A stretch of 64,000 nt of DNA, taken from the NCBI RefSeq assembly GCF_900114645.1, contig NZ_FOTR01000008.1, positions 124,001-188,000 on the forward strand. The letters are read 5' to 3'. Position numbers and translations under genes: made by a program. Below, piece by piece: positions 1-64,000 of this stretch. The stretch's first letter is position 1. Every line of letters begins with the position of its first letter. The DNA comes from Gracilibacillus orientalis (GTDB taxonomy: Bacteria > Bacillota > Bacilli > Bacillales > Amphibacillaceae). Below the pieces are notes generated by a model. It ran no database searches and was not told the DNA's origin. It saw only the letters and a list, made by a program, of their open reading frames with translations.

Positions 1-695
1 TTATTTGCTTCCCTTAGCTTCCAATTAATTTCCGATACTGGTTTTTGGTTAACTGTACTATTATTATCTTTTTTCTTTTCAAAACCATCTGGGACAAGAC
101 CAACATCTTCTGGACGATTCCTAACACCGAATAAAGCCATTGGAACAAACACTATCAGGAGGATGATTCCCCAGAAACGCCACGCAAATTGCCAATCCCA
201 AGTCTGGATTAACCATGTGTTCATAATAGGAAAAAGCATTGCACTGGCAAAACTGCCAAGTGAAACTAAACTAACTGCTCGCCCTCTTTTTTCAATAAAC
301 CATTGAGCAACAAGTGTGTTTGGAATTAATGTCATACTTCCTTGCCCTAGAAGCCTAATCAAGAAAAAACCGATTACAAACATCCACATCGTTGAAACAA
401 CACTATTAAAAAAACAGGCTAAACTAAACAGTAAACCTACAGTTACCATCATTGTACGCTGACCGAAACGATCGATAAACCTTCCGACAATCATCATCAC
501 GAATCCTGCAATTAAAGTCGCAACCGAATATAATCCGGATACTTCTGAACGAGACCAGCCGAATGCATCAATATACTCGTCGACAAAAATGGAATTTGAA
601 TACGTCTGACCAGGACCGGAAAAAAAGACACCGAAAGCAGCAATTACAACGATTACCCAGCCATAATAAAATTTTTCAAAAATTTGTTTTGTCAT
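1..695 (-). CDS. MFS transporter, monocarboxylate-porter-like (C-terminus beyond the window)
   Basis: The first 231 residues of a membrane carrier are present; the rest lies outside the window. The N-terminus reads MTKQIFEKFYYGW, followed by hydrophobic helices. An FFSGPGQTYSNSIFVDEY stretch and a YSVATLIAGFVMMIVGRFID loop resemble the oxalate/formate and monocarboxylate branch of the major facilitator superfamily. At least six helices are visible, then a hydrophilic stretch rich in Lys, Asp and Asn that probably is the central cytoplasmic loop. The gene starts 40 bases downstream of the LacI-type regulator on the same strand, so the regulator probably controls this carrier. Substrate unknown; a carboxylate is the family-level guess. 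Confidence 0.85.
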   Translation of the reverse strand, partial: MTKQIFEKFYYGWVIVVIAAFGVFFSGPGQTYSNSIFVDEYIDAFGWSRSEVSGLYSVATLIAGFVMMIVGRFIDRFGQRTMMVTVGLLFSLACFFNSVVSTMWMFVIGFFLIRLLGQGSMTLIPNTLVAQWFIEKRGRAVSLVSLGSFASAMLFPIMNTWLIQTWDWQFAWRFWGIILLIVFVPMALFGVRNRPEDVGLVPDGFEKKKDNNSTVNQKPVSEINWKLREAN

Positions 696-726
696 GTTGC
701 ATCACCTATGCCATTATATCTAAAAT

Positions 727-740
727 TGAAAGCATTTACA
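727..740. promoter_or_regulatory. cre-like box between the LacI-type regulator and the MFS gene
   Basis: TGAAAGCATTTACA matches the CcpA operator consensus TGWAANCGNTNWCA except for one base in the central CG. It overlaps the end of the regulator gene and lies about 30 bases before the MFS start. It could be a CcpA site or the operator of the adjacent LacI-family protein, whose sites look alike. Confidence 0.45.
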
Positions 741-1692
741 CTGTATTTCTCTCAATCAATGTAACGGAAAGTTTTTCATGAGGTTCGTTTACTATTCCTA
801 ACACATGCAAGAATAATCTTTCTCCCATTGTCACGATTGGGATTTCAAATGTGGTGATGCCCATCATTTTCGTCATCGGTTGATTATCAAAGCCAACCAG
901 CGCAATATCACCTGGTATATCAATATTGGCATTTTGACAAGCAGTAAAAATGCCGGCAGCCACCACGTCACTGGTCACTAGTAATGCATCTGGTTTATGT
1001 GTTGATTGTGTGATTTGATCGATAATTTTTTGTCCATCTTCGAAATAGTAATTTTCCGTAAAAACGAATTCATGTTGTGGATGCTGCTTGAGGAAGTCTT
1101 GATAAGCTCGATGTCGAAAATAACTATTGGAACCTGATTCACGGCCTATACAATAACCTAATTGCCGATATCCCTTTTGGTAAAGATAGGTTAAAGCATC
1201 GGTAAAACTTTGATAATGGTCGACATATACAGATTCTACCTGTTGATTAGCCTCTGCATTTTCACAAACGACGATGGTTCCGTATGATTGGTATGGCTCA
1301 ATCTCTGTTAAGTCCATGATATGTGAACATATAATAAGACCGTCTATTTGTTTATGTTTTAGCATATCTAACGCTTCTTGTTCGCGAGATTTTTCATAAT
1401 TGGTTTGTATTAAAACAAAATGGTAGTGATTTTCGACCGCTTGCTTTGCTATTCCTTCGATCAGTAATCCGAAAAAAGGATGTTTTGCAAAAGGAACCAC
1501 CACACCAATTAAATGTGCTCTTCCCTGACTCAGACTTACTGCCGTACGATTAACCTGATAATCTACTTCTTCCATCACTTGTAATACGGCTTTTCTTTTT
1601 TTCTCGCTTACGTAAGGGTGTTCGTTAATCACCCGGGATACAGTCGTTACGGATACCCCGGCCATTTTTGCAATATCACGAATGTTTGCCAT
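736..1692 (-). CDS. LacI family transcriptional regulator
   Basis: A 318-residue repressor of usual LacI/GalR length. Residues 1-50 hold the helix-turn-helix (MANIRDIAKMAGVSVTTVSR) and hinge helix, followed by a periplasmic-binding-protein-like effector domain containing the typical DIALVGFDNQP segment. The ATG at 1692 has an AAAGGTGA ribosome site at good spacing; a GTG three codons earlier overlaps that site and is less likely. The next gene downstream on this strand is an MFS carrier, the probable target. The effector is not predictable from sequence. Confidence 0.92.
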   Translation of the reverse strand: MANIRDIAKMAGVSVTTVSRVINEHPYVSEKKRKAVLQVMEEVDYQVNRTAVSLSQGRAHLIGVVVPFAKHPFFGLLIEGIAKQAVENHYHFVLIQTNYEKSREQEALDMLKHKQIDGLIICSHIMDLTEIEPYQSYGTIVVCENAEANQQVESVYVDHYQSFTDALTYLYQKGYRQLGYCIGRESGSNSYFRHRAYQDFLKQHPQHEFVFTENYYFEDGQKIIDQITQSTHKPDALLVTSDVVAAGIFTACQNANIDIPGDIALVGFDNQPMTKMMGITTFEIPIVTMGERLFLHVLGIVNEPHEKLSVTLIERNTV

Positions 1693-1889
1693 ATATCTCA
1701 CCTTTTTTCAAAAAAACTTGGTTTATCGTTAAGTACTGGCGAAAGCCTTCATTTTACTTATACTTTGTAGATTCAAAATTTTCACTACATCGAATTACTA
1801 CCCTGCTAAAATTTTATATGCTAACGCACAAAAAAGTTCTTGATCTGAAACGCGTTCCATCATCTAAGCTACTGAGTAAGGAGGTTTAG

Positions 1890-2063
1890 ATGATGGATAT
1901 TTTATTTGGTATGTTTGTCTGGTTGTTCATGTGCAGTAGTATTCTTATTTTAGCATCATTAGCAAGTCGGTTAGAAGGAGAACAGGAAAAGTATAAATCA
2001 GAAGGGTATATTGGCTATATTGAAGAAGTCTATAGCCGTAATGTGCTGGATCAAAGGAAATGA
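1890..2063 (+). CDS. Small membrane protein, 57 aa
   Basis: A short ORF preceded by a near-perfect AAGGAGG ribosome site. It encodes MMDILFGMFVWLFMCSS and continues as one transmembrane helix (about residues 4-26), then a charged tail (RLEGEQEKYKSEG and onwards). The stop is followed at once by a strong hairpin terminator, which supports a real transcript. I do not recognise a family. A second ATG directly follows the first, so the start may be one codon later. Confidence 0.7.
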   Translation: MMDILFGMFVWLFMCSSILILASLASRLEGEQEKYKSEGYIGYIEEVYSRNVLDQRK

Positions 2064-2095
2064 AGGAGCGCTTAATAGGAAGCGCTCCTTTCTTT
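2063..2095. terminator. Bidirectional terminator
   Basis: Perfect 11-bp inverted repeat AAGGAGCGCTT / AAGCGCTCCTT with a 6-base loop and a short T-run on the plus side. It lies between convergent genes and overlaps the last codons of the DUF817 gene on the minus strand. Confidence 0.85.
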
Positions 2096-2833
2096 AATAT
2101 GCTTCAACATTGCTACAATTAGAAAACTTACAATAACCAATAGCAACCAGGAGCTGATTTTCCCTAGATGTACAATTTGCCATGAAGCAGTCTGTCCAGG
2201 ATATTGCCACGCACCAAAAAAGGTAGCAATGTTCTCCGCAATCCAGATAAAAAAGCCGATTAATACAAACGAAAGTACAAGTGGCATCTTATATGTACGA
2301 TGATTCACACGGTAATAAACAATCGTTTGTAAGAATAATAGAATCGTAGCAACCTTTAATACCCAACGAAAATCATAGATATAGTGATGAGTGAAAAAGT
2401 TAAAATAGATGGCTGCACTCAAGATAGCAACAGTCCATGTCGGGGGCCATTTTTCCAGTGTAACATCAAGTCGACGCCAAGCCTGACATAAATAACTTGC
2501 AACACTGGCATACATAAAACCGCTATACAACGGCACTCCAAATATTTTGGAAATTGCATCTCCCGGATAGCTCCATGAACCCATATGTACTTTATAGATT
2601 TCAAGCGCAAGACCGATCAGGTGAAAAACACAGATTACTTTCAATTCATCCCATGTTTCCCGTTTGGTGACGAGCATGAGTACTTGTGTAATAAGACATA
2701 TGATCAGGATGAAATCATAGCGGTGAATAAAAGAGACATCGATTATTTGTGTTATCGCTAATGTAGAAAATATCACAACGGCAAAAATACACGATTTTGC
2801 CTGCTCGATACCAAACGTCCATAACTGTCGCAT
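2072..2833 (-). CDS. DUF817 family integral membrane protein (YoaT-like)
   Basis: A 253-residue protein with about seven or eight hydrophobic helices. It carries the signature of the DUF817 family seen in Bacillus YoaT: a central HLIGLALEIYKVHMGSWSYP stretch and GFMYASVASYLCQAW. The motif WSYPG recurs near the C-terminus as WQYPG, suggesting an internal repeat. The function of the family is not established. The gene starts one base downstream of the SnoaL-like gene and is probably co-transcribed with it. Its last codons lie in the terminator hairpin. Confidence 0.85.
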   Translation of the reverse strand: MRQLWTFGIEQAKSCIFAVVIFSTLAITQIIDVSFIHRYDFILIICLITQVLMLVTKRETWDELKVICVFHLIGLALEIYKVHMGSWSYPGDAISKIFGVPLYSGFMYASVASYLCQAWRRLDVTLEKWPPTWTVAILSAAIYFNFFTHHYIYDFRWVLKVATILLFLQTIVYYRVNHRTYKMPLVLSFVLIGFFIWIAENIATFFGAWQYPGQTASWQIVHLGKISSWLLLVIVSFLIVAMLKHIKERSASY

Positions 2834-2834
2834 A

Positions 2835-3194
2835 TTAAATCTCCAATACGTAACTAATAATTTCTTTTATATTTCCATCTTTATGCTTATTCAACTTATA
2901 AATATCACAGAAACTGTAGTGGCGCTGTTCACCACTTTTATCTGTAGAATGAATAATGCCATTAACCACGCCTTCTTTTCCATGCGTAATCAAATGCTCG
3001 ATTTCTAGTTCAAATTGATTACCATTTTCCATTCCTTGGAGTGCCTGTTCTAAGTTTTCAATCCCTTTTATCGTGTCGTTGCCTACCATACGCCACACTA
3101 TATCATCTGTTACACTTTCCAGTATTTTTTCACTATCACCTTTTACCATGGCTTCGTTAAATTCACGAAAAAGCTGTTGATTTTTTGTTTCCAT
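2835..3194 (-). CDS. SnoaL/NTF2-like protein, 119 aa
   Basis: A small protein with the cone-fold pattern of the SnoaL/ketosteroid-isomerase-like group: an N-terminal helix (NQQLFREFNEAMVKGD), a conserved DDIVWRMVG strand, then the segments IKGIENLEQALQGM and SFCDIYKL. Such proteins are often small-molecule isomerases or stress-associated proteins with no known substrate. It starts at ATG 3194 behind AAGGAGTG and is followed after one base by the DUF817 gene. Confidence 0.8.
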   Translation of the reverse strand: METKNQQLFREFNEAMVKGDSEKILESVTDDIVWRMVGNDTIKGIENLEQALQGMENGNQFELEIEHLITHGKEGVVNGIIHSTDKSGEQRHYSFCDIYKLNKHKDGNIKEIISYVLEI

Positions 3195-3264
3195 TCTTAT
3201 ACACTCCTTTTTGAAAATTAGTATACCATAATCTATTGTGGCTCACTTAATATTTACCTTCAGT

Positions 3265-4062
3265 CTATAAGCCTATGTAACTAGTGTTATCTTGTTTGAG
3301 ATGAAGACTTTTAAGAAATCTAATTATTTCCATATCCCAAAAATCCCATGTATGACCATAACCTTCTGCTAGATGATAGCTATAGTCATAGGTATTATCT
3401 AGTCCAGTAAAAAAATCACGTATTATTTCATTTAAGTCTAACCACGGATCTAAGCTGCCACATGCATGATAGATTTCAGGTAAAACTTGACCGGTGTTAA
3501 TAGCTTGAGTAGCTAAATATTTGAGGTCATGATCTGTATTTTTGATGTCACCATCTCCAAATACTTCGATCCGTCCTTTGGCTTTCTTTGATCCATCATT
3601 GACAAAAGGTACATCTGCCTTATCTCCAGCCGAAAAGGCACCAATAGCAGCATAAAGATCCGGTCTTGCTAAACCTAGTCTTAAGCAGCCATATCCCCCG
3701 TTAGAAAAGCCTGATATGTAATGATCTCCTCGTTTTGAAGAAAGGATAGGAAATAGTTGGCGGACAATAGATGGTAACTCATCTGTCATATAAGTAAAAA
3801 AATTCTCTCCATGCTCCATGTCTGTAAAGCAAGAGTTGAGGACTCCAGGAATAATTACCGCTATGCCATATTCAATCGCATAACGTTCTATATTACTCAT
3901 ACGTAGCCATGCAGATTCATCACCTGAACCACCGTGAAGTAGCCATAAAACCTTCATCTTTTTATTACCCATATATGGCTGCTTTTCTTGTGGCAGAATC
4001 ACATTTACGGTCATATCCATAGCTAAGACTTCAGAATATATGTGCGTTTCGATTAAAGCCAT
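3265..4062 (-). CDS. Esterase D / tributyrin-esterase-like alpha/beta hydrolase
   Basis: A 265-residue protein of the putative esterase family PF00756. The oxyanion segment LLHGGSGDESAW is at residues 41-52. The nucleophile elbow is ISGFSNGGYG with Ser120, and the probable catalytic His sits in GYGHTWDFW near residue 245. There is no signal peptide, so it is cytoplasmic. Its ATG overlaps the stop codon of the preceding esterase gene by one base (TAATG), so translation is coupled. The upstream partner is a clear paralog lacking the nucleophile. The substrate is unknown; short-chain acyl or sugar esters are usual for the family. Confidence 0.88.
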   Translation of the reverse strand: MALIETHIYSEVLAMDMTVNVILPQEKQPYMGNKKMKVLWLLHGGSGDESAWLRMSNIERYAIEYGIAVIIPGVLNSCFTDMEHGENFFTYMTDELPSIVRQLFPILSSKRGDHYISGFSNGGYGCLRLGLARPDLYAAIGAFSAGDKADVPFVNDGSKKAKGRIEVFGDGDIKNTDHDLKYLATQAINTGQVLPEIYHACGSLDPWLDLNEIIRDFFTGLDNTYDYSYHLAEGYGHTWDFWDMEIIRFLKSLHLKQDNTSYIGL

Positions 4063-4835
4063 TATTTAGTCCTCCTTAGAGAAATGTCAGGATTCTTTTG
4101 AGATAACCACCTAATAAACTGTTCCAAAGCGTAATCCGTGTATTCCCACCCATCATTTCGTGTTTGAATTTTTTCAAACATTTGTGATACTCCAAGACTA
4201 GTCAAGTGTTGGGCGAAGGATTCATTTTCTCCTAAAAAGACATCTTCTAAATGACAGGATAAGTAAAATGATGCATAGGAGGATGGATCAGTTAATGCTG
4301 TGGCTGCATAAAGATCATGCCTACTCCCATTCAACTCGTCCAACGGTCCAAAAATGTCTACCGCATTTCCGACCTCCACTCGATCAGCGATACCAGCTAT
4401 ATCTATGGGACTTGAAAATGAACCTACTTTGCTGAAAATATGTGATGTGAATAGGCCCGCTTTAAGTGCACCATAACCTCCTATACCACTTCCTGCAATA
4501 TATCGATCTTCCTTTGCTTGAGATAATGGAAACATTCTTTCACAAATAGCAGGTAGCTCCTCCTTTATAAAGGTGAAATATGACTTACCATAAAACTTAT
4601 TTGCATAGTAACTTCGATGTCCAGCTGGCATAACGACTGCAAGTGAAAATTCTTCCGCGTACCTTTCTACATTTGTTTTCCGCAACCATGAAGTATGACC
4701 TTCTCCCATATCATGTAAAAGATAAAGTGTTGAGTATCTCCTAGGATCGCCGCCTGATGATTGTGGTAATAAAACTTCCATTTGAACGGGCATACCAAGT
4801 ATTTCAGAATGATGATGTACATGGAGCCAAGCCAA
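4062..4835 (-). CDS. Esterase-like protein with lost catalytic residues (probable pseudoenzyme)
   Basis: A 257-residue paralog of the adjacent esterase. The two align from the first residues (MAWLHVHHHSEIL against MALIETHIYSEVL). The nucleophile elbow reads IAGSGIGGYG: the catalytic Ser position is Gly117, with a Ser one residue earlier. The segment that holds the catalytic His in the partner (GYGHTWDFW) reads DGWEYTDYA here, with no His. The TTG at 4835 is the best start, nine bases after AAGGAGG and matching the partner's N-terminus; the GTG at 4844 is too close to the ribosome site. The protein is full length, so it may have a binding or regulatory role. Confidence 0.8.
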   Translation of the reverse strand: MAWLHVHHHSEILGMPVQMEVLLPQSSGGDPRRYSTLYLLHDMGEGHTSWLRKTNVERYAEEFSLAVVMPAGHRSYYANKFYGKSYFTFIKEELPAICERMFPLSQAKEDRYIAGSGIGGYGALKAGLFTSHIFSKVGSFSSPIDIAGIADRVEVGNAVDIFGPLDELNGSRHDLYAATALTDPSSYASFYLSCHLEDVFLGENESFAQHLTSLGVSQMFEKIQTRNDGWEYTDYALEQFIRWLSQKNPDISLRRTK

Positions 4836-5002
4836 ATAGATCACTCCTCCTTAGACAAAGTTTTTTTTGGAGACTTTAAATATCTATTATAGTGTAACAA
4901 TAAATTTGAACTATGTAGTTAGAGAAGTACGTTATCATTCATACTACATTTCCCATCGCTTCTGCTACAAATTCTCTTCCATTACCCATAAGCCATGGAC
5001 AA

Positions 5003-5044
5003 TAAAAAAACCGCTTGGATGATAATATCTCAAGCGATTTTTTA
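5003..5044 (-). terminator. Terminator of the tetR-opuC-hydrolase block
   Basis: CGCTTG / CAAGCG arms with additional A-T pairs, followed on the minus strand by a run of T. It lies 12 bases after the stop of the hydrolase gene. Confidence 0.8.
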
Positions 5045-5056
5045 CATATATATGAT

Positions 5057-7114
5057 TTACTGAAACTCTCTCTTTATCGTTTTCTTCCATTCTTTCTGAA
5101 AAATTTCTTCTCCATTTTCAAATGCTATTAAACGATTAAAAAGATAGAAATTCTCTTCATCACTAGTCATCTTACTAAATGTGTCTAATTTTGTTTGCCA
5201 GTCATCACGGCCCACAACTAACTCCCATTCACAAGTTATCTTTGCGGATAATGGATCGTTTTCTTTAATCGAGAATGTGTTATTATTAATACTTCCATGT
5301 TCCACACCATTTGTAAGCAGCTTACGTTCTCCCTCATCAGAGAAGTCTTCCAGCTTCCAAATTCCATTGATCAAATCATGTCTCACTTCACGTGTACGTT
5401 TTTCTTTACGAAGTACCTCTTTCTCGATCACTTGTGCTGTCTCTGGTACCTGGAAGTGTGAACCTACCTCTTTATCTTCTGGTTGAATTGTACGAACAGG
5501 CAATGCAAGATACGTATTCTCATTCTGATAGACAGTTAGATTCACCGGTTTTGGTGAAGGCCATGCTTGTGGCCAATACGTTGGCGATAACACTAACTCC
5601 ACCGAATGTCCGGCAGGAATCTGCTGACCTAATACATTGAGATCAACACTTACTTGATATTTTTTACCGGGTTCTAAGCTCTGAGGATGTTCTTGTGAGT
5701 CAAGATGATTAAGGTTTAACATCCCCCACGTAATCATCGTCGATTCACCAGTCGGTGCTTTATCATTTACTTTCGCAACAATAAAAGCATTTTCCTGATC
5801 AACAGAAAATTCTGCATGAAATACCGGTTTACCTAACAAGTCAATCGTGTCCTCTAATGGATCAGATGTAAAGACAACCGCTTTGCCGTTCTCCAAACGT
5901 TGATCTGCCGGTAAATCACCAGGCTGACCAAACGGACAGAAGACACCGTTATAAAATCCATGTTCCTGTACACTTGGAATTACCACTTGATCTGCTTCAT
6001 TAACAGGATTAGTTGTGATGGTTTTTCCCTTCATCCACCACTTTGCCATTTGCACATTATCAGAAGGCCACTTATTATCGCCTACCCATTTTCCAGGACG
6101 TTTTTCATAAGTTACTTGTGGTAGCTCACTGTCCTGTATCCATGAAATCAATTTTGGTTCTTCCATCATACCTGTGTCCATTCCTTTTAGCCAATGATCC
6201 CACCAGCGTAAACATTCCTGTAAGAACCCGATATTCGGCTCTGGGGTTGCTACTTCCGGATATTCATGCGCCCACGGTCCGACTAATCCTTTACTTTCAT
6301 TCGGTAAATGCTCTAACAAACGGAATACAGCATTTGTATAGCCATCTTGCCAGCCACTTACAGCAAAAACAGGAATATCAACTTTTGAAAAGTCCTCACA
6401 TACTGAACCATGTTTCCAATAGTCATCACGGCGCTGATGGCTTAACCATTCTTCTACAAAAGGAGGTGTGTTTTCTAAGCGATCAAGCCAGTTTTCTTTC
6501 CAACTCTCCCCTACTACGGCGGGGTCTTGTGGTCTAGCATTATAAGCAAACATAGTAGATGCCCACCATAGCATATCTGAAGCCAGGACGTTGCCACCTT
6601 TATAATGGACATCATCTGCATACCTATCATCAGTGGAACATAAGGTAATGATTGTTTTTAATGCCGGATGCTGACGAGCAGCAACTTGCAAACCGTTAAA
6701 TCCTCCCCAAGACTTTCCAATCATCCCTACTGCACCTGTTGACCAATCTTGGTCACCGATCCAATCCAGTATTTCTAATGCATCGTCATGTTCTTGTTTT
6801 AAATATTCATCCATTAAAACCCCATCAGAATTGCCTGACCCACGGATATCAACACGAATACTTGCATAACCATGCCCTGCAAAATACGGATGTCTTACAG
6901 AGTCACGGATTGCTGTGAAGTCATTTTGGCGGTAAGGAATATATTCTAAAATGGCTGGAACCGGATTTTCCACCGCATCCTCTGGTAGCCAAATCGTTGC
7001 CGCAAGCTTTGCACCATCAGACATTGGGATCCAAATGTTTTCCATCTTTTTAACTTGGCGTGGGAAATCCTGTCTGACTCGGCGTTCTTCTGAATCCTTT
7101 ATGTTAAAAACCAA
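5057..7114 (-). CDS. CocE/NonD family (S15-type) serine hydrolase
   Basis: A 685-residue hydrolase of the X-Pro dipeptidyl-peptidase/cocaine-esterase group. The N-terminal half is an alpha/beta hydrolase: GSGNSDG at 92-98 and the nucleophile elbow GKSWGGFNG with Ser135. The probable Asp is in VSGWQDGYTNAV and the His in GPWAHEYP. A C-terminal jelly-roll domain follows (about 400-570), then an extra 100-residue tail. There is no signal peptide. The start is TTG 7114, seven bases after AAAGGTGG. It follows opuCD by 29 bases and ends at a terminator, so it is the last gene of the osmoprotectant block. An ester or amide of an imported quaternary amine is a possible substrate; that is inference. 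Confidence 0.85.
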   Translation of the reverse strand: MVFNIKDSEERRVRQDFPRQVKKMENIWIPMSDGAKLAATIWLPEDAVENPVPAILEYIPYRQNDFTAIRDSVRHPYFAGHGYASIRVDIRGSGNSDGVLMDEYLKQEHDDALEILDWIGDQDWSTGAVGMIGKSWGGFNGLQVAARQHPALKTIITLCSTDDRYADDVHYKGGNVLASDMLWWASTMFAYNARPQDPAVVGESWKENWLDRLENTPPFVEEWLSHQRRDDYWKHGSVCEDFSKVDIPVFAVSGWQDGYTNAVFRLLEHLPNESKGLVGPWAHEYPEVATPEPNIGFLQECLRWWDHWLKGMDTGMMEEPKLISWIQDSELPQVTYEKRPGKWVGDNKWPSDNVQMAKWWMKGKTITTNPVNEADQVVIPSVQEHGFYNGVFCPFGQPGDLPADQRLENGKAVVFTSDPLEDTIDLLGKPVFHAEFSVDQENAFIVAKVNDKAPTGESTMITWGMLNLNHLDSQEHPQSLEPGKKYQVSVDLNVLGQQIPAGHSVELVLSPTYWPQAWPSPKPVNLTVYQNENTYLALPVRTIQPEDKEVGSHFQVPETAQVIEKEVLRKEKRTREVRHDLINGIWKLEDFSDEGERKLLTNGVEHGSINNNTFSIKENDPLSAKITCEWELVVGRDDWQTKLDTFSKMTSDEENFYLFNRLIAFENGEEIFQKEWKKTIKREFQ

Positions 7115-7143
7115 TGTTGTCCACCTTTCCTTTTTTATGTCTA

Positions 7144-7791
7144 TTATACTAATGCCATTCTTTTCTTAGCTTTCTTTTCTAATAGTCCTAGTGCTAAATC
7201 TGCAATAATAGCCAATAGTGTTGCCGGAATAGCTCCTGCATAAATTTTCACTTCTGATTGCAAGCTGATTCCAGAAATGATTTCTTTCCCTAAACCTTCT
7301 GCTCCAATATAAGGTCCGATACACGCAACAGCTATCGCAATAACGGATGCTACACGTAAACCTGCTAGAAGGAATGGAATCGATAATGGTAATTGAACTT
7401 TGGCAAGTAATTGTAAAGGTGTCATACCAGAACCTTTACCTGCTTCCATAATACTGTCATCTACTTCTCTAATTCCGACATACGTATTTCGTACTATCGG
7501 CATTAAAGAATAAAGGAAAAGCCCAACTACCATCGTTTGAAATCCTAATCCAAAGTAAAGCATTAGAATTGCTAACATCGCTAAACTCGGAATCAATTGC
7601 AAAATATTTGTTAACGAAATAATAAATGGTGCCAGTCGTTCAAATCGTGCCGCGATAATCCCTAAAGGCATCCCTATGGCTAGCGCTAACGCTATACCAT
7701 ATACCACCATCAAAATATGCTCTATCGTTAAGTCAAAAAGCAAACTGCTATTTTCAACCATATACTGACTTAAATCTTGGAGAAAGCTCAT
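7144..7791 (-). CDS. opuCD: OpuC/OpuB-type ABC transporter permease (second permease)
   Basis: A 215-residue inner-membrane permease of the glycine betaine/carnitine/choline family, with five or six helices. The EAA loop (MEAGKGSGMTPLQLLAKVQLP) contacts the ATPase. Length and position after the binding protein match OpuCD/OpuBD. It starts at ATG 7791 with GGTGAT upstream, 14 bases after the binding-protein stop. The order ATPase, permease, binding protein, permease is the classical opuC/opuB order. OpuB and OpuC cannot be told apart by eye. Confidence 0.9.
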   Translation of the reverse strand: MSFLQDLSQYMVENSSLLFDLTIEHILMVVYGIALALAIGMPLGIIAARFERLAPFIISLTNILQLIPSLAMLAILMLYFGLGFQTMVVGLFLYSLMPIVRNTYVGIREVDDSIMEAGKGSGMTPLQLLAKVQLPLSIPFLLAGLRVASVIAIAVACIGPYIGAEGLGKEIISGISLQSEVKIYAGAIPATLLAIIADLALGLLEKKAKKRMALV

Positions 7792-7805
7792 TTTATCACC
7801 TTTTC

Positions 7806-8717
7806 CTATTCAAGCATTCCTTTTTCTTGTAAAAAATCTCGTGCTACATCTTCTGTGCTTTGCTCTTCCATATCAACCAGACGAATTAATTCTGTCATTT
7901 CTTCTGTACTAATAGTTCCAACGATAGAATCTAAAATTTCTGCTACTCCCGGGTATTCATCTAGTACTGCATTACGCGCTACTAATGATCCATCATATGG
8001 CGGGAAGAAGTTTTGATCATCTTCTAAAATCGTTAGGTTATATTCAATAATTTGCGGATCTACTGTGTAAGCAGTAACTGCCTCCACATCACCACTTTCG
8101 ATTGCCGCATACATTAACGCTACATCCATTCCTCTTGCATCAGCAAATTCATAGCCATAAGCTTCTTTATACCCTTCATATCCATCATTTTCTCGTTCAA
8201 TCCAGGAGTTATCTGTACCAATTGTTACTTGATCTGCAATCTGACCTAAATCAGACATTGTTTCAATCCCATGCTCATCTGCCAAAGATTGTTTAATCGC
8301 AATGCTATATTGGTTGCTAAATCCAATCGAGTCATACCATTTCATATCATATTTTTCACCGAACAATTTCTGTGCTTGCTCTAATGTTTTTTGTGGATCT
8401 GTTGAATATTCCACCTGATCTTCATCAAAGTGATTGTTGTAGACTTCGCCTGAATATAATGTAGCAAAATCAAAATCTTCTTGATCAATTGCACTCATCA
8501 CTTGTGGACTTGCTGGGATATCTTCCGTAATGTTTACTTCATGATCTGTTTGGTCTTCAATTAAAAGTTTTACAATTTGACCCATGATTTTAGGATCTGT
8601 ATTTTTTTGTGCACCGTATTCAAACACTTCTCCACCATCTGCAGAAGTGCCGCCTCCACATGCTGTTATAAACATTAATAATACCGCTAACATACTTGCT
8701 ACCATTACTTTTCTCAT
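7806..8717 (-). CDS. opuCC: Quaternary-amine osmoprotectant binding lipoprotein
   Basis: A 303-residue extracellular substrate-binding protein. The signal peptide MRKVMVASMLAVLLMFITAC ends in a lipobox Cys followed by a Gly/Ser linker. The body matches the OpuAC-like binding domain: FEYGAQKNTDPKIMGQIVKLL at the start, a VEAVTAYTVDP segment later, and Trp and Tyr residues that in the family box the trimethylammonium group. The mature protein is acidic, as is common in halophiles. It sits between the two permease genes. Ligand choice (betaine, carnitine, choline or proline betaine) cannot be read from sequence. Confidence 0.92.
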   Translation of the reverse strand: MRKVMVASMLAVLLMFITACGGGTSADGGEVFEYGAQKNTDPKIMGQIVKLLIEDQTDHEVNITEDIPASPQVMSAIDQEDFDFATLYSGEVYNNHFDEDQVEYSTDPQKTLEQAQKLFGEKYDMKWYDSIGFSNQYSIAIKQSLADEHGIETMSDLGQIADQVTIGTDNSWIERENDGYEGYKEAYGYEFADARGMDVALMYAAIESGDVEAVTAYTVDPQIIEYNLTILEDDQNFFPPYDGSLVARNAVLDEYPGVAEILDSIVGTISTEEMTELIRLVDMEEQSTEDVARDFLQEKGMLE

Positions 8718-8731
8718 GTTGTTACTCTCCT

Positions 8732-9373
8732 TTAGGCTTTTGTATAATTTTTTTCAAATTTATTAAATAGTAAATCCAGTAAAAGTGCGATGACTATTGC
8801 TAGAATAGTACCAGTGAAAATCATTTGTTTGTCATTATAGCCGATACCAGCTAGGATTAAGTCACCAAGGCCACCTGCTCCGATTAAGGCAGCGAGTGTT
8901 GTCCAGCTAATAATATATACAGTAGTCACTCGGATACCTGACATGACATATGGCATTGCTGCTGGTAATTCTACTTTAAATAAGCGGCCAAAGGTGCTAA
9001 AACCCATTCCTTTTGCTGCTTCCGTTATGCTTGGATCAATCGATTGAATCCCGGTATACGTATTTCTTAGTAACGGTAATAATGCATATAAAAATAATGC
9101 CGCTACAGCTGGTTTAAAACCAATACCAAGCAGTGGGATCATTATCGCTAATAACGCTACGGTCGGAATGGTTTGGAACACATTAGCAATATTGAAAATA
9201 AAACCTTTTACTTTTTCATTTTTCATTTTTGTCATATAAATAGCTAACGGAATAGTGACAATGATCGACAGTACCATTACAACAAAAGAAATCATCAAAT
9301 GCTCCATCGTGTACGTTAAAATCGAATCATATTTGTCCTGCCAAAATTCCAAATAATCTGTAAGTAATTCCAC
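8732..9373 (-). CDS. opuCB: OpuC/OpuB-type ABC transporter permease (first permease)
   Basis: A 213-residue permease homologous to the last transport gene of the block. The EAA loop reads TEAAKGMGFSTFGRLFKVELP, and several hydrophobic helices surround it. It starts at GTG 9373, and its start overlaps the stop of the ATPase gene (TAGTG), indicating translational coupling. Its stop is 14 bases before the binding-protein gene. It forms the membrane channel with the other permease. Confidence 0.9.
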   Translation of the reverse strand: MELLTDYLEFWQDKYDSILTYTMEHLMISFVVMVLSIIVTIPLAIYMTKMKNEKVKGFIFNIANVFQTIPTVALLAIMIPLLGIGFKPAVAALFLYALLPLLRNTYTGIQSIDPSITEAAKGMGFSTFGRLFKVELPAAMPYVMSGIRVTTVYIISWTTLAALIGAGGLGDLILAGIGYNDKQMIFTGTILAIVIALLLDLLFNKFEKNYTKA

Positions 9374-10491
9374 TATTGCCCACCACGCTTCAGTTCATAG
9401 AAGTGTTGTAATGTATGAAGCAGTTGTTCTCTTTTAATAACACCAACCAATGTATTATCTTCTGATACAACGCCTAATGTGTCGTATGTTTCGAAGAGGT
9501 TATCTGCTATCAACTGCTCACTGCCAGCATTTAGTGCCACTGTTTTGCGATTATGATCTAGCAGGGCATGAATGGATTTATCCGATTGATTCATCGCTGT
9601 AAATAAATCTAGCATTCCCATATATTTCCCATCATGGTCCGTAACTGGTATTTCTTTCATCTGATACATCACCATATGTTCGATCGCTTTCTCTACTGAA
9701 TCTGATTGATAGACTGTAAACAACTGTTTCGTCATAAGCTTTTCAACAGATGGCAAGGCACTTCCCAGTCGTTCTTCTCCTATAAATTCTTTCACAAAAT
9801 CATTAGCTGGATTTGCTAGAATTTCTTGCGGTGATCCTTTTTGTACGACTTGTCCACTTTTCATAATAATGATTTGGTCAGCAATTTTGATTGCTTCATC
9901 CATGTCATGTGTAACAAATACAATCGTTTTATTAATTTCTTTCTGAAGTCGGACTAATTCATCTTGTAATTGTTCACGACTAATCGGATCCAAAGCACTA
10001 AAAGGTTCATCCATTAAAATGGTGGACGGTTCTGCTGCTAATGCACGAATAACTCCAATGCGCTGTTGCTGACCACCACTTAACTCTGCAGGATAACGAT
10101 TACGATATACTTCTGGATCCAAGTTAACCATACGTAATAAATCGTCTACTTTTTGCTTAATTTTCTGTTTATCCCATTTTAATAGTTTAGGGACAGTTGC
10201 TACATTGTCATAGATCGTCATATGTGGAAACAAACCAATATTTTGGATGACATAACCCATCTGGCGGCGCAATTCAATCGGATTAACTTGTTTAATATCC
10301 TTATCATCTATTAAAATTTGTCCTTCTGTATAATTCGTCAGACGGTTTAGTAATTTCATTGTCGTTGTTTTTCCACAACCACTTGGACCGATTAGAACAT
10401 TGATTTTCCCTTCTTCAAAGGTTAAAGTAATGTCTTTTAAAGCTTGAAATCCGTCATCATACACTTTATGAATTCCATTAAGTTGTATCAC
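9373..10491 (-). CDS. opuCA: OpuC/OpuB-type ATPase with tandem CBS domains
   Basis: A 372-residue ATP-binding subunit that powers osmoprotectant uptake. Walker A is GPSGCGKT at 35-42, the signature is LSGGQQQR, and Walker B is ILMDEP with the H-loop in VFVTHDMDEA. Residues 255-372 hold two CBS domains (LFTVYQSDSVEKAIEHMV and onwards), which in this family sense ionic strength or cyclic di-AMP. A 28-bp palindrome lies 35 bases upstream of the start, between this gene and the TetR gene. Confidence 0.93.
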   Translation of the reverse strand: MIQLNGIHKVYDDGFQALKDITLTFEEGKINVLIGPSGCGKTTTMKLLNRLTNYTEGQILIDDKDIKQVNPIELRRQMGYVIQNIGLFPHMTIYDNVATVPKLLKWDKQKIKQKVDDLLRMVNLDPEVYRNRYPAELSGGQQQRIGVIRALAAEPSTILMDEPFSALDPISREQLQDELVRLQKEINKTIVFVTHDMDEAIKIADQIIIMKSGQVVQKGSPQEILANPANDFVKEFIGEERLGSALPSVEKLMTKQLFTVYQSDSVEKAIEHMVMYQMKEIPVTDHDGKYMGMLDLFTAMNQSDKSIHALLDHNRKTVALNAGSEQLIADNLFETYDTLGVVSEDNTLVGVIKREQLLHTLQHFYELKRGGQ

Positions 10492-10525
10492 ATAAGCTCT
10501 CCTTTCAACACCATTGTGATCATTT

Positions 10526-10553
10526 TCATAAAATGAACATGTTCATTTTATGA
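10526..10553. promoter_or_regulatory. 28-bp perfect palindrome, probable TetR operator before opuCA
   Basis: Left arm TCATAAAATGAACA is followed immediately by its exact reverse complement. The core TGAACATGTTCA also occurs upstream of tetR (11335-11344 region). The site lies 35 bases before the opuCA start, so it would block transcription of the transport genes independently of tetR read-through. Confidence 0.8.
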
Positions 10554-10566
10554 GCAAAAAAAATAA

Positions 10567-11274
10567 TCATGTATCTATTTTCGTATAAGACACCTTGATT
10601 TCATCGCGTTTTTCTGGTTTGATCACTTTCATAACACTCTCATACACGTAATATAAAGTCATTTGCATTGCTTCTTCTTGTGTATAATTTCGGCGTTTAT
10701 TAATGATGGTATTCATCATACCTTTCCATATTAACAATGTCATATCCGAAATCATTTCAATGTCGTCTTCTTCCATGAACTTCTCTTCTACTGCTGGTTC
10801 AATAAAAAGGGCACTGCGTTTTGCAAAATTATGCTCCATGATGATATCTTTCACTTCATCCGGTAAACCGATCAAATCATTTTGATAGATTTGATAGTAA
10901 TGTTCCAATAATTCTTCCGGAATAGAGCCTAAATTGTCCATAAATATTACAGAGTAAATTTTCGGCTGGGCAAAAGAATGTTTACAAAAGCATTCCCAAC
11001 TATACAGCCATTTTTCTACTGTATTATTCCCTTTTTCTAAATAAGCCGGAAGTTCTTCTAAATAATCCGACATAAATCGCATAGCAGCAAAAAATTTCAG
11101 ATGTGATAAATCTTTAAAATAATTGTACGCTGTCGAACTAGTAAAACCTGCTTTATCTGCAATTTTTCGAATGGTAAAATGATCGATGCCTTCTTCTTCA
11201 ATTACCTCTGTTGCAGCATCCAAGAAATAGCGCCACATCCGTGTACGTTGAATTTCTTTCCTACTTTCGCCCAT
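10567..11274 (-). CDS. TetR family regulator of the opuC-hydrolase block
   Basis: A 235-residue repressor. The N-terminal helix-turn-helix (residues 15-60) reads IDHFTIRKIADKAGFTSSTA followed by YNYFKD, the usual TetR pattern. The C-terminal ligand domain resembles no effector class I can name. The gene lies first in the block, and copies of the same dyad TGAACATGTTCA stand before it and before opuCA, indicating autoregulation plus control of the importer. Control of an OpuC system by TetR rather than by the GbsR/OpcR (MarR-like) regulators of Bacillus is notable. A transported quaternary amine or hydrolase product is the expected inducer. Confidence 0.88.
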   Translation of the reverse strand: MGESRKEIQRTRMWRYFLDAATEVIEEEGIDHFTIRKIADKAGFTSSTAYNYFKDLSHLKFFAAMRFMSDYLEELPAYLEKGNNTVEKWLYSWECFCKHSFAQPKIYSVIFMDNLGSIPEELLEHYYQIYQNDLIGLPDEVKDIIMEHNFAKRSALFIEPAVEEKFMEEDDIEMISDMTLLIWKGMMNTIINKRRNYTQEEAMQMTLYYVYESVMKVIKPEKRDEIKVSYTKIDT

Positions 11275-11315
11275 CGCTTCACTTCCTCCACATAACTAAT
11301 TAATATTTTTCTTTT

Positions 11316-11346
11316 ATGAACAAGTTCTTTTGATGAACATGTTCAT
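11316..11346. promoter_or_regulatory. Two operator-like dyads upstream of tetR
   Basis: ATGAACATGTTCAT (11333-11346) is a perfect 14-bp palindrome sharing its core with the operator before opuCA. ATGAACAAGTTCTT (11316-11329) is an imperfect copy whose start is 17 bases away, placing both on similar faces of the helix. They lie 42-72 bases upstream of the tetR start, where the promoter should be. Confidence 0.75.
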
Positions 11347-11370
11347 ACTATCATAACGATGTACAAATGT

Positions 11371-11404
11371 AAAACCCCGCTAACCTTTTAATCAGCAGGG
11401 TTTT
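11371..11404. terminator. Terminator-like hairpin
   Basis: AAAACCCCGCT pairs with AGCAGGGTTTT with one mismatch. It follows the stop of a minus-strand coding remnant and faces the tetR promoter region. Confidence 0.7.
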
Positions 11405-11579
11405 GTTCTGAAAGTGGTAATATAACTCGAAATGTCGTTCCATCATTATTGTCATCTTCTATGTCAATCGATTGATTATCGAACGTTAAGTTTATCGCAT
11501 TCTGTTCATCCCAATCGATATCCATATCCTCAAATGAGCCAGTTTTTTTCGTAACACTTGATATGCTGCAAGTGAGAGG
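11388..11579 (-). pseudogene. C-terminal remnant of an unidentified gene
   Basis: An open frame of 63 codons, without a credible start, runs to a stop inside a terminator hairpin. The translation is acidic and protein-like (FEDMDIDWDEQNAINLTFDN) and ends GTTFRVILPLSEQNPAD. The G-T-x-F-x-V-x-L-P-L ending resembles the end of a histidine-kinase ATPase domain, but the rest does not, so I do not name it. A 5'-truncated gene that kept its terminator is the simplest reading. Confidence 0.4.
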
Positions 11580-11620
11580 TCAAGTAATTTTTTTATTAAA
11601 AATTTTTCAAAAAGCATATG

Positions 11621-11649
11621 TAGTCATTCACACGAAATTTGTGTAAAAT
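11621..11649 (+). promoter_or_regulatory. Sigma-A-like promoter of the structured leader
   Basis: TAGTCA at 11621-11626 and TAAAAT at 11644-11649 are separated by 17 bases. The spacer carries a near-palindrome ACACGAAATTTGTGT. The predicted start is about 15 bases before the ribosome site of the small leader ORF. Confidence 0.55.
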
Positions 11650-11672
11650 GTAAATAAGTGGAGGTGTTGTTG

Positions 11673-11732
11673 ATGGCAATTCATACTACGTTGCCTGAAT
11701 GTAAGCTGACCCATGCAAAGCCTGGCAATTAA
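11673..11732 (+). CDS. Leader peptide, 19 aa
   Basis: ATG 11673 follows GGAGGTG at good spacing and encodes MAIHTTLPECKLTHAKPGN then TAA. Codons 13-16 form one arm of a 12-bp RNA stem, and the stop codon touches the first arm of a second, interlocking stem. A ribosome here would therefore decide which RNA structure forms. The -1 frame stays open from 11705 to the end of the downstream gene. No run of a single amino acid points to a simple attenuation signal. Confidence 0.5.
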   Translation: MAIHTTLPECKLTHAKPGN

Positions 11733-11800
11733 GGCGATACTTTGTATGGGTGATGGGAATATCGCCTTTCTTGCGCATGCTTTGCCCTTATAGAAAGCAT
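11709..11800 (+). ncRNA. Structured leader with interlocking stems (pseudoknot or switch)
   Basis: Three stems can form. Stem 1 pairs ACCCATGCAAAG (11709-11720) with CTTTGTATGGGT (11740-11751), 12 bp with one G-U. Stem 2 pairs AAGGCGATA (11731-11739) with TATCGCCTT (11760-11768), 9 bp. Their arms alternate, so they form either an H-type pseudoknot or mutually exclusive hairpins. Stem 3 pairs ATGCTTT (11777-11783) with AAAGCAT (11794-11800) just before the ribosome site of the next gene. I do not match it to a riboswitch class I know. Confidence 0.6.
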
Positions 11801-11821
11801 AAAATAAGGAGCTGGCTACAA

Positions 11822-12085
11822 ATGAAAGAAACAAAGGCGCAAGCGTTGTTACCGGAAGAATTAATACATGCTCTACAAGAGTATATAGAAGGCGAAACGA
11901 TTTATATCCCTAAACGAGAAGAACGAAGAAGATGGGGAGTCCAGACAGGGAATCGTGAATATTATCATAGAAGAAATTGTCAGATCAGACACGCCTTCAA
12001 GAACGGGACAACGATTCATCAACTAGCAACAGACTATTGTTTATCAATGGAAACAATCAAAAAGATAGTATATAAACGTGCTTAA
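11822..12085 (+). CDS. CD3324/Mor-like DNA-binding protein
   Basis: An 87-residue protein with the CD3324-family pattern: LLPEELIHALQEYIEGETIY at the N-terminus, a basic loop IPKREERRRWGVQTGNREYY, and a C-terminal helix-turn-helix (GTTIHQLATDYCLSMETIKK). The group resembles the Mor activator of phage Mu in its C-terminal half. Start ATG 11822 has AAGGAG upstream. The 170-base structured leader with a peptide ORF precedes it, suggesting control after transcription starts. Targets are unknown. Confidence 0.8.
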   Translation: MKETKAQALLPEELIHALQEYIEGETIYIPKREERRRWGVQTGNREYYHRRNCQIRHAFKNGTTIHQLATDYCLSMETIKKIVYKRA

Positions 12086-12177
12086 CAGAAAGATATGGTA
12101 AGAATGATTACAAACTATTCTTGCCATATTTTTTTATGGAATATTTGATACACTAAAAAAGAAAGGAGTAGTTATAT

Positions 12178-12816
12178 ATGGATAACTTTATCTATCCTCA
12201 TCAATTTCATTTTATTAAACTGCAAACAAAAACGATGGTAAGTGCCCGCTCCAATTCGACGGATGCAGATGTGATCCATGCTGTAAAAGAAATGGCTATT
12301 GAACGAATAAATCATCTATTACCAAACTTAACAACAGAACAAGAAGACATCTTAATGGGAATTGATCAAGTAAAAGACAAAGAAAACATGGAACAGTATC
12401 TGCAACAAATAAAACAACATGTGATCCCTTTTCCAACTATTAATGATAAACAAGTACAAAAAACATTTCCAAAAGTAAAGAAACTGCAAACACCTGACCT
12501 TGAGCAGATGGACAGAAAAGAAACTGTTTATTTAAGGTGGTATGATAAAGGCTCGGCAAAAACATATATGCTGATACTAAAAGACGCCAAACTCATCGGA
12601 ATTCAAGGTTATTTAGAAAGTTCACTGCATAAAGGAATATGCACCATTTGCAATGAACTGGGAGAAGTAGCATTATTTACGTCAGAGAAAAAAGGACAAA
12701 TGCGCGGCATGTATACGAAGAAAGGGAACTATATATGCAAAGATCCTGTTATTTGCAATCAAAACATAACAGATGTTCAACCGCTCCATTCTTTTGTGGA
12801 ACACCTTAAAGCATGA
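12178..12816 (+). CDS. FusB/FusC-family EF-G-binding protein
   Basis: A 212-residue protein matching the elongation factor G-binding family. The N-terminal half is helical (MDNFIYPHQFHFIKLQTKTM, VIHAVKEMAIERI). The C-terminal half is a treble-clef zinc finger with CTIC (Cys-x2-Cys) and CKDPVIC (Cys-x4-Cys). Staphylococcal FusB and FusC release EF-G from ribosomes stalled by fusidic acid; chromosomal Bacillaceae homologs probably protect or recycle EF-G. It starts at ATG 12178 after AAAGGAG and is a single-gene unit with its own terminator. Confidence 0.85.
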   Translation: MDNFIYPHQFHFIKLQTKTMVSARSNSTDADVIHAVKEMAIERINHLLPNLTTEQEDILMGIDQVKDKENMEQYLQQIKQHVIPFPTINDKQVQKTFPKVKKLQTPDLEQMDRKETVYLRWYDKGSAKTYMLILKDAKLIGIQGYLESSLHKGICTICNELGEVALFTSEKKGQMRGMYTKKGNYICKDPVICNQNITDVQPLHSFVEHLKA

Positions 12817-12841
12817 ATCTGAAGGCAGATTCATGCTTTTT
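12808..12841 (+). terminator. Terminator of the EF-G-binding protein gene
   Basis: Perfect 14-bp stem AAAGCATGAATCTG with loop AAGG and complementary arm, followed by T. The stop codon lies inside the stem. Confidence 0.9.
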
Positions 12842-12915
12842 ATAATTGCTGAACTTTCTTCTAAAACTACTATTTTCATTACTCTCCTTTACATTAAACA
12901 AATTTCACTATCAAC

Positions 12916-12931
12916 CTTACAAAAATGTAAG
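12916..12931. promoter_or_regulatory. Dyad upstream of the BceAB-type genes
   Basis: CTTACA-AAAA-TGTAAG is a perfect dyad about 85 bases before the ABC ATPase start. OmpR-type regulators of peptide-detoxification transporters bind TTACA-like repeats, so this is a candidate site for an unlinked response regulator. Confidence 0.4.
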
Positions 12932-13013
12932 ACAAATGAAAGAAAGATCGATAGCTAGTTTTCATGCTTCGTTTTACACTATACTTAGCAAAACAATAAT
13001 GGAGGTATGAAAC

Positions 13014-13778
13014 ATGACTAAACCTGTCGTGAACGTTACAAACGCACAAAAAGTATTTGGTAAAAAATCGGAGAATCAATTTAAAGCGCTCGATAATGTT
13101 TCCTTTGCCATCGAGGAAGGTGAATTTGTAGGTATTATGGGGCCATCAGGTGCAGGTAAGACAACATTGCTAAATGTAGTCTCCACTTTAGATAAAGCAA
13201 CATCCGGGAAAATAGAAATTGCCGGTCAAGATATTACTGATATGAAACAAAACGAATTAGCTGATTTTCGTTCCGAGCAATTAGGATTTATCTTTCAAGA
13301 TTTTAATCTGTTGGAAAACTTAACTGTTTATGAAAATATCGCTCTGCCCCTTTCTTTACAAGGATTCAGTTCCAGAAAAATTAAACCGCTCGTCATACAA
13401 GTAGCAGAAAAACTGGGAATTAAATCAGTTCTTCAAAAATATCCGGTCACCATTTCCGGTGGTCAAAAGCAACGCGCTGCAGCGGCTAGAGCCTTAGTCC
13501 ATGAACCAGCAATCATCCTGGCAGATGAGCCAACTGGTGCACTCGATTCAAAAAATGCACACAGTTTGATGAAAACAATGGAACATTTAAATCAATTTCA
13601 TGATGTGTCGATTATGCTCGTAACACACGATCCATTAAGTGCCAGTTATTGTGAACGAATTTTATTTATACAGGACGGCAACCTTTACAAGGAAATCAAA
13701 AAAACTGGTGATCAACAACACTTCCACCAACAAATTCTCAACGTGCTTGCCGAATTGACAAGCATTCAATCGTTATAA
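13014..13778 (+). CDS. BceA-type ABC transporter ATPase
   Basis: A 254-residue ATPase of the peptide-detoxification (BceAB/YxdLM/PsdAB) group within the MacB-like family. Walker A is GPSGAGKT at 43-50, the signature is ISGGQKQRAAAARAL, and Walker B is IILADEPTGALDS. It starts at ATG 13014 behind GGAGGT and is followed after 18 bases by the FtsX-type permease. Such modules remove or sense cell-wall-active peptides such as bacitracin. The usual BceRS two-component genes are not adjacent. Confidence 0.9.
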   Translation: MTKPVVNVTNAQKVFGKKSENQFKALDNVSFAIEEGEFVGIMGPSGAGKTTLLNVVSTLDKATSGKIEIAGQDITDMKQNELADFRSEQLGFIFQDFNLLENLTVYENIALPLSLQGFSSRKIKPLVIQVAEKLGIKSVLQKYPVTISGGQKQRAAAARALVHEPAIILADEPTGALDSKNAHSLMKTMEHLNQFHDVSIMLVTHDPLSASYCERILFIQDGNLYKEIKKTGDQQHFHQQILNVLAELTSIQSL

Positions 13779-13796
13779 AGAAAGGAGTGAAAGAGC

Positions 13797-15653
13797 ATGT
13801 TAGTGAAATTACTATCTGGTAGTATGAAAAAAATGTGGAAGGATTATCTTGTATTATTATTTGGTTTAACGATATCAATTGCGATTTTCTATATGTTTGA
13901 AACACTGGCTCAGAATCAAGCCTTTCTGGAAGCCAATGCTCTAATAGCTTCCATTGTTTTCGTTTTTCATGTTGGGACCTTTATTTTAGCGCTTGTCACC
14001 ATCTTTTATATTTTCTATGCAACATCCTTTATTTTGTCCCTCCGTCAAAAGGAACTCGGTATGTATATGACCTTAGGAGCAAAAAAAGGTAAAGTTACCC
14101 AAATGATGTTTCTGGAAACATTGGTAATCGGTATTGTCTCTTTAATTATTGGTCTCGTATTTGGAGTAGGTCTCTCAGAAGGAATTGGACGACTGTTAAT
14201 GGCGAGACTGGATTTCTCAGGTGAAGGATTCCACTCTCTTTATCCGTCTTCACTTGTAACAACAGTCCTTTTCTATTTCGTTCTATTTCTTTTAACAGCT
14301 ATTGTCAATGCAATCAGAGTATCACGTAAATCGGTACTGGAACTATTACATGCCGATCAAAAAACAGATACGAAAACAATCAAAGGCTGGAAAACCTTTT
14401 TAGGAACATTATTCGCTATCGTCTTAATCACTGTCGGATACGTAGCAATGATCAATATGGGTAATCTCGCGCAACTTGGTGTTATAATTGCTGCAGCAAC
14501 CGTCACACCAGGAACATACTTTTTCTTTATGGCGATGTTACCTTTTCTCATTAAAAGAATCAAAGCAATTCGGTCAATAAATGAGAAAGGACTTAACTCC
14601 TTTACCTATGCACAGCTTGATTTCCGTGTCAGTCAATTAACTAAAGTACTCGGGACAGTTGCGATGTTAATTGCATTAGGGTTAGGAGCGATGACAGCAG
14701 GTTTGTCCTTTTATCATAATACAGAAATTCAATCCTCAATGATGCACGGTTACGATATTAAAGTACACCAGCCAACAGAGGATGAATTAGCCGAAATGGA
14801 GAATTGGAAATTTGAGGAACGCAATCTATATTCCTATCGAGTTACAGAAGATAGCGTTTATTTTTCCAAACATGATTTACAAGCGAATCCACCCGTTATC
14901 AAAGAGCTTGGCGGCAATCTGGAGGAGTTGTCTAAAGAAGTACGTTTAACAGACGATTTAACAGCTCCTGTTTACACCGATGAGGAAACGGATAATGCCG
15001 AAAGTATACCTGAACAATGGCAAACAGCATTACGAACCGAATTAATGGCAAATTTCTACCTATTTGGTGATCGCACATTATATATACTGGATCAGGAAAA
15101 ATTTGAAGAAATCAATGCATCAACGCAAACTGTTTTAATTGGAAAAGTTGACAATTTTGCAGATTACACAGATACATTGGCAAAAATAGATGAACGACAT
15201 CACCAATTAGCGATTGATTATACGGGTGAAGATCCCACAACGATTGGCAGTAAATACGAAAATTATACCACAATAAAAAGTTTGGCGAATGGTACAATTT
15301 TCATGGGATTGTTTCTCGGTGTTGCTTTCTTAATGATGATGGCAAGTGTACTCATGTTCAAACTACTATCCAGTGCGACAGCAGATATTGAACGCTATCA
15401 GATGCTTAGAAAAATAGGCGTACGTCAAGCAAAACTGAAAAAATCGATTTACAAAGAATTATTTCTTGTTTTCCTTTTTCCAGGTTTAATCGGACTTGTC
15501 CACGTACTTATCGGGATGGAAATGTTCTCCTTTATCTTGATTGAACCATATACAAAAATATGGATTCCGATTAGCCTATTTCTCGTTATTTATGGACTAT
15601 ATTATTGGTTAACCGTCAAAATGTATCAACGGATTGTATTACCAAAAGATTAA
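13797..15653 (+). CDS. BceB-type FtsX-family permease
   Basis: A 618-residue permease of the BceB class. A first helix lies at 20-36, then two more with a short loop, an FtsX domain (about 60-180), a middle group of helices, a large extracellular domain (about 310-490) between helices 7 and 8, and a final FtsX helix group to the C-terminus. The large sensing domain is the hallmark of the bacitracin-type sensors. GTG or ATG start choice is clear: ATG 13797-13799 has AAAGGAG upstream. It works with the preceding ATPase; the matching kinase must be elsewhere. Confidence 0.9.
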   Translation: MLVKLLSGSMKKMWKDYLVLLFGLTISIAIFYMFETLAQNQAFLEANALIASIVFVFHVGTFILALVTIFYIFYATSFILSLRQKELGMYMTLGAKKGKVTQMMFLETLVIGIVSLIIGLVFGVGLSEGIGRLLMARLDFSGEGFHSLYPSSLVTTVLFYFVLFLLTAIVNAIRVSRKSVLELLHADQKTDTKTIKGWKTFLGTLFAIVLITVGYVAMINMGNLAQLGVIIAAATVTPGTYFFFMAMLPFLIKRIKAIRSINEKGLNSFTYAQLDFRVSQLTKVLGTVAMLIALGLGAMTAGLSFYHNTEIQSSMMHGYDIKVHQPTEDELAEMENWKFEERNLYSYRVTEDSVYFSKHDLQANPPVIKELGGNLEELSKEVRLTDDLTAPVYTDEETDNAESIPEQWQTALRTELMANFYLFGDRTLYILDQEKFEEINASTQTVLIGKVDNFADYTDTLAKIDERHHQLAIDYTGEDPTTIGSKYENYTTIKSLANGTIFMGLFLGVAFLMMMASVLMFKLLSSATADIERYQMLRKIGVRQAKLKKSIYKELFLVFLFPGLIGLVHVLIGMEMFSFILIEPYTKIWIPISLFLVIYGLYYWLTVKMYQRIVLPKD

Positions 15654-15694
15654 ATTAAAGTCAGGACTGTTTGTATAGCTTCTTATATTCATGT

Positions 15695-15741
15695 AACATG
15701 ATAACCATAATCTTCTTGTTTGGAGAGGTGGTTATCATGTT
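15695..15741 (+). promoter_or_regulatory. Hairpin sequestering the start codon of the 69-aa membrane gene
   Basis: AACATGATAACCA (15695-15707) is the exact reverse complement of TGGTTATCATGTT (15729-15741), a 13-bp stem. The start codon ATG (15737-15739) is inside the 3' arm and the ribosome site GGAGAGG (15722-15728) lies in the 21-base loop. Translation would need the stem to open. Confidence 0.7.
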
Positions 15742-15946
15742 TTTTTCCTATTTAAGCATTGGAATCTACTTTTTTATCATTATTTTAATTTTACTTGTTG
15801 CTTTTAAAGTATTGATTAGAAAAGAACGTCCAAGCAATTATTACACCCCATTTGACAATATTACTGGACAAGAACATAAAGCATTTCATGAGGAAAAACA
15901 AGAACAAGTACAACAGGAAGAAGAAAGTGATGATATACGAGATTAG
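15737..15946 (+). CDS. Small membrane protein, DUF3951-like, 69 aa
   Basis: The protein has one long N-terminal transmembrane helix (YLSIGIYFFIIILILLVAF, about residues 5-25). The conserved segment NYYTPFDNITGQEHKAFHEE follows, then a Gln/Glu-rich tail. The YYTPFD-x-ITGQ motif recalls the DUF3951 family of small Bacillus proteins of unknown function. The start at 15737 is preferred over upstream codons because the GGAGAGG ribosome site is directly before it. The start codon is embedded in a perfect hairpin. It ends overlapping the 3' end of a convergent gene by four bases. Confidence 0.7.
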   Translation: MFFSYLSIGIYFFIIILILLVAFKVLIRKERPSNYYTPFDNITGQEHKAFHEEKQEQVQQEEESDDIRD

Positions 15947-16122
15947 TTTCCTGAAGACACTGTAATTATAATTGTAACTACAAATACAACCACAAACACA
16001 GAAATAATCCCGTAAAACCCCTTCTTCGTCAGTTCATTCCTATCATTACGACCTTTTTTTGATATAGCATATGTGACACCAACACCAAACAAAACTAAAA
16101 TGATCCAATACCAACTATTCAT
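15943..16122 (-). CDS. Small two-helix membrane protein, 59 aa
   Basis: The protein starts MNSWYWIILVLFGVGVTYAI, a first helix. A basic loop (SKKGRNDRNELTKKG) and a second helix (FYGIISVFVVVFVVTIIITV) follow. ATG 16122 follows GGAGAGGGAG. It is the last gene of a three-gene unit with a 127-residue membrane protein and an XRE regulator. No family recognised. Confidence 0.65.
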   Translation of the reverse strand: MNSWYWIILVLFGVGVTYAISKKGRNDRNELTKKGFYGIISVFVVVFVVTIIITVSSGN

Positions 16123-16138
16123 CTCCCTCTCCTCCTTA

Positions 16139-16522
16139 CTAATATCTTTTAGATAACACAACCATTGTAATGAAGACTGTCATAATGGTTAAAGCTGCTA
16201 AAATAGCTACTGCTTGATAAGCTGTTATAGCTAGGAAATGAAACTGTAAAAAGGTAAGCATAATAATCATGTAGCCGAGGATAATAAAGTAACTATAAAA
16301 CATACTACGTTCTTTTATTCTTTTGGTACGTTCATCATTTTGTATAAATTGTGGTGCTAAGTAGGCATTACAAAAACACATGACTGCCATAGCAATCAGC
16401 ATAATATCATGACCTGCCGGAAATACACCTGTACTTATAGTTGCCGCACTAATTAGACCACTCATTAATAGAAACATGATTCCAAAAATAACAAATAACT
16501 TTCGATCATATTGTTTTTTCAA
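16139..16522 (-). CDS. Membrane protein paired with XRE regulator (DUF2178-like), 127 aa
   Basis: A four-helix protein with a central charged stretch NDERTKRIKERSMFYSYF, the arrangement seen in DUF2178-type proteins that commonly sit beside small XRE repressors. TTG 16522 has AAAGGGTGA eight bases upstream; the GTG three codons earlier lies in that site. It begins 14 bases after the regulator stop. Function unknown. Confidence 0.65.
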   Translation of the reverse strand: MKKQYDRKLFVIFGIMFLLMSGLISAATISTGVFPAGHDIMLIAMAVMCFCNAYLAPQFIQNDERTKRIKERSMFYSYFIILGYMIIMLTFLQFHFLAITAYQAVAILAALTIMTVFITMVVLSKRY

Positions 16523-16536
16523 ACTGATCACCCTTT

Positions 16537-16743
16537 CTATTCCATATCGTCCTCGTCTAGTATGAATACTTCCTCTACGGTACGGTTAAATAATCGTGCA
16601 ATTTGCATAGCCAGTGGAAGTGAAGGGTTATATTTCCCTTTTTCAATTGAAATAATGGTCTGACGAGAAACATTCAATTTTATTGCCATTTTTTCTTGTG
16701 AGATGCTTTGATCTTTTCTCAATTCTTTGATTCGATTTTCCAC
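16537..16743 (-). CDS. Small XRE-type repressor, 68 aa
   Basis: A single helix-turn-helix domain: MENRIKELRKDQSISQEKMA, NVSRQTIISIEKGKYNPSLP, ending in an acidic tail. It matches the short YozG/Cro-type regulators. GTG 16743 has AAGGGTGA seven bases upstream. It heads the membrane-protein cassette, and two 13-base direct repeats upstream are the likely operator. Confidence 0.85.
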   Translation of the reverse strand: MENRIKELRKDQSISQEKMAIKLNVSRQTIISIEKGKYNPSLPLAMQIARLFNRTVEEVFILDEDDME

Positions 16744-16779
16744 ACAAAAGTCACCCTTCCATATGGATAGTTTAATGTA

Positions 16780-16809
16780 AAGTTTCCTTTACCGTCAAGT
16801 TACCTTTAC
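16780..16809. promoter_or_regulatory. Direct repeats upstream of the XRE gene
   Basis: AAGTTTCCTTTAC (16780-16792) and AAGTTACCTTTAC (16797-16809) differ by one base and start 17 bases apart, 37 bases before the XRE start. The copies may be repressor half-sites overlapping the promoter. The rest of the gap to 17040 shows nothing codable. Confidence 0.55.
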
Positions 16810-17040
16810 ATATTAATTCTAAGAAAAACCTGGAAAGCCCACCCAGTCCTTTCGTTTATAAACCAGGATAATGTACTCTAACCAAGTTAGAAATGATGAA
16901 ATGTTTTCATCTGCTATGGCAGCCGCTTCGGCATGCTCGTCAGCTCTACATTTGCTGTGAATAGTGATAGAATAACTATGCATTCCTTGCTTTAAAAACT
17001 CGATATGTTCCGTGTCTCAAACGTTGTAGCATCACTTTTT

Positions 17041-17170
17041 AGCGATGGCCGGCTGCTTCCACTCCTGTGGCAATTGTTTTACCTGAAGATCCACTTTTTA
17101 AAGCGATTTTTGCTTAAAAAAGTTAGCTGAAGGTAATACGCCACGGAAAGGGAAGTAGCCAGCCGTAGCG
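17041..17170. repeat. MITE-like element with 31-base imperfect inverted repeats
   Basis: The arm at 17041-17071 (begins AGCGATGGCCGGCTGCTTCC, ends CTGTGGC) is a near reverse complement of 17140-17170 (begins GCCACGGAAAGGGAAGTAGC). The arms are much richer in G and C than the flanks. The interior has no ORF. The flank 16900-16960 holds another GC-rich stretch (GCAGCCGCTTCGGC) of the same style. Such intergenic repeats are common in Bacillaceae genomes; a copy count is needed to confirm mobility. No gene is visible from 16810 to 17262. Confidence 0.6.
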
Positions 17171-17264
17171 ATTCAAGAGCAAGCTGTGCTTTTCAAAATA
17201 AGCCATTTATTATTGCCAGAAATCCTTTGATCCCGCACATTATATACTCTTGCTTATAAGAAAA

Positions 17265-17289
17265 ACCGAATGCTGATTAGACATCCGGT
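17265..17289 (-). terminator. Terminator of the secreted-protein gene
   Basis: On the minus strand ACCGGATG pairs with CATTCGGT (one G-U), followed by TTTTTC. It lies 11 bases after the stop codon. Confidence 0.8.
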
Positions 17290-17299
17290 GGTTTAAAAC

Positions 17300-17980
17300 T
17301 TATGAGAACCAGCCTTTTATTGCTTCGATCATCTTTTGGAAAAAGTTACGTTCCTGTTCCTCTTGAGCTGATTTGTCAGTCGTTTCCATACTATCATTCA
17401 TTTCAGCATCCATTGCTGTCGTTTCTAATGTTGTTGCCTTCTGTCCTTCCACTACATCCACTAATTCATCCCCATATTTATCGTGCAGAAACTGAACGTT
17501 TTTCTCATTCAATGGATCAATGCCAACTACTACCTTACCGGTAATGATGTCTACCCCTGTATGGTAAATGGTGAAATCATCGTATTCAAAACCATCCTCG
17601 TCAATCTTTGTTTGCTTCTCTATTAATTGATCTTCAGTATAATCCACTTCTCTTATCTCAATCTCTTTCGGTTGTTCTGCGAATGCTTTCAGTGCTTGAC
17701 GATGCTCTTCTGCAACAGACTCGGTAAACATCAAAATGACGACACCTGTCTGTTTCTCTTCACGGTCAATATACAGGCCCGAAAAACTGTCACTCAAATG
17801 CTCCTCGATATATTGCTGGGCATTTTCAATGGTTTCGGTATGATTCCTACCTTCTTCCAATTCAATCATCGTTCCCTCTAATTCTTCTGCATTTGCTTCA
17901 GCAAAAATAGTTGTCGGTAAAACAAAAGCACTGCCTGCTAAGACTCCACATAATAGTAATTTTTTCAGACAACTCTTCAT
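17300..17980 (-). CDS. Secreted protein of unknown function, 226 aa
   Basis: A signal peptide (MKSCLKKLLLCGVLAGSAFV, cleavage probably after TIFA-EA) precedes an acidic mature protein. Two alpha/beta segments are visible: SGLYIDREEKQTGVVILMFT and VDIITGKVVVGIDPLNEKNV. The second, followed by FLHDKYGDELVDVVEG, recalls the prosegments of trypsin-like secreted proteases, but no protease domain follows. The C-terminus is an amphipathic helix (NFFQKMIEAIKGWFS). ATG 17980 is six bases after GGAGGG and is preferred over the ATG two codons earlier. It is a single-gene unit. Confidence 0.6.
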   Translation of the reverse strand: MKSCLKKLLLCGVLAGSAFVLPTTIFAEANAEELEGTMIELEEGRNHTETIENAQQYIEEHLSDSFSGLYIDREEKQTGVVILMFTESVAEEHRQALKAFAEQPKEIEIREVDYTEDQLIEKQTKIDEDGFEYDDFTIYHTGVDIITGKVVVGIDPLNEKNVQFLHDKYGDELVDVVEGQKATTLETTAMDAEMNDSMETTDKSAQEEQERNFFQKMIEAIKGWFS

Positions 17981-18035
17981 GGTCATCCCTCCAAATGCTA
18001 GCTTTAATCTATTAGTCGTCCCTGATTATCATTGG

Positions 18036-18698
18036 TTACACTTTTTTCAATTGAAGTTGGCTATTTATTTCAACATTTTCCAATGCCTTGGCAGCTAACT
18101 GATGTGCTTCCCGATTATCTTTCCTTGGGATATCCTGATATAACGGATCGATTCCCATTGTTTCAAGTTTCTCTTCTATCCGATCTGCCCAATGATTTAA
18201 CGTTTCCTCCATACAAGGCCATTCTCCCAATAGTTGATTGATCACCACTTTAGAATCTCCTTTGAATTCCACTGGCTGATGGTGAACATGTAAATCTTCT
18301 AATATCTTGATACCTTCTACTAATGCGACATATTCTGCTTCATTATTGGAGGTCATTTTATTCACTAATAAATTTTTTCTTATGCGATAGGGTTTATTGT
18401 TTTGTGTGTAATATATTGCACAGCCTAACCCCGCTCTGTTTGTTGCCAAGTCAAACCCTGCGTCAAAAAATACCGTTATATGATTTGGTTCCGTCACCAT
18501 TTCTTCGGTGTATGCGACCAGTTCCTTTTTATCCCATCGATTACCCTGAAAGTCCACAAAGACAATAGAATCCGTGCGATTCCATTTCTCAAAGTCAGTA
18601 GCTATTTCCAGTGCCATTTCAGCATCGATTTCATCCGAAAAAAAAGTTGATCGAATGCCTTTTGGTGATAGATAAGCTATTTCCATTGTTACATACAT
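18036..18698 (-). CDS. RNase H-like protein (YpeP family)
   Basis: A 220-residue protein whose C-terminal 140 residues form an RNase HI-like fold. The probable metal ligands are Asp in VFFDAGFD, Glu in NNEAEY, Asp in KGDSKVVINQ and Asp in PRKDNREAHQLA. An N-terminal extension (about 75 residues) precedes it, as in Bacillus YpeP. It may act on RNA-DNA hybrids; activity of this subgroup is variable. ATG 18698 follows AAAGGAG at six bases. Confidence 0.85.
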   Translation of the reverse strand: MYVTMEIAYLSPKGIRSTFFSDEIDAEMALEIATDFEKWNRTDSIVFVDFQGNRWDKKELVAYTEEMVTEPNHITVFFDAGFDLATNRAGLGCAIYYTQNNKPYRIRKNLLVNKMTSNNEAEYVALVEGIKILEDLHVHHQPVEFKGDSKVVINQLLGEWPCMEETLNHWADRIEEKLETMGIDPLYQDIPRKDNREAHQLAAKALENVEINSQLQLKKV

Positions 18699-18788
18699 GA
18701 ATTACATCTCCTTTTGCTCATATCTCTATTTTCTATAAATAGAATAGTAAAGGTACAAGCTTGTTATTTAGTTAAGGGAGTGAAGCAG

Positions 18789-19406
18789 TTGACAATTTTT
18801 CTTAGTTATATGTTTCTCGGCTTATCTTTAGCCGCCCCACTTGGCCCGATTAATGCGGCCCAAATTAACCAAGGGATTAAAAATGGATTCCTGCATTCAT
18901 GGATGGTTGGCTTAGGTTCCATTATAGCAGAATTATTTTTTATTCTTGCTGTCTACTTTGGGGTTGTCCATTTTTTAGAAACTTCTTTTATGAAGACCTT
19001 TTTGTGGTCATTTGGTGCATTTGTTCTCTTGTATACAGGTATCGAAAGTATGGTTTCAAAGCAATCTGTTCAATTAAGGGAGGAACGTGATTCGTTACGC
19101 AAAACCTTTACTTCCGGTTTTTTAATTTCCATTAGCAATCCGCTCTCGATTTTGTTTTGGTTAGGAATTTATGGATCCGTACTAGCTAACACGATTGATA
19201 AATATGATACGCTTCACTTGATTTGGTACAGTACAGCAATCCTTTTCGGTGTAATGATCTGGGATATCTCCATGGCTCTTGTCTCCAGTGGTTCGCGTCA
19301 CTTACTTTCAGATAAAACATTGAAAATGATCTCAGTCATTACAGGACTTTCCTTAATTGGTTTTGCTATTTATTTTGGTTATCGTGCTATCACACTTATA
19401 TTTTAG
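18789..19406 (+). CDS. LysE/RhtB family amino-acid exporter
   Basis: A 205-residue protein with six helices and the family N-terminus SLAAPLGPINAAQINQGIKNG (read from two overlapping segments), plus a conserved SNPLSILFWLGIYGS helix. TTG 18789 gives the usual family length of about 205 residues and is preceded by AAGGGAGTG. Substrate unknown. It is followed 57 bases later by an amino-acid permease. Confidence 0.85.
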   Translation: MTIFLSYMFLGLSLAAPLGPINAAQINQGIKNGFLHSWMVGLGSIIAELFFILAVYFGVVHFLETSFMKTFLWSFGAFVLLYTGIESMVSKQSVQLREERDSLRKTFTSGFLISISNPLSILFWLGIYGSVLANTIDKYDTLHLIWYSTAILFGVMIWDISMALVSSGSRHLLSDKTLKMISVITGLSLIGFAIYFGYRAITLIF

Positions 19407-19463
19407 ATCACCTTATCCCATACTAAACATGTTTCAGTTCAAAAAGGATAAGGAGAATGTCGT

Positions 19464-20795
19464 GTGAGTGAATCATCATCTGCATCTGAAAAGAAAATCG
19501 CCTGGTGGCAATTAGCTCTGACAGGGGTCGGATGTACAATTGGGACAGGCTATTTCCTCGGTTCGAGTATTGGAATCCAACTTACCGGTCCTTCGATTGT
19601 ATTTTCTTTTTTGATTGCGGCTATCGGCACCTATATCGTATTTAATTTATTAGCTAAAATGTCTGCAGCCGATCCTCAGGAAGGTTCTTTTTGCTATTAT
19701 GCTGAAAAGGCATTTGGCAAGTGGGCAGGCTTTAGCTGTGGTTGGAATTATTGGTGCTCGAGCATTTTAATCATGGGTAGTCAGTTAATCGCCTTAGCCA
19801 TTTTAACAAAAGTATGGTTTCCAAACATTCCACTTTGGGTGTTTGCAGCCATTTATTCCGTACTTTCTATTATGGTCATATTACTAGGAACAAGAGGATT
19901 TGACCGTATTGAGGATTTTTTAGCAGTTATCAAAACCGCCGCCATTTTTATGTTTATTATTATTGCAGCGATTGCATTAGCAGGTGGGATATCAGGTGGA
20001 TCAGACTCTGAACCTGGCATTCCAACTAATTTGGGGGATACTTTTAGTGGCGGATACAAAGGATTTTGGGCATCATTAATATATGCTTTCTATGCTTTTG
20101 GCGGTATTGAAGTCATCGGGTTAATGGCAATCCGCTTGAAGAAAAAAGAAGATGCTCCAAAAACCGGAAAAGTGATGTTAGGCTTACTCGCTATTATTTA
20201 TATTATCTCCCTTTGTTTAGCAGTGATTATGGCACCAATTAATAAGTTTGACCCAAATGAAAGCCCATTTGTAACAGCTTTATCTGATTATTCGCTAGGA
20301 TTTTTTCCACATGTCTTTAATGCAGCAATCATCGTTGCGGGATTTTCCACGATGACCGCCGCATTATTTGGGGTCGTCACTTTATTAGTAACACTGGCAA
20401 AAGACGGGGATGCACCTAAGCTTTTTTCGAAAAAACTCAAAAAATTTAAAGAATTACCCTTTCCTTCTTTATTACTTGCGACGATTGGATTAGCTGTTTC
20501 GGTAATTACTGCCTTATTATTACCGGAAAAGATATACGAATATATTACAACGGCTGCAGGGATATTATTGCTTTTCAATTGGGCATTTATCATCCTGTCG
20601 TCGTGGAGAGTATTAGAAGGGATAAAATTGATAAACAAAGTGATCGCATCTGTCGGATTACTGTTTATAGTAGCAGCTGTATCCGGGACATTAATGGATA
20701 AAAGTATTCGTCCGGGACTTTGGATTAGTTTGTTTTTTCTATTGCTCATTGGTGCCGTAACGCTGATCATGCAAAGACATTGGAACAATCAGTGA
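19464..20795 (+). CDS. APC superfamily amino-acid permease
   Basis: A 443-residue carrier with 12 helices. The first helix holds the substrate-binding turn GCTIGTGYFLGSSIGI (G-x-G-T-G type), and helix 6 the YAFYAFGGIEVIG motif. It starts at GTG 19464 behind AAGGAGAA. The gene may be co-transcribed with the LysE-type exporter. Substrate not predictable; gamma-aminobutyrate or aromatic amino acids are typical for relatives. Confidence 0.87.
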   Translation: MSESSSASEKKIAWWQLALTGVGCTIGTGYFLGSSIGIQLTGPSIVFSFLIAAIGTYIVFNLLAKMSAADPQEGSFCYYAEKAFGKWAGFSCGWNYWCSSILIMGSQLIALAILTKVWFPNIPLWVFAAIYSVLSIMVILLGTRGFDRIEDFLAVIKTAAIFMFIIIAAIALAGGISGGSDSEPGIPTNLGDTFSGGYKGFWASLIYAFYAFGGIEVIGLMAIRLKKKEDAPKTGKVMLGLLAIIYIISLCLAVIMAPINKFDPNESPFVTALSDYSLGFFPHVFNAAIIVAGFSTMTAALFGVVTLLVTLAKDGDAPKLFSKKLKKFKELPFPSLLLATIGLAVSVITALLLPEKIYEYITTAAGILLLFNWAFIILSSWRVLEGIKLINKVIASVGLLFIVAAVSGTLMDKSIRPGLWISLFFLLLIGAVTLIMQRHWNNQ

Positions 20796-20808
20796 TTGTT
20801 CCAATGTC
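20776..20808 (+). terminator. Terminator of the permease gene
   Basis: A 16-bp perfect stem beginning GACATTGGAACAATCA with a one-base gap encloses the stop codon. The short loop means the end pairs near the tip must open. The trailing T-run is poor. Confidence 0.65.
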
Positions 20809-20963
20809 CTTCTGCATGATGGCTATTCTATTTTAACTATTACACCATTTCGCAATAAAGATAAGTAATGTCTTCGTAATTCTCCCCATCTGTTTTTCAT
20901 TTACTGCGTATGCCTCTTCTGGATTATAGAATAGCGCTAAAATACTCTCCTAACATATTTCAT

Positions 20964-22061
20964 CTATAATCCATTGAATTTTTTCCTTATCAAAGCTACT
21001 AACACCAATAACGCTGGCAAAAACAACCCAATCGTAAAATCATAGAACGGCCAAATGGAACTCATTTCGTTTATGTAAGTGATATTCGGTGAGATAGTAA
21101 GAGACAGAACAAACATAATTATTCCAAGAGGATAAACAGTTGATCTATAATCCTTAAGATTAAGTGCTTGTGCTAAACCATGACAAGTAAAATAAAGATA
21201 AATAGTAATTCTAAAGAAAATAGTAATAAACCATATTCCTGCAATTACTATTTCCACCCTTGTAATGAATTCTCCGATATTAATCTTTTGAGCTAATAGA
21301 TAACCCGGATACATATACCTTGATGTCTGTTCATACCCAAGAACTAAAATTGTTAAGGTTGTAAAAACAACTAGCAAAATTCCACCAACCAAAACGCCTT
21401 GAAATAAATTCTTTTTTATTTTGGCTTTTTCATTAACATAAGGAAAAAACATCATAAACAAGACAAGTTCGACAAAGGGGTATGTAATAAATGTTAACGA
21501 AGCACGAGCAATTGGTTGTACCCCTCCTTCCATAGCTGGCTGAATATTATCCAAATTAATTTCAGGAATTAAAGGAATAATAATTATTATTAGCAACAAA
21601 AAGATATAAGGATAAAAAATTTCTACACAGCGTGCAATAGTTTCAAGACCAAGTCGAGTCGCCATAAGGACGATTATTAGGAATAATATGTGAATAGCTT
21701 CAATAGGAGTATCAGGAAGTACTTCTGTTGTTACAAAATCACCGACTTCCCTTAAGGCCACGGTTGCATATAAAAAAGAATAGAATAAATATAAGAAGGA
21801 AATACATGTGCCAATAAATTTCCCCATAACCTTTTTATTTAATTCGATAATAGTTAAATTAGGAGAAATTTTACTAATACCATAATACACCATAACTATT
21901 ATCACACCAATAACCAAACTAAAAACGGCTGCAATCCAAGCATCCTTCTCTGCTTCGAGGGCAATGATAGATGGCATTATTAAGATAGCATCTCCAATGA
22001 CATAAATAATGACCAGTATAGTAAATTGATGAATACTAATTCTATGGTTGTTATAATGCAT
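20964..22061 (-). CDS. GerAB-type spore germination permease
   Basis: A 365-residue protein with about ten helices of the germinant-receptor B-subunit family in the APC fold: SIHQFTILVIIYVIGDAILI at the N-terminus, then FITYPFVELVLFMMFFP. ATG 22061 has AAAGGAG upstream. It is divergent from gerA-gerC and probably supplies an alternative B subunit. It acts in the spore inner membrane to recognise nutrients. Confidence 0.9.
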   Translation of the reverse strand: MHYNNHRISIHQFTILVIIYVIGDAILIMPSIIALEAEKDAWIAAVFSLVIGVIIVMVYYGISKISPNLTIIELNKKVMGKFIGTCISFLYLFYSFLYATVALREVGDFVTTEVLPDTPIEAIHILFLIIVLMATRLGLETIARCVEIFYPYIFLLLIIIIIPLIPEINLDNIQPAMEGGVQPIARASLTFITYPFVELVLFMMFFPYVNEKAKIKKNLFQGVLVGGILLVVFTTLTILVLGYEQTSRYMYPGYLLAQKINIGEFITRVEIVIAGIWFITIFFRITIYLYFTCHGLAQALNLKDYRSTVYPLGIIMFVLSLTISPNITYINEMSSIWPFYDFTIGLFLPALLVLVALIRKKFNGL

Positions 22062-22375
22062 TGCTTTCTCCTTTACTGTATATTTTAAAAATTGTTTATC
22101 CTCTCTTAAGTAATGCCTACATATATGTATCATTAACATGAAACGCTTTTTTAATCATTTATTCAGGTGTACTACATCTAGTTTATTTTTGTTCTTGATT
22201 CGTTGTAAGCTTTACAATTGTAATATTATGTTATTTTTTCTAGTATTGTTTGATTATTATTGTTCAATAGCTATCAGAATTCAATAAGAAGGAATAAACT
22301 TCATTATTAGAGGTATAATAATTTTTGCTAATAGAAAATATTCGGTCTATTAGAAGGATAAAGAAAGGTGAAATC

Positions 22376-23953
22376 ATGCGACGACGTATCCAAAAACTAA
22401 CCAAAAAGAAAACGAAAGATTTAAATTCTAAAGCTTTGGATCAAAAGCAAAAGAAGTCAATCATTTCATCCTTAGAAGAAAGTATCAAGTATATCAATGA
22501 AACACTAGGTAATAGTGATGATTTCATCGTAAGAAAAATTAGAATAGGGAAAGAAGAACAAATTAATATAGGTATTTTTTATATAGATGGTCTTGTCGAT
22601 ACACAAAAAATAAACGATTTTGTTATCGAACCACTAATGTTTGATTTCCAAGATAAAAATATTCATTCTAAGCATGATTTGTTGACTGTAATAAAAGATT
22701 CCACCATTTCTGTTGGTGATATTGAAGATGTAACTGATTATGGATCTCTTTTATCATCACTTGCTTCTGGACAAATTATTATTCTTGTCGATGGATTTAC
22801 GAAGGGATTTACTATTGGGCTAACTAATGAGAATTATAGAGGTGTGACAGAACCTTCTCAAGAAACCGTAGTTAGAGGGCCAAAGGAAGGCTTTACTGAA
22901 ACGTTACGCACAAATACGGCATTGATTCGCCGTAAAATAAATAGTCCGAATCTCAGGGTCGAGACGAGAAAAATTGGGGAAGTTACCCAAACGCAAGTTT
23001 CTATTATGTACATCAGAGGTATTGTCAATGAAAAAGTGTTAGAGGAAGTGAGAACACGTCTTAGCAAAATAAATATTGACGGATTATTGGAAAGTAATTA
23101 TATTGAGGAATTAATTCAAGACAAGACATTTTCTCCATTCCCTACTATGTACAATACGGAACGACCTGATGTTGTTTCTGCCTGTCTTCTAGAAGGACGG
23201 GTAGCGATTTTAGTAAATGGTACTCCCTTTGTTCTGTTGGTTCCTTCGTTATTTATCCAGTTCTTTCAAGCTGCAGAAGATCACTACCAACGCTGGGATT
23301 TTAGTACGTTCATTCGCTTTCTTCGTATAGCCTGCTTTTTTATCACTTTATTAGCTCCATCTTTATTTATTGCAATTACTACTTATCATCAGGAAATGAT
23401 TCCGACACAACTTCTTATTAGTTTAGCGGCTCAACGAGAAGGTGTTCCTTTTCCTGCTTTTATTGAAGCGTTATTGATGGAAATAACATTTGAAATATTG
23501 CGAGAAGGTGGCATAAGAATGCCTAAGGCAGTTGGACAAGCCATATCCATCGTTGGAACGTTAGTAATTGGAACAGCAGCAGTAGAAGCAGGATTTATAT
23601 CAGCTGCAATGGTAATAATTGTAGCAATAACTGCGATTGCTAGTTTTGTAATACCTGCACACAATATGAGTATCTCCATACGATTGATACGTTTCTTATT
23701 TATGGGGTTAGCAGCATCTTTTGGATTGTTTGGGATAACCGCAGCATTTATTGGGCTAATACTTCATTTATGTAGTATTCGTTCATTCGGCATACCTTAT
23801 ATGAGTCCCTTTGGTCCATACAATGTTCAAGATCAAAAAGATTCTCTTTTCAGGCTCCCTCTTTGGAGATTGTCTACGCGACCTCGGTTGATTAATCAAC
23901 AAAATATCAACCGTGAGCAAAGTCCTTCTCCAAAACCACCATCCAAAAAATAA
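22376..23953 (+). CDS. GerAA-type germinant receptor A subunit
   Basis: A 525-residue protein. The N-terminal hydrophilic domain (about 1-280) includes repeated SVGDIEDVTDYGSLLSSLAS-type strands. Four or five helices follow from about residue 300, with the typical PSLFIAITTYHQEMIPTQLL and PFPAFIEALLMEITFEILRE. The C-terminus is hydrophilic and Pro-rich. ATG 22376 follows AAAGGTG. It is followed 14 bases later by gerC and forms a receptor with the B and C subunits. No RNA feature is evident in its leader. Confidence 0.92.
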   Translation: MRRRIQKLTKKKTKDLNSKALDQKQKKSIISSLEESIKYINETLGNSDDFIVRKIRIGKEEQINIGIFYIDGLVDTQKINDFVIEPLMFDFQDKNIHSKHDLLTVIKDSTISVGDIEDVTDYGSLLSSLASGQIIILVDGFTKGFTIGLTNENYRGVTEPSQETVVRGPKEGFTETLRTNTALIRRKINSPNLRVETRKIGEVTQTQVSIMYIRGIVNEKVLEEVRTRLSKINIDGLLESNYIEELIQDKTFSPFPTMYNTERPDVVSACLLEGRVAILVNGTPFVLLVPSLFIQFFQAAEDHYQRWDFSTFIRFLRIACFFITLLAPSLFIAITTYHQEMIPTQLLISLAAQREGVPFPAFIEALLMEITFEILREGGIRMPKAVGQAISIVGTLVIGTAAVEAGFISAAMVIIVAITAIASFVIPAHNMSISIRLIRFLFMGLAASFGLFGITAAFIGLILHLCSIRSFGIPYMSPFGPYNVQDQKDSLFRLPLWRLSTRPRLINQQNINREQSPSPKPPSKK

Positions 23954-23967
23954 ATGGGGGTTGTTAG

Positions 23968-25173
23968 ATGACAAAGAAAACAATTATATTCATGATTATA
24001 AGTATCCTTTTTCTATTTATCACTGGTTGCTGGAATCGACGTGAATTGAATGAACTTGCAATAAGTGTAGCCGAGGGGATTGACAAAGAAGATGAAAATT
24101 ACAAAATATCGTCCCAAATCGTTATACCAGGTCAAATTGAATCAAAAACAGCTGGTCCTACTTCTAGTGCGCCTGTAGAACTATATACTGCAATAGAAGA
24201 TACGGTTTTTGAAGGCATGCGTGAAATAACAACGAAAAGCCCTAGGAAATTATATCATTCTCATCTTCGTGTCCTTGTAATTGGAGAAGCCTTAGCCAGA
24301 GAAGGAATAAGTGACGTGTTAGATTTTGTTTCGCGGGATCATGAATTCCGAACTGATTTTTATATTGTCATTGCGAAGGATACAAGTGCCGAAAACATTC
24401 TCTCCATATTAACATCCATTGAGAAGATACCAGCAAATAATATGATCTCCTCTCTTGAAACTTCTGAGGAAACATGGGCACCAACAATGGCAGTTACGTT
24501 AGATGAGTTAATTAAGATGTTGGTAACAGAAGGAAAAAATCCTGTGCTAGCCGGAATTACGATACACGGGGATCCATCTATAGGTGGAACTACGCAAAAT
24601 CTTGAAAAAACAGCCTCTTCAACATATTTGAAATATTCTGACATGGCTGTATTTAAGAAAGATAAATTAGTAGGATGGTTAAACCGAGACCAAAGCAAGG
24701 GCTATAACTTTATTATGGATAACATAAATAATACGATAACAGATGTTAGTTGTCCTAATGAAGGGAAATTTAATTTTGAGATCATACACTCTAAAACAAA
24801 AGTGGAAGCGAAGGTGGAAAAAAATACACCTAAAGTAGATATTATTATTCAGTCTGAAGGCAATGTTGGAGAAGTAAAATGCAACATTGATTTATCAAAA
24901 CAAAAAACAATAGAAGAATTAGAAAAACGAATAGAAGAAAACATTACTAATACTATTAGAGAGACGATAAAGGCTGTACAGGAAGATTTTGGTGTAGATA
25001 TTTTCGGGTTTGGCGATGCAATACATCGTTCTGACACAAAATCTTGGAACAAACTAAAAGAGGACTGGAATGATACACATTTCACCGACCTTGATATGCA
25101 AGTACAAGCTGATATAAAAATTCGTCGATTAGGTAAAATCGGAAATTCTATCTTACCAGAGATTAAGGAGTGA
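23968..25173 (+). CDS. GerAC-type germination lipoprotein
   Basis: A 401-residue lipoprotein with signal peptide MTKKTIIFMIISILFLFITG and lipobox Cys23 (GCWNRRELNELAI). The three-domain GerAC pattern is seen, ending with the conserved DIFGFGDAIHRSDTKSWNKL and DLDMQVQADIKIRRLG. It starts at ATG 23968 behind GGGGGTTG. It is directly followed by a small D-subunit-like gene. It is anchored on the outer face of the spore inner membrane. Confidence 0.92.
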   Translation: MTKKTIIFMIISILFLFITGCWNRRELNELAISVAEGIDKEDENYKISSQIVIPGQIESKTAGPTSSAPVELYTAIEDTVFEGMREITTKSPRKLYHSHLRVLVIGEALAREGISDVLDFVSRDHEFRTDFYIVIAKDTSAENILSILTSIEKIPANNMISSLETSEETWAPTMAVTLDELIKMLVTEGKNPVLAGITIHGDPSIGGTTQNLEKTASSTYLKYSDMAVFKKDKLVGWLNRDQSKGYNFIMDNINNTITDVSCPNEGKFNFEIIHSKTKVEAKVEKNTPKVDIIIQSEGNVGEVKCNIDLSKQKTIEELEKRIEENITNTIRETIKAVQEDFGVDIFGFGDAIHRSDTKSWNKLKEDWNDTHFTDLDMQVQADIKIRRLGKIGNSILPEIKE

Positions 25174-25178
25174 TCTTT

Positions 25179-25412
25179 TTGTGGGTAATGATAGTGAGCT
25201 TTGTGGCAGGACTTATATTGATTATAGTGGAAGTACCTTCCATTTTGCGAAGGAAGGAAAGAAATGAACTGTGGGTATTTTCCACCCTACTTGTAATTGG
25301 TATAGGCTTGAGCATCGCTAAAGGATTAAATTGGAGTACCTTAAACCCTCTTGATGTACTGAATTTCATATATAAACCTATAAGTGATTTTATCATATCA
25401 CTTTTAGAATAA
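25179..25412 (+). CDS. Small germinant-receptor D-type subunit, 77 aa
   Basis: A two-helix membrane protein: MWVMIVSFVAGLILIIVEVP, a basic loop RRKERNELW, a second helix FSTLLVIGIGLSIAKGL, and an amphipathic tail. Small D subunits of this kind occur in Bacillus germinant-receptor operons and tune receptor activity. TTG 25179 is nine bases after AAGGAG; the GTG at 25170 sits on the ribosome site and overlaps the gerC stop. After the gene a weak hairpin (ATACTAAA / TTTAGTAT) and a T-run may terminate. Confidence 0.7.
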   Translation: MWVMIVSFVAGLILIIVEVPSILRRKERNELWVFSTLLVIGIGLSIAKGLNWSTLNPLDVLNFIYKPISDFIISLLE

Positions 25413-25685
25413 TTGGATACTAAAATGGATATGCTTTGATTCACTAATTTAGTATTGCTATTTTTTCAGGAAGAGAATAATAACAAGAAAATTGTGTAAG
25501 GAGTTTATATTATAATAAGATTGATTTTTAAGACAATACTTATTCTTGAATCAATCATCACTTTTTCAACGTGCTTCTATTCGGATAACTCTCAAAAGCG
25601 TAACGATATGTCCTATTTATACATTTATTAGCATGAATAAGATTTTTTATTTTTATTGTTAATGGATGTTAAGGGGTGATAGCTT

Positions 25686-26807
25686 ATTAAAACGTATAAA
25701 ATAAATGCAAATCAATTGTTTGTGTTGATTTTCCTCTTTGAAGCTGGTAGTTCAATTGTCATTGGTGTAGGTTTTGATGCAAAACAAGATGCTTGGTTGG
25801 CGATTTTATTAGCTTTGCTTGGAGGAATCATTCTTTTTACCGTATACAGATTTCTATTCCAACAATATCCTAATCACCTATTCACCGAATATTTAGAAGA
25901 AATATTAGGTAAAACCGTTGGGAAAGTTGTAGCTATCGTCTATATTCTGTATTTTTTTTATATTGCGGGTAGAGTATTACGTGATTTTGGAGATTTGCTC
26001 ATCACAACAGCACTTGATCAAACACCATTAATTGTCGTGAATTTAATTATTGTATTGTTAGTATTGTACAGTTACTATTTAGGAATAGAAGTAATTGCAA
26101 GGGCTGGTAATATATTTTTTATCATATTAATTATATTAGCATTTTTATTTTTTTTATTAGTATTTATAGATCAATTACCGAAAGCTGAGAATCTCCAACC
26201 TGTTCTTGAAAAAGGATGGGGACCTGTTTTTAAAACAGCATTTCCATTAACCCTCACATTTCCATTTGGAGAAATTATAGTATTCACCATGATTTTTCCA
26301 TTCTTAAATCGAAAGGAGAAACTATTCAAAATAGGAGTTGCTGCTCTAACATTCAGTGGTATCTTGCTAATGTTAACGGTGACATTGATTCTAAGTGTAC
26401 TAGGGCCGACATTAAGTAGTGAATCAACATTCCCTCTTTTGGATACAATTGCAAAAGTAAACATAGCCGACATTATACAGCGTTTAGACCCAATTGCTCT
26501 TACCATACTAATAATTGGCATTTATTTCAAAATAACCATTTTTTATTTTGGCGGTATGTATGGCTTGGAGAAATTATTTCAAATAAAGAAAAATAAACGA
26601 AAATATTATTTGTTGATTACAGGAGGAGCCCTTCTTGCAGTGTCTATTATTATGGCTGAGGGGCTAACTCAGCACTTGCAAATTGGTCTGAAAATTGTCC
26701 CATCTTATGTACACCTACCTCTTCAAGTATATATTCCATTAATACTTATAGTTATAAATGCAGTAAAAAACAAATTGAACAAACATAAAAGTAGTCTTCA
26801 GCAATAA
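25686..26807 (+). CDS. Second GerAB-type permease, apparent ATT start
   Basis: A 373-residue B subunit with ten helices. The family N-terminus (KTYKINANQLFVLIFLFEAG) is present only if translation begins at ATT 25686, six bases after AAGGGGTGAT; the codon before is CTT and then an in-frame stop. The first canonical start is TTG 25716, which lacks a ribosome site and cuts into helix 1. Other conserved parts: FPLTLTFPFGEIIVF and a QRLDPIALTILIIGIYFKIT helix. It lies 270 bases after the D-type gene on the same strand. Confidence 0.8.
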   Translation: MKTYKINANQLFVLIFLFEAGSSIVIGVGFDAKQDAWLAILLALLGGIILFTVYRFLFQQYPNHLFTEYLEEILGKTVGKVVAIVYILYFFYIAGRVLRDFGDLLITTALDQTPLIVVNLIIVLLVLYSYYLGIEVIARAGNIFFIILIILAFLFFLLVFIDQLPKAENLQPVLEKGWGPVFKTAFPLTLTFPFGEIIVFTMIFPFLNRKEKLFKIGVAALTFSGILLMLTVTLILSVLGPTLSSESTFPLLDTIAKVNIADIIQRLDPIALTILIIGIYFKITIFYFGGMYGLEKLFQIKKNKRKYYLLITGGALLAVSIIMAEGLTQHLQIGLKIVPSYVHLPLQVYIPLILIVINAVKNKLNKHKSSLQQ

Positions 26808-26909
26808 ATATTTTCTTTTTTTAAAACTGAAGAAGTTAATACGAAAGATTCTTTTTGAGAATTGGAAATAATCTTGAAAGAGGGTTAAAAAGCCCCCCAT
26901 ATAGAATCA

Positions 26910-27827
26910 TTAGCCAAACACTTGCCCACCATTCACATGAAGTGTTTGTCCTGTAACAAACCGAGAATCGTCAGAGGCAAGATAGACAAACGTTGGTGCA
27001 ATTTCAAATGGCTGGCCTTGGCGATCCATTGGGTTACCTGCAAGTGCAACTTCATCGGCAGAAAAACTAGAAGGTATTAATGGTGTCCAAAATCTCCCTG
27101 GAGCAATTGCATTTACTCTAATCCCTTTTTTGACTAAGTTTCTAGCAAGTGCACGTGTGAACCCGATATTTGCCCCTTTTGTCGCTGTATAATCGATTAA
27201 TTGATCGTATCCGTAAAAAGTAACAACTGAAGAAGTGTTAATAATGGAACTTCCTGCTTTTAAGTATTTTAGTGCAGTTCTAGTTGTATAAAAGTGGGAG
27301 TAAATATTTACTTTAAATGTATCATCAAACTGTTCATCTGTAATATCCTCTAAACTTAACTGCTGGAATTGAATCCCGACATGGTTGCATAAAACATCTA
27401 ACTGATCAAATGTTTCAACTGTCTTTTCTACAATATTGATACATTGTTGCTTTTCTCTTAAATTTCCTGGTAATAACAAACAGTCTTTACCTATTTCCTC
27501 AATCCTATTTTTGGTTCGGGCTGCATCATCATGTTCATCTAAATAAGCAATGGCTACGTTCGCCCCTTCCTTCGCAAAAGCAATAGCAGCTGCTGCCCCC
27601 ATTCCACTATCTCCTCCTGTAATAAGGGCTACCTTATTTTGTAATTTACCACTCCCCTTATAGTTAGGATTTTCAATAATCGGTTTTGGTACCATTAAAT
27701 CTTCTACTCCAGGTTGGCGATATTGACGTTGTTCAGGTACCGTCAAGGCGACCTCTTCACAGCGTGTTACCTTACCATAATTAGGATACATCGGATAATC
27801 TTGCTTGCCTGGCTCTTTGTCAGACAT
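26910..27827 (-). CDS. SDR family oxidoreductase (YhxC/YhdF-like)
   Basis: A 305-residue short-chain dehydrogenase with the long N-terminal extension of the Bacillus YhdF/YhxC group ([20 protein letters not shown]). The cofactor motif [10 protein letters not shown] (TGxxxGxG) is near residue 70, Asn in CNHVGIQ, catalytic Ser in INTSSV and Tyr/Lys in YTATKGA. Cytoplasmic. In Bacillus such genes are often sporulation or general-stress regulated. ATG 27827 follows AGGAGGC. The substrate is unknown. No clear terminator is seen before the gene downstream. Confidence 0.88.
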
Positions 27828-27962
27828 TTTAAAGCCTCCTCATAAAAGTTCTGTATGGACTACTCTATGTCTTTTAGGCGATTGTCGTGTTTGTCTTACT
27901 AGAAAAATGAATTGGATCACTGAAAGAAAGAGGAACATAATCTAATATCAGGAGGTGAAAAA

Positions 27963-28133
27963 ATGCGATATTATTATAATCCAGAAGTAAAGTACTTATT
28001 GATGTATGAATCTCTTAAAAAGGCAAATCTTATATACGATAATAATCCTTCATCATGGAAGCTCCCGACAATTGGATTAAGACCACCTTATTACGCTAAT
28101 CCTCAATATACCCCCTATTATCCAACTATATAA
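27963..28133 (+). CDS. Small Tyr/Pro-rich protein, 56 aa
   Basis: ATG 27963 follows AGGAGGTG. The product starts MRYYYNPEVKYLLMYESLKK and ends ANPQYTPYYPTI, with 11 Tyr and 7 Pro. A perfect terminator follows 10 bases after the stop. Composition resembles small coat or sporulation proteins, but I do not recognise a family. The gap 28178-28406 after it shows no gene; a stretch near 28310-28370 holds the leader of the catalase remnant. Confidence 0.65.
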   Translation: MRYYYNPEVKYLLMYESLKKANLIYDNNPSSWKLPTIGLRPPYYANPQYTPYYPTI

Positions 28134-28142
28134 CTGATAGCT

Positions 28143-28177
28143 AAAGCCATTCCTTCAAATTACAAGAATGGCTTTTT
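28143..28177 (+). terminator. Terminator of the Tyr/Pro-rich gene
   Basis: AAAGCCATTC / GAATGGCTTT, 10-bp perfect stem with a 13-base loop and a T-run. Confidence 0.88.
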
Positions 28178-28406
28178 AAAATACAAGGTGCTAACTGAAG
28201 AATAGAATCATTGAAAGTGCTAAATATAAGTAAAACTAGTTCCCCTTAAGACTTAGTGAGAAGCCGAATTGTTCTATAAGAAATTTTGCAAACCAGTTAT
28301 TTCATGAGGGGCATTTGTCCTCCACTGAGGGTTAGTCCCATAATAAAAATGCAAACAATCCCTAATGAGATTATATACTATTTAATGCAATGGAGGTACA
28401 GAGAAA

Positions 28407-28660
28407 ATGACCGATGAAACTTATGTAAATAGAAACAAAAAAGATCAGCAATTGGATCAGTTTCGAGTCGATGATAATGGAAAAAAGCTAACAACAAACC
28501 AAGTACTCAACGTGACTGAAGATGAATTTTCGCTCAAAGCGGGAGAAAGTGGACCTACCTTAATGGAGGATTTTCATTTCCGTGAAAAAATGACACATTT
28601 TGATCATGAGCGAATTCCTGAACGAGTTGTACATGCACGTGGATTTGCTGCTCATGGTGA
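28407..28660 (+). pseudogene. 5' remnant of a clade-2 (large-subunit type) catalase gene
   Basis: The first 85 codons match the N-terminus of large-subunit catalases. Key stretches are [20 protein letters not shown] and [14 protein letters not shown], the latter holding the catalytic His. After GEFQ the reading frame leaves the catalase sequence and stops. GGAGG precedes the ATG, so a short product may still be made but would lack the heme pocket. The break coincides exactly with the start of gerC-like sequence in another frame, marking a deletion endpoint. Confidence 0.85.
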
Positions 28661-29548
28661 GTTCCAACTAACTATGAACATTTAAAGATTTTAATTGTTT
28701 CAAGTGAAGTTGCAAGTGAACCAGATTTATTTTCTTGTGTAGTGGACGGTTTCATTCGTGATCATGAAATGCGTAGAGGAATAAAGGTGATGATATCACA
28801 AGGAGACGCAAAAGATGTACTTGGAATCCAAACAGAAACAGAGCAACTTCCTTCTTCATTCATCGACAAAACCATGGACAACAATGTGAAATCATTAGAA
28901 ATAATCGAACCAGTTCGGATAGGTATGCTACATCGATATTTGTTGAATAAAGACAGTTATGCTCTTCCACTTTTAACAATATCAGAGGATAATGTTACTT
29001 ATAAAGATGTAGCCGTATTTGACGGAAAATCAGATCATCAAGTTGGAACACTTACTGGTGATGACATAAAAGGATTAAGACTAATTAAAGGGAATATTAC
29101 AAATGGGGAGTTACTTTTTTATATAGATGGTCAACTTATGATATATGATATATATACTGCAAGGAGTTCCATAAAGATAAATGCTAAAAATCAGGATAAT
29201 ATAAAAATATCGATATCGATTGATACCGAAGGATCTATAGCTGAAATGTTTGGAAGTAGGTCGCTTTTAGATCAAGCATTTATAAATAAAATTGAAAAGC
29301 AAATAAAGGATAATATGGATAAAATTGTTACCGATACAGTGGAGAAAGCACAGCAGGAATTAGAAGTTGACTTTTTCGGTTTCAGTACCATTTTAAGACA
29401 AAAACACTATAATGACTGGAAGGAGATTGAGAACGATTGGGATCATGGGGATAAATTATTTTCACAAAGTACAGTAGATGTATCAGCTAACGCCATAGTA
29501 AGAACTATTGGAGCTTCAGGTAAGGCAAAAGACAAAGGAATGGAGTGA
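28661..29548 (+). pseudogene. 3' remnant of a gerC-type germination lipoprotein gene
   Basis: The frame opens at [18 protein letters not shown] and reads through FIRDHEMRRGIKVMISQGDA to the end, matching GerAC from about residue 100 onward. The end holds VDFFGFSTILRQKHYNDWKE and a stop at 29548. The signal peptide, lipobox and first domain are missing. A GTG at 28742 could start a truncated protein but has no ribosome site. The deletion that made it also removed the catalase C-terminus and presumably the A and B genes of this receptor. Confidence 0.85.
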
Positions 29549-29553
29549 TAAAG

Positions 29554-29697
29554 ATGTGGGAAAATATATTAGGTAGATTGCCTGATAAATTAATTTTAGT
29601 ATGCACGGTATTAAGTTTTTTAGTGCCTTAAGTTATTTATAAAACAAATCAAAAACTACACCAAAATGGAGATCCTCCTTGGAAGAAAAAGGATTAG
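29554..29697 (+). pseudogene. Small germination-operon gene with an in-frame stop
   Basis: ATG 29554, directly after the truncated gerC, encodes MWENILGRLPDKLILVCTVL, a membrane helix, then TAA at codon 26. The same frame continues VIYKTNQKLHQNGDPPWKKK to a second stop, giving a coherent 47-residue protein. The helix followed by a DPPWK tail fits small accessory subunits found after gerC genes. One base change in a sense codon would restore the frame. Confidence 0.6.
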
Positions 29698-29875
29698 GGT
29701 TAATTAAAGATTTTCTTCTGGACTGCACCCTATCATAGCATAGTTTTTGCTTGATAACTTTTGAACTAGAGCTAAGTATTTTCTATATAATCCCATAAAA
29801 AAACTATATTTTGGTTATATTACCTACCATTATTTGGAATACTAATCTTAACGATCAATTTAAGAAGGTGTAAAA

Positions 29876-30001
29876 ATGAACCGTAATACTGCTGTAATAT
29901 CTCTAAATAAAAGATACTCCTCAATTTTTTCAATTATTCAACATCCTTTTCTTTCCATAATAATAACTTTGCTCACCAAAAGAAAGGTGCTAGAAATGTG
30001 A
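29876..30001 (+). CDS. Small hydrophobic protein, 41 aa, coupled to the next gene
   Basis: ATG 29876 follows AAGAAGGTG. The product begins MNRNTAVISLNKRYSSIFSI and has one hydrophobic segment (HPFLSIIITLL). The last sense codon is ATG, and the next gene's GTG start overlaps its stop by four bases, implying coupled translation. No family recognised. The gap between 29698 and 29875 shows a TATAAT-type AT-rich stretch only. Confidence 0.45.
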   Translation: MNRNTAVISLNKRYSSIFSIIQHPFLSIIITLLTKRKVLEM

Positions 30002-30462
30002 AGACATTAGAGGCTATATTATGGAGTATCGCATTACCTGGATTTGCTCAAGTGCTCAACAGAAAAATAGTTAAGGGGATTATCTTAATTGGATTAGAGT
30101 TTTTAATTAATGTACAGTCAAATTTAAATGAAGTAATTATTTTTAGTTTTTATGGCCAAATTGAAAAGGCTATTGCAAACGCAAACTTTCAATGGCTCAT
30201 GTTTTATCCATGTTTATATTTTTTTGCTATGTGGGATGCTTATCGTGATGCAGGTGGGAATGAGAAGCCCTATGCTTTCTTACCATTTGTTTTTTCCGCC
30301 TATTTCGTAACTGTGGGAACGATCTATTCCTCAACTTTCAGTTTGTTTGAGGTACTGTTAGGGCCACTCTGGCTACCGATGTTAAGTGTGTTACCAGGGA
30401 TGCTTGTAGGATTTCTATTGCAAATGCTTCTGAGAAAGCGAAGCTCCATAAAATATCAGTAA
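29998..30462 (+). CDS. TM2-like multi-pass membrane protein, 154 aa
   Basis: A protein with about five helices; the first segment SIALPGFAQVLNRKIVKGII resembles TM2-domain proteins (P-G-x-G/A-Q with basic turn). A conserved FAMWDAYRDAGGNEKPYAFL loop follows. GTG 29998 overlaps the preceding small ORF and has AAAGGTG upstream. Function is unknown; such genes accompany germination and envelope genes in Bacillaceae. Confidence 0.7.
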   Translation: MKTLEAILWSIALPGFAQVLNRKIVKGIILIGLEFLINVQSNLNEVIIFSFYGQIEKAIANANFQWLMFYPCLYFFAMWDAYRDAGGNEKPYAFLPFVFSAYFVTVGTIYSSTFSLFEVLLGPLWLPMLSVLPGMLVGFLLQMLLRKRSSIKYQ

Positions 30463-30509
30463 AGAGAAGCGTTGGAGATCAATAGTTTTGTATATAATTC
30501 ATAACGAAA

Positions 30510-30560
30510 AAAGTAGTTCATTTTGAAATACATTCTGGTACTTCAAAACGGAACTACTTT
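30510..30560. terminator. Bidirectional terminator
   Basis: AAAGTAGTTC / GAACTACTTT outer arms and TTTTGAA / TTCAAAA inner arms make a long, slightly interrupted stem between convergent units. Confidence 0.8.
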
Positions 30561-30566
30561 CTGAGA

Positions 30567-31386
30567 TCATTCTTCTTTATTTCTAGCTAACTTCTCGCGA
30601 TCTTTCGTTCCTGGAGGTTGTTCAAACCAATTATTTTTGATCATAATATCTGCACCGCTCTTAGCTAACCGAGATACTTCCAAAGACAGACGCTCATAAT
30701 CAACCATCAAATCACTTCGTTGACTAGCAGCTGCAGCAGTAGCATAATTGCCTACTCCAGCTGATACAATGAGTGACATATGAAACATCATTAACTTGTC
30801 TGAAAACGTTTGAGTAGTCGAGTCACTCACACCAAAATCGGGCACAATGGTCTTTTTTAATTCAGCGGATTTAAACCACTCATATATTTTTTACTTTGGA
30901 CATAATTCGTTTCTTTTGGCACTTCGATATATGGATGCCTTACATTTACTCCTTTGGATAGAGCAATTTCGCTTGATTGATTAAAAAGCTTCGTCGACTC
31001 ATTAAGAGCTTGTGTAAAGTAATATCGTATATCCTCCCTATCACTCATAGAGATAAATCCACTATAGATTAACATCCCTACTTTTGCCATTTGGTTTACA
31101 TAGCTTAAGCAAAATATATCCGTGTAAAGCCATTGAGCATTCATGTTAACATCTCGTTCAGTAAACCCATTAGGTTTCACATAATTATCTTGTCCGAAAA
31201 TAGTAAGTAATTGTTCAAGATGGCTTGAAGAAAGGTCATAAGCAAACTGTACAACTGGTTTTATATCTGGGTCTTCAATATGTTTCAGCATAAAGCTTAC
31301 ACGCACTTCGCCATACTGTCATTCATATATCCCGTCCATAGTGAAGCAATTTCACCTGATGTTAGATGTATCATTTTGTCACTCAT
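30567..31386 (-). pseudogene. DUF3231 gene, broken by a frameshift and an internal deletion
   Basis: The original start ATG 31386 reads MSDKMIHLTSGEIASLWTGY through AKCV and then a stop. The next frame resumes at once with SFMLKHIEDPDIKPVVQFAY and continues to FVQSKK-like sequence ending near 30857. A third piece begins MPDFGVSDSTTQTFSDKLMM and ends with the usual NNWFEQPPGTKDREKLARNK. Roughly 80 residues between the second and third pieces are absent compared with complete DUF3231 proteins of about 330 residues. The family is a ferritin-like, spore-associated group of unknown role. Confidence 0.85.
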
Positions 31387-31462
31387 ATGTAATATAATCA
31401 TATACTTATTATGCGCAAAATCATGGATAATATGATATATCTATTGGTAGAAGTGGTTAATT

Positions 31463-32326
31463 TTACGGTGAAGATTTTCGAAACGATAAAAAAATTAATG
31501 CTGTAAAAATGAGCAACAAACCTAATACTATTTGTACAGTTATCGCTTCCTTTATCACGACAATTCCGAGAACTGACGCAGTAAGTGGCTCTGCAAGCGA
31601 AAGCGTCACAGCTGTTGCTGCAGAAGTACCTAACAAACCACGAGCAAAGAATAAGTAAGCAATTGCTGTTGCTAAAATCCCTAGATGTAATGCTATGATG
31701 CTGCCATTCGGTTGCAGTAACCAAGAAAAATCATATAAGAATAAAATGGGTGATAATAGAATCGCAGCAAACGTGAACACCACTGCAACAACCGTTTCTG
31801 AGCGATGTTGTTCCAATAACTTTTTACTAAACAAGGTATATGCTGCAAAGGATAAACCTGCTCCAACAGCCATCAGAATCCCGAATGGTGATATCGTAAC
31901 TGTCGCCTTATTAGCAGCTAGTAATGTACAACCTGCTACCGCTAAAATAGTAGCCAACCACCATCTTCGGTCTGGGATATTTCGATAGAATAACCATTCT
32001 AGTAATCCTGCTAATATTGGTGCACTCCCAATTGCTACCACTGTACCAACTGCTACACCTGTCCAAGATACCGCAGAGAAAAAAAGCGGTTGATAAGCTG
32101 CCATCGATAATGCTGCTAAAAATGTTGTCAACTTGGGCCACCTTTTGATATAAAACTTTCCTTGTATAACTACAAATACTAATAAAGCTACTCCACCGAT
32201 AGCCAAACGAATGGCTCCAATAGCAACAGGATGTGCGGATGATGGTGCAAAGCTTTGTGCTGTCCCTGTTGTTCCCCAAAGTATAGCTGCAATCAATATA
32301 AACAAAATAGCATTTCGGTGACTCAT
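31463..32326 (-). CDS. EamA/DMT superfamily transporter
   Basis: A 287-residue protein with ten helices and two EamA repeats. The first repeat holds AAILWGTTGTAQSFAP and the second GAGLSFAAYTLFSKKLLEQH; the late LAEPLTASVLGIVVIKE stretch is typical. It is probably a metabolite or amino-acid exporter. ATG 32326 follows AGGAGAG. Single gene, terminator not obvious downstream. Confidence 0.88.
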   Translation of the reverse strand: MSHRNAILFILIAAILWGTTGTAQSFAPSSAHPVAIGAIRLAIGGVALLVFVVIQGKFYIKRWPKLTTFLAALSMAAYQPLFFSAVSWTGVAVGTVVAIGSAPILAGLLEWLFYRNIPDRRWWLATILAVAGCTLLAANKATVTISPFGILMAVGAGLSFAAYTLFSKKLLEQHRSETVVAVVFTFAAILLSPILFLYDFSWLLQPNGSIIALHLGILATAIAYLFFARGLLGTSAATAVTLSLAEPLTASVLGIVVIKEAITVQIVLGLLLIFTALIFLSFRKSSP

Positions 32327-32475
32327 CTAAACTCTCTCCTCATCCATTTATCTCATAACTTATTATATCAACAAATACTTTCCTACTGTAAATGTGTTAC
32401 TATTTTCTATTATATATCATGGTTCAAATATGTTTTGACACTATGGAAACAGCCTCTATTTTTTTTAAAAAAACA

Positions 32476-32512
32476 AGATAAAAACAGCACCACTCAAAAA
32501 GTGGTACTGTTT
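32476..32512 (-). terminator. Terminator of the DUF4212-symporter operon
   Basis: On the minus strand AAACAGTACCACT pairs with AGTGGTGCTGTTT (one G-U) and is followed by a T-run, right after the stop of the 152-aa gene. Confidence 0.85.
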
Positions 32513-32515
32513 CAG

Positions 32516-32974
32516 TTAAGCTGTTCCTTCTAATCTTTTCTTATGAGCTAAATCTGCTTTTGTTTCACGTACAAACCTACCAGATCCAAGCCATGCAGCT
32601 AATGCAAAGATTAAATAAATTGCCTGTGTTGCATGTGCACCCTGGAGAATGACTTGCAATCCCATACCGAAACCTAATGAAGGGATTGCGATCAGGAATG
32701 TCCGGAAAATCCGTTCAAAACCCTTCTCAAGTGGCAGTGGCCAAAACCTGGAGAAAAATACTCCTAAAGCAACTCCCATTCCTGATACAACAAACAGTTG
32801 CACAAGAACAATTGGCGTAGGAAATGGCCATTCCATCAGATAGTAACCAGTTAAATAAAAGATTTCAAGAAACAGGGTAATCCCTATCACCTTTTGAAAA
32901 GTTTTCATATTCATCCATGGATGGAAAAGATATAAGATGACTACTAAACCTGCTAAAACTATTGTCCAATTCAT
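32516..32974 (-). CDS. Membrane protein of unknown function, 152 aa, after the symporter
   Basis: Five hydrophobic helices starting MNWTIVLAGLVVILYLFHPW, with a cytoplasmic tail FVRETKADLAHKKRLEG. It lies 45 bases after the symporter and before the shared terminator, so it belongs to that operon. No family recognised. GGAGGAAAAAG precedes its start. Confidence 0.7.
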   Translation of the reverse strand: MNWTIVLAGLVVILYLFHPWMNMKTFQKVIGITLFLEIFYLTGYYLMEWPFPTPIVLVQLFVVSGMGVALGVFFSRFWPLPLEKGFERIFRTFLIAIPSLGFGMGLQVILQGAHATQAIYLIFALAAWLGSGRFVRETKADLAHKKRLEGTA

Positions 32975-33019
32975 CTTTTTCCTCCTTTCTGCCAGTTGAT
33001 CCTCATACTCCTTAGCCTT

Positions 33020-34693
33020 TTACTCATCTATTTCTGGCGCACGTACATTTTCAATTAATTCCTGAATATCTTTAGGCGGTTCTGGAGTCATCCTAGAAAC
33101 AATAAAGCTGACGACAAAGTTTAGCACCATGCCTACTACTCCGACACCTTGAGCATTAATACCAAAGAAGCTATCTAAAATTGGTTCATCCGTTCCCAAA
33201 ATAGACTGAGAGAGCATGGCACCAATCATGATTAGCGTGAAACCTAAACCAGTAACGATTCCAGCAATCGCACCTTCTTTATTCATCCGCTTGTCAAAGA
33301 TACCTAACAGAATAACCGGAAACAGACTTGCTGCACCTAGACCAAAGGCAAGTGCGACAACTTCTCCGGCAAAGCCTGGGGGATTAATACCGACATATGC
33401 TGCGATAGCCAATGCTATCAGTAATGTAATCCGGCCAACGCGCAGTCTTTGTGATTCTGAGGCTTCTTTATTAAAAATCCGATAATAGATATCATGTGAT
33501 ACGGCACTTGTCATCGTAATTAATAACCCTGATGCAGTAGACAATGCCGCTGCTAGTCCTCCGGCTGCAACCAACGCAATAATAAAAGGTGCAAGGTTTG
33601 CTACTTCCGGAGTGGATAACACGATAATATCTCCGTCAATAAAGACTTCATTGTCTTCACCACCAGTAAAATTCACCACTCCATCACCATTTACATCATC
33701 TAATTGTAAGAGACCTGTTGTTTCCCATTTACTTACCCATTCAATATTCTGAACTTCTTCCAATGGCTGATCTGCTATCGTGTCGATTAAATTGTATTTA
33801 GCAAATGCACCAACAGCAGGTGCTGTTAAATAAAGAAGTCCTATAAATATAATCGCCCAAACCGCTGACCAACGTGCAGCACGGACACTTTTAACAGTAT
33901 AGAAACGGACGATAACATGTGGAAGCCCAGCAGTACCCGCCATTAAAGCTAAAGTAACCATAAAGACATTAATCATGGATAAATCGGTAAATGGCACCAT
34001 GTATTCCGTCATACCGAGATCTACTTGAATCTGTCCGAGACGATCGATAATATCACTACTTGTTAAGGCTAGCTGTGGAATTGGATTGCCAGTTAACTGA
34101 AAAGAAATGGCAAACGCAGGAATTAAAAAAGCGATAATAATAACAAAATATTGAATGGCCTGTGTCCAGGTTACACCTTTCATTCCACCTAGTAATGCAA
34201 AAAATCCAACAATGGCCATTCCAATTAGAACCCCTATAACAATATCTACCTGCAAGTAACGACTAAAAACTATTCCTACCCCGCGCATTTGTCCGGAAAT
34301 ATACGTAAGTGAGATAAAAATCGTCGCAACTGCTGCTACTGCGCGGGCACTACTTGAATAAAAACGGTCACCAATAAAGTCTGGAACGGTAAACTTTCCA
34401 AATTTACGTAAATAGGGAGCGAGCAATAATGCTAAAAGCACATAACCCCCGGTCCATCCCATTAAGTAAATTGTTCCGTCGTACCCTAAAAATGCTACAA
34501 GTCCTGCCATTGAAATAAAGGATGCGGCAGACATCCAGTCCGCAGCAATAGCAGCGCCGTTTGCTAAAGTTGGAACACCCTGTCCAGCTACATAAAAATT
34601 GGAAGTATCACGAACCCTTGACCACCAACCAATTCCTGTGTAAGTAGCGAACGTAATAAGAACTAGAATAATCGTAATGACTTCAACACTCAT
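33020..34693 (-). CDS. Sodium/solute symporter, VC_2705-type large subunit
   Basis: A 557-residue carrier of the SSS family with 13 helices. The conserved IAADWMSAASFISMAGLVAF segment is in the second helix and TVPDFIGDRFYS after it. A hydrophilic insert around residues 320-355 holds VNGDGVVNF, an EF-hand-like loop typical for members that pair with a DUF4212 small subunit. That subunit is encoded directly upstream. The substrate is probably a short carboxylate such as acetate or pyruvate; that is by family. A cre box stands before the operon. Confidence 0.9.
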   Translation of the reverse strand: MSVEVITIILVLITFATYTGIGWWSRVRDTSNFYVAGQGVPTLANGAAIAADWMSAASFISMAGLVAFLGYDGTIYLMGWTGGYVLLALLLAPYLRKFGKFTVPDFIGDRFYSSSARAVAAVATIFISLTYISGQMRGVGIVFSRYLQVDIVIGVLIGMAIVGFFALLGGMKGVTWTQAIQYFVIIIAFLIPAFAISFQLTGNPIPQLALTSSDIIDRLGQIQVDLGMTEYMVPFTDLSMINVFMVTLALMAGTAGLPHVIVRFYTVKSVRAARWSAVWAIIFIGLLYLTAPAVGAFAKYNLIDTIADQPLEEVQNIEWVSKWETTGLLQLDDVNGDGVVNFTGGEDNEVFIDGDIIVLSTPEVANLAPFIIALVAAGGLAAALSTASGLLITMTSAVSHDIYYRIFNKEASESQRLRVGRITLLIALAIAAYVGINPPGFAGEVVALAFGLGAASLFPVILLGIFDKRMNKEGAIAGIVTGLGFTLIMIGAMLSQSILGTDEPILDSFFGINAQGVGVVGMVLNFVVSFIVSRMTPEPPKDIQELIENVRAPEIDE

Positions 34694-34727
34694 GGAAATC
34701 CCCTCCTTAATAACTACTTAACTGTTT

Positions 34728-35003
34728 CTAATTCCCATCCTTTAACATTTCTTTATATTGTTTGTCGAGTTTATCCATACGAACTGCATACGTCAGTATT
34801 AAAAGGATAAATACCAGTATGGAACCCTGATGCGCAAACCAGAACGCCAAAGATACATTGAAAAATTGAATATTGGAGAGAGGTTCAGCAAACAGTACTC
34901 CCGCACCAAGCCCAACCAAAAACCAAATAACAAGTAGACTTATGATCAATTTGATGTTTTTCTTCCAATACCATTTCTGTTTTTCATTGAGTGTTTGATT
35001 CAT
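34728..35003 (-). CDS. DUF4212 small subunit of a Na+/solute symporter
   Basis: A 91-residue protein with two helices: the conserved KQKWYWKKNIKLIISLLVIW and VGLGAGVLFAEPL, then SLAFWFAHQGSILVFILLIL. ATG 35003 follows a GGATGGGAAG ribosome site; an ATG 51 bases upstream is less well supported. It precedes the large subunit by 34 bases and is its obligate partner in this family. Confidence 0.88.
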   Translation of the reverse strand: MNQTLNEKQKWYWKKNIKLIISLLVIWFLVGLGAGVLFAEPLSNIQFFNVSLAFWFAHQGSILVFILLILTYAVRMDKLDKQYKEMLKDGN

Positions 35004-35054
35004 TGACTCTTCCCATCCTTTCTCGCTTTTATTAATGTTAGAGTATAAGTTCAT

Positions 35055-35069
35055 AGAAAACGCTTACAA
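35055..35069. promoter_or_regulatory. cre box upstream of the DUF4212-symporter operon
   Basis: On the minus strand TTGTAAGCGTTTTCT matches the 15-base CcpA consensus WTGNAANCGNWNNCW at every defined position. It lies 52 bases upstream of the DUF4212 start, consistent with carbon catabolite repression of carboxylate uptake. Confidence 0.75.
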
Positions 35070-35144
35070 ATACAACCACAAAAGCACTATGCTAAGGATA
35101 TCAAGCGAATTTATTCTTTTGTTTCAAAGCCCATCCTCTTTGAA

Positions 35145-35187
35145 AACATAAAAAAATACTAAATACGCTAACATTTGTATTTAGTAT
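35145..35187 (-). terminator. Terminator of the ActP/LytST operon
   Basis: On the minus strand ATACTAAATAC / GTATTTAGTAT, 11-bp perfect stem with a 10-base loop, followed by seven T. It lies 84 bases after the response-regulator stop. Confidence 0.85.
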
Positions 35188-35270
35188 ATTAAATATAATT
35201 GATTCAATTTCGAGATTTTCTTCAAATGCAGATTTATCTGTTTAAAATGTTGCATTCATTGTCTGAATGG

Positions 35271-36005
35271 TCAATTTAATCCTTGTAACATATCAAAAAA
35301 TTCTTTTGATACCGTTCTGCTCATCGGAACTTGCGATTTATTTTTGTCATTAATGACAATATTATAGGCTCCATTAAACCACGGGGCAATCTCCTCGATT
35401 GCATCCAGATTTACCAGATAACTTCGATGTGGTCGATAAAAAGGATATGCGAATAACTTTTCTTCTAGTTCTTTTAAATTCATTTTTGTCTCAATTACTT
35501 CATTCGTTAACGTGTGTAAGAGTAGCTGTCTTCCTTCACGCACTGCATATCCAATCTGCAACGGGTCGATAACAACCATTTTTTTATCAGTAGAAATAAT
35601 CAGCTTCTCAATTTTCGGCTTTTTATTTTGCTTTTTCTTAAGTTCTCCTCGCACTCGTTCCATCGCTGTATCAAAACGTGCTTTGTCAAAAGGCTTCAAT
35701 AAGTAATCTGTGGCTTGGAGATCAAATGCCTGAACAGCATACGTGTCATAGGCAGTAGTAAATACAATCACCGGCTCGTTCCCATCTTCTTGACGCAATG
35801 CTTCCGCTGCTTCCAAGCCGGTGAGACCAGGCATATGTATATCCAGAAATAACACATCCGGTTTATAGTCATGATATAACTGTAGCAATTGTTCCCCATT
35901 TTCTGCACTTGGACATACTATCACATCGTCTTCCTGCTCAAGTAGATATGTCAGTTCTTCACGTCCCAGACGCTCATCCTCTGCAATCATTACTTGAATC
36001 TTCAT
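35271..36005 (-). CDS. LytT/YehT-type response regulator (LytTR DNA-binding)
   Basis: A 244-residue regulator. The receiver domain has Asp9-Asp/Glu pocket (MIAEDE), phospho-acceptor Asp55 in VLFLDIHMPG, Thr in VFTTAY and Lys in LLKPF. The LytTR domain (about 135-240) carries YRPHRSYLVNLDAI. It overlaps the kinase gene by one base, so is its partner. The adjacent symporter operons are likely targets, as LytST-like systems in Bacillota and YehUT/YpdAB in enterics control pyruvate or carboxylate carriers. Confidence 0.92.
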   Translation of the reverse strand: MKIQVMIAEDERLGREELTYLLEQEDDVIVCPSAENGEQLLQLYHDYKPDVLFLDIHMPGLTGLEAAEALRQEDGNEPVIVFTTAYDTYAVQAFDLQATDYLLKPFDKARFDTAMERVRGELKKKQNKKPKIEKLIISTDKKMVVIDPLQIGYAVREGRQLLLHTLTNEVIETKMNLKELEEKLFAYPFYRPHRSYLVNLDAIEEIAPWFNGAYNIVINDKNKSQVPMSRTVSKEFFDMLQGLN

Positions 36006-37756
36006 TATACGCCACTCCTTGCATTGACTAGTATTTTAAAAGAAACAGAACTTCCTTTTTCCGGTATATTTCGGAAGTGCAGTCGACTTCCTTCTCCCAT
36101 AATTCCTTTTAATCGTTCATTAATATTATATAAGGCCGTTCCATTACCATTCTTTTGATCAATCGGCTCTATTCCAAGTAATGCCTGAATATCATCCGAA
36201 AAACCTTTACCATTGTCCCGAACTTCGATATATATCCACTCTTCTTTCCTTGTAATAATTAAATCGATTCTTCCTTTCATCTGTTTATCCTTTAACCCAT
36301 GCTGAATACAATTTTCAATGAGAGGCTGTAATGTTGCTGGCGGTATCAACACATCCTCGAGATCTTGATCAATTAATTTGTTAATGATTAACTGATCCAT
36401 GAAGCGTGCAGTAACAATTTCCACATAGGCATTGACGTGTTCAAGCTCATTTTTCAAGGGAATCAGTTTTTTGCTGGCAATGGTCAGATTCGCCCGCATA
36501 TAGTGACTCAGCTGTATTAGTATATGACGTGCCTTTTCCTGATTGACCCGCATTAGGGAATGTAGCAGATTAAAAGTATTGAATAAAAAATGTGGATTAA
36601 TCTGTGCTTGAAGATTTCGTATTTCCGCTTCCTTCAATAGTTTTTTCATTCTTTCCGCCTCAAACCCACTGATTTGATTGGAAATAATCGTTCCAAGACC
36701 TTTGGCAAGTTCAATTTCAACGGCCCGAATCTGTTGAGAATGTCGAAAATATAAGTTAATCAGACCGATGATCTCACCGGAACGGTAAATCGGTACCATG
36801 ATCGCCGTTTTCAATGGACAAGCATCAAAGCGGCACTGGATACCTTCTCTATCGTAGGCAACTTGGATATCCCCTGTATCAAGCGCTTTATGCGAAAGTC
36901 TCATTTTGAGGGGCTCCCCTAATCGATGATGGTCATCACCAAGACCTACATGGCTAAGTACCTTCTGTTTATCCGTAATGGCAATCGCAGCAACATCGAG
37001 TTCACCAAACAGAAGCCTTGCCATTTTGTCTGCATTAGAAATTAACGAAGCATCCTGAAGAATTGGTAGTGCTTTTTCCGCAATCGATAAAGCTCGGTTT
37101 GTTTCAATCGCTGCTTCTCTTTCCGTTTCATTAAGCGCAGCACGGATAACCATTGTGAAAATGGCGAGGGCAACGGCATTGGTAATCACAAGCGGGATAC
37201 CAATTGTATTTACTAGCTCCACACCTTTTTCTTGATCAGATATAAAAATCAGTAGCAAACCCATATGTAAAACCGGTGGGAACATACCAATAAATAATGC
37301 CTTCCCCGGTGCGATGACCCGTTCATCCGAGAAAAACTGACCTGTCCACCCTGTAATTAAGCCTGCAAGAGGGTTAATCAAACTGTTGGCAACCCAAGCC
37401 TCTCCACCCATAAATCCAAGGTAGATACCCGTAATAACTCCTGCTCCAAGTCCGACATATGGTCCACCAAGTAGCCCGGCAATCATGACCACTACTGTAC
37501 TGAAACCGATCAGCACCTCACTAGATGTCACATCAGTAATTCTCGATTCAAGCACTAACGTGTCCATTCGAATTAACACACCGGTATGCGTCCCTAGTAT
37601 CCCAATAAAACCGAAGACGAGCGCAAGATAAATCACTGTATCGATTGCTATATCCCGGTCTAGTAATGATCGGAAACCTGGTATTTGTGTTAACATGAAG
37701 GCAGCTAACAGAAGCAAGCCGATCCGTTCAAACAAAACAATGGTGAGGTCAATCAT
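36005..37756 (-). CDS. LytS/YehU-type sensor histidine kinase
   Basis: A 583-residue kinase with a 5TM-LYT sensing region (about 1-180, including GLLGGPYVGLGAGVITGIYL), a GAF domain (about 220-350), the phospho-His in AQINPHFLFNTFNLLHSLMR and the ATPase N-box LQPLIENCIQHGLKD with a G-box near residue 545. It overlaps the symporter gene by eight bases. The kinase probably senses an extracellular or cytoplasmic carboxylate. Confidence 0.92.
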   Translation of the reverse strand: MIDLTIVLFERIGLLLLAAFMLTQIPGFRSLLDRDIAIDTVIYLALVFGFIGILGTHTGVLIRMDTLVLESRITDVTSSEVLIGFSTVVVMIAGLLGGPYVGLGAGVITGIYLGFMGGEAWVANSLINPLAGLITGWTGQFFSDERVIAPGKALFIGMFPPVLHMGLLLIFISDQEKGVELVNTIGIPLVITNAVALAIFTMVIRAALNETEREAAIETNRALSIAEKALPILQDASLISNADKMARLLFGELDVAAIAITDKQKVLSHVGLGDDHHRLGEPLKMRLSHKALDTGDIQVAYDREGIQCRFDACPLKTAIMVPIYRSGEIIGLINLYFRHSQQIRAVEIELAKGLGTIISNQISGFEAERMKKLLKEAEIRNLQAQINPHFLFNTFNLLHSLMRVNQEKARHILIQLSHYMRANLTIASKKLIPLKNELEHVNAYVEIVTARFMDQLIINKLIDQDLEDVLIPPATLQPLIENCIQHGLKDKQMKGRIDLIITRKEEWIYIEVRDNGKGFSDDIQALLGIEPIDQKNGNGTALYNINERLKGIMGEGSRLHFRNIPEKGSSVSFKILVNARSGV

Positions 37757-39254
37757 GCGAAACAGCCTCCTGTTTATCGCCGTAAAGTTTTAAGAACAGC
37801 TCTTCATAGCTTTTGTCGTCCCTCTTCCCTGCGAACGAACCAATCACACCACCGGCAAAACCGGCTGGAATTGATAGAATACCAGGATTAGAAAGTGGAA
37901 GAAAACCGATTCCCTCCGGACCTGAGACAACTAGTAGGATAGATATTAGAAAGCCACTTAATAGTGTTGTGTAGGCACCAACTCTGTTAAATCTCTTCCA
38001 GTAAAAAGTAAGAATAAGCAAAGGAAACAGGGTGGATGCAGCAATCGCAAATGTAATCGATACAAGAAAGGCTACATTACTTTCTTCCATTTCTATCGAT
38101 AAAAGGATCGACAATATACCGATCGCGACAGCTACGATTCTAGCTACCTGCAGCTGCTTTTTCTCTTCGACCTTTTTTTTCTTCCAAAGGTGGTAGTAGA
38201 TATCGTGCGCAAATGAGGAAGTTGCGGCAAAAATCAGGCCAGTCACAACGGCAATGATAGTTGCGAAGGCTACTGCCATCACAAAAGCAATCAGAAAATC
38301 ACCGCCAACAGTCTCTGCCAGCAATAATGCCGCCAAATTACCACTTGCATCCGCCTGTATCAATGTTTCACTTCCAACAAGCGCAATGGTTCCCACTCCC
38401 AAAATAAGAGTCATTATATAAAACAAGCCGATAATCCATGAGGCAGACATGGCGGAAACCCAAGCCTCTTTCGCATTTTTTACCGTTAAAAATCGGATTA
38501 GTATATGTGGAAGACCGGAAGTTCCTAAAATTAAGGTTAAAGTAAGCGAAACTTTCTCCACTGGGTGGGTGAACAGATTTCCGGGATGAAAATATAATTC
38601 TTCATGTGGACTCTGCTTTACCGCTTCATTTATTAGTCCAAATACATCCCAATTCACCCACGACAGCAGAATAAACACAACCAGTAGTGTGCCAGCCATC
38701 AGCAGTACAGTTTTTATAATCTGTACCCAAGATGTTGCCAGCATTCCACCAAAAGCTACATACACCGTCATTAAAACACCGATAATGCACACGGCTACAC
38801 GGAAATCTACGCCAAGTAAAAGACGGATCAATAACCCAGAAGCAACGAGCTGCGGGATCATATACAAAACGGAAATACAGATACCACTGATAGCTACAGC
38901 AGCTCGCATCCTGTTTCCCGGAAAGCGGGCAGTGATCACATCTGCTACCGAGTAAGTGCCCAACCGGTGAACTGGTTCGACTATTAGTAGTAATAATATG
39001 ACATAGGAAATGAGAAAACCTGTCGCATACAAGAATCCATCATAGCCATAGAGCGCAATTAATCCGGTGATACCCAAAAAAGAAGCAGCGCTGATAAAAT
39101 CACCGGCAATCGCCATACCATTTTGCATGCCGGAAAGACTTCCTGACGCCACATAAAATTGATGGGCTGTTCTGCTCCGCTCTGCTGCCCAATGGGTAAT
39201 GACCAACGTACCAATTACAATAACTACGAAAAAAATAAAATAGGTGAAATTCAT
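37749..39254 (-). CDS. ActP-like sodium/solute symporter
   Basis: A 501-residue SSS-family protein with 13 helices. Conserved parts: GMAIAGDFISAASFLGITGL, ILGTSGLPHILIRFLTVKNA, ATSSFAHDIYYHLWKKK. Its start overlaps the stop of the DUF485 gene by four bases, matching the yjcH-actP pair of acetate importers. The kinase gene overlaps its end, making a symporter-sensor unit. Substrate acetate or another monocarboxylate by analogy. Confidence 0.9.
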   Translation of the reverse strand: MNFTYFIFFVVIVIGTLVITHWAAERSRTAHQFYVASGSLSGMQNGMAIAGDFISAASFLGITGLIALYGYDGFLYATGFLISYVILLLLIVEPVHRLGTYSVADVITARFPGNRMRAAVAISGICISVLYMIPQLVASGLLIRLLLGVDFRVAVCIIGVLMTVYVAFGGMLATSWVQIIKTVLLMAGTLLVVFILLSWVNWDVFGLINEAVKQSPHEELYFHPGNLFTHPVEKVSLTLTLILGTSGLPHILIRFLTVKNAKEAWVSAMSASWIIGLFYIMTLILGVGTIALVGSETLIQADASGNLAALLLAETVGGDFLIAFVMAVAFATIIAVVTGLIFAATSSFAHDIYYHLWKKKKVEEKKQLQVARIVAVAIGILSILLSIEMEESNVAFLVSITFAIAASTLFPLLILTFYWKRFNRVGAYTTLLSGFLISILLVVSGPEGIGFLPLSNPGILSIPAGFAGGVIGSFAGKRDDKSYEELFLKLYGDKQEAVSHD

Positions 39255-39550
39255 TGGCCACCTCCTTCATTCGTCTGTTTTACCCTTTCTTCTATACTCC
39301 GGTTAAATCGTTTCATGAAAAAGTAGTGCCAGATCCCTATTCCCCATGTCAGGAGAAATAAAATAAGGATATACCCCCATGCTAAGGGGAGGAAATATTT
39401 ATTTTGTTCTGAAATAAAATTGGTTAACATGATGGGAAACAATATATAAAAGAGAACAATGATTGCAACAGTAGAGATGAGAATACGGTGTTTTTTCTTT
39501 ATGTAATCACACGTTTCGTAAGCGTTTTCATTTATGTGGCTATTTTTCAC
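39251..39550 (-). CDS. DUF485-like membrane protein
   Basis: A 99-residue protein with two helices: TVAIIVLFYILFPIMLTNFI and LPLAWGYILILFLLTWGIGI, with a basic C-terminus. The length and position directly before an ActP-like symporter match DUF485 (YjcH) proteins. GTG 39550 follows AGAGGAGGA. It heads the four-gene operon with symporter, kinase and regulator. Confidence 0.8.
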   Translation of the reverse strand: MKNSHINENAYETCDYIKKKHRILISTVAIIVLFYILFPIMLTNFISEQNKYFLPLAWGYILILFLLTWGIGIWHYFFMKRFNRSIEERVKQTNEGGGQ

Positions 39551-39694
39551 GCTAATCCTCCTCTTTGAAGGAATTAATTAAATTGCCTTTATCATATGCA
39601 ATTATATCGGAGCATGTATAATTAAGTCAATTTTGTGAACGAGAATGCAAAAGTATATGATCATATATGAAAAATAATTACCTATAACACCATT

Positions 39695-39732
39695 ATTATT
39701 GTCAACCATATTTTAATAGGGTTGACAATAAT
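39695..39732. promoter_or_regulatory. BirA operator of bioY-bioB
   Basis: ATTATTGTCAACC and its exact reverse complement GGTTGACAATAAT are separated by 12 bases, the form of the biotin repressor site in Bacillota. It lies 42 bases before bioY. Confidence 0.92.
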
Positions 39733-39773
39733 ATCTTTTTCATTTAATCTATTTTTGGGAAAGGAGAGAAATA

Positions 39774-40376
39774 ATGCACAATAATAAGCGTTTCACAGCA
39801 ATAGATATTACCATCGGCAGTATATTTATTGCCTTAATGACAGTAGGAGCAAACATTACATCGATTGCACCTTTCATGGTGATAGGAGGTGTGCCAATCA
39901 CCTTACAAACTTTTTTTGCGATACTAGCGGGACTTATTTTAGGTAGTCGACTGGGTGCCATCTCGATGTTGGTATACATGTTGCTAGGATTAGCTGGTGC
40001 ACCAATTTTCGCCCAGTTCAAAGGTGGTATATCGACACTTGTATCTCCAACTTTTGGTTTCATTGTTTCTTTTATCTTAATCGCATATGTTACAGGTAAA
40101 CTGATAGAGAAGAAACGTAGCTTCCCTGTCTATATCACTGCTGCATTAATTGCGATGATAATCAATTATCTTTTTGGAGCTAATTGGATGTATGCTGCCT
40201 ATCTTCTGTGGTTTGATGCTCCTGAAGGGTTCTCCTATAAACTAGTTTGGTATTGGTTGGCAGTTCCTTTACCTAAGGATATCGTGCTATCGATTGGGGC
40301 AGGAATGTTTGCTCATCGACTTGAAAAAAGTATCCTGTCCAAAAGTATGTTTCGAAACCAACAGAATATTGCGTAA
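39774..40376 (+). CDS. bioY: Biotin transporter BioY
   Basis: A 200-residue S component of the ECF biotin importer with six helices. The conserved motifs are TSIAPFMVIGGVPITLQTFF and LIYMLLG-like MLVYMLLGLAGAPIFAQFKG. ATG 39774 follows AAAGGAGAG. It lies behind the BirA operator and 14 bases before bioB, so both are repressed by biotin through BirA. The ECF energizing genes are not in this window. Confidence 0.95.
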   Translation: MHNNKRFTAIDITIGSIFIALMTVGANITSIAPFMVIGGVPITLQTFFAILAGLILGSRLGAISMLVYMLLGLAGAPIFAQFKGGISTLVSPTFGFIVSFILIAYVTGKLIEKKRSFPVYITAALIAMIINYLFGANWMYAAYLLWFDAPEGFSYKLVWYWLAVPLPKDIVLSIGAGMFAHRLEKSILSKSMFRNQQNIA

Positions 40377-40390
40377 TAAGGAGGCATTAT

Positions 40391-41383
40391 ATGAGTGTTT
40401 GGCAACCATTAGCAAGAAAAGTCCTAGAGGCAGAAGAAATAACGGATCAGGAGGCACTTGCCGTTTTAGAATGTCCAAACGATGCATTATTAGATCTGTT
40501 AGATAGTGCCTACCAAGTTCGTAAACGGTACTATGGAAACAAAGTGAAACTCAACATGATTATCAACACGAAATCTGGTCTATGTCCAGAGAATTGTGGG
40601 TATTGTGCACAATCAAGAGATTCCACCGCCCCCATTGAAAAATATCGGATGATGGAGAAAGAGGCGATTGTTCAAGGGGCTAAACGCGCACATGAACAGA
40701 AATCGGGTACATATTGTATTGTAGCTAGTGGTCGAGGACCGTCCAAACGGGAGCTTGCTACGGTAACTTCAGCTGTTGAGGAGATCAAACAACATTACGA
40801 CATCAAAATTTGTGCTTGCTTAGGACTATTAGAACCAGAGCAAGCCAATCAGTTAAAAGAAGCAGGTGTAGATCGCTACAACCACAATATTAATACCTCA
40901 GAAAATCATCATGATCATATAACGACAAGTCATAGTTACTATGATCGTGTAGCAACAGTGAATGCAGCAAAAGCATCTGGTATCTCACCATGTTCTGGCG
41001 TAATTGTCGGTATGAAGGAGAAAAAAGAAGATGTTATTGAAATGGCGCGAGCATTAAAGGCACTGAATGCCGATTCAATCCCAGTTAATTTCTTGCATGC
41101 GATGGATGGGACATTACTAGAAGGGACAAACGAATTAACCCCGACGTATTGTTTAAAAGTTCTTTGTTTATTTCGTTTCATCAATCCTACAAAAGAAATA
41201 CGTATATCCGGCGGAAGAGAAGTTAACTTGAGAAGCCTTCAACCTTTTGGACTTTATCCTGCTAATTCCATTTTTATAGGTGATTACTTAACAACAGAAG
41301 GACAAACTGGCCTAAAAGATCATAAAATGATAGAAGATCTCGGCTTTGAAATCGATTATGTTACGACGGAAGAAATAGTATAA
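40391..41383 (+). CDS. bioB: Biotin synthase BioB
   Basis: A 330-residue radical-SAM enzyme that inserts sulfur into dethiobiotin. The Fe-S motif is CPENCGYC, and the second-cluster ligands include Arg in RISGGREVNLRSLQP and the conserved YNHNINTSENHH. ATG 40391 follows TAAGGAGG. None of the other biotin genes (bioW/A/F/D) are adjacent, so the strain may import dethiobiotin or an earlier precursor via BioY and finish the pathway. Confidence 0.96.
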   Translation: MSVWQPLARKVLEAEEITDQEALAVLECPNDALLDLLDSAYQVRKRYYGNKVKLNMIINTKSGLCPENCGYCAQSRDSTAPIEKYRMMEKEAIVQGAKRAHEQKSGTYCIVASGRGPSKRELATVTSAVEEIKQHYDIKICACLGLLEPEQANQLKEAGVDRYNHNINTSENHHDHITTSHSYYDRVATVNAAKASGISPCSGVIVGMKEKKEDVIEMARALKALNADSIPVNFLHAMDGTLLEGTNELTPTYCLKVLCLFRFINPTKEIRISGGREVNLRSLQPFGLYPANSIFIGDYLTTEGQTGLKDHKMIEDLGFEIDYVTTEEIV

Positions 41384-41440
41384 AGTTAAAGCTAAAAACA
41401 ACTTATACAGAGAACCCTCTATCTATCAGTGAAAACATTT

Positions 41441-41482
41441 CTTACGGACTTTTTACCTATTATAAAAAACTTCGTCCGTAAG
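41441..41482. terminator. Inverted repeat after bioB
   Basis: CTTACGGAC / GTCCGTAAG, 9-bp perfect arms with a 24-base loop, 58 bases after the bioB stop. The downstream T-run is poor, so its role as terminator is uncertain. No gene is seen between 41384 and 41659. Confidence 0.45.
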
Positions 41483-41659
41483 ATTAGTTCTTTAGAACTC
41501 CCCTAAAATCCAGACTCCATCACCTTCCATACACAACTACAGGCTTATAAAATGATTCTTTTTTACTAAAAATATAAAAACATTTAACATTATCTTAATA
41601 TAAGTTTGTTACAATTTGTCGATGTAAGGATAATTACCTAGGAACTGGAGGATATCAAA

Positions 41660-43396
41660 TTGAAGTTTAATTTCGGCAGGTTAGGTAAAAAACGAAAAAA
41701 GATACAAAAGAAAACATATAAACAAGAACTTTTAGAAAAGGTTCATTTACGAACTAGATTACTATTTTTATTTGTTGCCCTATTAATCATTTCCATTACT
41801 GCTGTAGGACTAAGTTCTTACTTAAAAGCAAAAGATACAACCATGGAAACCATCGAAAACCGGTTAACACGTGAAGGTGAACTGATGGCATACATAGCTG
41901 AAAATCTGAAATTCTTATATGTTAGTGACGATGATTACTTTATGCAACAATTAGAAGTGAATATCCGCTCGCAAAAAGATAAGCTAGAAGAAGAAGGTAT
42001 TGTCGCTGACATGTACTATATCATTGATGAGGATGTAACACCATCTCAAGTTAGTAATGAAAGTAGCATCACTTTTTCTGATTCTTTAATTGATAGAATG
42101 CTTGACCGAAACAAAGGCATCATTCACGAAGAGATTGATGGCATCGATTATACGATGGTTGTCGAAGATCTCAATTCACAAATTGGTGGATTATACATTC
42201 TAGCTGTACCCAACCAATCTTATATGGGGCCAGTTAATGACATGGCTCAAACTATTATTATCGTAATGATCATTAGTTTAATCTTCTCTGTTTTAATCAT
42301 CATATTATTCGTTAGAAGTATAACAAAACCATTAACGAAATTACAGAATACGATGAAAGAAGCCCGGGAAGGAAACTTAAGTGATACGAGCGAAATTAAT
42401 ACAACCATACCGGAAGTTATATCATTACATAAGAGTTATGACGCTATGATAAATCAAATGCGTCTAATGTTGAGTGAACTCAACGATACTACTTCCGAAT
42501 TAGAAACGACTGGGGTGCAATTAAAAGATTCTTCGGGCAATACCTTATCATCCAGTCACCAATTGATTGAAGCTATTAATGTTGTGAAAAGAGGGGCGGA
42601 ACAAACCGCTAATAGCTCAGAAAATAGTTCCAATAGCTTCCATGAGATGAAAGAAAAGATCTTTTCTATACTAGAGAATATGAATATGGTCTATAACAGT
42701 TCAGAGGATATGAATAATTCTGCAGCATCTGGCGAGAAAAATATGATAAAGCTCATTAAAATGATTACTTCCTTTGAACAAGACTTTAAACATATGAACG
42801 AAACCATTCAAGAAGTAAATGCTCATTCATCCTCCATTACCAGTTTAGTAGACTTAATTAAAGGGATAGCAGAACAAACAAAGCTTCTAGCATTGAATGC
42901 CGCCATTGAAGCAGCTAGAGCAGGTGAATCTGGCAAAGGCTTTGCTGTTGTAGCTAATGAAGTCAGGAAGCTAGCAGAGCAGGCTTCCAATGCAACAAAG
43001 GAAATTACATACTCTATCTCAGAAATGGATAGTGTAACGACACAAGCATCACACGAATTTGATCAAATGCATGCAAAAGTTACGTCTAACTTAACAATAG
43101 CAAACGAATCGAAATTTTCAATGGATGAATTAATGAAAGAAATAGATACCGTTAGTAACAGCATCCAAAGTATGGAAGGTGAACTGCAAAACCTGCATAA
43201 GGTTTTACCTGAACTTGAACAAGCAACCGTTAGCTTTTCATCTGTCTCTCAAGAAACATTAGCAAGTGCTGAAGAAATGTATAGTACAAGTGATGAACAG
43301 GTCCATCAAATGGAAAGAACACACGAAATCGGCTTAAAACTGACCGATTTATCTCAATCACTTTCTAAGCTCACCAAGCGATTTCATGTTAATTAA
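41660..43396 (+). CDS. Methyl-accepting chemotaxis protein
   Basis: A 578-residue chemoreceptor. A first helix ([18 protein letters not shown]) lies at about 34-52, then an extracellular ligand domain of about 150 residues of the single-Cache type, a second helix ([20 protein letters not shown]), a HAMP domain with [10 protein letters not shown], and the signalling hairpin with the tip [20 protein letters not shown] and [18 protein letters not shown] 41660 follows GGAGGATA. Ligand unknown. Confidence 0.92.
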
Positions 43397-43400
43397 TTCA

Positions 43401-43433
43401 AAAACACCTAGAGATAACCACTCTAGGTGTTTT
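43401..43433. terminator. Bidirectional terminator
   Basis: AAAACACCTAGAG / CTCTAGGTGTTTT, 13-bp perfect stem with a 7-base loop between the chemoreceptor and the convergent RpiR gene. Confidence 0.9.
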
Positions 43434-43439
43434 ATTCTA

Positions 43440-44294
43440 CTATATCCTTTTCACCATGATGGCTTCGCGCATTTTATTTAGCGCTTCTTGCCCCTCTTCG
43501 CCCCTATTCATCAATACATTCACATATAATAAATCAATTAATGTCAACTGGGCAATCCGAGAAGAAAATGCTTCCGTTTTGAAATCGGTTTCCCCTGAGC
43601 TTGTATAAAGCGGGATATGTACAGCAGCACTTAACGTCGATTTCGCAAAGTTCGTAATCGCAATCGTTTTTACTTCATTCTTTTTCAATACATTTAAAAT
43701 ATGTAAGATATCCTTAGATGATCCTGAGTGAGAAATAAGCATTGCGCAATCCTTCTCATTCAGTTGTGAAGCTGCCATCAACTGTAAATGAGTATCTACT
43801 GTAGCTTGAACCGGAAGTCCAGTGCGAATAAACTTATGATAAGCGTCTAAAGCTACCGTATTGGAACCCCCACTACCAAAAAAGTGAATTTGGCGCGCTG
43901 ACAATAATATATTTACAGCCTTTTGTAATTGTTCTTCATCTATAATCTGTAATGTTTCTTCCAAGGATTGAATATTGGTACGAAAAACCTTTGCGGCCAC
44001 CGTATCAATCGCGTCACCGCTATCCACATCTTCATGAATATCTTGCATAGAGGACACTACTTCAGAAGCTAACGCAATCTTCATTGCTTGGTAACCTTTA
44101 TAACCTATCCGCTTACAAAATCTAAAAACGGTTGAATCCGCAACATCCAAATCCTCCGCAAGCTGATTAATGGAAGAATGAATAATTTGATTAGGATTTT
44201 TTAGAATGTAGTCAGCAATCTTTCTTTCAGTGACACTAAACTTCGGATAATCTCTTCGTACTTTATCTAAGCACGTTTGCTCTCTTTTTCTCAT
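43440..44294 (-). CDS. MurR/RpiR family regulator (gluconate locus)
   Basis: A 284-residue regulator: an N-terminal HTH_6 domain (residues 1-77, INQLAEDLDVADSTVFRFCK) and a SIS sugar-phosphate-binding domain (about 110-240, IHFFGSGGSNTVALDAYHKF). The ATG at 44294 has AGGAGA at seven bases; upstream ATGs are less well placed. It is divergent from the gnd relic and gntP, with A/T palindromes between, so it should control gluconate uptake. Confidence 0.9.
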   Translation of the reverse strand: MRKREQTCLDKVRRDYPKFSVTERKIADYILKNPNQIIHSSINQLAEDLDVADSTVFRFCKRIGYKGYQAMKIALASEVVSSMQDIHEDVDSGDAIDTVAAKVFRTNIQSLEETLQIIDEEQLQKAVNILLSARQIHFFGSGGSNTVALDAYHKFIRTGLPVQATVDTHLQLMAASQLNEKDCAMLISHSGSSKDILHILNVLKKNEVKTIAITNFAKSTLSAAVHIPLYTSSGETDFKTEAFSSRIAQLTLIDLLYVNVLMNRGEEGQEALNKMREAIMVKRI

Positions 44295-44343
44295 TAGCAT
44301 TCTCCTGAAACAACGTTTAGTTTTCATTATACAAGATTAGTGT

Positions 44344-44424
44344 ACGAAAAAAATATTTTTTTGTAAACGGTTGAAAAAAGAATTTTTTTTCGTATAATGT
44401 ATGAAGAACGAAATTTTTTTCGAT
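44344..44424 (+). promoter_or_regulatory. Promoter and three RpiR-like operators of the gluconate locus
   Basis: TTGAAA (44371-44376) and TATAAT (44393-44398) are 16 bases apart. Three A/T-tract palindromes surround it: ACGAAAAAAATATTTTTTTG (44344 on), TTGAAAAAAGAATTTTTTTT (44371 on) and ACGAAATTTTTTTCGAT (44408-44424). Such GAAA-TTTC dyads are typical for RpiR-type regulators. Confidence 0.65.
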
Positions 44425-44439
44425 AGAGGATTGGTGATA

Positions 44440-44840
44440 ATGCAAATAGGCAGGATAGGTTTAAGAAAAATGGGATACCAGTTATCGTTAAATCTAATTA
44501 AGAAACGGTAACCATAGACTAAGAGTGTAGGAAATACAAATATCCTCTGATCTTTTAATAAAGTTTTTGCTCATGATACAACGGAAAAGGCATTACTACA
44601 CATTGCTTCAAATAATGGTGAAACCGCTATTTTGATATTCTTAAAAAGTACTTTTTCTTATGATTATGAAAAGGTTACCAAAGTGTGGAACAACGGCTCT
44701 TTCATTCATGGTTAATGGAGTTAACGGAAAATACTTTTGGAAGCGATCCAAAATGAAAGGCTTTATGCGCTCATTATGAAAAGTGGAAAGTAGAGACAGC
44801 ACTCCACAATGAATTCGGTGGGCATGCTGTAACCAAATGA
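44440..44840 (+). pseudogene. 6-phosphogluconate dehydrogenase relic (gntZ/YqeC type)
   Basis: The start reads MQIGRIGLRKMGYQLSLNLI then a stop; the family form is an N-terminal Rossmann turn with GLGKMG. Further pieces are readable: YDYEKVTKVWNNGSFIHGWL and a tail LHNEFGGHAVTK with a stop at 44838. Most of the enzyme (normally about 300 residues) is missing and the rest is shifted through several frames. The relic keeps the promoter and position expected for the first gene of a gluconate operon. Confidence 0.85.
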
Positions 44841-44891
44841 TAAAGTGAGACTTATCAAAATAAAAATTAATCAACAAAGGATGGAAACAAC

Positions 44892-46238
44892 ATGTCAGAT
44901 CAAATGTTAATACTTATTGCTTTAGCAGGAATTTTTCTATTATTATTTCTAGTTATACGAACGAAATTACACGCATTCGTTGCCTTATTGGTAGTCAGCT
45001 TAATTGTTGGTATATTGGCAGGAATGCCTCTTAGTGATGTAATCGAAACGATGGAACAAGGAATGGGAGGAACATTAGGCTTTGTCGCTGTTGTTGTTGG
45101 TCTAGGTGCAATGTTTGGTCAAATGCTTGAAGTATCCGGTGGTGCCGATCGTTTAGCACGTACTATGATCAACAAGCTTGGTGAAGATAAAGCGCAATGG
45201 TCATTAGGTATTACAGGCTTTCTTGTAGCGATTCCGGTCTTTTTTGATGTTGGTTTTATCATTCTTGTGCCAATTGTATACGGTTTAGCAAAGAAAACCG
45301 GTAAATCATTATTGTATTATGGTATTCCTTTACTAGCTGGTTTAGCTGTTACACACAGTTTTATTCCCCCGACTCCCGGACCGATTGCGGTTGCTGATTT
45401 AGTCGGAGCAGACTTAGGATGGGTTATTTTGTTCGGTGCACTTGCCGGTATACCTTCGATGATTATTGCTGGTCCTCTATTTGCACGTTATATTTCCAAA
45501 CGGCTACATGTTGTCGTACCAGAATACATGAATATGGAAGAAGTAGAATATGATGATCAAGAATTGCCTAGCTTTTCTTTAATTGCTTCCATTATTTTAA
45601 CACCTTTAGTATTAATTTTATGTAATACATTTTCGGACTTCTTTTTAGAGGAAGGAAATATGGCTCGTGAAATATTCACTTTCTTAGGACACCCATTTGT
45701 TGCTTTAACGATTGCAACGATCTTAACCTTTGTCTTCTTAGGAACAAAACGCGGTCTTACCCGTCAGGAAGTACAAGATATTGCGACTAAAGGATTGGAA
45801 CCTGCAGGGATTATTATATTAGTAACTGGTGCAGGTGGTGTATTTAAGGAAGTCTTAATTCAATCTGGTGTAGGTGATGTGATTGGTAACATGATGGCTG
45901 GCTCAAACCTACCACCTATTTTACTTGCATTTTTGATTGCGGCTGCCGTACGTGTTGCTCAAGGATCTGCAACTGTGTCCATGGTAACTGCAGCAGGACT
46001 CGTCGCTCCTTTAATTGACATCTTAAGTCTTGAAGGACCTGTTTTAGGGCTAATCGTTATCGCAGTTGCATCAGGTGCGACAGTACTATCACATGTCAAT
46101 GATTCTGGTTTCTGGCTTGTCGGTCGATACTTTGGCTTAGATGTAAAAGATACATTGAAGTCATGGACGATTATGGAAACATTAATAGGTCTTGTCGGTT
46201 TATCCGTCGCACTTATTCTAGGAATCTTCATCTCATAA
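44892..46238 (+). CDS. gntP: GntP family gluconate permease
   Basis: A 448-residue carrier with 12-14 helices of the gluconate:H+ symporter family. Characteristic segments: ALAGIFLLLFLVIRTKLHAF, GHMLEV-like GAMFGQMLEVSGGADRLART, and PVFFDVGFIILVPIVYGLAK with HSFIPPTPGPIAVADLVGA. ATG 44892 follows AAAGGATGG. It is expressed from the same promoter as the gnd relic. No gluconate kinase is nearby. Confidence 0.93.
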   Translation: MSDQMLILIALAGIFLLLFLVIRTKLHAFVALLVVSLIVGILAGMPLSDVIETMEQGMGGTLGFVAVVVGLGAMFGQMLEVSGGADRLARTMINKLGEDKAQWSLGITGFLVAIPVFFDVGFIILVPIVYGLAKKTGKSLLYYGIPLLAGLAVTHSFIPPTPGPIAVADLVGADLGWVILFGALAGIPSMIIAGPLFARYISKRLHVVVPEYMNMEEVEYDDQELPSFSLIASIILTPLVLILCNTFSDFFLEEGNMAREIFTFLGHPFVALTIATILTFVFLGTKRGLTRQEVQDIATKGLEPAGIIILVTGAGGVFKEVLIQSGVGDVIGNMMAGSNLPPILLAFLIAAAVRVAQGSATVSMVTAAGLVAPLIDILSLEGPVLGLIVIAVASGATVLSHVNDSGFWLVGRYFGLDVKDTLKSWTIMETLIGLVGLSVALILGIFIS

Positions 46239-46244
46239 AATTTT

Positions 46245-46279
46245 AAATGGGCACTGTCATTAGAAGACAGTGCCCATTT
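46245..46279 (+). terminator. Terminator of gntP
   Basis: AAATGGGCACTGTC / GACAGTGCCCATTT, 14-bp perfect stem with a 7-base loop. Confidence 0.9.
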
Positions 46280-46294
46280 TACTACAGAAAAACT

Positions 46295-46710
46295 TTAGTC
46301 TTTTATCTTCACTTTACCATGTACAACCAATCTCCCTTTCCCCGGATCAGATAATTAATGTTCCTGTACCTTCTTTTATTAATTGACCAGATCCAACTAT
46401 GTCATTTTTCCATTCATCAGCTTCATAAAATCCTCCAAGAAAGGCATCCATTGTTACAGTAATGTCTGTTTCAAATGCTTCATACCCCACTGCCGCTGCC
46501 AACGACGGTGTGTATCATCTAAACACGGTAAATATGCCTCTTTCCCTTCCTCACCTATACGATTATTCGTTATAGCAATCACCGTTCATTTAGCACAGTA
46601 CCGTTATCCCATGACGTTCCAGGTGTCCAAAGATCTAAAAAACAGGGAATATAACTGATAACAGGATTAGATTCTGGTGTAATGTCTGCTTCATACATGA
46701 AATTGAGCCT
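46295..46710 (-). pseudogene. Unidentified coding relic in several frames
   Basis: On the minus strand, protein-like pieces follow each other with frame changes: YEADITPESNPVISYIPCFL, DLWTPGTSWDNGTVLNE, AITNNRIGEEGKEAYLPCLD, FETDITVTMDAFLGGFYEAD, and a final RLVVHGKVKIKD with a stop. They read as one decayed gene ending near the gntP terminator. I could not assign a family. Apart from this relic, the stretch 46280-46861 holds only the leader of the kinase gene. Confidence 0.5.
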
Positions 46711-46861
46711 TATCTCATATTGCTGAAGATATTCGAAAGTTTTATAATGTAAAAGAAAGATAGCAATCGATTGAAATTTAGTGTCTGATGTGGGATCGAT
46801 ACCATATAAATTAGATTCTATTTTGTCAGGTATTTTCACGATTAGAAGGGAGAAGTGTAAG

Positions 46862-48652
46862 ATGAAAAGCATCCAAAGCCGTTTATTATATATGTTAATT
46901 ATATTCATACTTCTTCCGTACTTTTTGTCGGTATTGCTTATTTATGGTTATACGAAAAACAATGTTGAAAAGCATGAACTTGCCAATAATGAGGAACAGT
47001 TAAATGAAAGTTCCAAACAATTGCAGCAATATTTTCATGAACTCATTCATCTCCCTTATAAACTTTATCGTGATGCTGATCTATTTCGTATTTTTAAAAA
47101 GGAAGTGGAAGATTCCAGTTATCTAGAAAAAAGCATTCAAAATTTTTATCTAGTGCGTGAGGAAATAAGACAAGTTCGCTTCTATATGGATAAAGGAGAA
47201 GAATCTGTTACAGTTTATAATGCTATAGTCAGTTCTCGTAAATCTAAACCGGACCTTTTGCAGGAACCCTATATAAAAAAACTATATCAGTCAGATGTAA
47301 AACAAATTATTGAACCTCCACATCCATTAGAAAATTATAATAATGTAGCGATTGTGCCACAAACAGATCATACACAAGTAATAACCATTCATCATAAGAT
47401 ACAGGATATCTTTACTGGAGAGTTTCTTGGTGTGATTTCAATGGATGAAGAATTGAATGAATTGAGTCAGATTGCAGCTGATTTAATAAAGAATAAGCAC
47501 GAATCAATGTATCTGATTAATAAAAATAACCAAATAGTATTCAGTAATAATACGAAACAAATCAGCAATCCTGTATCTGACAGCTTAAAAACAACCATAC
47601 AAGGTGAAAAGGGAAGTGACGACATTATCCTTTCCAAGACATTAACTTCCCCTCTACATGACTGGGAATTAGTAAAGATTACACCAAGCGAAGTTTTGTT
47701 TCACGATGTACGTAAAACTACTTTCACAAGTATTATAGTTGGTATTATAGTAGGTATTTTTGGGTTAGTGATGGTCGGAATTATTACGTATAAAATCACT
47801 ACTCCTATTAAACGATTGACGAATAAAGTAAGTACGATTGACGGCAGTTATGTAGAAGTACCTTTTAATGATCAACGACATGATGAAATTGGATATTTAG
47901 AAAAGCATATGAAAGATATGATGAAGCGAATTAACCATCATATTGAACGTGAATATAAGCTAGAACTTGAAAACAAGGAAATACAATTCCAAGCTTTGAA
48001 GTCACAAGTGAATCCCCACTTCTTGTTTAATGCTCTCCAATCTATTGGCACTGTAGCTTTGAGATCTGATGCCCCTAATGTGTATCATCTCATAACCTCT
48101 TTATCCAACATGATGAGATATTCTATGCAAGCTAATAAGTGGGTGAAAGTCAAAGAAGAAATGCGTTACATTGAAAGCTATCTGTCCTTACAAATGGAGA
48201 GATTTCACGATCAGATTCATTACAACTTGCAAATAAATCAAAACATATTAGAAATACAGATTCCCAGTATGATCCTGCAACCGTTAGTAGAGAATTTTTT
48301 CAAACACTGTTTTGAGGAAGGACATACAAATGCTAGATTAAATGTATTTGGTGAAAGAAGAAAATCCTACCTTTATTTTAAGGTAGAAAATGATGAAGCA
48401 AGCGTAAGTGATGAGAAATTAGAGGAACTAAGAGAAACTATTTATCCCCCTTCTCCAACTGAAAATCATGAAAAAGAACATATAGGATTAAAGAACATTC
48501 AAGACAGATTGGTACTGATTTATGGTGATAAAGCAGGAATTAATATAGAGAATAATAAAGGACAAGCATTTATTGTAGAAATATTTATTCCACTAAACGA
48601 AATATCTTTTACGGAAGGGAGAATAAAACGTGAAAGTATTGATCGTAGATGA
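46862..48652 (+). CDS. YesM-type sensor histidine kinase
   Basis: A 596-residue membrane kinase. A first helix (MLIIFILLPYFLSVLLIYGY) at about 11-30 is followed by an extracellular domain to about 280, a second helix (TSIIVGIIVGIFGLVMVGII), a HAMP domain, the phospho-His in LKSQVNPHFLFNALQSIGTV and the ATPase N-box LQPLVENFFKHCFEEG. ATG 46862 follows AGAAGGGAGAAG. It overlaps the response-regulator gene by 23 bases. A solute-binding lipoprotein follows, a likely sensory partner. Target genes are probably the fructan genes downstream. Confidence 0.9.
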   Translation: MKSIQSRLLYMLIIFILLPYFLSVLLIYGYTKNNVEKHELANNEEQLNESSKQLQQYFHELIHLPYKLYRDADLFRIFKKEVEDSSYLEKSIQNFYLVREEIRQVRFYMDKGEESVTVYNAIVSSRKSKPDLLQEPYIKKLYQSDVKQIIEPPHPLENYNNVAIVPQTDHTQVITIHHKIQDIFTGEFLGVISMDEELNELSQIAADLIKNKHESMYLINKNNQIVFSNNTKQISNPVSDSLKTTIQGEKGSDDIILSKTLTSPLHDWELVKITPSEVLFHDVRKTTFTSIIVGIIVGIFGLVMVGIITYKITTPIKRLTNKVSTIDGSYVEVPFNDQRHDEIGYLEKHMKDMMKRINHHIEREYKLELENKEIQFQALKSQVNPHFLFNALQSIGTVALRSDAPNVYHLITSLSNMMRYSMQANKWVKVKEEMRYIESYLSLQMERFHDQIHYNLQINQNILEIQIPSMILQPLVENFFKHCFEEGHTNARLNVFGERRKSYLYFKVENDEASVSDEKLEELRETIYPPSPTENHEKEHIGLKNIQDRLVLIYGDKAGINIENNKGQAFIVEIFIPLNEISFTEGRIKRESIDRR

Positions 48653-49778
48653 TGAGAAAAATGTACTTGATGTAATCAAAATTTTAGGTAAATGGGAAGC
48701 TCAAGGTATAACAAAAATACTGGAAGCAAGTCGTGGAGAAGAAGCAAAAATTTTAATAGAGAAGGAAAGCCCTGAAATTATTTTTACGGATATTAAAATG
48801 CCTGGAATGAATGGTCTAGAACTGATGAAATGGCTAGATTCCAACTCTTATCAGGGAAAAGTAATTTTTATAACAGGATACAATGATTATTCTTACATGC
48901 GTCAGGCTATCAAACATAATAGTTTTGACTATTTAATGAAGCCAATCGAAGCGGACGTTTTCAATGAGATCTTAAAAGAAGCAGTTATAGCATGGCAGAG
49001 AGATTTTGTGGAAACTAATTTAATTGAGGAGAATTATATATACAACAAGATAGTTACGGATGCTTGTACAGGAGAAACCTATGATATGAACAATCTACTA
49101 CTTTCTCTTCCAGAAGCTAACCGTTATGATATGACATTATTATCTTTCTATCATATGCATTACTCAGAACCAGAGATAAAATCATTGGCAAATAAACTTT
49201 CCACACAAAGGTTAGGAAATGCATACTCTCTTCAAACATATCATAATCTCTGCCTTGTTGTGACCTTGGAGAATGAGTGGGTGACAATAGAGAAATGGCT
49301 TAGTGAACATATGGAAAGCCCCGTCCGAATTGTAGCTAGTGAAGATCCGCAACCATTAAAAAATCTTCCTACAGTGTTCAAAATGTTGAAGACAAAACTG
49401 TACAATAATCAGTTTAGAACCGTTTATCAATCAACACAATTAGATCAAGTCAGTCAAATCCAAGACATTGTTTCTTTTGTCGATAATTATTATATGGAAG
49501 ATATAAGCCTTGAAAAATTATCAAATTTATTTTTCTTGAGTCGTGAGCATATTTCAAGGAAATTTAAACAAGAGAAGGGTATGCCTATGTCAAAATACGT
49601 GACAAATCTTAGAATTAAACAGGCTAAGTGTTGGTTAAGAGGAACCGATGAGACTATTTATTCTATTTCTGTAATGCTTGGCTACCAGGATGAAAAATTT
49701 TTCTCCAAATTATTCAAAAAAGTAACTGGCTTTACGCCAAATGAATATAGAAATAAAAAAGACGAGGTGATTGGATGA
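48630..49778 (+). CDS. YesN-type response regulator with AraC DNA-binding domain
   Basis: A 382-residue regulator: receiver domain (1-120) with Asp54 in IIFTDIKMPGMNG, a middle linker of about 140 residues, and two C-terminal AraC-type helix-turn-helices (about 275-380; LEKLSNLFFLSREHISRKFK and ISVMLGYQDEKFFSKLFKKV). GTG 48630 starts inside the kinase gene. It overlaps the lipoprotein gene by four bases. Confidence 0.93.
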   Translation: MKVLIVDDEKNVLDVIKILGKWEAQGITKILEASRGEEAKILIEKESPEIIFTDIKMPGMNGLELMKWLDSNSYQGKVIFITGYNDYSYMRQAIKHNSFDYLMKPIEADVFNEILKEAVIAWQRDFVETNLIEENYIYNKIVTDACTGETYDMNNLLLSLPEANRYDMTLLSFYHMHYSEPEIKSLANKLSTQRLGNAYSLQTYHNLCLVVTLENEWVTIEKWLSEHMESPVRIVASEDPQPLKNLPTVFKMLKTKLYNNQFRTVYQSTQLDQVSQIQDIVSFVDNYYMEDISLEKLSNLFFLSREHISRKFKQEKGMPMSKYVTNLRIKQAKCWLRGTDETIYSISVMLGYQDEKFFSKLFKKVTGFTPNEYRNKKDEVIG

Positions 49779-51031
49779 GAAAAACACTTCTTTTCCTTTT
49801 TATCATCTTGTTTATTTCAGCATGTCAATCAAACACTCCGAAAGATGATAAAGAAGAAAACTCATCAAAGGTCACCCTTACCATACGTAATCCTAAAATA
49901 GAGATTGCTTCCGCATTTGAAGAAATGATCCAAGCGTATGAAAAAGAACATCCCTACGTGAAAATAGAAGTAACCACGGTGGGCGGTGCATTGGATGATT
50001 TTTCTGATTTGAAAGCACAAATAGCAGCCGAAGAAGGTCCTGATATTTTTACAAACCCTGGTTATAGCTCTACAGAGTTATGGATGCCATATTTGGAGGA
50101 TCTATCTGATCAGCCATGGGTGAAAAATGCTTATCCAGAAACATTGGAAGCAATAAAAATGGATGGGCATGTTTATGGAATGCCAATGAATTTAGAAGGA
50201 TATGGTTTCATTTATAATAAAGAATTGTTTAAGGAGGCAGGAATTGAGAAACTTCCCTCTACCTTCACAGAATTAAAGTCTATAACTAAACAATTAGAAC
50301 AAGCTGGTATTACCCCTTTTGCGACAGGATATTACGAGAAGTGGAAATTAGGAGACCATTTGATGAACATTGCTATTTCTCAACAAGAAAACCCAGATCT
50401 TTTTATTAAGAAATTAAAAGATGGCACAACTTCAATTGAAAACAATCAGATATTCAAACAACTAATAGAGCTATTAGATTTAACGATAGAGCATGGCGGA
50501 GAAGATCCGCTATCAACAGATTATACAATGGAACTTCAGCAATTTACATCAGAAAAGGCAGCAATGATGTTGCAAGGGAATTGGATTCAGCCTATGATAA
50601 ATAAATTCGCACCAGATATGCAGATTGGTATCTTCCCGATTACTCTAAATGAGAAAGCAGAAAAAAATACATTAAGCATTCATACCCCAAGCTACTGGGT
50701 AGTTAATCAACAAACCTCAGCAGAAAAGAAAGAAGAAGCAAAACGATTTTTAAATTGGATGGTAAATTCTGAGCAGGGACAAAAGTTTATGGTCGAAAAA
50801 CTGCGGTTTATTCCTGCTTTTAAACATGTGGATATACAGGACACAGATCCACTTACTTCCAAAATAACAGAACTTTATCAAGCAAACAGAACTTTATCCT
50901 CCAATTGGTCAGACCTTCCTGCTGGGTTAAGAGAAGCGTTCGGTACTGATACACAACAATATATCGAACACGAATGGAGTAAAACACAATTACTACAAGC
51001 CTATCAGAATACATGGGATGAAATACATTAG
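49775..51031 (+). CDS. Solute-binding lipoprotein co-encoded with the two-component system
   Basis: A 418-residue family-1 extracellular binding protein. Signal peptide MRKTLLFLFIILFISAC with lipobox Cys17, then an acidic linker. Binding-protein signatures: IEVTTVGGALDDFSDLKAQI, GPDIFTNPGY, a GIFPITLNEK strand and SYWVVNQQTSAEKKEEAKRF. Its ATG overlaps the regulator stop. No permease or ATPase genes follow, so it probably presents ligand to the sensor kinase rather than to an importer in this locus; a permease elsewhere could still use it. Confidence 0.88.
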   Translation: MRKTLLFLFIILFISACQSNTPKDDKEENSSKVTLTIRNPKIEIASAFEEMIQAYEKEHPYVKIEVTTVGGALDDFSDLKAQIAAEEGPDIFTNPGYSSTELWMPYLEDLSDQPWVKNAYPETLEAIKMDGHVYGMPMNLEGYGFIYNKELFKEAGIEKLPSTFTELKSITKQLEQAGITPFATGYYEKWKLGDHLMNIAISQQENPDLFIKKLKDGTTSIENNQIFKQLIELLDLTIEHGGEDPLSTDYTMELQQFTSEKAAMMLQGNWIQPMINKFAPDMQIGIFPITLNEKAEKNTLSIHTPSYWVVNQQTSAEKKEEAKRFLNWMVNSEQGQKFMVEKLRFIPAFKHVDIQDTDPLTSKITELYQANRTLSSNWSDLPAGLREAFGTDTQQYIEHEWSKTQLLQAYQNTWDEIH

Positions 51032-51293
51032 AAAAGGCTTTGTGCGCCCGTTTAATAAACTTGTGACTAGAGTGAATCAACTGAGATAAAGGCATCACAA
51101 TCTAGGGATAAGTTATACTTTGTGACATTTACCATTTTTACTACGTTGGACAGATAATCTCAGGCCTATTTTCCTAATCAATATACAACGAAAATTATAT
51201 CAATCTTAGACATTTCTTACCTTTCCTAACTCTCTTATACTAATATTTGTACACAGCCCGGGCAGATAAAAAGTATCTATGAGGAGGAATAGT
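51032..51293 (+). other. Leader region of levansucrase
   Basis: This gap holds no ORF. No SacY-type RNA antiterminator hairpin of the Bacillus subtilis sacB kind is recognised. TATACT (51236-51241) could be a -10 element and GCCCGGGC a small palindrome near 51257. The region is AT-rich and would carry the response-regulator site if the upstream two-component system controls sacB. Confidence 0.4.
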
Positions 51294-52769
51294 ATGAAAT
51301 GGAAAGGTTTTGTTAAGAAAGCGACAGTATTAACACTAAGTACTGCCATTTTAGTTGGCGGAAGCGGTCTTGTGCATGCAGAGAAAAAGTCTTCACAAGA
51401 CTATAAGGAAGATTATGGTACATCTACCATCACACGCTCTGATATGAAGGATATGATTAAACAACATGGTGATGAAGATTTCAAAGTACCTACATTTGAC
51501 TCATCCACCATTCAAAACATCCCTTCTGCTACAAAAGTTACGGAAGATGGAGAAGAAATAAAATTAGATGTGTGGGATACATGGCCACTTCAAAATGCGG
51601 ACGGAACTGTAGCAGAATATAATGGATATCATATTTTATTCGGTCTAGCAGGTAATCCAGAGAATGCTGAAGATACTTTTGTTTATTTGTTTTATAAAAA
51701 AGCGGATGAAAATTCTATCGATGCCTGGGAAAATGCAGGACGAGTTTTCGATGATAATGATAAATTCGAAGCTAATGATAAATATTTAAAAGATCAATCA
51801 GAAGAATGGTCTGGTTCTGCCACATTTACTTCTAATGGAGAAATTCGTTTATTCTATACCAACCGTACAGCGTTCGATGAAGCAAAAGACCTTTACGGTA
51901 AGCAGACGTTAACAACTGCACAGGTAAATGTTTCTGAAATTGAAGATGGAGCACTTCAGGTTGATAGTGTGGAAGATCATAAATCAATCTTTGAAGGTGA
52001 AGACGGCTCTGTCTATCAAAATGTTATGCAAGCTTTCGGTGGGGATGAAATCAATTGGAAGGAAAATCATACCTTAAGAGACCCTCACTATATTGAAGAA
52101 AATGGCCATAAATACCTTGTCTTTGAAGCTAACACCGGAACAGATTATGGATACTCTGGGAAAGACTCTCTTTATAATCAAGCTTATTATGGGAACAGCA
52201 ATCATTTCTTTCAAAATGAAAAAGATTGGCTATTAGACAGTTCCCAAAAAGACTATGCTGAATTAGCAAATGGTGCTATCGGAATTGTTGAAATCACTGA
52301 TGACTATGAATTGAAAAAAGTAATGGACCCTTTACTAGTTTCTAATACCGTTACAGATGAAATTGAAAGACCAAACATTTTCAAAAAAGATGGAAAATGG
52401 TACCTGTTCACGAGTGCCCGTGGATCTAAAATGACAATTGACGGCATTGATGATGAAGATATTTATATGCTTGGATATGTTTCCAATTCACTAACTGGTG
52501 AATTTAAACCAATGAATAAAACAGGTATTGTTCTTCATCATGATTTGGATCCATATGATATTACTTGGAATTACGCACACTATGTTATTCCACAAGAGAC
52601 AACAGATGAAGCGGTAGTTACAAGTTATATGACGAACAGAGGCTATTTTGAAGATCACAAATCTACCTTTGCTCCTAGCTTTAAGTTGAGTTTAAACAAC
52701 AAAAAATCATCAGTTGTAAAAGATAGCATCCTTGAGCAAGGTCAAATTACACTACATGGAGAAAACTAA
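51294..52769 (+). CDS. sacB: Levansucrase (GH68)
   Basis: A 491-residue secreted enzyme that transfers fructose from sucrose to make levan. Signal peptide residues 1-29 (ending LVHA). Catalytic residues visible by alignment with Bacillus SacB: nucleophile Asp95 in LDVWDTWPLQ, stabiliser Asp263 in LRDPHY, acid/base Glu358 in DEIERPNIFK. Length is normal. ATG 51294 has GAGGAGGA five bases upstream; the ATG 15 bases earlier overlaps the ribosome site. It is followed 83 bases later by a GH32 enzyme, and the two have separate terminators. Confidence 0.95.
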   Translation: MKWKGFVKKATVLTLSTAILVGGSGLVHAEKKSSQDYKEDYGTSTITRSDMKDMIKQHGDEDFKVPTFDSSTIQNIPSATKVTEDGEEIKLDVWDTWPLQNADGTVAEYNGYHILFGLAGNPENAEDTFVYLFYKKADENSIDAWENAGRVFDDNDKFEANDKYLKDQSEEWSGSATFTSNGEIRLFYTNRTAFDEAKDLYGKQTLTTAQVNVSEIEDGALQVDSVEDHKSIFEGEDGSVYQNVMQAFGGDEINWKENHTLRDPHYIEENGHKYLVFEANTGTDYGYSGKDSLYNQAYYGNSNHFFQNEKDWLLDSSQKDYAELANGAIGIVEITDDYELKKVMDPLLVSNTVTDEIERPNIFKKDGKWYLFTSARGSKMTIDGIDDEDIYMLGYVSNSLTGEFKPMNKTGIVLHHDLDPYDITWNYAHYVIPQETTDEAVVTSYMTNRGYFEDHKSTFAPSFKLSLNNKKSSVVKDSILEQGQITLHGEN

Positions 52770-52782
52770 AAATGAATGAAAA

Positions 52783-52817
52783 GAAAATGCCGAATAAACT
52801 CGGCATTTTCTTTTTTG
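52783..52817 (+). terminator. Terminator of levansucrase
   Basis: GAAAATGCCGA / TCGGCATTTTC, 11-bp stem with a 6-base loop and a T-run. A ribosome site for the next gene follows within 30 bases, so partial read-through may occur. Confidence 0.9.
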
Positions 52818-52852
52818 AACATTGTCACTTCAAATAAAGGAGGTCAAAAATC

Positions 52853-54421
52853 TTGAAGATATTCAAAAATTGGAGGAGCAAATGGGATGTAATGCTATTC
52901 TCGCTCTTTTCTCTTTTGCTCATCATTCTTATAATTTTTAATTTGCATACAGTAAATACAATGCCACCTTCTAATTCGCAAGATGAAGATTACTCTTATC
53001 GAGCTGATTATCATTTTACAGTGCCCGATAATTGGAAAAATGACCCTCAACGTCCTCTCTATTTTAATGAAAAATATCACTACTATTATCTTTATAACAG
53101 AGATTATCCCGAAGGCAACGGAACAGAATGGCGTCACGCTACTTCTAAAGATCTGATTTATTGGGAGGATGAAGGGGTCGCGGTTCCAAAATATACGAAT
53201 GAAAACGGGGATCCCTGGTCAGGCTCTGTTATCGTTGATCATGATAATTCAGCTGGATTCGGAGAAAATACCCTTGTTGCTATCGTTACTCAACCATCCG
53301 CAAATGGACAACAAGAGCAATATCTTTGGTACAGCACAGATGATGGTTTAACATTTAACGAGTATCAAAATGAACCTGTAATGCCCAATCCAGGAATAGA
53401 AAACTTTAGAGATCCGAAGATCATTTGGGAAGAGAAATCTCAAAAATGGGTTTTGCTGATGGCTGAAGGATCCAAAATTGGTTTTTATGAATCTGAAAAT
53501 CTTAAAGAATGGCAGTATACTGATGGATTTCAAACAGAAAATCTGGGAATATTAGAGTGCCCAGATCTATTTCAACTGCAAACAGATGATGGCAGTATAA
53601 AATGGGTAATGGGCGTCAGTGCAAACGGTATGGAGCAAGGCAAACCCAACACATATGCTTATTGGATCGGAGACTTTAATGGTCAAACTTTTACTCCAGA
53701 CCACAAGGAACCTAAATGGCTGGATTATGGCTTTGATTGGTATGGAGGTGTTACTTTTGAAGATGGTAAGAGCAGAGATAAACTGAATAATCGCTATGCT
53801 TTAGCATGGATGAATAACTGGGCATATGCAAACAATACACCAACATTAGAAGAAGGCTTTAATGGACAAGATTCCATTGTTAGAAAAATAGAGTTAAAAA
53901 AAGATGAACAAGATGAATATTATATCACTTCCCAACCAAAAAAAGAACTAGATCAACTCATAGAGAGTACAGAAAGTTATCCCGAAGTAGAAGTAGATGG
54001 TATGGTAACACTAGAAACCGTAGGAGATGCATATCAATTAGAAACTGATATCAGTTGGGATGAAGCTGAAAATATCGGAATCAGACTTAGAGAATCCAAC
54101 GATCAGAATCGTCACATCGATATTGGATTTTCCCCTCGGAAGGCGTATTCCTATGTCAATCGCGAATCTACCGATCAGCCAAATGATAATAATAATATGG
54201 TTGAAAGTAAAGCACCTATGAATCAACACAAAAAGAACGCTCACCTCAAAATACTTGTCGATAAAACTAGTGTGGAAGTGTTTATTGATGACGGAAAAAT
54301 AACGCATTCCAATTTAGTTTTTCCTCTAAAGGAAGATCAGGGCATTACTCTATTTTCTGAAGGGGGTAAAGCTATTTTTGAAAATGTAGAAATTCAGCAT
54401 ATACATTCGATACATGAATAA
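52853..54421 (+). CDS. levB: Membrane-anchored GH32 fructanase (LevB-like endolevanase)
   Basis: A 522-residue GH32 enzyme. An uncleaved signal-anchor helix (MLFSLFSLLLIILIIFNLHT) at 14-33 keeps it on the outer membrane face. Catalytic residues: nucleophile Asp64 in NWKNDPQRP, Asp187 in FRDPKI and Glu235 in ECPDLF. A C-terminal beta-sandwich runs from about residue 360. TTG 52853 has AAAGGAGG upstream. Position after sacB and length match Bacillus LevB, which cuts levan to levanbiose; an exo-activity is not excluded. Confidence 0.88.
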   Translation: MKIFKNWRSKWDVMLFSLFSLLLIILIIFNLHTVNTMPPSNSQDEDYSYRADYHFTVPDNWKNDPQRPLYFNEKYHYYYLYNRDYPEGNGTEWRHATSKDLIYWEDEGVAVPKYTNENGDPWSGSVIVDHDNSAGFGENTLVAIVTQPSANGQQEQYLWYSTDDGLTFNEYQNEPVMPNPGIENFRDPKIIWEEKSQKWVLLMAEGSKIGFYESENLKEWQYTDGFQTENLGILECPDLFQLQTDDGSIKWVMGVSANGMEQGKPNTYAYWIGDFNGQTFTPDHKEPKWLDYGFDWYGGVTFEDGKSRDKLNNRYALAWMNNWAYANNTPTLEEGFNGQDSIVRKIELKKDEQDEYYITSQPKKELDQLIESTESYPEVEVDGMVTLETVGDAYQLETDISWDEAENIGIRLRESNDQNRHIDIGFSPRKAYSYVNRESTDQPNDNNNMVESKAPMNQHKKNAHLKILVDKTSVEVFIDDGKITHSNLVFPLKEDQGITLFSEGGKAIFENVEIQHIHSIHE

Positions 54422-54435
54422 ACACTACAATGTAA

Positions 54436-54469
54436 GAAACGCTGATGAAATCATTAGCGTTTCTTTTTT
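54436..54469 (+). terminator. Terminator of the GH32 gene
   Basis: GAAACGCT / AGCGTTTC stem with a 12-base loop and a T-run of six. From 54470 to 54828 I see no gene. Confidence 0.88.
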
Positions 54470-54828
54470 CGATACGACATTCTGCTACACAAACATTGAA
54501 CAATTTCAAAGATCTATACTATGTGAACAAGTAATTGAAAAGAGACGCTTACGCAAAAGTTGATAACATATACGTAAACGCTTCTATTTAATTAGGATAG
54601 TTATCACTACATGATCTATAAAACTTATGTTTAATATTTTGATTCAGATTTGATTTTTCTTGTTCTTAACATATGCAAAAATTATTCTTTCTTCTTTTTT
54701 AAAAAAGATAAGAATACAATAGAAAGTGCAAATGTCCATTAGGTATAATTATATCTTCAAAAGATTAGCTTTTATTATATTTTCATTCCCTATTCTAAAC
54801 ATTATTAAAAGTAAATTTTTCACAAATG

Positions 54829-54867
54829 AAAAGACTACCCCCCTTTAATTTCAGGGGATAGTCTTTT
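54829..54867. terminator. Isolated terminator-like hairpin
   Basis: AAAAGACTACCCC pairs with GGGGATAGTCTTTT with a bulged A. No gene ends on its plus-strand side for 360 bases. On the minus strand it follows a small, apparently frameshifted ORF at 54905-55019. Confidence 0.65.
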
Positions 54868-54904
54868 ACTTACAAAATAATTATACATGATACAGTAAGG
54901 CTGA

Positions 54905-55019
54905 TTACATCATGCCTGACAATTCGCCACCTATTGGTACTAGATTCACCATCTTCTTCTGGAAGGTCAGCTTATAACCTCCATAGTTCCGGGAGAATAT
55001 TAGTAAATAGCCTATTCAT
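54905..55019 (-). pseudogene. Possible frameshifted small gene
   Basis: ATG 55019 follows AAGGGGGGA and reads MNRLFTNILPELWRL to a stop at 54972. The neighbouring frame stays open from 55015 to a stop at 54905 and encodes SRNYGGYKLTFQKKMVNLVP and on to GELSGMM. One indel near the start codon would give a single protein of about 38 residues, followed by the hairpin at 54867. No family recognised. The rest of 55020-55273 shows only a small hairpin (TACCTAG / CTAGGTA) near 55074-55113. Confidence 0.35.
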
Positions 55020-55273
55020 TAATCCCCCCTTGCAAGTACAAAAGGAATGTTACTAATTCTTAATAAATAGTCTACCTAGGCTTTACTGTCCCTCGATGAA
55101 AAGGTCTAGGTAAGGGTATTAAATATAACAAGCCATTACTTCCCTCATTTGCTCTAGGTATTATATGATGATTTTCAATATTGTCTCAACTCCTAATACC
55201 ATAACGAGCTTCATACCAATTTCAACTGATGGAGGGAGAATGGTGGATGATAAGCTAGTATAAAAGCAGGCTT

Positions 55274-56293
55274 TTATTGAGGTAATTCCGCTACTTTTAC
55301 TAATAGTTTGCCGATATTATTTCCTTCAAATAGATCAAGAAATGCATCTGGGATATTTTCGAATCCTTCTTTGATTGTTTCTTGATATTTTAATTTACCT
55401 TCTTGTAACCACTCTGCAAGTGCTACTGTACCTTCAGGGAAGCGGTCTGCGAAATCACCTAATGTGAATCCTTGCATTACGGCACTTTTCTTAATAAGTG
55501 TTGTTTGTACACGCGGTCCAATATCTTCACCTTCCAAGTTATAACTTGATATGGCACCACAAATTGGCATACGTGCGAATTTGTTTAAATGCGCATGTAC
55601 TGCATCAGATATTTCTCCACCAACATTATCAAAATAAACATCTATGCCATTTGGACAGGCTTTCGCTAAATCATTCTCAAGATTAGCAGTTGTCTTGTAA
55701 TTAACTGCATCATCAAAATGTAATTCTTCTTTTAAATATTGAATTTTTTCATCTGAACCTGCAATTCCAACAACATGTGCTCCTTTAATTTTAGCAATTT
55801 GGCCTACGATTGATCCTACTGCACCTGCAGCACCTGAGATAACAACCGTTTCACCTTCTTTTGGCTTTCCAATCTCAAGAAGTCCGAAGTATGCTGTTAA
55901 ACCAGTCATCCCTAAGATACCTAAATGAGTGCTAATAGGTGCTATATCCTTATCAATCTTTCTAATTTCATTTTCTTTTGCTGTGTAATATGTCTGCCAA
56001 CCATAGCCACCAATGACTACATCACCTGATTGAAATTGATCTGACTTGGATTCAACAACCTCTCCGATTGCTCCACCATCAATAACTGCATTCAACTCAA
56101 AAGGTGCTACATAAGAAGGAGCATCTATCATTCGCCCACGCATATATGGATCGACGGATACGTATAATGTACGAATTAAAACTTCGCCTTTTTCCGGTTG
56201 CTTACTATCTGTTTCTACCAATTTAAATGTATTTTTATCAGGTGTGCCTGTTGGTCGTTCTGCTAAAATAATTTGTTCTTTTTTATTATTCAA
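55274..56293 (-). CDS. CurA/YfmJ-type NADP-dependent oxidoreductase
   Basis: A 339-residue zinc-free medium-chain reductase. The N-terminus IILAERPTGTPDKNTFKLVE and the cofactor motif GAAGAVGSIVGQIAKIKGA (G-x-x-G-x-x-G) match the YfmJ/CurA/2-alkenal reductase group. It reduces activated double bonds with NADPH. TTG 56293 follows AGGAGAG. Single gene with no obvious link to its neighbours. Confidence 0.88.
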   Translation of the reverse strand: MNNKKEQIILAERPTGTPDKNTFKLVETDSKQPEKGEVLIRTLYVSVDPYMRGRMIDAPSYVAPFELNAVIDGGAIGEVVESKSDQFQSGDVVIGGYGWQTYYTAKENEIRKIDKDIAPISTHLGILGMTGLTAYFGLLEIGKPKEGETVVISGAAGAVGSIVGQIAKIKGAHVVGIAGSDEKIQYLKEELHFDDAVNYKTTANLENDLAKACPNGIDVYFDNVGGEISDAVHAHLNKFARMPICGAISSYNLEGEDIGPRVQTTLIKKSAVMQGFTLGDFADRFPEGTVALAEWLQEGKLKYQETIKEGFENIPDAFLDLFEGNNIGKLLVKVAELPQ

Positions 56294-56486
56294 TTCTATC
56301 TCTCCTATTCTGTATTACTTTCCATGCTTAGCTAAAGTAACAAAAAATTAGGATAAAAGAAAGCTAAATGCTTCACTCAAATGTTTTAATGACTATCCCT
56401 ACACTTTAGTAAGCTTCCTTAATGTGCCCAAGATACTGCTGATATACTCTTTGTTGAATAACATATTCCCTTTTAATTCCTAAGTT

Positions 56487-57257
56487 TCACATTTCATCAT
56501 TAATTTGTTTCGACAGGTTTTTCAAATTAGTTAAACTAGTCTGTAAGCAATCATATGGATTTCGTTCACAAACATCCTGTTCTACCGCATACCACTCGAT
56601 ACCGTTTGCTTCTCCCCATTGAAGAATTGGCACAAAGTCAATTACGCCTTCTCCCACTTCAGCAAATGTCTGCCGTTCATCATTTGTCATATCTTTCAAG
56701 TGAATGATCGGCATACGATTTGCGTAAGGATATATAAATTCAACAGGATCACGCCCACTCTTTTTCACCCAAAAGACATCTATTTCAGCCAAAATTTCAT
56801 TACCATTATAAGGATTAAGTATATAACGTAATGCATTCTGTTCATCAATCTCATTATCAAACTCGAATGCATGGTTATGATAACTAATACGATAACCTGG
56901 TGCTTGTTTGGCAACTCGATTTAACGTTTCTTTAACCTCACGATAGCCTGATTCATTTCGTAATTCATTCGATAGAAACGGACAGATAATATCCTTAGTT
57001 CCATATAAATCTACTTCTTTTAATACATTATCCAGATCCGATTGCAATCGCTTCAATGGAGTGTGCATCCCAGCAGCTTTTAACTTATTTTCTTCTAAAG
57101 CAAGTGCTACTTCTTTAGGATCATAATCTTTTGGCAATGCGGAGATTTGTACACCTGCCCAGCCCATCTCTTTCAACTTTTTGAATACCGGACGTATTCC
57201 CTCTTTTTTTAATTCCTCACGCAACGTATATAGCTGTGCGGCAAACTTTTGTTCCAT
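56487..57257 (-). CDS. Sugar phosphate isomerase/epimerase-like TIM barrel
   Basis: A 256-residue protein of the AP-endonuclease-2/xylose-isomerase-like fold: QLYTLREELKKEGIRPVFKK at the start, SYHNHAFEFDNE and IDVFWVKKSGRDPVEFIYPY for the metal ligands, and HLKDMTNDERQTFAEVGEGV near the end. ATG 57257 is eight bases after AGGAG; an ATG three codons earlier overlaps that site. It acts in the cytoplasm on an unknown polyol or sugar acid. A cre-like box lies upstream and the AraC regulator gene is next on the same strand, ending 257 bases away. Confidence 0.85.
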   Translation of the reverse strand: MEQKFAAQLYTLREELKKEGIRPVFKKLKEMGWAGVQISALPKDYDPKEVALALEENKLKAAGMHTPLKRLQSDLDNVLKEVDLYGTKDIICPFLSNELRNESGYREVKETLNRVAKQAPGYRISYHNHAFEFDNEIDEQNALRYILNPYNGNEILAEIDVFWVKKSGRDPVEFIYPYANRMPIIHLKDMTNDERQTFAEVGEGVIDFVPILQWGEANGIEWYAVEQDVCERNPYDCLQTSLTNLKNLSKQINDEM

Positions 57258-57366
57258 TAAAAACATCTCCTTTTTAAAACGACATACAGATAATTATTCG
57301 AGAAATATCACCTTTGTGCCTTAATTCTTTTCCATTAATCAGTGAAATTACCTCTTCCATTTAAAA

Positions 57367-57380
57367 GGTAATCGTTTTCA
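57367..57380. promoter_or_regulatory. cre-like box upstream of the isomerase-like gene
   Basis: On the minus strand TGAAAACGATTACC matches the CcpA consensus TGWAANCGNTNWCA except for the last base. It lies 110 bases before the start. Confidence 0.5.
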
Positions 57381-57513
57381 AAATAGATTTAACTAGTTAA
57401 ATTATAGTAGAATTTTAGATAAAAATCATTGTATGACGTTACTTAGATTATTAGGAAAATTATCTGAGTGTGCATTTGAAGTTTTATTAGTAGGATATTC
57501 ATTAAATACCCTT

Positions 57514-58368
57514 TCATTTATTGTTTAACCGAATATGACGATATTGCTTTGCAGTTACCCCAACTTTTTCACGAAAGAAGCGACTAAAGTGAGAAACGCT
57601 TTCAAAACCGCACTCATAAGCTATATCTTTTAATGGTTTATGAGATTCCATTTCTAATAAATATTTTACTTGTGTTAGGCGGCATCCCATCACATATTCC
57701 ATTACTGTATAACCAGTCATTTCTTTAAATACATGAGAAACATATGACTTACTTAAGCTAAGTTCTTTTGCTATATCATTTAAAGATAACTTGTTCATGT
57801 AATTAACTTGAATATATTCAGCAATTTTTTCTGAATGTTCAAACTTATCACTTTTCCGATCTGGCAGTTTAATAGAATCAATCTGACCGAGATGATAAAC
57901 ACTAATTAATACTTGAATTAACAATACTTTCAGTTCTGCTTCAGTGATAGCATCGTTCTGATTTGCTGCACGCTTCCTCTTCACAAGTCGTTGAATTACT
58001 TCCTCTAAATATTTGGATTCATCGTTTTCTCTCGTACGAATTAAGCAATGATGCAGTTTTTTAAAAACTTCTAATAAATACATACTGTCAATTTCTAAAA
58101 GAATACTTTTAATCCACTGAGGGGAAAAATGAATGACACTGCGAACATACTCTTTATTTGGATTTACATTGGGCTTATGAAGTGTCATTCCATCCATAAG
58201 CAATAAATCACCTGGTTCTAAATCAAAAATCTGGTTATGAATTAAATATCGACATGATCCTGAGTGAAAAAAATAAATTTCATATTGTTCTGGATGTGAA
58301 TGATAATCAAACTCACCACTTCCACTTGAACGATATCCGATTCGCAAAGGTTTATTCACATGACCCAT
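57514..58368 (-). CDS. AraC family regulator with N-terminal cupin
   Basis: A 284-residue protein: an AraC-type cupin (GEFDYHSHPEQYEIYFFHSG, FDLEPGDLLLMDGMTLHKPN) in residues 1-150 and two helix-turn-helices at the C-terminus (LSLNDIAKELSLSKSYVSHV and GFESVSHFSRFFREKVGVTA). It probably controls the carbohydrate genes around it, either the isomerase-like gene downstream or the divergent pectate lyase. Start ATG 58368. Confidence 0.9.
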   Translation of the reverse strand: MGHVNKPLRIGYRSSGSGEFDYHSHPEQYEIYFFHSGSCRYLIHNQIFDLEPGDLLLMDGMTLHKPNVNPNKEYVRSVIHFSPQWIKSILLEIDSMYLLEVFKKLHHCLIRTRENDESKYLEEVIQRLVKRKRAANQNDAITEAELKVLLIQVLISVYHLGQIDSIKLPDRKSDKFEHSEKIAEYIQVNYMNKLSLNDIAKELSLSKSYVSHVFKEMTGYTVMEYVMGCRLTQVKYLLEMESHKPLKDIAYECGFESVSHFSRFFREKVGVTAKQYRHIRLNNK

Positions 58369-58626
58369 TCCTTTCTGATGTAGTATATAAAGATGATTGA
58401 AATGAAAGGCATTGCATTAAAATGTAAATATTCTCAAAAATCCTTTTTAATCAGACGTTCTCACTAAATTTTATAATATTATCGATTATAACACACGGTT
58501 TACTAGCATCCTTGCTGTGCTACAACGATTTTGTCATAAGACTTCCATATATCTGGCAAAGACTCTCAGATAATTTTGGAAGAAAACTAGATATTATCAG
58601 ATCATGAATTAATTGAATGTTTAAAC

Positions 58627-58654
58627 TATAATAACCTTAATGTAACCGTTAACA
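58627..58654 (+). promoter_or_regulatory. -10 element and perfect cre box before the pectate lyase
   Basis: TATAAT (58627-58632) is followed at 58641-58654 by TGTAACCGTTAACA, which matches the CcpA consensus TGWAANCGNTNWCA completely. The box sits at the transcription start, the classical repressing position. No good -35 is seen. The leader of about 280 bases to 58920 contains a perfect AAAGGAGGTGA at 58791 without a canonical start codon at proper distance. Otherwise 58369-58920 holds no gene. Confidence 0.7.
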
Positions 58655-58920
58655 TTTTTTTGAGTTAGAGTATGCATACATCAAACCCATCGATAGGCGG
58701 GACTCTACATGGACCCAACCAATGTGATAGGAAAAGAACTGCATAGATGTGAGAATAAGAAAGAAAAACTGATTTCCAGCTATGCTTTAAAGGAGGTGAT
58801 TTTATCCGTAACCTGTTGTTGCCTATTCCCCTTACTTAGGAAGACAGAAATCTATGAATCGTTTTTAACAGAAGACCAGGTCAGCTAGTATCAATTTATT
58901 GAAGAAAGGGGAAATATATT

Positions 58921-60420
58921 GTGAAAAAAATAGGAAGTTTGTTTGTGATTGGATTTATGTTTGCCGTATTGTTTATGACAAGCACAGTTTATGCAAATGA
59001 AGGTAATACAAGCTATTACATTTCTCCAACTGGTAGTGATAGCAATCCAGGAACGGAAAGTGAGCCTTTTAAAAGCATAATGAAAGCACAATCAGCAGCT
59101 GCATCCGGGGATACTGTATATATTCGTGGAGGAGTTTATGATGATTTTGAAATACCAGAAACCGATAATCCACACGAGAGTGCCTATCATTTTGTGCATG
59201 ATATTTATAAGAGTGGGATTACTTATAAGGCTTATCCTGAAGACGAAAGGCCAGTTTTTGATTTTAGTAATGTGCCAACTGATCAACGAGTAGCTGCTTT
59301 TTATGTAGGAAGCGATGTAACCGATATTAATTTCGAAGGATTTAATGTGACAGGTATTAAAGTTGGTAATCAAAAACAATCCGAAGCTTTTAGATTACAC
59401 GGTCAAGCAAACTTTTGGAATATGATTGTTCATGATAATGAAGCAAATGGTTTTTATTTTGCTGGTGGCCCTGCGTCAGGCATTGTTTATAATTCCGATG
59501 CTTATAACAACATTGGACCAACTGACAGCTCAGCTGGAAATATAGATGGCTTTGGTGCCCATGGAGAGGAAGTAGTATTCATTAACAACCGGGCATGGAA
59601 TAATAGTGATGATGGTTTTGACAGCATCAGTGTAGAAGGAGCAGTGATTCACCATAAAAACTGGTCTTTTAATCACAGGGGTAATCAAGATGGCAATGGT
59701 GACAGAAATGGTTTTAAAGTCGGTGGCTATAGTTATAGAACAACGGGAATACCAGATCCTATGCCAGTTCACACCGTTCAATATAATTTAGCAGCTAATA
59801 ACGGTGGTAATAACTTTTATGCTAATCATCAACCAGGGCAATCAGCTTACTGGATGAATAACACTGCTTATAGTCCTGGATACGGTGCTAACTTCAATAT
59901 GCTAGAGCGTGTTAGTCCAACTAGTAAAGAAGACATCCCTGGTTACCGAGAAGTTTTACACAATAACATAGCTTTTGAGGGTGCACTAACATCAAACAAT
60001 AATACTCCGCCAGAAAATGAAACGAATAATTCTTGGACCATAGATGGTGGTCTTGAAATCACATCTGAAGATTTTAATAGTCTGGATATGACCCAATTAA
60101 CTGCACCTAGAAAATCAGACGGTAGCTTACCTGATGTGACATTTATGCAACCTGTACCTACCAGTCCTCTTTACGAGCACGATTTAGGCTACCTTACTTA
60201 CCAAAAAGATCCTGTTTCAGCCTTACAAAGCCTAGTGACAGTACTCAACCAATACGGAATGATAGATAATCACGGAATCGCGAACAGCCTTCAAAAGAAA
60301 CTAAAAAATCATAATCTATCTGCTTTTATTGATCAGGTAAAGGATCAATCGAACGAGCATATAGATAAGGGAATAGCACGTGTTCTTGTTCTAGAAGCGG
60401 AAGCATTTCAAACCAAATAA
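58921..60420 (+). CDS. Secreted PL9 pectate lyase with C-terminal FIMAH domain
   Basis: A 499-residue secreted protein. The signal peptide (MKKIGSLFVIGFMFAVLFMT, to about residue 25) precedes a right-handed parallel beta-helix of family PL9. Motifs: DGFGAHGE (209-216), WNNSDDGFDSI with the calcium-binding Asp pairs, and RNGFKVGG with the probable catalytic base Lys266. Residues 430-499 form a FIMAH helical domain (HIDKGIARVLVLEAEAF). GTG 58921 follows GAAAGGGGAAA. It degrades polygalacturonate or a related uronate polymer; exo or endo mode cannot be told. Confidence 0.88.
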   Translation: MKKIGSLFVIGFMFAVLFMTSTVYANEGNTSYYISPTGSDSNPGTESEPFKSIMKAQSAAASGDTVYIRGGVYDDFEIPETDNPHESAYHFVHDIYKSGITYKAYPEDERPVFDFSNVPTDQRVAAFYVGSDVTDINFEGFNVTGIKVGNQKQSEAFRLHGQANFWNMIVHDNEANGFYFAGGPASGIVYNSDAYNNIGPTDSSAGNIDGFGAHGEEVVFINNRAWNNSDDGFDSISVEGAVIHHKNWSFNHRGNQDGNGDRNGFKVGGYSYRTTGIPDPMPVHTVQYNLAANNGGNNFYANHQPGQSAYWMNNTAYSPGYGANFNMLERVSPTSKEDIPGYREVLHNNIAFEGALTSNNNTPPENETNNSWTIDGGLEITSEDFNSLDMTQLTAPRKSDGSLPDVTFMQPVPTSPLYEHDLGYLTYQKDPVSALQSLVTVLNQYGMIDNHGIANSLQKKLKNHNLSAFIDQVKDQSNEHIDKGIARVLVLEAEAFQTK

Positions 60421-60431
60421 AGAATTAGCAG

Positions 60432-60470
60432 AGAAGCACCCCATATAACCATAGTGGGTGCTTCTTTTTT
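60432..60470 (+). terminator. Terminator of the pectate lyase
   Basis: AGAAGCACCC / GGGTGCTTCT, 10-bp stem with a 13-base loop and six T. Confidence 0.92.
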
Positions 60471-60649
60471 CAATACAGTTCATTTTTCTGGTGAGTGCCA
60501 TTACACCATGAAGTTGCTGTGAAGTTCGATGGCGTTTTCATACTCATATCTATACAGTAATTTTAATTAATTCTTCAGAACTCCTTTATCATACTCCATA
60601 TCTTCTAATACATGAGGAATATATCTTTGGACTGAAAAGTATAAGTACC

Positions 60650-61645
60650 TTAAGCTAAGATATTAAAATATTCTTTCTTAACCTGCCATTGTAATGGTAC
60701 TCCAATTAGGTACCGCTTAAACTCTTCTAGCATATAGTAGCCCATTCGTTCACATTCCTTACCCTCACTTCCTGCTAAATGTGGTGTTAATACCATGTTT
60801 TCTAAATAATAAAGAGGGGAGTCTTGATTTGGTGGTTCAGGAAAAGTTACATCTAAGACAGCGGTTATATCTGATCTATCCTGCAAAACCTCGATCATTT
60901 CTGATTCTCTTACTATAGCTCCTCTAGAAGTGTTAATAAAACTAGAGTTTGGAAGCATTTGAGAAAAATGCTCTTTTCCAATCATGCCTATAGTTTCATC
61001 TAATAGAGGCGTATGCAAAGAAACCACATCCGATTTTTTGAAGACTTCATCCAAGCTACATAGCTCCACACCTAACTTTTCAGCTTCCCTATCCTTTATA
61101 TATGGATCGTATCCTATTACTTTAATATCAAATGGCTTAAGTAACTCACAAACAATTTTACCTACAGTACTAAACGAAACTATTCCAACTGTGCTTCCAA
61201 AAGTACCTGGTATATCAAAAGGTTTTCCGGGAAACTGCTTTGTATTTCTAATACTTCTGGTAAATGTCCAACCTTTCTTTAAGCAGAATAAAATCTGTGA
61301 TAGCGTGAATTCTGCAACAGGAACAGCATTAGCCTTAACAGCATTAGTTATTAATATTCCACGATCCCAAGCCGCATCTGTTGCAATACTCTTTACTGAT
61401 CCAGCAGCATAAAAAAATGCTTTTAGATTTGGTGCCTCATCAAGCAGTGATTGATCAAGCTTTGGTCCTCCCCAACCGGAAAAGATTACTTCTACCTCAT
61501 CTAGGACTGAAAGATCCTGTTGGATTTGCTGATTCGTCATTGGTGGTCGATAAATGTCAGATAACTCCGCAATTTCTTTCCTCAATTTTTCTGGATATAC
61601 TAATTCAAATGGAGCTTGATTCATAATATACAATCCTTTTACCAT
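60650..61645 (-). CDS. D-2-hydroxyacid dehydrogenase family protein
   Basis: A 331-residue NAD-dependent dehydrogenase. Nucleotide-binding region GSTVGIVSFSTVGKIVCELL (the usual G-x-G-x-x-G is degenerate, with Ser and Phe). Catalytic Arg in FINTSRGAIV, Glu in LDVTFPEPP, and His in LTPHLAGSEGKE. ATG 61645 with AAGAG upstream matches the family N-terminus MVKGLYIMNQ; the ATG at codon 8 has a better ribosome site and is an alternative. It may act on a sugar acid released by the nearby lyase. Confidence 0.85.
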   Translation of the reverse strand: MVKGLYIMNQAPFELVYPEKLRKEIAELSDIYRPPMTNQQIQQDLSVLDEVEVIFSGWGGPKLDQSLLDEAPNLKAFFYAAGSVKSIATDAAWDRGILITNAVKANAVPVAEFTLSQILFCLKKGWTFTRSIRNTKQFPGKPFDIPGTFGSTVGIVSFSTVGKIVCELLKPFDIKVIGYDPYIKDREAEKLGVELCSLDEVFKKSDVVSLHTPLLDETIGMIGKEHFSQMLPNSSFINTSRGAIVRESEMIEVLQDRSDITAVLDVTFPEPPNQDSPLYYLENMVLTPHLAGSEGKECERMGYYMLEEFKRYLIGVPLQWQVKKEYFNILA

Positions 61646-61701
61646 CGTTATCACTCTTTCTTATTAGACTGGGACAAGGGGAGGTTTCTTGGCCTTTCTT
61701 T

Positions 61702-61866
61702 CTATTTGACACCTTTTAAATGTTTAACAGTATCGATGTTGTGCTTAATAGATTCTTTTGTACCCTTTGAACGTTTAAAATCTTCTATTCCATCATAGCC
61801 TACAGCTTTTACATCAAAGAAGACTTGCGTCCAATCCACAACTCCTTTTTCAACTAATACCCACTC
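61702..61866 (-). pseudogene. C-terminal remnant of a sugar isomerase/epimerase-like gene
   Basis: A 54-codon frame reads EWVLVEKGVVDWTQVFFDVK then AVGYDG and IEDFKRSKGTKESIKHNIDT to a stop at 61702. The pattern G-x-V-D-W-x-Q-V-F...G-Y-D-G is the C-terminal end of TIM-barrel isomerases of the same broad family as the gene at 56.5 kb. The first 200 or so codons are absent. The remaining 61867-61985 shows only the terminator hairpin. Confidence 0.75.
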
Positions 61867-61936
61867 CAATTAAAATTATCCCTTGAAATGCTGAATTTCT
61901 TATATTAACAACTAGTGCATCATTAAAAATTGATAA

Positions 61937-61961
61937 GAAGGAGGATAAAATATCCTCCTTC
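61937..61961 (-). terminator. Hairpin after the solute-binding protein gene
   Basis: GAAGGAGGATA / TATCCTCCTTC, 11-bp perfect stem with a 3-base loop, 25 bases after the minus-strand stop at 61986. It also carries an AAGGAGG-like sequence on both strands. Confidence 0.75.
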
Positions 61962-61985
61962 TCCTGCTTACTAAATAAAAGCAAT

Positions 61986-63380
61986 TTATCTATTCTCTAG
62001 CCATTCTGTACTTTCTTTTTGAGCCTTATCCAATGCTTCCTGAGCATTTCGTTGATCCGTCAATGCAGCCTCAATCTCTGAAGTCAAGATAAATCGCGGT
62101 TGCGCGGCTGCCCAATGATATCTAGGTGAATTATACGGTGTACTCATCGCTTCAAAAACTGGTCCTAATAAGTCTTCGTGTTCTTTGACGCTTTCCCATT
62201 CAAGTGCTGATTTTACAGATGGAAATGCACCGGTTGTATAAAAATATTGCTGGGCATATTCACTAGTTGCATATTTAAGCCATTCCCAAGCCAAGTCCTT
62301 GTTTTCGCTATCCTTAGCCATCGTTATCGGGCTACCAGCAAACAAACCACCTGCGCCATCTTCATTCTTAAATTCCTGAGCAATTGCAATACGATCCTCT
62401 AACCCTTGCGCTTGTACTTGCTCAACTAACTCTCCAGGACCTGTGTTTAACATAATGGCAATATTGTTATCTTTTGTCATCCATTTTTCCTGGCCTTGGT
62501 TACTTACAATACCTTCTGGTGCTAATTCTTGCATTTCAAGCAGCCAGTTTAGACTTTTAACCATTTCAGGTGAATTAAATTCAAACTCAACTTCATCCCA
62601 TGCGAAACCTGTTCCCCATTTTCCTCCTAGACCTTCAGCCGCGTTAACTAGTGTAAATGCGGAAGACCAGTCGCCACGGAACCAAATACCATAGTTTTGT
62701 TCACCCGTAACAGGGTTTGTTCCAGTCATCTTTGCGGCCTTATCACCAATTTCTTCCATTGTTGGGTGTTCAGAAAGATATTCTACTCCCCAATCATCAA
62801 ATAACTTTTTATCATAAGTAATAAAACGAGCATCGCCGAAGAACGGTAGACCAAAAATCTCCAAATCACTACTTTCAGGTCCTAATGCTTTCCAACCATC
62901 AACTTGCTGATCGATAAAAATATCTGTACTAAATTCTTCGTCTTTATCCATGTACGGTTGTAACGGTTCTAATAATCCTTGAGCTGCAAAGTCAGCGATA
63001 CCAGGCATTTGGTAAACATCTGCTTCAGAAGAGGTTAACATTGCCTGTGTTTTTTCTGTATAACCTTCCCACGGCATAAGGATAAATTCGACAGTGGCAC
63101 CTGGATGTTGTCTTTCAAACTCTTCTTTTACGTCTTTTAACCCAGGAGTTGTTTCTCCTGTTATTGGATCTGTTGAATCTTCCATAGAAAAGTCACCTAT
63201 CAACTGAACTTTAACTGTTTGACCATTCCAATCCTGAGAGTTGTCCACTTCTGTTTCTGGAACTTCAGAACTTTCATCTACTCCGGTATTTTCTGAAGAG
63301 GATTCATTGTTGCAACCTATAAGCGTTACTGTCATTAATAAAAAGAGAACAATTCCTAAAAAAGATTTTGTGCTAAACAT
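61986..63380 (-). CDS. Sugar ABC transporter solute-binding lipoprotein
   Basis: A 464-residue family-1 binding protein. Signal peptide with lipobox Cys23 (LMTVTLIGCNNESS), then an acidic Ser/Glu-rich linker. Typical segments: KDVKEEFERQHPGATVEFIL, SSEADVYQMPGIADFAAQGL, and WEWLKYATSEYAQQYFYTTG. It follows the permease gene by 67 bases and forms part of an importer for a mono- or oligosaccharide, possibly pectin-derived by context. Confidence 0.9.
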   Translation of the reverse strand: MFSTKSFLGIVLFLLMTVTLIGCNNESSSENTGVDESSEVPETEVDNSQDWNGQTVKVQLIGDFSMEDSTDPITGETTPGLKDVKEEFERQHPGATVEFILMPWEGYTEKTQAMLTSSEADVYQMPGIADFAAQGLLEPLQPYMDKDEEFSTDIFIDQQVDGWKALGPESSDLEIFGLPFFGDARFITYDKKLFDDWGVEYLSEHPTMEEIGDKAAKMTGTNPVTGEQNYGIWFRGDWSSAFTLVNAAEGLGGKWGTGFAWDEVEFEFNSPEMVKSLNWLLEMQELAPEGIVSNQGQEKWMTKDNNIAIMLNTGPGELVEQVQAQGLEDRIAIAQEFKNEDGAGGLFAGSPITMAKDSENKDLAWEWLKYATSEYAQQYFYTTGAFPSVKSALEWESVKEHEDLLGPVFEAMSTPYNSPRYHWAAAQPRFILTSEIEAALTDQRNAQEALDKAQKESTEWLENR

Positions 63381-63447
63381 GCTTTTACCCCCTGTTTTTA
63401 ATAGTAAATTCCAGTAATATAGCTTCTTAAAGATAGAATCAATGATT

Positions 63448-64000
63448 TTATTCCCCCTTTACCCCGCTAAGGGCTATGCTTTGAATAATGTATCGCTGTA
63501 GAAAAAGATACAATATTACTATTGGCAAAATACTAACTGTAGCAAGGGCCATAGTCAGACCACCGAGGCTTGTCCCATTTTCCAGAGAGAAACTGGCTAA
63601 ATATAATGGTACAGTTTGCAAATCCTGGTTATTAAGTACTACTAGCGGCCACATAAAGTCGTTCCAGCTCCAAATAAAAGCAAGAATAACCATGGTTGCT
63701 GCAATCGGTCCTGCTAAAGGTAGATAAACCTTGAAAAAGATTCGAAACTCTCCCGCCCCATCAATCTGGGCTGCTTCACGAAGGGTATTCGGAAGCTGAT
63801 CAAAAAATTGCTTACATAGAAAAATAAGCATCCCATTAATGATAGGAGGAAGGATTAGCGGCCAGAATGAGTTCAATAGATTCACACTGTTAAATAAGGT
63901 ATATAAAGGAATTAAACGTGGTTCCATAGGTATCATCAATGTACAAAGAACAATAATGAATAACAGTTTTTTTCCTTTAAACTTGCCTTTAGAAAAAGCA
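63448..64000 (-). CDS. Sugar ABC transporter permease, MalG-type (N-terminus beyond the window)
   Basis: The last 183 residues of a permease. The frame is open to the window edge (FSKGKFKGKKLLFIIVLCTL visible). A MIPMEPRLIPLYTLF segment precedes the EAA motif REAAQIDGAGEFRIFFKVYL, and ends at SGVKGE. The second permease and any ATPase lie outside. Confidence 0.92.
   Translation of the reverse strand, partial: AFSKGKFKGKKLLFIIVLCTLMIPMEPRLIPLYTLFNSVNLLNSFWPLILPPIINGMLIFLCKQFFDQLPNTLREAAQIDGAGEFRIFFKVYLPLAGPIAATMVILAFIWSWNDFMWPLVVLNNQDLQTVPLYLASFSLENGTSLGGLTMALATVSILPIVILYLFLQRYIIQSIALSGVKGE

Follow-up and report, generated by a model that had tools for sequence, protein, structure and literature searches.

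Leader-controlled genes and the leader in the window

One precedent for a leader in front of a FusB-family gene is that of fusB on the staphylococcal plasmid pUB101, a case of translational attenuation. According to passages of three publications (PMC3352095, PMC12008383, PMC12493156), induction of this gene comes from ribosomes that stall on its leader: when fusidic acid halts them there, the Shine-Dalgarno (SD) sequence is exposed. For FusB homologues, a 2025 review (PMC12493156) describes the mode of regulation as unknown. Here we describe a leader found in the window, by which we mean the whole 64,000-nucleotide stretch of Gracilibacillus orientalis DNA that was analysed (contig NZ_FOTR01000008.1, positions 124,001 to 188,000). 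It precedes a gene of the CD3324 family, which is followed by a gene for a FusB-type EF-G-binding protein.

The leader resembles that of pUB101 fusB, as the latter is portrayed in those passages, in having a leader ORF with a good SD before a FusB-family gene, with hairpins overlapping the ORF and an SD. The pUB101 leader differs in its peptide (MLKDITYLKLLDLEYKMLCS, read by eye) and simpler stems, has by eye no pseudoknot partner and is not accompanied by CD3324; it (L136) gave no match to our covariance model R1, described below, with E-value limits of 1 and of 5. With ermC-type attenuators, as outlined in an excerpt of PMC5418344, the window leader shares an ORF over the first arm, alternative pairings and an SD in the last stem. 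Unlike them, it has one arm with two partner choices and a local SD hairpin, and masking its first arm opens no SD in nested folds. In the hflXr (lmo0762) leader rli80 and in bmrB-bmrCD, as far as excerpts of their descriptions go, translation of a small ORF or of an upstream gene controls a ribosome-rescue or resistance gene in Firmicutes. Those two systems act through a transcription terminator, whereas here none follows the leader hairpins and only one is found, after CD3324. The leader of an Enterococcus faecalis EF-G-binding gene (L238, about 1380-1510) also has a short ORF with an SD (MIRQTLSLSKTHEVVCH, by eye) and stems, but the stems are different and the model does not match it. Since the pUB101 leader is unmatched and that of E. 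faecalis is different, we suggest that leader control of the EF-G-binding family arose more than once.

The elements of the leader in the window are as follows.

11644-11649, forward strand: -10-like hexamer TAAAAT, a candidate promoter (9 of 12 matches, not above chance there)
11660-11666, forward strand: SD of the leader ORF, GGAGGTG, read from the sequence
11673-11732, forward strand: leader ORF MAIHTTLPECKLTHAKPGN, 19 codons, crossing arm a and stopping at arm b
11675-11695, forward strand: P0 hairpin over the leader start, GGCAA (11675-11679) with TTGCC (11691-11695), identified by the arm-swap test and pair counts
11709-11721, forward strand: arm a (ACCCATGCAAAGC), with alternative partners a' or a'', identified by the repeat finder, shuffles and covariation
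11731-11739, forward strand: arm b (AAGGCGATA), identified by the repeat finder and covariation
11740-11751, forward strand: arm a' (CTTTGTATGGGT), partner of 11709-11720, with double-sided changes in the covariance-model hits
11760-11768, forward strand: arm b' (TATCGCCTT), partner of arm b, identified by the repeat finder and covariation
11779-11785, forward strand: arm a'' (GCTTTGC), which competes with a' for arm a (11715-11721) and abuts the anti-SD on its 5' side, identified by the repeat finder and the arm-swap test
11786-11809, forward strand: anti-SD hairpin, CCTTAT (11786-11791) with ATAAGG (11804-11809), covering the CD3324 SD

The original prediction, made from the letters alone, had proposed the two interlocking stems, and both are present at these positions in the sequence and in the output of a repeat finder. 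Stem I (11709-11720/11740-11751) is 12 nt long and 92% complementary, and stem II (11731-11739/11760-11768) sits inside a 15-nt pair that is 87% complementary. The predicted 19-codon ORF could likewise be read from the sequence: it is served by GGAGGTG, runs across the first arm and ends at the second, its TAA (11730-11732) overlapping the start of arm b. The third stem, which the prediction had placed just before the ribosome site of CD3324, covers the SD itself (AAGGAG, 11806-11811; start ATG at 11822, both read from the sequence). The main rival pairing was overlooked. The GCAAAGC at 11715-11721 in the stem I arm has a second partner, GCTTTGC at 11779-11785, and the score of the window leader for one 5' arm with two alternative 3' partners was reached by 0/200 dinucleotide shuffles. 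According to the prediction, stems I and II can form an H-type pseudoknot or exclude each other. The pseudoknot layout stands, while the mutual exclusion of a/a' and b/b' does not; it is a/a'' that excludes a/a'.

The window leader has an ordinary single-sequence folding energy (z = -1.08; 26/200 shuffles fold as well or better), and a promoter scan around it returned 2 sites against a shuffle mean of 3.9, that is, fewer than in shuffles. The case for a leader RNA rests on conservation and covariation. A -10-like hexamer lies between -75 and -18 from the leader start in 122/133 loci of relatives, compared with 42/133 in a control stretch; the hexamer at 11644-11649 would put the transcription start of the window leader slightly upstream of its SD.

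Conservation and alternative pairing of the leader

A blastn search with the leader against 61 genomes gave a match in 16, namely 11/17 of the same genus and 5/44 others. Scanning genome contigs with a pattern that fixes the letters of arms a, b and a' yielded at least 119 loci, in Bacillus, Paenibacillus, Cohnella, Brevibacillus, Sporosarcina, Planomicrobium and other Bacillales. The model R1 was built on alignment A3, which holds 117 of 135 loci (L074, L075 and L126 were skipped, L042 and L133 are duplicates and 13 more are over 95% alike), and contains no a/a' pairs. It found the leader in 95/398 Bacilli genomes and 27/145 genera, with 114 hits. Among 398 genomes drawn from the phylum, 10 carry the leader, all 10 of the window's own class. 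Rfam gave 0 matches at the gathering score in the window and 0 on the leader in 15 further leader-bearing loci, where the sole hit was a purine riboswitch elsewhere in L020; at E up to 10, just 3 sub-threshold chance hits fell near the window leader. A known Rfam RNA is thus ruled out for the window leader and these 15 relatives, in line with the prediction that the layout fits no known riboswitch class. The leader is a real, widespread, conserved RNA family with no Rfam match, and as a structured leader it is undescribed in Rfam and the literature searched.

Some genomes hold several copies. G384 has four (L167-L170) and G272 three (L171-L173), and these precede different genes, for the EF-G-binding protein, CD3324 and a SpoU methyltransferase.

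Five helices recur: P0 at the leader start, a/a', b/b', a/a'' and the anti-SD/SD hairpin; in many relatives a/a'' is extended by a second stretch, a2/a2''. We compared native arms with arms exchanged between species in 113/117 leaders (L098, L108, L117 and L127 have no a'' anchor). The native arms paired better for P0 (z = -11.2), a2/a2'' (-6.7), a/a'' (-5.0) and anti-SD/SD (-3.5), each with 0/200, while two control arm pairs gave z = +0.9 and -0.2. The low score of a/a' (z = -1.1, 29/200) is explained by the scarcity of variation in this helix within the swap-test set. For a' with the anti-SD the result was z = -2.1 (5/200).

Alignment A3 surpassed its shuffles in the proportion of paired cells and in the count of double-sided cells, but not in how many pairs show double-sided change, a number reached by 265/500 and 132/500 shuffles. 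Both the letters and the pairing of arms a, b and a' show unusual conservation, which for the letters in A3 is owed in part to the scan pattern that fixes them. Alignment A5, made of 71 covariance-model hits (70 distinct), is the better test because the search model contained no a/a' pairs. Here a/a' and b/b' were 97.9% paired, against 93.8% in shuffles, and showed double-sided change in 9 pairs and 53 cells, against 4.5 and 10.5 (0/500), counts that are inflated by the relatedness of the sequences. In a/a', C-G to U-A and U-A to C-G replacements occurred in 10, 15 and 11 sequences. The helices fitted in the model had 27 pairs with double-sided change on A5, an alignment biased toward those helices. 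The anti-SD/SD hairpin was paired in 91.5% of cells on A3 and 93.0% on A5. Each of a/a' and a/a'' is thus conserved with compensatory change, and the covariance search that the original prediction had proposed as its check bore out the paired arms in related leaders. The structural claim is strong.

A further set comprised 20 CD3324 genes without a good model hit, fetched by coordinates, three of them with weak hits (E 0.0009-0.008). The layout of one arm with two partners, together with a leader ORF, was present in 7/20 (L215-L218, L228, L230, L232; each 0/200 shuffles), and in these the pairing layout is the same although the letters are largely different. These letter-divergent variants are the strongest sign of selection on the exchange itself. 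In L222 and L223 the layout score was reached by 10/200 and 4/200 shuffles; in L224 and L225 it was reached by 3/200 and 6/200, but the pairings are of a different kind. The rest of the set was at or near chance. CD3324 copies with a YKNGKDVLPP-like start (L219, L220, L224-L227, L229, L231) show no such hairpins by eye, and have a short upstream ORF that runs into the CD3324 ribosome site.

In 126/135 loci an SD-like sequence and a start codon could be assigned to an ORF that crosses arm a, the start being picked so that the ORF passes this arm; when weaker SDs were allowed, the ORF crossed arm a in 132/133 loci. The frame over arm a was 0 in 102 loci and 1 in 29, and the other two frames were free of stops over this stretch in 50/126 and 77/126. 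Because the frame differs between loci, what seems to be conserved is the crossing by a ribosome and not the peptide. The leader stop codon lies before b in 32/106 loci and between a' and b' in 58/106, and never past a''; a terminating ribosome would thus mask different arms in different clades. Two further readings were considered and dropped. A conserved leader peptide acting as the sensor was rejected because the clades differ in frame (102 against 29 loci, as above) and the recurrent HAKP letters fall in the paired arm. A second ORF starting in a' was seen by eye in three same-genus leaders only and is absent from the others.

Genes behind the leader

The features downstream of the leader in the window are as follows.

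11822-12085, forward strand: CD3324-family (Mor domain) gene (NF040785, 104.7 bits, cut-off 65; Pfam Mor, 31.7, cut-off 24.9)
12093-12135, forward strand: terminator-like hairpin with a T run, arms 12093-12105 and 12117-12129
12144-12154: extended -10-like sequence TTTGATACACT, just before the EF-G-binding gene and similar by eye in same-genus loci
12178-12816, forward strand: gene for a FusB-type EF-G-binding protein, the likely effector (PF07299, 91.9 bits, cut-off 27.1; PF16571, 36.4, cut-off 27.2)

The first of these genes is of the Mor/CD3324 type, as had been predicted, both models scoring above their cut-offs. The literature search yielded no paper on the CD3324 family. The EF-G-binding protein has an N-terminal EF-G-binding domain and a treble-clef C-terminal domain (PF07299 and PF16571). 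The fusidic acid resistance exception models for FusB, FusC, FusD and FusF gave 113-117 bits, below their cut-offs of 375-450; with scores so far under these cut-offs, we regard the protein as a FusB homologue and claim no resistance for it. In Pseudalkalibacillus hwajinpoensis the leader (E = 8e-16) is followed by genes annotated as a CD3324 family protein and then a FusB/FusC family EF-G-binding protein.

Among the 117 listed pattern loci with downstream DNA (2 of the 119 listed have none), 66 begin with CD3324 and 51 with the EF-G-binding gene, which in a single case is cut by the end of its locus. We examined 71 of the 114 model hits, made up of the 30 best and 41 chosen as weak or second copies; 44 have CD3324 as first gene, 24 have the EF-G-binding gene, one (L170) has a SpoU methyltransferase gene and two have a broken CD3324 start. 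Among the genes listed, an EF-G-binding gene lay within 2.5 kb on the same strand at 84/114 hits, at 35 of them directly. Probably, then, the leader does not work for CD3324 alone, and its functional target is the FusB-type EF-G-binding gene, which comes after CD3324 or takes its place. The reverse does not hold for every copy. The 150 EF-G-binding genes listed include 83 with the leader and 67 without, so the gene does not require it, and the copies from Listeria, Enterococcus and Priestia (one each) had no match to the leader model.

Other second genes after CD3324 are rarer. They encode ANT(9)/AadA-like (L169), nucleotidyltransferase-domain (L176) and GNAT (L074) proteins, a SpoU/RlmB-like methyltransferase (L175) and ribosomal protein L4 (L187, 932-1552; 226 bits, cut-off 130), as well as generic products, namely alpha/beta hydrolases (L145, L172), an NAD(P)H-binding protein (L012) and a 7TM signalling protein (L168). 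For the drug-related names among them, model scores are weak to moderate and mostly lie under curated cut-offs.

A terminator-like hairpin follows CD3324 in 96/119 distinct loci, against 3/357 shuffles, and starts a median of 6.5 nt past the stop codon. In 38/120 loci, such as L025, L101 and L145, it is a GCACTG...CAGTGC dyad. The letters of this dyad are kept across genera and with different second genes, and it could also be a candidate protein-binding site. The dyad found in the window occurs a single time in its own genome, so the idea of a CD3324 operator gains no support from a regulon. Behind the hairpin and before the effector gene, a further conserved block near GAGTTTGTTTCTTA, a candidate promoter or RNA element, was found in 18/119 loci (L025, L069 and L158 among them), against 0/595 mononucleotide shuffles. 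The T run and the start of the EF-G-binding gene are a median of 97 nt apart (59 loci). Given the hairpin and, as a rule, enough space for the second gene to have its own promoter, control by the leader may stop at CD3324. CD3324 may then be a relay, translated under leader control and acting in turn on the effector gene; alternatively, the effector gene may be transcribed on its own.

On a Priestia megaterium plasmid (L237, 243-3303), genes annotated as macrolide glycosyltransferase, EF-G-binding protein and alpha/beta hydrolase are adjacent.

How the leader may act

We are moderately confident that this cis-acting leader couples CD3324, the FusB-type EF-G-binding (ribosome-rescue) gene or both to translation of the leader ORF, which would be a novel form of leader-ORF control. 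The downstream genes probably free stuck ribosomes, and the leader may sense blocked protein synthesis. The layout suggests an exchange between two states: a/a' interlocked with b/b' would form the H-type pseudoknot, and a/a'' would be the competing state. In the off state, the a/a'' rod would stack on the anti-SD hairpin and silence the gene. A ribosome halted within the leader, for instance because EF-G is trapped on it, would cover arm a and remove the rod, giving the on state, while b/b' would hold a' near and allow a quick reset of the switch. In operons that begin with the FusB-type gene the product would directly rescue stalled ribosomes; in those that begin with CD3324, CD3324 would add a second step. 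Both the direction and the signal of this proposed switch are borrowed from the staphylococcal fusB precedent, as recounted in the passages of the publications cited above.

The anatomy of an attenuator is largely present. The leader ORF has its own SD, and a/a' and a/a'' are exclusive stems of which one lies over the ORF. The downstream gene has its SD sequestered, with 91.5% and 93.0% of the anti-SD cells paired (A3 and A5) and a mean unpaired SD fraction of 0.20. We placed a 29-nt ribosome footprint on codons 0-23 of 106/113 leaders and computed nested folds, which have neither pseudoknots nor coaxial stacking. In these folds a stalled ribosome did not free the SD: the mean unpaired fraction was 0.20 without a ribosome and 0.16-0.23 with the footprint at all codon positions. 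The unpaired fraction of a'' rose from 0.08 to 0.31. The original prediction of a translation-dependent switch is therefore borne out in part: the ORF across arm a points to a dependence on translation, while nested folding shows no opening of the SD. For the same reason the simple ermC 1:2/3:4 model is rejected for now, and the sole candidate for a 2:3 pairing, a' with the anti-SD, scored weakly in the swap test. We consider the leader attenuator-like in anatomy and context but leave it outside the ermC/fusB type, because the nested folds release no SD and 67/150 of the listed EF-G-binding genes lack the leader.

The leader provides a concrete conserved element for 83/150 listed chromosomal FusB homologues in Bacilli. 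If it does answer stalled translation, rescue of EF-G-blocked ribosomes would be an old, regulated housekeeping response and not a recent resistance trait, and a Mor-type regulator family, CD3324, would be linked to that rescue. A broader proposal, which we hold only tentatively and think rather doubtful, is a portable translation-stress module in which the leader, usually with CD3324 and a terminator or operator, precedes varied ribosome-protecting or drug-modifying genes, senses stalling generally instead of a single drug and has CD3324 relay the signal to the effector promoter. The candidate effectors would then be the EF-G rescue, ANT-like, 23S methyltransferase-like and L4 paralogue genes.

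The same structures could instead be read by a protein. The EF-G-binding protein or CD3324 would bind its own leader in a feedback loop, the ORF being incidental or setting basal folding. CD3324 has a Mor domain, which is of DNA-binding type, arms a, b and a' keep their letters as well as their pairing unusually well (in part through the search pattern), and a passage of PMC3352095 reports that FusB binds nucleic acid and raises the idea that it might thereby control its own production. This reading is unlikely, as neither protein is common to all the operons (66 listed loci begin with CD3324, 51 with the EF-G-binding gene and one hit with a SpoU methyltransferase gene), and SD, start codon and ORF across arm a are retained even where the frame changes. 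A ligand-binding riboswitch, with the pseudoknot as aptamer and the a/a'' exchange as expression platform, would agree with the H-type layout, the strong sequence conservation and the SD-sequestering hairpin. The variants that keep the pairing with most letters changed are not what is expected of an aptamer, the downstream genes share no metabolic pathway and Rfam had no match at the gathering score in the window or the 15 further leader loci; we find a riboswitch quite improbable.

Control could also lie mainly at the RNA level of CD3324 and the terminator behind it, by read-through or a CD3324-activated promoter, the leader setting only the level of CD3324. The position and frequency of the hairpin (a median of 6.5 nt past the CD3324 stop; 96/119 loci against 3/357 shuffles) and the promoter-like stretch after it in the window genus agree with such control, and bmrB-bmrCD of B. 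subtilis, as sketched in an excerpt of its description, offers a precedent in which translation of an upstream regulator gene governs a terminator. Yet in about half of the listed pattern loci the EF-G-binding gene comes straight after the leader, with no CD3324 in between, and we think it very improbable that control lies mainly there. To chance folding around an ordinary 5' region we give practically no credence: the ordinary energy of the window leader (z = -1.08) would suit it, but cross-genus conservation, the swap tests, covariation and the 0/200 shuffles contradict it.

Two irregular arrangements of the leader and its genes were also seen. In L189 (G285) the leader and CD3324 are duplicated in tandem before one EF-G-binding gene, and in L141, L188 and L207 the leader is retained before a shortened or broken CD3324 reading frame.
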